Shown in pieces: positions 1 to 19,398 of a stretch of DNA of 19,398 nt. This DNA comes from Candidatus Rokuibacteriota bacterium (GTDB lineage Bacteria > Methylomirabilota > Methylomirabilia > Rokubacteriales > JACPHL01). Under the pieces are notes generated by a model that was given only the letters and a program-made list of their open reading frames with translations, searched no databases and was not told where the DNA came from. A program made the translations under genes and the position numbers. Every line of letters starts with the position of its first letter. The stretch's first letter is position 1. The stretch lies in contig JACPHL010000107.1 of the NCBI GenBank assembly GCA_016188625.1, forward strand, positions 1 to 19,398, written 5' to 3'.

Positions 1-252
1 GAGGCCCCGGGCGGTCTCCCGGAGCCAGCGGTTGATCTCCCGGGCGATCCCGGCCTTGTGGGCGTAGCTGAAGAAGGCGAAGCGCTCGACGCCGTGCTCG
101 CGGAGGAAGGCGGCGACCTCGGCCGGCTCGGTCGGGTAGTGGAGCCGCCAGTGGGTGCGCTCGGCGAACCATCGCCGGATCGCCTGCGCGAGCCACGGCG
201 GGTGGAGATGCGTGTGGGCGTCGATGTAGCGGAAGCCAGCCGGCGGCTCCAC
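1..252 (-). CDS. Amidohydrolase family protein (N-terminal part, cut by window edge)
   Basis: Only the first 84 residues are inside the window; the 3' end lies beyond base 1. Near the N-terminus the protein reads YIDAHTHLHPPWL, with the metal-binding His-x-His pair at residues 13 and 15. That is the first strand motif of TIM-barrel amidohydrolases of the amidohydrolase-2 (ACMSD-like) group. The start is a GTG at 252-250 that shares one base with the TAG stop of the preceding gene, so translation is probably coupled. It is the last visible gene of the leftward operon that begins with the KaiC-like ATPase. The substrate cannot be told from this fragment. The family call rests on the HxH motif and the residues around it. 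Confidence 0.7.
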   Translation of the reverse strand, partial: MEPPAGFRYIDAHTHLHPPWLAQAIRRWFAERTHWRLHYPTEPAEVAAFLREHGVERFAFFSYAHKAGIAREINRWLRETARGL

Positions 253-1124
253 TACCCCGCCCAATCGCGGTGGACGAGCCACCGACCCGGCAACCCCCGG
301 ATCACCTGCCCGGCCCGCACCTCGCCGGATCGGACCAGCTCCGCCATCGCCCGGGTCACCTCCGCCCGCGGGAGCCCGAAGAGCCGCGCCACCGCCTCAA
401 CCGCCCCCCACCCGGCGACCGCGAGGTGGTTGGCCACGACCCGCCGGACGGCCGCCGGGCGGGCGAGGCCGCGCCCGGCCCGGACCGCCTCCGGGAGCCA
501 CGCCTCCAGAAGACCCCAGCGGTAGCTGAAGGAGGGTTCGTAGCGCTCCTCGGTCTTCACGATGAAGAGCCCCTGCTGGAGCTCGGCGACGGCGCGCTCG
601 AACTCGCGGGTCCGGCCCGGCTCGAGGAGGAAGGCCTCCGCCCGGAGCTCGCGGGTGTAGAGCGGGTGGCGGCGGATGAGGACATCCATCAGGCGCTTGG
701 CCGTGAGGGAGAGCCGCCCCGCCTCGTACTCGGCGCGGTAGTCCCGCGCCGTCTGGCGGCCCCGGACCAGGGCGTAGAAGGCCGGGAAGAGGCGGAGGGC
801 CACCAGGACCGGCCGGCCATGGAGGAGCTTGCCGTAGTAGACCTGCCGTTTCGCCGGCAGGGTATCCTTCAGCTCCCAGGTGAGGCCGACCCCAGGGTCG
901 CGATGGGAGTGGCGCGGCCAGGCCGGGGCGCGGCGGCCGGTCACCGCCTCCCAGAGGCAGGGCAGCCCCTCGCGGAAGCGGTAGAAGGTCGAGCAGACCC
1001 CCACGGCGTTGACGAAGACCAGGGCCGATCGCTCACCCCGGACCCGGAGGGAGGGCCGGCGATGGAAGAGCCGGTCCCGGCGCCGGTCCAGGGCGGCGAG
1101 GGCAAGGCCGGGGGGCGGTCCCAT
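252..1124 (-). CDS. Uncharacterised winged-helix protein, distantly AlkZ-like
   Basis: A 290-residue soluble, arginine-rich protein. The N-terminal part carries segments such as FVNAVGVCSTFYRF, LPCLWEAV and a stretch around TWELKDTLPAKRQVYYGK. These recall bacterial proteins annotated as AlkZ-related winged-helix proteins, whose better-known relatives are DNA glycosylases acting on crosslinked or alkylated bases. The C-terminal third (from about residue 215) looks like one or two helix-turn-helix modules, for example VEAVARLFGLPRAEVTRAMAEL. I do not see an obvious catalytic QxQ motif of true AlkZ, so enzymatic activity is unproven. It lies 33 bases after the VIT-like gene and overlaps the next amidohydrolase gene by one base. 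The ATG at 1124 lacks a clear ribosome site. The frame is well supported; the function is a weak inference. Confidence 0.6.
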   Translation of the reverse strand: MGPPPGLALAALDRRRDRLFHRRPSLRVRGERSALVFVNAVGVCSTFYRFREGLPCLWEAVTGRRAPAWPRHSHRDPGVGLTWELKDTLPAKRQVYYGKLLHGRPVLVALRLFPAFYALVRGRQTARDYRAEYEAGRLSLTAKRLMDVLIRRHPLYTRELRAEAFLLEPGRTREFERAVAELQQGLFIVKTEERYEPSFSYRWGLLEAWLPEAVRAGRGLARPAAVRRVVANHLAVAGWGAVEAVARLFGLPRAEVTRAMAELVRSGEVRAGQVIRGLPGRWLVHRDWAG

Positions 1125-1157
1125 CGCGGCGGTCCGATCGGGGACGGCTGCAGCGGA

Positions 1158-1853
1158 TCAGAGCGGGAGGAGCCAGCCCACCAGGTAGCCGATCCCCGCC
1201 GCCCCCATCGCCACCAGGAAGAACTCGGCGCCCGACCGCCACCAGGAGATCGCGGCCAGCGCCGCCTTGGCCACCCCGATCCCGAAGAGGGCTAGCGAGG
1301 TGGCCCCGATGGCGACCCAGAGCGCGGTGTACTCGGCGAAGATGAAGTAGGGCAGCAACGGCACGAAGGACCCCACCGCGAAGGAGACCCCCATGAGCGT
1401 GGCAGCCCAGAGCGGGAGCGGCCCCTCCACGCTCCCGACCCCGAGCACCTTCTCCCGGAAGGTCTTGAGGAAGGCGTGGCGCTCGTCGGTGAAGAGCTTG
1501 ACGATCCGGTAGGCCTTGTCGCGGGCCAGCCCCTCCTCCTCCAGCGCCCCGAGGAGGGCCTCCTGGGCCAGGTACGGCGCCTCCTCGAACCGCTCCGTCT
1601 CGGCCCGGACCGCGCGCTGGACGACCTGGCGCTCGGCCTGCGTGGCGAGGTAGGCGCCGGCGGCCATCGAGAACGCCCCGGCCACCATCTGCACGAGCCC
1701 CCCCAGCAGGACGAGCCAGTTGTCGGCCACCGCCCCGTGCAGACCCGCCACGAACCCCAGGGTCGAGACCAGGCCGTCCTGGGTCCCGAAGGCGACCTCG
1801 CGGATCTGGCTCTTCCGCTCGATGGCCTCGCGCCTGCCCCGGATCGCCTCCAT
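1158..1853 (-). CDS. VIT1/CCC1 family iron/manganese transporter-like membrane protein
   Basis: 231 residues. After a short charged N-terminus comes the family signature FGTQDGLVSTLGFVAGL (about residues 22-38), followed by a second hydrophobic helix with small residues (about 46-70). A charged cytoplasmic segment rich in Glu (about 74-140) has EE and ER pairs like the metal-binding domain of vacuolar iron transporter homologues. Three more membrane helices (about 148-170, 173-195, 209-230) give five in all, the usual VIT/DUF125 topology and length. Known members move Fe(II) or Mn(II) across membranes to detoxify or store metal. The ATG at 1853 shares one base with the TGA of the peroxiredoxin gene, and no separate ribosome site is visible, so coupled translation is likely. 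Beside a peroxiredoxin, a role in limiting iron-driven oxidative damage is plausible. Confidence 0.85.
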   Translation of the reverse strand: MEAIRGRREAIERKSQIREVAFGTQDGLVSTLGFVAGLHGAVADNWLVLLGGLVQMVAGAFSMAAGAYLATQAERQVVQRAVRAETERFEEAPYLAQEALLGALEEEGLARDKAYRIVKLFTDERHAFLKTFREKVLGVGSVEGPLPLWAATLMGVSFAVGSFVPLLPYFIFAEYTALWVAIGATSLALFGIGVAKAALAAISWWRSGAEFFLVAMGAAGIGYLVGWLLPL

Positions 1854-2350
1854 CACTCGGGCTGCCAGCCGGCCGGGCACTGCTGGCCGGACTGAAGGGC
1901 GCGGAGGACCCGGAGGGTCTCCTCGATGCTGCGGCCGACGTTGGTCGGGCTCACCAGGAGGTACTCGATGGTCCCGCCGGGGCGCAGGATGAAGGTCGCC
2001 CGCTGGGCCCGCCCCGAGGACGCGTCCAGGACCCCGTAGCGCCGGGAGACCTCCCGGGCCTCGTCGGAGAGGAGGGGGTAGTCGATCCCGCCCAGCTCCT
2101 CGACCCACCTGAGGTGGAGGTCGGGGGGATCGACGCTGACCCCCAGGACCTCCGCCCCAGCGGCCGTGAACGCCGGGTAGAGGGCCTGGAACCCCCTGAC
2201 CTCGGTCGGGCAGACGAAGGAGAAGTCGGCCGGGTAGAAGAAGAGGGCCACCCAGCGGTCGGCGTAGTCGGCGAGGGAGAACCGCCGGACCCGGCCCGCC
2301 TGGACGCCGGGGAGGGTGAAGGGGGGGGCCGGGGTCCCGATGGAGAGCAT
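1853..2350 (-). CDS. Peroxiredoxin (AhpC/TSA family, typical 2-Cys)
   Basis: 165 residues with a thioredoxin fold. The peroxidatic cysteine C47 sits in FSFVCPTE, the diagnostic motif for typical 2-Cys peroxiredoxins of the AhpC/Prx1 type. The resolving cysteine C158 is in QQCPAGW close to the C-terminus, again as in that class. The enzyme reduces hydrogen peroxide and organic peroxides at the expense of a thiol donor, in the cytoplasm; no signal peptide is present. The body is somewhat shorter than AhpC (about 187 residues). The start ATG at 2350 places the usual GTPAPPFTLPG beginning at the N-terminus. It lies 43 bases after the KaiC-like gene and overlaps the VIT-like gene by one base, so the three are almost certainly co-transcribed. 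Confidence 0.93.
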   Translation of the reverse strand: MLSIGTPAPPFTLPGVQAGRVRRFSLADYADRWVALFFYPADFSFVCPTEVRGFQALYPAFTAAGAEVLGVSVDPPDLHLRWVEELGGIDYPLLSDEAREVSRRYGVLDASSGRAQRATFILRPGGTIEYLLVSPTNVGRSIEETLRVLRALQSGQQCPAGWQPE

Positions 2351-2393
2351 CAGCGACAGGGCGGGAGCCAGCAGGACCCGAGGCGGGGAGGGC

Positions 2394-3284
2394 TCACGGG
2401 AAGGCGATCCCCTGCGGGGTGATCTCGAACTCCACGATCCCGTCCGACATCGCGCTCCCCCGATGCTTGGCCACCGAGAGGAAGCGCCCGACCCGGGTCC
2501 CGACCTTCTCCCGGCCCATGAGCAGGATCGTGTTGGCCACCGCCCCCGGGTCGCCGGCCTCGACCTTCCGGGCGAGGAGGTCCGCGAGCCGGGCCTCCTC
2601 GGCGGTCAGCAGGAGCAGGGTGGTGATGGTCTGATGGTTGTAGCGGTGGGCGTCGATGAAGGCCCGGTGCCGCCAGACCGGCAGGCAGATCTCCATCCCG
2701 AGGATCTCGGCGTCCCGGTGAATGATCTTCCGGTAGAGTTCGTCCACTAGATAGAGCTGGATGGCGTCGTCCGGGTCGCACGGCTCGACGCCGTCCACGA
2801 CCACCCGGCGGCTCCCCTGGCAGAAGTGGAAGTAAAAGAACGGGCGGACGGTGTGGAGGCTCCGGCTGTAGGCCGCCTTCCAGGCCCAGTCGAACTCCCG
2901 ACCCTCCGGGCCGGCCGTCTCGTAGTCGCTCCGCCGCCCGGTCCAGGGGAAGGCGTCCGAGTAGTGGGCGTGAAGGGCCTCGGGCGGGGGGTAGGGGTCG
3001 GCCATGGGGGGGACGACGTGGGTCCAGCACGTGAGGGGCCAGCCGAAGAGGCGCCGGGCGTAGGGGGCGTGCTGCTGGGAGTCCCCCCGGGCGTTCAGGT
3101 CGAGGACCACCCCGGGCGCCCCGTCGGCGACCCTCCCGTGGTAGGCGAAGGTGAGGCCGAGGTGCGTCTTGCCGATCCCGGTGGCGCCGTAGACGACGGT
3201 CAGGGTGCCGGGGATCAGGCCCCCGCCGAGCAGCTCGTCGAGACGCCGGAGGCCGGTCGAGACCCGGGGAGTTTCGGACGTCAT
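2394..3284 (-). CDS. Stand-alone KaiC-like RecA-superfamily ATPase
   Basis: 296 residues, a single RecA/RadA-type domain. The N-terminus STGLRRLDELLGGGLIPGT leads into the Walker A loop GATGIGKT (33-40), as in KaiC and RAD55-type ATPases. A Walker B-like strand VVVDGVEP is at 161-168. The C-terminal strand pattern, with KHRGSAMSDGIVEFEITPQG at about 274-292, is the usual end of KaiC domains. In KaiC the strand after Walker A ends in two catalytic glutamates; here the matching stretch reads VVLDLNARGD (59-68) without them. Residues 80-150 form an atypical Trp/Tyr/Pro-rich insertion. It is first in a leftward operon with peroxiredoxin and a VIT-like protein, behind a good promoter and a GGGGGAA ribosome site. 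The fold is clear; the biological role is unknown. Confidence 0.8.
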   Translation of the reverse strand: MTSETPRVSTGLRRLDELLGGGLIPGTLTVVYGATGIGKTHLGLTFAYHGRVADGAPGVVLDLNARGDSQQHAPYARRLFGWPLTCWTHVVPPMADPYPPPEALHAHYSDAFPWTGRRSDYETAGPEGREFDWAWKAAYSRSLHTVRPFFYFHFCQGSRRVVVDGVEPCDPDDAIQLYLVDELYRKIIHRDAEILGMEICLPVWRHRAFIDAHRYNHQTITTLLLLTAEEARLADLLARKVEAGDPGAVANTILLMGREKVGTRVGRFLSVAKHRGSAMSDGIVEFEITPQGIAFP

Positions 3285-3307
3285 AGCATTCCCCCAAACG
3301 CCGAGTT

Positions 3308-3336
3308 ACCATACGATTACGAAGAGGCCTTGTCAA
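3308..3336 (-). promoter_or_regulatory. Sigma70-type promoter of the KaiC-like/peroxiredoxin operon
   Basis: Read on the minus strand there is a perfect -35 box TTGACA (3336-3331), a 17-base spacer, and a -10 box TATGGT (3313-3308). This predicts a start of transcription near 3301 and a leader of about 17 bases before the ATG at 3284, with GGGGGAA as ribosome site. The promoter lies in the 107-base divergent gap with htrA. No equally good plus-strand promoter was found for htrA. Confidence 0.7.
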
Positions 3337-3391
3337 CACGATCGATCGCTCGAGCGCAACCGACCTATCCCTGTATGAGGAGGACACGTTC

Positions 3392-4888
3392 ATGAGTCTC
3401 GAGACACTCCTGAGAAAGGTGGCCGGCCTGGGGACCGGCCTGCTCCTCTTGACCCTGGCGCTCTCGTGGGGGACCGCGTGGCTGCCCGCGACCGCGTCCT
3501 CCCCCGCGCCGGCCTCGGCGCCGGCGGAGCCGGCCCCGCTCCCCTCCTCGGCCCTGCCGGAGGCGTACCCGTGGGTCCGGCTGGCCGAGACCCTCAAGCC
3601 GGCCGTGGTCAACATCAGCACCACGCGGGTGGTCCAGGCGCCCCAGCCCGGCCCCGGCCAGGGCCCCGGGGGGCCGCAGTCCGAGTTCTTCGAGGAGTTC
3701 TTCCGGCGCTTCTTCGGGGAGCGCATACCCCGCGAGTTCAGGAGCCGGAGCCTCGGCTCCGGGTTCATCGTGGACCCCGACGGCTACATCGTGACCAACC
3801 ACCACGTCATCGCCCAGGCCACGGAGATCACCGTGCAGCTCGCCAGCGGGGAGACCCACCCCGCCGAGGTGGTGGGGCGGGACCCCAAGACCGACCTCGC
3901 CCTGCTCCGGGTCAAGGCCTCCGGGCTCCCGGTGATCCGCTGGGGGGACTCCGGCCAGCTCCGGGTCGCCGAGCCGGTCATGGCCATCGGGAACCCCTTC
4001 GGGCTCGACCAAACCGTCACGGTCGGGATCGTGAGCGCGACCGGGCGGGTCATCGGCGCGGGCCCGTACGACAACTTCATCCAGACCGACGCCGCGATCA
4101 ACCCCGGCAACTCCGGCGGCCCGCTCATCAACACGCGGGGGGAGGCGGTCGGGATCGCGAGCGCCATCTTCTCGGCGCGGGGCGGCGGGTTCATGGGGAT
4201 CGGCTTCGCCATCCCGAGCGACACGGCGAAGTCCGTCATCTCCCAGCTCAAGGAGCACGGCCGGGTCGTCCGGGGCTACCTCGGGGTCGCGGTCCAGCCC
4301 CTCACCCCGGAGCTGGCCAAGGCCTTCGGTCTCGAGAAGGATGACGGGGCCCTGGTGGCCGCGGTCCAGCCCGGCTCCCCCGCCGCCGAGGCCGGGCTCC
4401 GGCGGGGGGACGTGATCATCGAGTACGACGGCAAACCCATCGGGGAGATCCCCGAACTCCCCCGCCTCGTGGCGGCGACCCCGATCGGCAAGGAGGTCGC
4501 GATGAAGATCCTCCGCGAGGGCCAGCCCCAGACCCTGAGCGTGAAGATCGGGGAGCTGAGGGAGGAGGAAGTGGCCGCGCGCGAGGGCGAGGGGCGGACC
4601 GAGAAGACCGAGCTTGGCCTCCGGCTCGAGGAACTGACCCCGGAGCTCGCCCAGCGGCTCGGCGTGGAGCGGCGCGAGGGGGTCGTGATCACGGCGGTCC
4701 AGCCCGGCTCCCCCGCCGCCGAGGCCGGGCTCCGGCCCGGCGACCTCGTCGTGGAGGTGAACCGCCAGAAGGTCAAGCGGCTCAAGGACGTCGAGGCGGC
4801 CCTCGCCAAGCGGCCGCCGGCTGAGGGCGCCCTCTTCCTGGTCGAGCGGGAGGGGGCCGGCCGCTACGTGGTCCTCAAGACCGGCTAA
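3392..4888 (+). CDS. htrA: DegP/HtrA/MucD-type periplasmic serine protease with two PDZ domains
   Basis: 498 residues. An N-terminal signal or anchor helix (about 10-30) is followed by an Ala/Pro-rich linker and a trypsin-like domain. The catalytic triad is visible: His138 in TNHHV, Asp168 in KTDLALL and Ser241 in GNSGGP. PDZ1 spans about 295-388 and PDZ2 about 406-495, which is the DegP/DegQ/MucD layout and length. Such enzymes degrade or refold damaged envelope proteins and act as cages regulated by their PDZ domains. The two PDZ domains share an exactly repeated 43-base segment. The start is supported by GAGGAGG (3377-3383) eight bases before the ATG. The gene is divergent from the KaiC-like operon and is followed by strong hairpins. 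Envelope stress function is known for the family; the substrate here is unknown. Confidence 0.96.
   Translation: MSLETLLRKVAGLGTGLLLLTLALSWGTAWLPATASSPAPASAPAEPAPLPSSALPEAYPWVRLAETLKPAVVNISTTRVVQAPQPGPGQGPGGPQSEFFEEFFRRFFGERIPREFRSRSLGSGFIVDPDGYIVTNHHVIAQATEITVQLASGETHPAEVVGRDPKTDLALLRVKASGLPVIRWGDSGQLRVAEPVMAIGNPFGLDQTVTVGIVSATGRVIGAGPYDNFIQTDAAINPGNSGGPLINTRGEAVGIASAIFSARGGGFMGIGFAIPSDTAKSVISQLKEHGRVVRGYLGVAVQPLTPELAKAFGLEKDDGALVAAVQPGSPAAEAGLRRGDVIIEYDGKPIGEIPELPRLVAATPIGKEVAMKILREGQPQTLSVKIGELREEEVAAREGEGRTEKTELGLRLEELTPELAQRLGVERREGVVITAVQPGSPAAEAGLRPGDLVVEVNRQKVKRLKDVEAALAKRPPAEGALFLVEREGAGRYVVLKTG
4361..4403 (+). repeat. 43-base exact direct repeat, copy 1 (PDZ1 of htrA)
   Basis: The segment coding AVQPGSPAAEAGLR in PDZ1 is identical base for base to 4694-4736 in PDZ2, with the flanking bases differing. 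Identity at synonymous positions points to recent duplication or gene conversion between the PDZ modules. Confidence 0.9.
4694..4736 (+). repeat. 43-base exact direct repeat, copy 2 (PDZ2 of htrA)
   Basis: Identical to 4361-4403, and placed at the same position within the second PDZ domain. The two copies lie 333 bases apart in the same reading frame, so recombination between them would cleanly remove one PDZ unit (111 codons) in frame. Confidence 0.9.
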
Positions 4889-4894
4889 CAACCT

Positions 4895-4919
4895 GGGAGG
4901 GGGGCTCCGCCCCCCTTCC
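4895..4919 (+). terminator. GC-rich hairpin directly after htrA (terminator-like, no U tract)
   Basis: An 11-base-pair stem (4895-4905 with 4909-4919, one G-T pair) closes a three-base TCC loop. It starts six bases after the htrA stop. No T-run follows, so it is not a classical intrinsic terminator; it may act as a 3' end stabiliser or Rho-independent-like stop. The core 24 bases (4896-4919) recur after lexA in the same orientation relative to the gene. Confidence 0.5.
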
Positions 4920-4923
4920 CAAA

Positions 4924-4982
4924 CCTCCCCCCGGGTTGCGGCGGCAAAGCCGCCGCTCGGAGTGGACCATCCGTGCGCGAGG
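4924..4982. repeat. Dispersed palindromic repeat, copy A
   Basis: A C-run plus GGGTT leads into the perfect hairpin GCGGCGGC-AAA-GCCGCCGC (4938-4956), followed by TCGGAG, a GGACCA motif and a GCGAGG end. Copy B at 5015-5075 has the same order of elements. It lies in the gap between the convergent htrA and aminotransferase genes and has no coding role. Confidence 0.75.
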
Positions 4983-4984
4983 TA

Positions 4985-5014
4985 CTCGAAGGGGGGTCCC
5001 ACTCCCCCTCCGAG
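4985..5014. repeat. Hairpin between the two palindromic repeat copies
   Basis: CTCG (4985-4988) pairs with CGAG (5011-5014), and AGGGGG (4990-4995) pairs with CCCCCT (5004-5009), around an eight-base loop. The sequence resembles the reverse orientation of the hairpin behind lexA (17655-17679), sharing AAGGGGGG at the left and CCCCCTCCGAG at the right. Confidence 0.55.
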
Positions 5015-5075
5015 CCTCCCCCCCCGGGTTGCGCCGGCAAAGCCGGCGCTCGGAGCGGACCAGCCATCCGCGAGG
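5015..5075. repeat. Dispersed palindromic repeat, copy B
   Basis: Same architecture as 4924-4982, but the hairpin is GCGCCGGC-AAA-GCCGGCGC (5031-5049). Relative to copy A, one G-C pair of the stem is swapped to C-G on both arms, so pairing is kept. The remaining 27 bases to the next gene end (5076-5102) show nothing recognisable. Confidence 0.75.
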
Positions 5076-5102
5076 CGAGGGGTCAGAGCGGGCCAGGCTC
5101 GG

Positions 5103-6350
5103 TCAGTAACGACCGATACCGCCAGCGCCGAGGTTGTCCGCCGTCTCGAGCGCCGCGTCCCCGGCCGCCGCGTAGTACGCGAGGGCCGCCTCCACCCCCG
5201 CGCCAGGCGCGGCGCACCAGCCCTCCCGCCGCAGGACGGCCTCCAGGGCGGCGAGGCAGAGCAGGACGTTGGGGCGCCGCGCCGAGTACCCCATGGTCCC
5301 GATCCGCCAGATCTTCCCCTGGAGCGGCCCGAAGGCCGCGCCGATCTCGATCCCGAAATCCTGGAGCAACCGCTGCCGGACGCGCAGCTCGTCCACCCCC
5401 TCCGGCACGATCACCGGCGTGATCATGGGGAGGCGGTAGGCGGGCGGCTCCGCGCCGAAGAGGGTGAGCCCGAGCGCGGAGATCCCGGCGCGCAGGGCGT
5501 CGCCGTGGAGCCGGTGGCGCTCGAAACGCGCCTTGAGCCCCTCCACCTTGACCCCGTACAGCGCCTCGCGGAGCCCATAGACCATCGCGGTCGGCGCCGT
5601 GTGGTGGTTGAAGCGGTCGGGACTCCAGTAGGTGGCGAGCTGCCCGAGATCGAGGTAGTTGGACTGGACCTTCCGGCGTCGCCGCTCCAGCGCTGTCTCC
5701 GCCCGCGCGTTATAGGTGAGCGGGGCGAGGCCCGACGGGCAGCTCAGGCACTTCTGGGTGCCCGCCACGACCACGTCGAGTCCCCATGCGTCCGTCGCCA
5801 CCTCCGCTCCGCCAAGCGTCACCACGGCATCGACGACGAGGAGCGCGTCGTGGGCGCGCGTCAGCCGCGCGATCTCGGTGAGGGGCTGAAGGACCCCGGT
5901 CGAGGTCTCCCCGTGCACCATGCACACGAGCTTGGTCTGTCCCCGCGCGAGGGCCCGGGCGATCACGTCCGGCTCGATGATGCGCCCCCATTCGGCCTCC
6001 ACCTGGACGACCTCCGCCCCGCACCGCTCGGCGATCTCGCAGAACAGAAGGCCAAACCGGCCAGAGACGCCCACGACCACGCGCTCGCCGGGCTCGACCA
6101 GAGACGCCACGGCCGCCTCGAGCCCGGCCCGCCCCGTGCCGGGGACGGGGAACGCGCGCGCATTCGCCGTCTGGAAGGCGAAGCGGCAGAGTTCCATCAC
6201 GTCGTCCATGACAGCGGTGAACTCAGGGTCGAACTGCCCCAGGAGCGGGGAGGCCATCGCCCGCAGGACGCGCGGGTCGGCCATGCTCGGGCCGGGGCCG
6301 AGGAGGATCCGGGGGCTGGGGAGGAGGTCCTGGAAGGCGTCCCGGGGCAT
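5103..6350 (-). CDS. pucG: PucG-type (S)-ureidoglycine--glyoxylate aminotransferase
   Basis: 415 residues, class V PLP aminotransferase. The likely PLP lysine is K200 in AGTQKCLSCPSG, and the ring-nitrogen Asp is D174 in VVDAVVTLGG. Segments such as SPLLGQFDPEFT, MVHGETSTG, YWSPDRFNHHT, EGLKARFERHR and GKIWRIGTMGYS match, from memory, Bacillus PucG almost word for word. The protein lacks a short insertion after the lysine region that I recall in the Bacillus enzyme. PucG transfers the amino group of ureidoglycine to glyoxylate, giving glycine; it belongs to allantoin breakdown. Related enzymes are alanine- or serine-glyoxylate aminotransferases. It is the last gene of the nine-gene catabolic operon, 19 bases after the amidohydrolase stop, and agrees with the PuuE gene upstream. 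Cytoplasmic. Confidence 0.88.
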   Translation of the reverse strand: MPRDAFQDLLPSPRILLGPGPSMADPRVLRAMASPLLGQFDPEFTAVMDDVMELCRFAFQTANARAFPVPGTGRAGLEAAVASLVEPGERVVVGVSGRFGLLFCEIAERCGAEVVQVEAEWGRIIEPDVIARALARGQTKLVCMVHGETSTGVLQPLTEIARLTRAHDALLVVDAVVTLGGAEVATDAWGLDVVVAGTQKCLSCPSGLAPLTYNARAETALERRRRKVQSNYLDLGQLATYWSPDRFNHHTAPTAMVYGLREALYGVKVEGLKARFERHRLHGDALRAGISALGLTLFGAEPPAYRLPMITPVIVPEGVDELRVRQRLLQDFGIEIGAAFGPLQGKIWRIGTMGYSARRPNVLLCLAALEAVLRREGWCAAPGAGVEAALAYYAAAGDAALETADNLGAGGIGRY

Positions 6351-6369
6351 CGCTGCTCCGCGCGCCGCC

Positions 6370-7881
6370 TCAGGGCCACATCGGTCCTGCCCAGCGGTTC
6401 ATCCCCACGTCCCGCGCCGCCGCGCGGACGTACATCGCCTCGTAGTACGGCATCAGCTCCCTGGCCGCCTCGGCCGCCCGGTCCAGCTCCTTGCGGTAGG
6501 CCGGCAAGATCTCCCGAGCCTCGGCCTTGATCGCCTCCTCGGCGACCGTCAGGACGCGCCCGCGCTCGGCCACCACGCGGCCGGCCACCATGGTCAGGAC
6601 CGAGGAGCCGTTCTCGCAGAAGACGAGCTGGCGCCGGAGGTCGTTGAGCGGCGTGAAGGCCAGCGCGCCGAGGTCCACCAGGATCAGGTCGGCCTCGTAG
6701 CCCGGCGCCAGCACCCCGACGCGTCCTTCGAGCCGCATGGCGCGGGCCCCGCCGCGGATGAGCGCCCACAGGATCTCCGCCGCGGTGGGCCAGCGCCGGT
6801 AGTCAGGGTCGGCGATCTTGTGGACGAGCCCGGCGGCCTTGGCGACGCCCCACATGTTGGCCGTGTCGTCCGCGGCCGCCTCGTCGCTGCCGAGGCAGAC
6901 GTTGATCCCGTGATCGCGGAGTCGCCGAAACGGCATGATGCCGCTGCCCAGCTTGAGATTGCACACCGGATTGTGGGCGACCGAGCATCCTGCCCGCGCC
7001 ATCAGGGACATGTCAGCCTCGTCCACCCAGACCGCGTGGGTCACCACCATGCGTTCGTCGAGCAGGCCGAGGCCATGGACGTGCCGGACCAGCGACTTCC
7101 CGTACTTCTCCTCGCCCAGGACGCGCTGCAGCTTCGTCTCCAGGACGTGAAGGTTGAACGGGAGATCGTGCCCGCGGCTCAGCCCGGCGAGGCCTTCGAG
7201 GTAATCCACGGTCACGCGCTGGGGCGCGGAGCAGGAGACGGCCGCCTGGATCCGGCCCCCGCCCGCGCCGTGCCACCGGTCGAGGAGATGTCGGTACAGC
7301 GCCAGCAGGTCGCCCGCGGACATCCGGGGCGCCGCGGCCATCCGGCGCCGCAACCCCTCCGGCAAGAGGTCGGAGAGGAAGGGGTACTTCTCGTACTCGA
7401 CGACGTTGGGTTGATCGAGAGCGACTGCCGCCCGCATTCCGCTGTCGGCATAGGCCTGCATCAGCCCGTCGATCGCCTCCTCGGTGGGCGCCGGGACGAA
7501 GTAGGCGTCGTCGTGGGCGGTGGTCACCCCGAGCTTCAGCATCTCGAGGATGCCGAGCATCGTCCGGACATAGTTGAGCCGCGGGGAAGGCGGCGCCTCC
7601 CCGAACGGAGGCACCTGGTAGAGCATGAAGATCTCGAGGGGCGTATCGTCCAGGGCCCCCTTCAGGAAGTTGCCGGGAGAGTGGACGTGGCCGTTGATGA
7701 GGCCGGGCACGAGCAGCCCCTCGGCCTCGATCGCGCGGAGGTCCGGCTCATCCCCGGGCACCGGAAGGGCAGGACCGATGGCGGCGATCCGCGTCCCGCG
7801 GACCAGGATATCTGCCCGAGCGTGCTCGGTGTCCCGATCATCCATGGTGAGGACGCGAGCGTTTCGGATCAGGATCGCCAC
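6370..7881 (-). CDS. Metal-dependent amidohydrolase/deaminase (ATZ/TRZ, cytosine-deaminase-like group)
   Basis: 503 residues from a GTG at 7881 that has GGAGGG four bases upstream; the frame is open further upstream, but only this start fits the family's N-terminus (LIRNARVLTMDD). Metal and active-site residues are visible: H65 and H67 in NGHVHS, H245 and E248 in LHVLETK, H282 in THA, and D333 in LGSDE. This set matches deaminases and chlorohydrolases such as SAH/MTA deaminase, guanine-type and s-triazine hydrolases with one divalent metal. The sequence is about 50 residues longer than the average for the group. Substrate is unknown. Placed between DUF3830 and PucG genes, it may deaminate or hydrolyse a purine or an allantoin-pathway compound. 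It is not an AllC-type (M20 peptidase fold) allantoate amidohydrolase. Cytoplasmic. Confidence 0.85.
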   Translation of the reverse strand: MAILIRNARVLTMDDRDTEHARADILVRGTRIAAIGPALPVPGDEPDLRAIEAEGLLVPGLINGHVHSPGNFLKGALDDTPLEIFMLYQVPPFGEAPPSPRLNYVRTMLGILEMLKLGVTTAHDDAYFVPAPTEEAIDGLMQAYADSGMRAAVALDQPNVVEYEKYPFLSDLLPEGLRRRMAAAPRMSAGDLLALYRHLLDRWHGAGGGRIQAAVSCSAPQRVTVDYLEGLAGLSRGHDLPFNLHVLETKLQRVLGEEKYGKSLVRHVHGLGLLDERMVVTHAVWVDEADMSLMARAGCSVAHNPVCNLKLGSGIMPFRRLRDHGINVCLGSDEAAADDTANMWGVAKAAGLVHKIADPDYRRWPTAAEILWALIRGGARAMRLEGRVGVLAPGYEADLILVDLGALAFTPLNDLRRQLVFCENGSSVLTMVAGRVVAERGRVLTVAEEAIKAEAREILPAYRKELDRAAEAARELMPYYEAMYVRAAARDVGMNRWAGPMWP

Positions 7882-7952
7882 GGGACCCTCCAGGCTCCCC
7901 CGCCCTCGACCTCGGTGTCCATGTCCTCGCCCGCTTCCCTCAACCGACCGGG

Positions 7953-8360
7953 TCAGATCTCCTCGAAGAGGATGTCCTGCGCGCCCTCCCAGAGCACCAG
8001 GCGTCCGAGCTCCGGCAGCCGCTCGCGCCCGTCGACGATGGTCAGGAAGTGGTTGCCGGCGAGCTGCCCGACCTTGCTGGCGAAGCGCGCGCTGCCGTAG
8101 ACGAAGAGGATCTCCGCCTCGCTCAGGCTGCCGGGATGGAACAGGATGTCGCCGGCCGACGGGTGGCTGGTGTGATTCTCGTAGCCCACGCCGAGCTTGA
8201 AGTCCCCGAGCGGGATCCAGCACGCCTCGCCGCTCCATCGCGCGTGGATGATCTTCTGGCGGAACGGCAGCAGCTTGCGGAACGCGGCGCAGGTCTCGGG
8301 CGCCGCCTCCTCTTCCATCCGCGCGGCGAAGACAAACGGGCCAACGGTAATCCGAAGCAT
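7953..8360 (-). CDS. DUF3830 family protein (cyclophilin-like fold predicted)
   Basis: 135 residues from the ATG at 8360. The ribosome site GGAGGG overlaps the end of the puuE gene, only four bases away. Conserved-looking stretches include [17 protein letters not shown] near the N-terminus, [17 protein letters not shown] in the middle, and [17 protein letters not shown] toward the end. From memory these match DUF3830, a family of unknown activity often found next to amidohydrolase, amidase and transporter genes and proposed to have a cyclophilin-like barrel. There is no signal peptide or membrane helix. Its tight coupling to allantoinase suggests a role in the same pathway, perhaps as ring hydrolase, isomerase or binding partner, but nothing in the sequence proves this. 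A 71-base gap to the next gene holds nothing evident except its ribosome site. Confidence 0.8.
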
Positions 8361-8364
8361 CCGG

Positions 8365-9294
8365 CTACCCTCCGCCGCGGGGCCGGTACGGGTGATGGGC
8401 GATCCAGTGACGCGCGATGTCCACGCGCCGGCAGATCCACACCCGATCATGGCGCTGCACATAGTCCAGGAACCGGGCCAGGACGGCCGCCCGCCCGGGG
8501 CGTCCGGCCAGTCGCGCGTGGAGGCCCACGGACATCATTTTGGGATGGTCCACCCCCTCCGCGTAGAGGAGGTCGAAGGCGTCCCGCAGATAGCCGAAGA
8601 AATCCTCGCCCGTGTTGAACCCTTGAGCGGTCGCGAACTTCATGTCGTTGTTGTCAAGGGTGTAGGGGATGACGAGGTGGGGCTTGCCGGACACCTCGAC
8701 CCAGTAGGGCAGGTCGTCGTTGTAGGCGTCGGCGTCGTAGAGGAACCCACCCTCCTCCACCACGAGGCGGCGCGTGTTGGGGCTGACCCGTCCCGTGTAC
8801 CAGCCGAGCGGCCGGCTCCCCGTGACACGCTGGATCATCTCGACGGCGAGCCGGATGTGAGTGCGCTCCTCGTCCTCGCTGATGAACTGGTAGTCGATCC
8901 AGCGCCAGCCGTGACTCGCCACTTCATAGCCGGCCTCGACGATCGCCGCCGCGGCCTCGGGGTTGCGTTCAAGCGCCATGGCCACGGCGTAGACGGTGAC
9001 CTTGATGCCCCGCTCGGCGAACAGCCGCATCAGCCGCCAGAATCCGGCGCGGCTCCCGTACTCATAGACCGACTCGACCACGAGGTTACGGGCCCCAGGG
9101 AGCGGCCCCGTTCCGACGACCTCGTGGAGGTAGGCCTCGGAGGCGGCGTCGCCATGGGGGATGCACGTCTCCCCTCCCTCCTCATAGTTCATGACGATCT
9201 GCAGCGCGAGGCGCGCGCCGGCCGGCCATTTCGGGTCGGGCGGATGCTGGCCGTAACCTACGAGGTCACGCGGATAGGGTCCTATTCCGGCCAC
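8365..9294 (-). CDS. puuE: PuuE-type allantoinase (polysaccharide deacetylase fold)
   Basis: 309 residues, GTG start at 9294 with AGGAGGG ten bases upstream. It follows the known metal-independent allantoinase PuuE throughout: [18 protein letters not shown] at the start, NYEEGGE (36-42), [25 protein letters not shown], the [11 protein letters not shown] strand, [42 protein letters not shown] and [14 protein letters not shown]. The enzyme opens the hydantoin ring of allantoin to give allantoate, and it is normally paired with later ureide enzymes. Length matches the family (about 305-320). It sits between the transporter genes and the DUF3830 gene and with PucG forms the clearest evidence that the operon handles allantoin. 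Cytoplasmic. Confidence 0.93.
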
Positions 9295-9321
9295 GGACTG
9301 TTGGCCCTCCTCCGAGCCCCC

Positions 9322-10032
9322 TCAGGCACCGAGCCCCAGGTACGCCGTGCGCATGTGTGGGTCGGCCTGCAATGCGCCGCTCGTCCCGGCAAGGGCGATC
9401 CGGCCATTCTCGATTACGTAACCCCGACCGGCGATCTCCAGCGTCTGGTGGACGTTCTGCTCGACCATCAGCACGGTCGTCCCTGCCTCGTGGATCTTCC
9501 GGATCGCCCTGAACATCTCCGTCACGACGATGGGCGCCAACCCCAGCGATGGCTCGTCGAGCAGGAGGAGCCGAGGCCGCGCCATCAGCGCCCGGCCCAG
9601 GGCGACCATCTGCTGCTCGCCCCCCGAGAGCGTCCGGGCGACCTGGGCGCGCCGTTCCGCGAGCTGAGGGAAGAGGGCGAATACCTGCTCGACCCGTCGG
9701 GCGATCTCCGAGCGGTCGCGCCAGGTATAGGCCCCGAGCCGGAGGTTTTCCTCGACCGTCATGTCGGGAAACAGCTTGCGCCCCTCCGGGCAGAGGCACA
9801 GGCCGAGGGCCACCCGCTCGTGGGAGGGCAGGGCTGTCACGTCCTGCCCGAGGAAGTGGATCCGGCCCTGCTGCGCCGGCACGAGGCCGGCCACCGTGTT
9901 CACGAGCGAGGTCTTCCCCGCTCCGTTCGGGCCGACCACCGCGACCAGTTCCCCTTGGGCGACGGTGATCGACACGTCCCAGACGGCCGTCACCTGACCG
10001 TAGGCGACCTGGAGACCCTTGACCTCAAGCAC
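9322..10032 (-). CDS. livF: ABC transporter ATP-binding protein, LivF type
   Basis: 236 residues, GTG start at 10032. All nucleotide-binding motifs are intact: Walker A GPNGAGKT (34-41), signature LSGGEQQ (135-141) and Walker B LLLLDEPSLGLAP ending in the catalytic Glu160. The C-terminal stretch with MVEQNVHQTLEIAGRGYVIENG is typical of LivF of the hydrophobic amino acid uptake (HAAT) family. It powers import together with LivG at the inner face of the membrane. Its first eight bases (GTGCTTGA) are the last bases of livG, so translation is coupled. The allantoinase gene follows after 27 bases. The importer's substrate is probably the ureide or ring compound the following enzymes degrade rather than leucine. 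Confidence 0.95.
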   Translation of the reverse strand: MLEVKGLQVAYGQVTAVWDVSITVAQGELVAVVGPNGAGKTSLVNTVAGLVPAQQGRIHFLGQDVTALPSHERVALGLCLCPEGRKLFPDMTVEENLRLGAYTWRDRSEIARRVEQVFALFPQLAERRAQVARTLSGGEQQMVALGRALMARPRLLLLDEPSLGLAPIVVTEMFRAIRKIHEAGTTVLMVEQNVHQTLEIAGRGYVIENGRIALAGTSGALQADPHMRTAYLGLGA

Positions 10033-10765
10033 GGGCAGGACTTCCGTCAGTCGTTCCGAAGTAGGCCTCGACGACCGCCGGCTGGTGGATGACCTCGTCC
10101 GGTCGCCCCTCGGCGATCAGGCTTCCGTGGTGGAGCACGTACATCCGCTCGGCGAGCGCGAGGACCGCGCGGACGAGGTGCTCGACGATCACCAGGGTGA
10201 CGCCGCGCCCGCGGATCTGCCGAAGGAGCCCGATGGCCTGGTCCACCTCGGCGGGCCTGAGCCCCGCCATGATCTCGTCGAGCAGGACGAGCTTCGGCTG
10301 CGTCGCCAGCGCGCGCGCCATCTCCAGCCGCTTCTGTTCCGGCAGGGTCAGGTTGCCGGCAGGCTGCCCGGCCCTGGGGCTGAGCCCGACGAGGTCGAGC
10401 ACCTCCGCGGCGATGCGCCTGGCGGTGGCGAGCGTCTCCCGGCCGCCCCGGAGGGCCCCGATGACCACGTTCTCGCGCACCGAAAGGCCGGCGAACGGTT
10501 GGACGATCTGAAAGGTGCGCGCGAGCCCCAGGGCGTTGATCCGGGACGGCCGAAGGCCGACGATCGACCGGCCGTCGAACCGGATGTCGCCATCCTCCGG
10601 TCGAAGGAACCCCGAGGCTGTCGCGAAGAGCGTCGTCTTCCCCGAGCCGTTGGGGCCGATGATCCCGACGATCTCCCCCGCCCCGACGCGCAGGGAGACG
10701 CCGTCCAGCGCCGTCAGCCCGCCGAAGCGCTTGGTCACCCGCTCCAGCTCCAGGAGCGTGCTCAT
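10025..10765 (-). CDS. livG: ABC transporter ATP-binding protein, LivG type
   Basis: 246 residues. Walker A GPNGSGKT (37-44) and Walker B LVLLDE (159-164) are intact. The ABC signature is degenerate: NLTLPEQKR (138-146) instead of the usual SGGQ or YGQQ form, with Pro142 where Gly is normal. LivG proteins tolerate variation here, and the partner LivF has a canonical signature. The body ends with IVEHLVRAVLALAERMYVLHHG, the H-loop region of LivG. It follows livM after 48 bases and overlaps livF by eight bases. Inner membrane-associated. Confidence 0.94.
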   Translation of the reverse strand: MSTLLELERVTKRFGGLTALDGVSLRVGAGEIVGIIGPNGSGKTTLFATASGFLRPEDGDIRFDGRSIVGLRPSRINALGLARTFQIVQPFAGLSVRENVVIGALRGGRETLATARRIAAEVLDLVGLSPRAGQPAGNLTLPEQKRLEMARALATQPKLVLLDEIMAGLRPAEVDQAIGLLRQIRGRGVTLVIVEHLVRAVLALAERMYVLHHGSLIAEGRPDEVIHQPAVVEAYFGTTDGSPARA

Positions 10766-10813
10766 CGCACTGCCGCCCCTGTTCCCCGCTCCCCCGCTCG
10801 CCGCCGCATCCTG

Positions 10814-11869
10814 CTACGACGCCGTCCTGGCGGTCAGCCGCCGGTGCCAGGCCTCGAGGTACGCCGCAAAGCCCCGGGGCAGGAGCAGGCACCCGGCGAC
10901 GAGGACCGAGCCGTAGAGCACCAGGTAGAGCGCGTCGGCGCCGCCCCCGAGCCAGCCGCGCAGCAGGTCTTCCATGGGCTTGACCAAGGCGGTCCCCAGA
11001 AGCGGCCCGATCAGGCTCAGCCGGCCGCCGATCACCGGTCCCAGCAGCATCTCGAAGTTCTTGGCGAGGCTGAACGACAGCTTGGGGTCGATGAAGCTGG
11101 TGAACTGGCCCCAGAACGCCCCGATGGCTCCCGCGAGCCCGCCGCTGATGACGATGGCAAGGGTCTTGACGCGGGACTCGTTGATCCCGATCGCCTCCGC
11201 GGCCTGCGCGTTCTCCCGCACGGCCGCCAGGTAGTAGCCGAGCCTCGAGCGCTGGATCGCGTAGCTGACGGCGAGCGCCACCAGCAGGAGGCCGAGGGCG
11301 ATCACCAGGTACGGCCGGCGCCCGGTGAAGCTCATGGCCCAGAAGTCGTCGCGCACCACGGTGATGTAGATGCCGGTGGCGCGCCCCGCGTAATCCCAGT
11401 TCAGGAAGAGGAGCTTCAGGACCTGTGAGACGGCCACGGTGAACAGGGCGAAGTAGTCCTCGCTCAAACCGAACCGGAGCGTTACGGCAGCGATCAGCAG
11501 TGCCAGAAGAGCCGCGGCCGCGGCCGCCAGCACGAGGTTCGCCCACGGGCTCACGCCGAACTTCGTGAACAGGAGTCCGTTCACGTAGGCGCCGATCCCG
11601 AAGAAGCTGATGTAGCCCAGCAGCAGTAGCCCGCCGAGGCCGCCGGCGATCGCCCAGCTGATCCCGATCCCCGCGTATATCGTCGCCAGGACCATGATCT
11701 GGATGTAGTACGTGGACTCGACGAGCCATCCGACGAGTGCCGCCAGGACGAGGGCGCCGAGGCACAGGGCGAGCTGCGCGTTCAGCCAATCGGCGCAGAA
11801 GGCGGCCAGGCGTCCTATCGGCCCGTTCAGCGGGGCTACGCGCGTCGTATCGGCTGGGCCGGGGGTCAT
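10814..11869 (-). CDS. livM: ABC transporter permease, LivM type
   Basis: 351 residues from the ATG at 11869, which overlaps the livH stop in an ATGA arrangement. The reading frame runs on upstream inside livH, but that part is a shadow. Eight or more hydrophobic helices are visible. Family landmarks are the segment YISFFGIGAYVNGLLFTKFG (about 85-104), GLSEDYFALFTVAVSQVL and the cytoplasmic loop LAAVRENAQAAEAIGINESRVK that contacts the ATPase. The C-terminus contains GPVIGGRLSLIGPLLGTALV. Together with LivH it forms the translocation path of the HAAT importer in the cytoplasmic membrane. Confidence 0.94.
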   Translation of the reverse strand: MTPGPADTTRVAPLNGPIGRLAAFCADWLNAQLALCLGALVLAALVGWLVESTYYIQIMVLATIYAGIGISWAIAGGLGGLLLLGYISFFGIGAYVNGLLFTKFGVSPWANLVLAAAAAALLALLIAAVTLRFGLSEDYFALFTVAVSQVLKLLFLNWDYAGRATGIYITVVRDDFWAMSFTGRRPYLVIALGLLLVALAVSYAIQRSRLGYYLAAVRENAQAAEAIGINESRVKTLAIVISGGLAGAIGAFWGQFTSFIDPKLSFSLAKNFEMLLGPVIGGRLSLIGPLLGTALVKPMEDLLRGWLGGGADALYLVLYGSVLVAGCLLLPRGFAAYLEAWHRRLTARTAS

Positions 11870-12741
11870 GTCATGCGCCCACCGAACACCCCGCGCGGCA
11901 GCCACAGCAGGATCAGGACGAAGACCGCGAGGCTCGCGAACTGCCGCAGCGCGGCCCCCAGGAGAAGCCCGCCGAAGCTCTCGGCGAGCCCGATGACGAG
12001 GCCACCGACCATCGCCCCGACGAAGTTGCCCATCGTCCCGAGCACGACGATGACGAAGGCCGGCAACAGGAAGTAGTCGATCCCGAAGGTCGGGTTGATG
12101 AAGAAGACCGGCGCGATCAGGGCCCCCGCCAGCGCGGCGAGGCCGGTGCCCAGCCCGAACGTCACCAGGTTCACGCGCTCCACATTGATCCCCATCAGGC
12201 GCGCGGCGTCGGGGCTCTGGGCCGCAGCGCGGATCGCCAGGCCGCCCCGGGCGCGCTTGAGGAAGACCCAGAACCCGGCGGCGATCGCCACGGCAACCCC
12301 GAACGCGATGAGCCGCGTGTACGTCACCCTCAGATCCCCCAGCCCCAGGGTCGCGCGGCCCCACGGCAGGGGCACCACGTAGTTCCTGGGGCCCCAGATG
12401 ATCTGCATCGCGCCGATCAGCATGGTGGACAGGCCGATGGTGATCAGCAACTGGTTGATCTGGGGATGCCGCAACGCCGGACGGATCAGCGTCCGCTGGA
12501 CCGCCGCGCCGAGCACGAAGACGAGGCCGAGCGCGAAGACCGCGGCGAGGTACGGGCTCACGCCGAGCAAGGTGTAGGCGGAGAACGCGAGGTACATCCC
12601 GAGCGTGAGGAACTCGGCGTGGGCGAAGTTGACGACCTTCATCACGCCGTAGATCAGGGTCAGACCGGCCGCTACCAGGGCGTAGATGCCGCCCTGGAGT
12701 AAGCCCAGGACCATGGCCTGGACGAGGATCTCGGCCGTCAC
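11866..12741 (-). CDS. livH: ABC transporter permease, LivH type
   Basis: 291 residues, GTG start at 12741, 28 bases after the binding-protein stop. The N-terminus VLGLLQGGIYALVAAGLTLI followed by YGVMKVVNFAHAEFLTLGMY is diagnostic of LivH. Eight or so membrane helices are seen, and the loop LAIRAAAQSPDAARLMGINV is the ATPase-coupling region. The ATGA overlap with livM shows they are translated together. Inner membrane. Confidence 0.95.
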   Translation of the reverse strand: MTAEILVQAMVLGLLQGGIYALVAAGLTLIYGVMKVVNFAHAEFLTLGMYLAFSAYTLLGVSPYLAAVFALGLVFVLGAAVQRTLIRPALRHPQINQLLITIGLSTMLIGAMQIIWGPRNYVVPLPWGRATLGLGDLRVTYTRLIAFGVAVAIAAGFWVFLKRARGGLAIRAAAQSPDAARLMGINVERVNLVTFGLGTGLAALAGALIAPVFFINPTFGIDYFLLPAFVIVVLGTMGNFVGAMVGGLVIGLAESFGGLLLGAALRQFASLAVFVLILLWLPRGVFGGRMT

Positions 12742-12769
12742 GACCGGCCTGACCCCTCGGCGCGACCGC

Positions 12770-14035
12770 TCAGCCCCGTCGGCCCCAGTCCGGGACGGGC
12801 CAGACGGCGTCCGTCACCTTCAGGGACTCCGGCCAGATGACCCGAGCCTGGCCGTCGCGCACCTGGGCGCCGACGAGCTTCGCGTAGGTCATGAATCCCG
12901 TCTGGTCGAACTTCACGCGCTCGTACATGAACATCGGCGCCCCGCTCGTCAGGTCGAGCCCGGCGAGCGCGTCCCGGATCTTCGCCCCGTCCGTGGAGCC
13001 CGCCTTCTCGAGCGTCGCGTAGAAGATGTGGACCCCCGCGTAGGTCGTGTTGGCATTCCCCAACATGTCCAAACCCGTCCGGGTCTTGAACCGAGCGTTG
13101 ATCTCCTGGGCCCCCGGTCGCTTGATGTCGGGGAACCAGTCGTTCACCGCGATGAGACCGTTGGCCAGCTTGCCGAGGTTCTTCCACGTGATGGGGTTCG
13201 AGTACCCGCCGCCCACGCCGACCCAACCCAGTCTCGGCCAGTACCTCAGCTCGTTGAGCTGCTGGAAGAGCAGGGTGATCGAGGAGGGTTCCCCGGCCGC
13301 GAACACCGCGTCCGGGTTGTCCTGCTTGAGCCTGAGGATCACGTCCTCGAACGACGTCGGATTGGTCGGGAAGACGTTGTCGCTGATGATCTTGAGGTTG
13401 AAGCTCGGGATGTGCTTGTTGAACTCCCGGCCGACGACGTTGCCGAAGAAGTTGTTCTCGCGGACGAGGCCGGCCGTCTTGACCTCGAGGCCGGCCTTCT
13501 TGCTCAGGTCCCGCACCAGCTCGCCGCCGTTGATGGCGAACTGGGAGAAATGCGGCACCGACTTGAACACGTACTTCAGCCCGCGCCCCGTGATCTCGTC
13601 CGCCAGCGCGTTCGGAACCAGGTACGGGATGCCGGCGCGCTCGGCGATCACGGTGCTCGAGAGCGTTGCGCCCGAGGAATACGCGCCGATAATCCCGATG
13701 ACCTTCTCCCGGGCGATCAGGCGCTCGGTTTCAGTGTTCGCCTCGTCGACCGTGCTGGAGTTGCCGAAGAGGGCCACGAGCCGGGCGCCGCCCAGGCTCT
13801 TGACCCCGCCGGCCTGGTTGATCTCCTCCACGGCCATCTCCACGGCCTGCTTGTTGAGCTGCCCGGCCTCGGCGAAGGCGCCGGTCAGCGGCAAGAGGAA
13901 CCCGACCTTGACCTCTTTCGGCTGCGCGCTCACCCGGCTCAGGGCCGGGCCGGCCGCCAGCATGAGGCCAGCACCCGCCACACCCTTGAGGAACTGACGC
14001 CGCCCGACTCGGGACTTACTCGTCCTGCTCTCCAT
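12770..14035 (-). CDS. Branched-chain amino acid-type ABC substrate-binding protein with Tat signal
   Basis: 421 residues. The N-terminus has a twin-arginine signal, GRRQFLKG (R12-R13), a hydrophobic core (about 18-30) and a likely cleavage near residue 37 (RVSA). The mature part starts EVKVGFLLPLTGAFAEAGQ, the first strand and ligand loop of LivJ-like (peripheral binding protein 6) proteins. Later segments IGAYSSGATLSSTVIAERAG and PDAVFAAGEP fit the same two-lobed fold. It is the first gene of the operon, with a good ribosome site (AGGGGGAGG, eight bases before the ATG). It should bind the imported compound outside the membrane. The family also binds amides, urea and aromatic acids, so an allantoin- or ureide-like ligand is an inference from the operon. 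Folding before export (Tat) is unusual for most LivJ proteins but common in some soil bacteria. Confidence 0.93.
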   Translation of the reverse strand: MESRTSKSRVGRRQFLKGVAGAGLMLAAGPALSRVSAQPKEVKVGFLLPLTGAFAEAGQLNKQAVEMAVEEINQAGGVKSLGGARLVALFGNSSTVDEANTETERLIAREKVIGIIGAYSSGATLSSTVIAERAGIPYLVPNALADEITGRGLKYVFKSVPHFSQFAINGGELVRDLSKKAGLEVKTAGLVRENNFFGNVVGREFNKHIPSFNLKIISDNVFPTNPTSFEDVILRLKQDNPDAVFAAGEPSSITLLFQQLNELRYWPRLGWVGVGGGYSNPITWKNLGKLANGLIAVNDWFPDIKRPGAQEINARFKTRTGLDMLGNANTTYAGVHIFYATLEKAGSTDGAKIRDALAGLDLTSGAPMFMYERVKFDQTGFMTYAKLVGAQVRDGQARVIWPESLKVTDAVWPVPDWGRRG

Positions 14036-14421
14036 CGCCGTCGCCTCCCCCTATCCGGTCACGTCGGTTGAGGTGATGCCCTGATCGCACTCCCCGGCCG
14101 TCCGTGCGGTACGCCCCGCCGGCAAACTCTTGTAGACAATACTGACGATTTTTGTATACGATATTGACCGCTATGTGTGATGCCTACAGGAAGTGCAGGA
14201 TGCCAACTGGAAGAGCTGGCGAGGCCAGGCGGTCCGCGCAATGAGCTCGATCCGTTCAAAGCCCCTGCTCGTGGGCTCGTCGGGTGGATCTTTATTTTTG
14301 TGTACATTGATTACTTTTTTGTATACAATAGAGCGAGCAGATCAAACTTGTCAAGCGTTTCTTGCACACAATATGTTGGGGCGATCCTATTTGGTGTTCA
14401 ACCTGTGGAAGTGCGTCATCC
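14036..14421. promoter_or_regulatory. Divergent control region with five GntR-type operator candidates
   Basis: A 386-base AT-rich gap between the binding-protein gene and gntR. Five related decamers fit the pattern TTGTATACAA: 14130-14139 (TTGTAGACAA), 14152-14161 (TTGTATACGA), 14298-14307 (TTGTGTACAT), 14319-14328 (perfect palindrome TTGTATACAA) and 14362-14371 (TTGCACACAA). Within the pairs, starts are 22 and 21 bases apart, about two DNA turns, and the fifth is 43 bases from the fourth. GntR/FCD regulators bind short palindromes of this kind, so these are likely operators for the adjacent regulator. No convincing promoter was found for the leftward operon. Bases 14172-14290 show nothing recognisable. 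Confidence 0.55.
14298..14327 (+). promoter_or_regulatory. Possible gntR promoter overlapping operators
   Basis: TTGTGT (14298-14303), an 18-base spacer and TATACA (14322-14327) make a moderate sigma70-like promoter. Both boxes lie inside operator candidates, which would give simple autorepression. The start of transcription would fall near 14335, leaving a leader of about 87 bases. Confidence 0.35.
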
Positions 14422-15168
14422 ATGAGCCAGGTTAGCCGACAAGTAGCGCGACGGTCCGCCCCGCCCCGCCGGCGAACCGCTCGACGCCGGGCGGCCACCA
14501 CGGAAGCGATCGTCGAACGGATCGCTACGGCAATCGCTGAGCACCGCCTGCCACCCGGGACCAAGCTCGGCGAGGAGGCGCTCGGTGAGATCTTCGGCGT
14601 CAGCCGGACCAAGGCGCGCCAGGCCCTGCATCGGCTCGCCACCGACAAGCTCGTGACGCTCCTGCCGCATCGCGGCGCGTTCGTGGCCCAGCCCACCGTG
14701 CTCGAGGCGCGCGAGGTCTTCGAGGCCCGCCGCGTCCTGGAACCGGCTGTGGTCGCCCGCTTCGTCGATGTGGCGACGCCTGATCAGATCGAGACGCTCC
14801 TCGAGCACCATGCGCGCGAACAGGCCGCCATCGCCACGAACGACGCCCGGGCGGCGCAGCGGCTCCTCGGCTGGTTCCACGTCTTGATCGCCGAGATGGC
14901 CGGCAACCGCGTGCTCGCCGACGTGCTGCGCGAACTGGTGATGCGCTCGTCCCTCATCACGCTGCTCTACCAGACCACCGCCGACTCGAGACGCTCGTCG
15001 GAGGAGCACCGCGAGCTCATCGCTCACATCGAGAAGCGCGAGGTCGAGCAGGCGGTGGAGCTCGCGACCCGCCACCTCGAGCGCGTCGAGGCCGGCCTGG
15101 CCTTGAGGGAGCCGTCGAGCGAGGTGGTGGACCTGAAGTCCGCGCTCGCCGCCGCCGGGGCCGGCTGA
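14422..15168 (+). CDS. GntR family transcriptional regulator, FCD subfamily
   Basis: 248 residues from the ATG at 14422; a TTG at 14362 in the same frame would add 20 residues, but it lies inside an operator candidate. After a basic tail (1-26) comes the winged helix (about 27-90), with LPPGTKLGEEALGEIFGVSRT leading into KARQALHRLATDKLVTLLPHRG, the GntR signature. The FCD ligand domain (about 98-225) is all-helical, and its H153, H196 and H218 are at positions like the metal-binding histidines of such domains. FCD regulators usually repress adjacent catabolic genes until a small carboxylate or pathway intermediate binds. The gene is divergent from the transporter/allantoinase operon and very probably controls it. 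The nature of the inducer is unknown. Confidence 0.93.
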   Translation: MSQVSRQVARRSAPPRRRTARRRAATTEAIVERIATAIAEHRLPPGTKLGEEALGEIFGVSRTKARQALHRLATDKLVTLLPHRGAFVAQPTVLEAREVFEARRVLEPAVVARFVDVATPDQIETLLEHHAREQAAIATNDARAAQRLLGWFHVLIAEMAGNRVLADVLRELVMRSSLITLLYQTTADSRRSSEEHRELIAHIEKREVEQAVELATRHLERVEAGLALREPSSEVVDLKSALAAAGAG

Positions 15169-15213
15169 GAGGCCTGTCGGCGGTGGGACTGATTTGGCCT
15201 GGCTGAGGCGAAG

Positions 15214-16803
15214 TCAGCGCAACCGGGCGGTCCGCGCCTTGGCCTCGAACTGGCGGTCGTAGAGCTGGCGGAGCCGGGCCAGGGTGTCGGCCTGGGCCGG
15301 GGATTTGTCGTCCCGGATCCGCGTGATCCGGGCGAAGCGGAGGGCGAACCCCGAGGGGTAGTGCGCGCTCCGCTGGATCTCGTTGTAGCCGACCTCCACC
15401 ACCACCTCAGGCCGGACCCGGACCGTCACCCCGTCCTCCGCGGCCTTGAGGGCCAGGAGCCAGTCGGTCATCGTCGCGAACTCGGCGTCGGTCAGCCCCT
15501 TGAAGGTCTTCCCCACCTCGGCGAACCCGCCGCTCGCCTCGTCCCGCACGGCCAGGTGGTAGTTGGAGAGCCACCCGCGCCGCCGCCCCGACCCCCAGTC
15601 CGCGGCCACGATCACGCAGTCCAGGCGCTCGGCCGGCTTCACCTTGAACCAGCGCCGGCCGCGGACCCCGGGGGTGTACGGGCTCGCCAGGGCCTTGGCC
15701 ATCACCCCCTCGTGCCCGGCCGCGAGGGCCTCGGCGAGGAAGGCCTCGGCCTCGCCGAGACCGGCGGGGACGATCCGGCGCGCCAGATCCCGCCCCCCGC
15801 TGATCCGCTCGAGCTCGCCCCAGCGCGCCCGGTACGGCTCGTCGATGAGGGAGCGGCCGTCCAGGTAGAGGCAGTCGAAGAGGTAGAGGGCCAGGGGGAG
15901 GCCCCGGGCGGTCTCGGCCACCCCGTGGACCCGGCGGAAGCGCCGCATCAGCTCCTGGAACGGGAGCGGCCGGCCCTCGGCCCCGATCGCCACCACCTCC
16001 CCGTCGAGGATCGCCTCCCGGGCCCGGAGCCGGGTGCGCACCAGCTCGGTGATGTCGGGGAGGCTCGCCGTGACCTCCGAGAGGCGCCGGCTCCAGATCC
16101 TGACCTCGTCCCCGGCCTTGTGGAGCTGGATCCGGGCCCCGTCGTACTTGACCTCGAGGGCGGTCTGCCCGGCGTGCTCCTCGAAGACCTCCTCGAGCCC
16201 CTCGGCCATCTCGGCCATCATCGGGAGCAGCGGGACGAAGAGCCGGGGCCGGGCGGCGCCGAGCCGTTCAGCCCCCTCGGCGAGGGCGACGCGCGCCACC
16301 TCGGAGAGGTCGCCGAGGAAGAGCGCGGCCCGCCGGATGACCTGCGCGTCCACCCCCGCGGCCCGGGCCACCGCCTCCTGGATCAACCCCTCGTGGACCC
16401 CGATCCGCATCTCGCCCATGAGGATGTGGACGAGGGTCTCCGCCTCCTCCCGCGAGGCGCGGCCGAGGAGGTCCGCGAGGAGGCGCGCCTTCTCCCGGCG
16501 CGAGCCTGCTCCCGTGGCGGCGGCGATCGCCTCGAAGGCCCGGGCGGCCTCGAGGAGGGTGAGGCCGCCCCTGCGGGGCGTCGGCGCGGCCCGCTCCCGG
16601 ACGCGCGCGAGGGTCGCCCAGCTCACCCCGAGGTCGCGGGGATCCGATGACGGGAGGGGGCGGCCGGCTAGGAAGGCGACCGCCCAGGGGACCTCCTCGG
16701 GGTCGAGCCGGCGGAGGGCGTCGGCGACCAGGGCGATCTTCGGAAGGCGCCGGGGCGTCGCCGCCAGCTCCCGGCAGAGGCGGCCGAACGCCTCGAACGT
16801 CAT
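15214..16803 (-). CDS. ATP-dependent DNA ligase, three-domain archaeal/LIG1-like type
   Basis: 529 residues. An N-terminal helical DNA-binding domain (about 1-195, with EMRIGVHEGLIQEAVARA) precedes the nucleotidyltransferase domain. Motif I is EVKYDGARIQ, whose K219 would carry AMP; motif III is LYLFDCLYLDG; motif IV is EGVMAK; and motif V is WFKVKP. The C-terminal OB-fold domain ends with EVGYNEIQRSAHYPSGFALRFARI. This layout resembles archaeal ligases and LigB of some Actinobacteria rather than short bacterial LigD or LigC. The essential NAD-dependent LigA is not in the window. It seals nicks during repair; being below lexA hints at, but does not prove, a DNA-damage role. Its ATG overlaps the stop of the methyltransferase-like gene (ATGA). 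The 45-base gap to the convergent gntR shows no strong terminator. Confidence 0.95.
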   Translation of the reverse strand: MTFEAFGRLCRELAATPRRLPKIALVADALRRLDPEEVPWAVAFLAGRPLPSSDPRDLGVSWATLARVRERAAPTPRRGGLTLLEAARAFEAIAAATGAGSRREKARLLADLLGRASREEAETLVHILMGEMRIGVHEGLIQEAVARAAGVDAQVIRRAALFLGDLSEVARVALAEGAERLGAARPRLFVPLLPMMAEMAEGLEEVFEEHAGQTALEVKYDGARIQLHKAGDEVRIWSRRLSEVTASLPDITELVRTRLRAREAILDGEVVAIGAEGRPLPFQELMRRFRRVHGVAETARGLPLALYLFDCLYLDGRSLIDEPYRARWGELERISGGRDLARRIVPAGLGEAEAFLAEALAAGHEGVMAKALASPYTPGVRGRRWFKVKPAERLDCVIVAADWGSGRRRGWLSNYHLAVRDEASGGFAEVGKTFKGLTDAEFATMTDWLLALKAAEDGVTVRVRPEVVVEVGYNEIQRSAHYPSGFALRFARITRIRDDKSPAQADTLARLRQLYDRQFEAKARTARLR

Positions 16804-17318
16804 GGCCGCCGCGACGACCCGCGGGGGAGCCAGCGCGGGACCATCGCGCGGTAGACGAGGTAGGTCTCCCCGAAGCGGGCCTCGAGTTCAGGCTCCTCGC
16901 GGAGGACGATCCAGGCGTGGGCGAACGCGGCCAGCGCGGCGGTGTAGAGGAGGATCGGCAGGGACGCGAAGAGGAGCGCCTCGCCCAGGAGCCCGAGGAG
17001 GACGCCCAGGACCATCGGGTTCCGCACGTACCGGTAGGGACCGGTGACGACGAACCGCCTGGGCGGGTCCCAGGGGACCGGCGTCCCTTCCCCGCGCCGC
17101 GCGAAAAGGACGGTCGAGGCGATCGCCAGCCCGAACCCTCCGAGGAGGAGGGGAAGCCCGACCCACCGCCCCGGGCCGACCGGGAGCGACGGGAGCCCGG
17201 CGCCCCAGCGGTGGACGAGGAAGGGGAGCACCCCCCAGACCACCAGCGGGAGGAGCGGGTAAAGGGGACGCCACGCCGCGGCACCCACGGCCCCAGTATA
17301 CGAGGGCGCGCCGGGCAA
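16800..17318 (-). CDS. Isoprenylcysteine carboxyl methyltransferase-like membrane protein
   Basis: 172 residues as drawn from a TTG at 17318; a GTG at 17288 would give 162 and has no better ribosome site, so the start is open. Three to five hydrophobic segments are present. The family core is clear: TGPYRYVRNPMVLGVLLGLL (about residues 92-111), then REEPELEARFGETYLVYRAMVPRW near the C-terminus. These belong to the ICMT/phospholipid methyltransferase group (SAM-dependent, membrane-embedded). Bacterial members mostly have no known substrate; some methylate lipids or small molecules. It is followed by the DNA ligase with a four-base overlap, so the two are co-translated, although a functional link is not obvious. 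Confidence 0.85.
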   Translation of the reverse strand: MPGAPSYTGAVGAAAWRPLYPLLPLVVWGVLPFLVHRWGAGLPSLPVGPGRWVGLPLLLGGFGLAIASTVLFARRGEGTPVPWDPPRRFVVTGPYRYVRNPMVLGVLLGLLGEALLFASLPILLYTAALAAFAHAWIVLREEPELEARFGETYLVYRAMVPRWLPRGSSRRP

Positions 17319-17330
17319 GGACCTGACGGA

Positions 17331-17531
17331 CTACGACCCCACCAGGAAGAGGCCAAGACCCCAGAGCCCGATGGCGAGGAGCGTGGCGCCGAACGTCAGG
17401 AGATCGCCAACGAGACTCTTCACATGTTGAGTAATCCAAGGACAAAAAAAATCCCGCCCCGAGACCGGGGCCTGCCGGGGACGCCCCGCGACCGGGCTGG
17501 TTGACTCTGCCACGACGGCGACCTCACTCAT
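17331..17531 (-). CDS. Small membrane protein, hypothetical
   Basis: 66 residues. The ATG at 17531 has a strong GGAGGAG ribosome site about six bases upstream, which is the main support. The first 37 residues are polar, with RDFFCPW encoded across a run of eight T on the coding strand. The last 28 residues ([10 protein letters not shown]...GLGLFLVGS) form one membrane helix. An intrinsic terminator hairpin with its T-run lies inside the coding region (17444-17471), which is unusual. A shorter form could start at the GTG at 17423, giving a 30-residue single-helix peptide. No homologue is recognised. It sits between lexA and the methyltransferase-like gene. Confidence 0.5.
17444..17471 (-). terminator. 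Intrinsic terminator inside the small ORF
   Basis: On the minus strand, stem GCCCCG (17471-17466), loop GTCT and stem CGGGGC (17461-17456) are followed by GGGA and eight T (17451-17444). This is the only hairpin in the window with a proper T-run. It would end transcripts coming from lexA, or act as an attenuator for the genes below. Confidence 0.65.
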
Positions 17532-17586
17532 CGCTCGCTCCTCCTCGCGACGCGCTGCCGGTCATCAAAGCCGTTGGGGGGAGGCA

Positions 17587-17649
17587 GGCCCCGAAGCCTT
17601 TCGCCAGCGGCGCAGCCGGACTGGCGAAAGGTGGGCTTCGCCCAGGGCC
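17587..17649. repeat. Long composite hairpin downstream of lexA
   Basis: Three nested stems stack on each other: 17587-17591 with 17645-17649 (5 pairs), 17592-17597 with 17635-17640 (6 pairs), and 17598-17607 with 17621-17630 (10 perfect pairs, CTTTCGCCAG). Four-base bulges lie on one side only, and the 13-base loop can form CGGC-GCA-GCCG. No coding frame explains it. Confidence 0.65.
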
Positions 17650-17652
17650 GTC

Positions 17653-17676
17653 GGAAGGGGGGCGGAGCCCCCCTCC
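17653..17676 (-). terminator. GC-rich hairpin directly after lexA (same sequence as behind htrA)
   Basis: Seven G-C pairs (17657-17663 with 17667-17673), extended by an A-T pair, close a three-base loop, starting about eight bases past the lexA stop. Read on the minus strand, these 24 bases equal 4896-4919 behind htrA. There is no T-run. Confidence 0.55.
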
Positions 17677-17683
17677 GAGTGTC

Positions 17684-18301
17684 TTAAAATCCGCGGAGGA
17701 GGCCCACGACCTTCCCCAGGATCCTCACGTCCTGCTCCCCCGGGTGGACGACGATGGGAGACATGGTAGGGTGCTCGGCCTTGAGCACCACCGCCTCGCC
17801 CTCGCGGGCGAAGCGCTTCACCGTCGCCTCCCCCTCGATCATCGCCGCCACGATGTCGCCCGGCTGGGCGGCCTCCTGGCGGCGCACCAGGACGAGATCC
17901 CCATCCAGGATGTGGGCCTCCACCATGCTCTCCCCCCGCACCCGAAGGCAGAAGAGCTCCTCCCCCTTTCCCGCCAGCCACTCGGCGGCCAAGGGGAGGG
18001 TCCCCTCCAGGTTCTGCGCGGCGAGGAGCGGTTGCCCGGCGGCGATCCGCCCGAGGATCGGCACCTCGCGGACCGCCGGGGAGTCCTGGGCCAGGGTCAG
18101 GGCGCGGGAGAGCCGCCTCGGGCCCGTCCGACGTCGGAGGTGCCCTTTCCGCTCCAGTGCCCGCAGGTGATCGAAGGCTGCCCGGGGGGTGACCCGGAAC
18201 CGCTCGCCGACCTCGCGCACGGTGGGGGGGACCCCGTGGCGCTGGACGAACTGCCGGATGAACGCCAGGACCTCCTGCTGCCGCCGGGTCAACTGCTCCA
18301 T
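17684..18301 (-). CDS. lexA: LexA repressor
   Basis: 205 residues from the ATG at 18301, backed by AGAGGAG seven bases upstream; a TTG at 18319 in frame lacks such support. The N-terminal winged helix (about 1-65) contains [20 protein letters not shown]. The self-cleavage site is A88-G89 in GRIAAGQP, and the catalytic dyad is S125 in RGESM and K162 in EATVKRF. The C-terminal peptidase S24 domain is full length. LexA shuts off DNA-damage genes until RecA filaments trigger its cleavage. It follows the Tat-like gene after 76 bases that hold its own promoter and a likely operator, so autoregulation is expected. Hairpins follow the stop. Confidence 0.96.
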
Positions 18302-18328
18302 TCTCCGTCTCCTCTCCAAGCCTCCCCG

Positions 18329-18358
18329 AGCTTACTCAACACCTGTTAAGGCTGTCAA
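18329..18358 (-). promoter_or_regulatory. lexA: lexA promoter with probable LexA operator in the spacer
   Basis: On the minus strand, TTGACA (18358-18353), an 18-base spacer and TAAGCT (18334-18329) form the promoter. The spacer holds the near-palindrome TTAACA-GG-TGTTGA (18349-18336, five of six arm pairs match), which would block polymerase when bound. It matches neither the E. coli nor the Bacillus LexA box exactly, as expected in distant phyla where the box varies. Confidence 0.55.
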
Positions 18359-18377
18359 GGAAAAAAAGAGAGCAGGC

Positions 18378-18899
18378 TCAGAGCGTCTCACCGTTCCCCG
18401 GGGCGCAGACCGGGCAGGGCTGGAGCCCGAGATCCCCCGCCTCGGCGGCCGTCTCGAGGGCGGTGCGGTCCGCCTCGGCGATCCGCGCGACCCACCCGCA
18501 CTCCGAGCGGTGGAAGAGCCGCCCGCCGCGCTGGGCGCAGAACGGCTCCGAGGGCGGCGCCGAGGGCCCGTCGGGGGCCGGCCAGGAGTACGGGTTGGCG
18601 GCTAGGGGCTCGGCGGCGAAGGGGACGGTGTCACCGGCGGGAGGGATCGCTTCCGCGGAGACGGGCTCGGGCTCCGTGGACGGGGAAAGCTCGTCCTCCG
18701 CGGAGGGCGTGGCGGGCGTGGGCTCCGGCTCCTCCATGAGGTTGGTCTCGATCGTGCTGCGGAACTCGTCGCTCGCCCGCCGGAACTCCCGGACGGCGCG
18801 GCCCAGGGCCCGTCCGAGCTCCGGGAGCTTGTAGGGCCCGAAGACCAGGAGGGCGATGACCATGATGATGATCAGTTCCTGGAAGCCGATGTCGAGCAT
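18378..18899 (-). CDS. TatA/TatB-like translocase protein fused to an Ada-like zinc-binding tail
   Basis: 173 residues. Residues 1-50 are a complete Tat subunit head: [20 protein letters not shown] membrane helix, the [10 protein letters not shown] hinge, and an amphipathic helix ([16 protein letters not shown]). MLDIGFQEL favours TatB over TatA. A Pro/Glu/Ala-rich linker (about 54-118) leads to a C-terminal module with FHRSECGW (H130, C134) and PCPVC (C162, C165), spaced like the Ada/thermonuclease-tail zinc-binding fold. C121 may also take part. TatB normally receives twin-arginine substrates at the cytoplasmic membrane, and the operon at 12770 encodes such a substrate. I know of no standard TatB with this tail. 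Own promoter at 18917-18945. The Tat head is very clear; the tail assignment is by motif only. Confidence 0.85.
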
Positions 18900-18916
18900 G
18901 GGACCGCCTCGGACGC

Positions 18917-18945
18917 ATCGTACACGACCGCCCGGAAAATGACAA
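18917..18945 (-). promoter_or_regulatory. Promoter of the Tat-like gene
   Basis: On the minus strand TTGTCA (18945-18940), a 17-base spacer and TACGAT (18922-18917) lie 18 bases ahead of the ATG at 18899. The leader would be about 11 bases and contains GAGGCGG. Confidence 0.5.
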
Positions 18946-18954
18946 CCCGGGCGG
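18928..18954 (-). other. Eight-base inverted repeat between the phosphatase-like and Tat-like genes
   Basis: CCGCCCGG (18928-18935) pairs perfectly with CCGGGCGG (18947-18954) around an 11-base AT-rich loop, three bases after the phosphatase stop. The loop carries the -35 box of the Tat-like gene. It could end the phosphatase transcript, or tune the promoter, or both; no T-run follows. Confidence 0.5.
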
Positions 18955-18956
18955 CC

Positions 18957-19286
18957 TCACGACCCGGCGAGCAGAGCGAGGATCTTCCCGGCGAGGAGCT
19001 CCCGGAGGACCGGGTCGTGGGGGGGATAGAGATCCGGGATGCCGAGGACCCGCACCTTGGGGAGATACGTCGGCCAGTAGGCCTCGAGGAAACCCCGGTG
19101 AGCCGGTTCCATGACCGCGACGACGTCGGCCCAGGCCAGGTCCGCCTCGGCGAGCGGGTGCGGGGCGGACGGGGAGGTCCCGACCGAGCGAGCCTCGTGC
19201 GGCTGTCCCCGGGTAAGCTCGCCGAAGAGGGCCTCGGCGGTGGGGCTCCGGGCGATGTTCCCGGTGCAGACGAAGAGGATCTTCAC
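18957..19286 (-). CDS. Small low-molecular-weight protein-tyrosine-phosphatase-like protein
   Basis: 109 residues, GTG start at 19286. The N-terminus MKILFVCTGNIARSPTAEAL contains the CX5RS phosphatase loop (C7 to R13). The region GIPDLYPPHDP near residue 83-93 is where the general-acid Asp is found. It is shorter than classical LMW-PTPs (about 150), but short forms like this are common in high-GC bacteria. It could dephosphorylate tyrosine or arginine residues or act on small phosphoesters; arsenate reductases share the loop, but their extra cysteines are missing. It overlaps no neighbour and follows the unidentified gene at the window edge by 16 bases, probably in one transcript. Cytoplasmic. 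Confidence 0.85.
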   Translation of the reverse strand: MKILFVCTGNIARSPTAEALFGELTRGQPHEARSVGTSPSAPHPLAEADLAWADVVAVMEPAHRGFLEAYWPTYLPKVRVLGIPDLYPPHDPVLRELLAGKILALLAGS

Positions 19287-19302
19287 GGCCCGCGGGCGCC
19301 CC

Positions 19303-19398
19303 TCACCTCCGCCGGAAGACGATCTCGCCGATGTACGCCTCCGCGCTCGAGCGCGTGTCGTCGGAGTCGATGGTCACGGAGATGGCCTCGAGCGTTCC
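19303..19398 (-). CDS. C-terminal end of an unidentified protein (cut by window edge)
   Basis: An open frame runs from the window edge to a TGA at 19305-19303 and gives the last 31 residues, including ISVTIDSDDTRSSAEAYIGE and ending IVFRRR. It is on the same strand as the phosphatase gene and 16 bases ahead of it. Too short to identify; the frame fits the codon use of its neighbours. Confidence 0.5.
   Translation of the reverse strand, partial: GTLEAISVTIDSDDTRSSAEAYIGEIVFRRR

Follow-up and report, generated by a model that had tools for sequence, protein, structure and literature searches.

The 19,398-nucleotide stretch of DNA analyzed here (the window) most likely carries an operon for the uptake and catabolism of allantoin, which arises as DNA bases are degraded, with genes for a Liv-type ABC transporter preceding the catabolic genes. 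The operon contains no gene for AllC, the allantoate amidohydrolase. Our overall reading, which we hold at roughly even chances, is that the AllC step is carried out by an unlinked M20-family protein and that the DUF3830 protein encoded next to the allantoinase does not take AllC's place but acts as a conserved enzyme in ureide pathways.

The putative allantoin operon

Four catabolic genes are present on the minus strand in the order puuE, DUF3830 gene, amidohydrolase gene, and pucG-type gene. The intergenic gaps along the operon, counted from the transporter side, are 27, 4, 71, and 19 nt; with a gap of only 4 nt, the tight coupling of the DUF3830 gene to puuE is real. The PuuE allantoinase (8365..9294; polysaccharide-deacetylase fold) passes the equivalog model TIGR03212 with its whole-protein score (506 bits, cut-off 424.6) and matches the PuuE allantoinase structure PDB: 3cl6 at E = 3e-134. 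For the PucG-type (S)-ureidoglycine-glyoxylate aminotransferase (5103..6350), the top PDB matches are PucG (3isl, 422 bits) and ureidoglycine-glyoxylate aminotransferase (3nnk, 388 bits), with the next match at 312 bits, which places it, as judged by sequence, closer to PucG/UGXT than to AGT/SGAT; orthologues 73–79% identical to it adjoin PuuE at 12 loci of the same order. Both enzymes had thus been named correctly in an earlier, sequence-only reading of this DNA. The ATZ/TRZ-type amidohydrolase (6370..7881, GTG start) belongs to PF01979 (E = 3.5e-42), and its best NCBIfam matches all fall under their cut-offs. Its nearest PDB structure is the MTA/SAH deaminase 4f0r, a homologue adjoins a nucleoside hydrolase gene in Sinorhizobium, and its probable role is to deaminate a nucleobase-like compound.

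The transporter genes, also on the minus strand, encode a Liv/Urt-type periplasmic substrate-binding protein (12770..14035; Peripla_BP_6, E = 1.5e-47), a LivH/UrtB-type permease (11866..12741; TIGR03409, 169 bits, under its cut-off of 250), a LivM-type permease (10814..11869, an ORF with an ATG start at 11869, its family suggested by position and sequence), a LivG-type ATPase (10025..10765; NF008449, E = 1e-55), and a LivF-type ATPase (9322..10032; NF008626, E = 5e-76). The UrtA model gives the substrate-binding protein a score of only 71 bits against 493. Divergent from the operon, on the plus strand, lies a gene for a GntR/FCD-family regulator (14422..15168; Pfam GntR E = 8e-16, FCD E = 3e-21), for which a TTG at 14362 is a possible alternative start.

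The AllC step

The sequence-only reading had pointed out that AllC is missing from the window, and indeed there is no M20/AllC gene among the window's ORFs. It had proposed either that AllC is encoded elsewhere or that the DUF3830 protein and the amidohydrolase supply the missing step. The source genome is a 2.6 Mb metagenome-assembled genome (MAG) that is 84% complete, so that absences from it are subject to incompleteness. Elsewhere in this genome there is one full-length protein of the M20 hydantoinase/carbamoylase family, on another contig (G000:C240:106-1296). It passes the NCBIfam subfamily model NF006771, “allantoate amidohydrolase” (455.6 versus 399 bits), though it falls under the cut-off of the AllC equivalog TIGR03176 (253 versus 597.75 bits), a model that the operon-linked M20 proteins at loci L116 (353 bits) and L080 (242 bits) likewise fail; its nearest solved structure is an L-carbamoylase. 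PuuE-PucG-UraD-UraH-XDH operons of the same order are also without a linked M20 gene, and an unlinked AllC is the usual arrangement in this order. We infer an AllC activity for the M20 protein, and AllC is probably not truly missing but supplied by this gene, in line with the first of the two proposals. The wider genome search that the sequence-only reading had called for thus turned up an AllC-type protein; uricase, HIU hydrolase (UraH), OHCU decarboxylase (UraD), AllA, and AllE were not found in the 84% complete MAG.

That the DUF3830 protein and/or the amidohydrolase convert allantoate to ureidoglycine in place of AllC would fit an operon that lacks AllC and couples DUF3830 to puuE, but it is highly improbable, and we rejected it. 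In Chloroflexota, Gemmatimonadota, Rhizobiales, and haloarchaea, DUF3830 and AllC are neighbors, and hence the one is not a substitute for the other; among 80 DUF3830 loci, 20 have an AllC-type M20 gene nearby, as does Halomarina, so that the two do not exclude each other. Moreover, an AllC-family gene is present in the source genome, and the relatives' PuuE-PucG operons have neither a linked AllC nor, mostly, DUF3830. Of the two findings that the sequence-only reading had named as counting against it, a clear allC elsewhere in the genome was largely borne out; a lack of conserved linkage between DUF3830 and puuE or pucG was not, given that DUF3830 accompanies puuE in Rhizobiales, although beyond the window it was not found beside pucG.

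Genomic company and fold of DUF3830

The 135-residue DUF3830 protein (7953..8360, minus strand; AGNHF subfamily) matches PF12903 at E = 6e-35 (120.8 bits, gathering cut-off 26). Neighborhoods of 80 homologue loci were scored by tblastn with reference proteins because gene calling chose the wrong strands in some high-GC loci. Recurrent neighbors are allantoinase, AllC, UraH, UraD, uricase, XDH, Gcl, and Hyi, and at least one ureide marker lies within 10 kb at 26 of the 40 well-flanked loci (none at the other 14). Gene orders include DUF3830-puuE-AllC in Rhizobiales (L080, L085, and L089), DUF3830-UraH/UraD-AllB-AllC in Chloroflexota and Gemmatimonadota, and, in a haloarchaeal operon, amidohydrolase-DUF3830-M20 hydrolase together with uraH, pucL, and uraD. 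The Haloferax volcanii genome likewise has matches to the models for DUF3830, OHCU decarboxylase, uricase, and HIU hydrolase. Among 151 Chloroflexota genomes (34 with DUF3830, 28 with OHCU decarboxylase, 22 with both), OHCU decarboxylase is found in 22/34 DUF3830 carriers versus 6/117 non-carriers (Fisher p = 8e-13), with the two genes at most 10 kb apart in 19 of the 22 pairs; it is present in 21/24 of the genomes with strong DUF3830 matches and in 1/10 of those with weak (distant) ones. The conserved link to ureide or hydantoin metabolism that had been suspected from the window is thereby upheld: DUF3830 is a widespread companion of ureide pathways in bacteria and archaea, and its belonging to ureide metabolism is well supported.

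The association has its limits. DUF3830 is rare in the window's own order (8 of 99 searched relatives), where most PuuE-PucG genomes lack it, so the pathway does not depend on it. Some DUF3830 genes adjoin hydantoinase/dihydropyrimidinase genes, where there is no obvious glyoxylate adduct, and four genomes (G003, G031, G075, and G091) carry distant paralogues (25–36% identical, some in tandem), with no match to PuuE, PucG, or the amidohydrolase in a search with the window proteins and no ureide genes in their gene lists. Our literature searches found no paper on DUF3830 and none pairing “cyclophilin-like fold” with allantoin; those for PF12903/3KOP gave only matches to the string “3kop” in papers unrelated by title.

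The predicted structure of the DUF3830 protein is a confident model (pLDDT 96) with a cyclophilin-like fold. In a structure search it is closest to 3KOP (Z = 20.2), followed by KslB (Z = 18.4, rmsd 1.9, 127 residues aligned) and McbB (Z = 17.0). True cyclophilins, at Z ≈ 11–12, rank below 3KOP, KslB, McbB, and TM1367, a ranking that does not favor a PPIase role for DUF3830. 3KOP, an Arthrobacter cyclophilin-like protein for which no function or paper was found, is 22% identical to DUF3830 and shares both its fold and its profile family (E = 2e-19). The profile link to the Pictet-Spenglerases is remote (20% identity, E = 0.0008–0.007); an “HAxxSGE”-like motif is shared in the profile alignment of DUF3830 with PDB: 9uwa. 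Across 61 DUF3830 sequences from several phyla, more than 30 residues are invariant, many of them polar, a pattern that fits an active site better than a non-catalytic role.

Candidate role and known systems

In the pathway that we propose, the Liv-type transporter would import a ureide, PuuE would convert allantoin to allantoate, the unlinked M20 allantoate amidohydrolase would yield ureidoglycine, and PucG would transaminate the latter with glyoxylate. DUF3830 would be a small, cofactor-free enzyme whose substrate is a glyoxylate-amine adduct and whose superfamily also includes the catalytic domain of Pictet-Spenglerases/cucumopine synthases. It would most likely act on ureidoglycine or ureidoglycolate, near the AllE/AllA/PucG step: it might convert ureidoglycine to ureidoglycolate, or split ureidoglycolate into glyoxylate and urea, and the latter reaction would here also furnish PucG's glyoxylate. 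Genomes that combine a urate-to-AllC operon with DUF3830 have no AllE over its cut-off, no close PucG, and nearly always no AllA (absent from 9 of the 10 urate/AllC-operon genomes tested); none of the 20 genomes examined has AllE over its cut-off. AllA is present alongside DUF3830 in all six tested betaproteobacteria with gcl clusters (G110–G115). This argues against DUF3830 being a straightforward substitute for AllA, and the strict version of that idea is unsupported.

Other roles have to be weighed against this one. As a small, single-domain protein often encoded directly beside allantoinase/hydantoinase or AllC genes, DUF3830 might be a non-catalytic binding protein, scaffold, or assembly factor for these enzymes. 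E. coli allantoinase AllB is reportedly activated by GlxK binding (PMC10163214), so protein partners appear to exist in the pathway, but the active-site-like pattern of invariant residues and the company of unrelated folds (PuuE and AllB) make such a role somewhat unlikely. The presence of DUF3830 with three kinds of ring-opening enzyme (AllB, PuuE, and D-hydantoinase/dihydropyrimidinase) and its conserved acid/base residues E45, E61, E81, E83, and H104 would suit an enzyme that racemizes or epimerizes allantoin and other 5-substituted hydantoins and so makes both enantiomers available to stereospecific ring opening. We regard this as unlikely, as an Asp/Glu-racemase-like gene, of the known racemase type, already lies near DUF3830 at L080 and in Rhizobium johnstonii, and the gcl-hyi and glxK clusters that house the betaproteobacterial copies have no ring-opening enzyme next to DUF3830. 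Finally, the failure to find uricase, UraH, and UraD in the incomplete MAG and the occurrence of DUF3830 with hydantoinases could mean that the operon serves another cyclic ureide or hydantoin, with PuuE and PucG working on analogues. This is quite improbable: PuuE scores well above its equivalog cut-off, PuuE and PucG are 69–79% identical to those of same-order PuuE-PucG operons, most of which have urate genes, and import of allantoin itself would make uricase unnecessary.

Although the breakdown of urate and allantoin is textbook knowledge, its last steps are untidy: in several of the genomes analyzed here, the urate-to-AllC genes are present but no ureidoglycine/ureidoglycolate enzyme is recognizable. 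DUF3830 is a specific candidate for filling part of this gap in several phyla as well as in haloarchaea. Our more specific proposal, that DUF3830 (AGNHF) is a new cofactor-free purine/ureide enzyme, shared by bacteria and haloarchaea, and cleaves glyoxylate-amine adducts with the domain that Pictet-Spenglerases use to make them, is tentative and well short of even chances. A link between a catabolic DUF3830 and the Pictet-Spenglerase domain would suggest an origin for that alkaloid-making chemistry.

Compared with the PuuE-PucG branch of purine catabolism, the operon has the same allantoinase and aminotransferase by sequence, but AllC is unlinked, DUF3830 and an ATZ/TRZ-type amidohydrolase are inserted, and the urate genes were not found in the MAG. 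AllA (ureidoglycolate lyase) and AllE (ureidoglycine aminohydrolase) fill the steps apparently absent from DUF3830-bearing AllC operons; they belong to other Pfam/NCBIfam families and coexist with DUF3830, AllA in betaproteobacteria and AllE in Paracoccus, where allE is near two DUF3830 genes. Pictet-Spenglerases join amines to keto acids, and for KslB and McbB (cucumopine synthase family) the amine is L-Trp and its partner a keto acid or an aldehyde; a domain of ∼137 residues in these proteins superposes on the whole of DUF3830, but they are ∼300 residues long with an extra helical part, whereas DUF3830 is a lone 135-residue domain in ureide operons. In the purine cluster of Rubrobacter xylanophilus, the uncharacterized Rxyl_2846 lies between the allantoinase and the allantoate-using enzyme (PMC4016543), a position that DUF3830 has elsewhere.

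The operon and its amidohydrolase

The window makes up the whole of contig C239, and its minus strand carries all four genes picked out by the sequence-only reading: puuE (8365-9294), DUF3830 (7953-8360, starting 4 nt after puuE), an amidohydrolase gene (6370-7881) and pucG (5103-6350). The operon opens with genes for a substrate-binding protein, LivH, LivM, LivG and LivF and ends with these four, whose products are PuuE, DUF3830, an amidohydrolase of the ATZ/TRZ type and an aminotransferase of the PucG type; a GntR/FCD regulator gene is divergent from it. PuuE scores above its equivalog cut-off (506 versus 424.6 bits), and solved PucG/UGXT structures are clearly the nearest to PucG in a comparison with solved structures. 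A 529-residue ORF adjoining the regulator gene (15214-16803) resembles an ATP-dependent DNA ligase by eye.

The amidohydrolase falls in the ATZ/TRZ deaminase group but exceeds the cut-off of no specific model. Its nearest homologue found at a DUF3830 locus is from Rhizobium johnstonii (40%), and a Sinorhizobium homologue (39%) lies next to genes for a nucleoside hydrolase and an ABC transporter of the BMP type. Our best guess is a nucleobase-like deaminase; nothing was found to point to the AllC (allantoate amidohydrolase) role that the sequence-only reading raised as one option.

Linkage of DUF3830 to ureide catabolism

Scanning 84,980 species genomes yielded 80 close DUF3830 homologues (61-82% identical), whose loci, picked by similarity to the window, have as neighbours allantoinase/hydantoinase (22), AllC-type M20 proteins (20), UraH (16), UraD (15), ATZ-type amidohydrolase (14), XDH (10), Gcl (9), Hyi (9), uricase (8), GlxK (7) and PuuE (6). 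Forty of these loci have 9 kb or more of sequence to either side, and in 26 of them one or more pathway markers lie within 10 kb of DUF3830. The arrangement varies between lineages: in Chloroflexota and Gemmatimonadota, UraD-UraH, in some cases accompanied by uricase, is divergent from DUF3830-AllB-AllC, and an ATZ-type amidohydrolase is often present; in Rhizobiales, DUF3830 is flanked by AllC and PuuE, a set joined in Bradyrhizobium by an Asp/Glu-racemase-like gene (assigned by reading the sequence only); Betaproteobacteria have Gcl-Hyi-DUF3830-GlxK, in some with allantoicase and PuuE close by; haloarchaea have amidohydrolase-DUF3830-M20 hydrolase with uraH, pucL and uraD, and comparable sets at further loci; and on Azospirillum and Agrobacterium plasmids DUF3830 immediately follows hydA. 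In the Rubrobacter xylanophilus purine cluster Rxyl_2845-2847, an unknown gene lies between those for allantoinase and allantoate carbamoyltransferase (PMC4016543), and this may be DUF3830.

Because the 80 loci had been selected by similarity to the window, 151 genomes were drawn evenly across Chloroflexota, independently of such similarity. DUF3830 occurs in 34, OHCU decarboxylase in 28 and both in 22 (Fisher p = 8e-13, a value that overstates the number of independent events, the genomes being kin), and the two genes lie within 10 kb of each other in 19 of these 22. OHCU decarboxylase is present in 21 of 24 genomes with a strong DUF3830 match versus 1 of 10 with weak matches only; the tie is therefore a property of the window's DUF3830 subfamily. 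The flanked loci and the Chloroflexota co-occurrence together bear out the suspected conserved link, and DUF3830 belongs to ureide catabolism, a connection on which we found no publication.

Other settings were also seen. Distant DUF3830 paralogues occur in tandem at two loci (L043 and L045; four in one cluster), with peptide ABC transporters and a gene for a cyclase-like protein nearby; no ureide genes were seen around them, and their role is separate from that of the ureide-linked proteins. At two Variovorax/Comamonadaceae loci (L090 and L098), DUF3830 is clustered with a dihydropyrimidinase-like gene, an ABC transporter and a protein resembling, by eye, ring-opening amidohydrolases of the barbiturase type, which suggests a pyrimidine or barbiturate context. 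At L040 the DUF3830 frame continues into a peptide-binding protein over a run of N that probably marks a join made in assembly; genes for a nitrilase and an M20 carbamoylase are nearby, as is a diaminopropionate ammonia-lyase-like gene.

Fold and possible role of DUF3830

The top structural match of a very confident model (pLDDT 96) is the cyclophilin-like protein 3KOP, of which no study was found in the literature. Behind it rank the Pictet-Spenglerases KslB (Z 18.4) and McbB (Z 17.0), aligned over 126-127 residues, and below them TM1367 and true cyclophilins. KslB joins L-Trp and alpha-ketoglutarate (PMC12513458). A profile of diverse DUF3830 sequences also matches KslB and McbB by sequence alone (E 0.0008-0.005), and residues invariant across 61 DUF3830 sequences include R41, W42, S43, G44, E45, E61, N62, E81, E83, N103 and H104. 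By analogy, the chemistry of KslB would be related to that of ureidoglycolate and ureidoglycine, because these are adducts of glyoxylate, the one with urea and the other with urea and ammonia. The conserved link between DUF3830 and ureide pathways is the valuable part of the finding, and the fold suggests a testable mechanism.

Among ten genomes with a urate or PuuE-AllC operon plus DUF3830 (G099-G106, G108 and G109), none has AllE above cut-off, only G101 gives an AllA match, a weak one, and PucG-like proteins are at most about 35% identical to that of the window; DUF3830 is in turn absent from most of the window's relatives with PuuE-PucG operons. Such a pattern would follow if DUF3830 acted at the ureidoglycine/ureidoglycolate end of the pathway, as PucG, AllE and AllA do elsewhere. 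An AllA-family protein is present in Bradyrhizobium (G107). A plain replacement of AllA/AllE is, however, counted against by six betaproteobacteria that have both AllA and DUF3830 and by Paracoccus, with allE close to DUF3830. Since PucG requires glyoxylate as amino acceptor, the presence of both PucG and DUF3830 in the window could be reasonable.

The unlinked AllC

The sequence-only reading noted that AllC is absent from the window and allowed that it could be elsewhere. None is linked to the operon; the genome (a MAG of 2.6 Mb, 84% complete) has an AllC-type candidate on another contig, C240. This protein, the genome's sole full-length M20 member of the hydantoinase/carbamoylase family, exceeds the cut-off of an NCBIfam subfamily model that bears the name allantoate amidohydrolase (456 versus 399 bits). 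An M20 protein from within a urate operon of Chloroflexota (L116) does so too, with 400 bits; both fall short of the AllC equivalog TIGR03176, a narrower model. When placed in a tree together with 51 further M20 proteins, the C240 protein seems to fall outside the M20 group typical of its order and to sit, weakly, beside AllC proteins encoded in operons. We grade AllC activity of this protein as only likely, because L-carbamoylase is its nearest match among solved structures.

Ten relatives from the same order encode PuuE and PucG side by side (69-79% identical to those of the window), most of them also with UraD, UraH or XDH, and no M20 gene is linked at any of these loci, so that it is normal in this order for AllC to be unlinked. 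Urate operons with XDH, UraD, UraH, PuuE and PucG in six relatives (L195, L197-L200 and L203, in G012, G029, G056, G022, G050 and G057) have neither a linked AllC nor a uricase match with the references used. The window's own genome, though incomplete, gave no match for uricase, HIU hydrolase or OHCU decarboxylase; this agrees with uptake of allantoin as such. The operon is a variant of the known pathway, and its AllC "gap" is ordinary.
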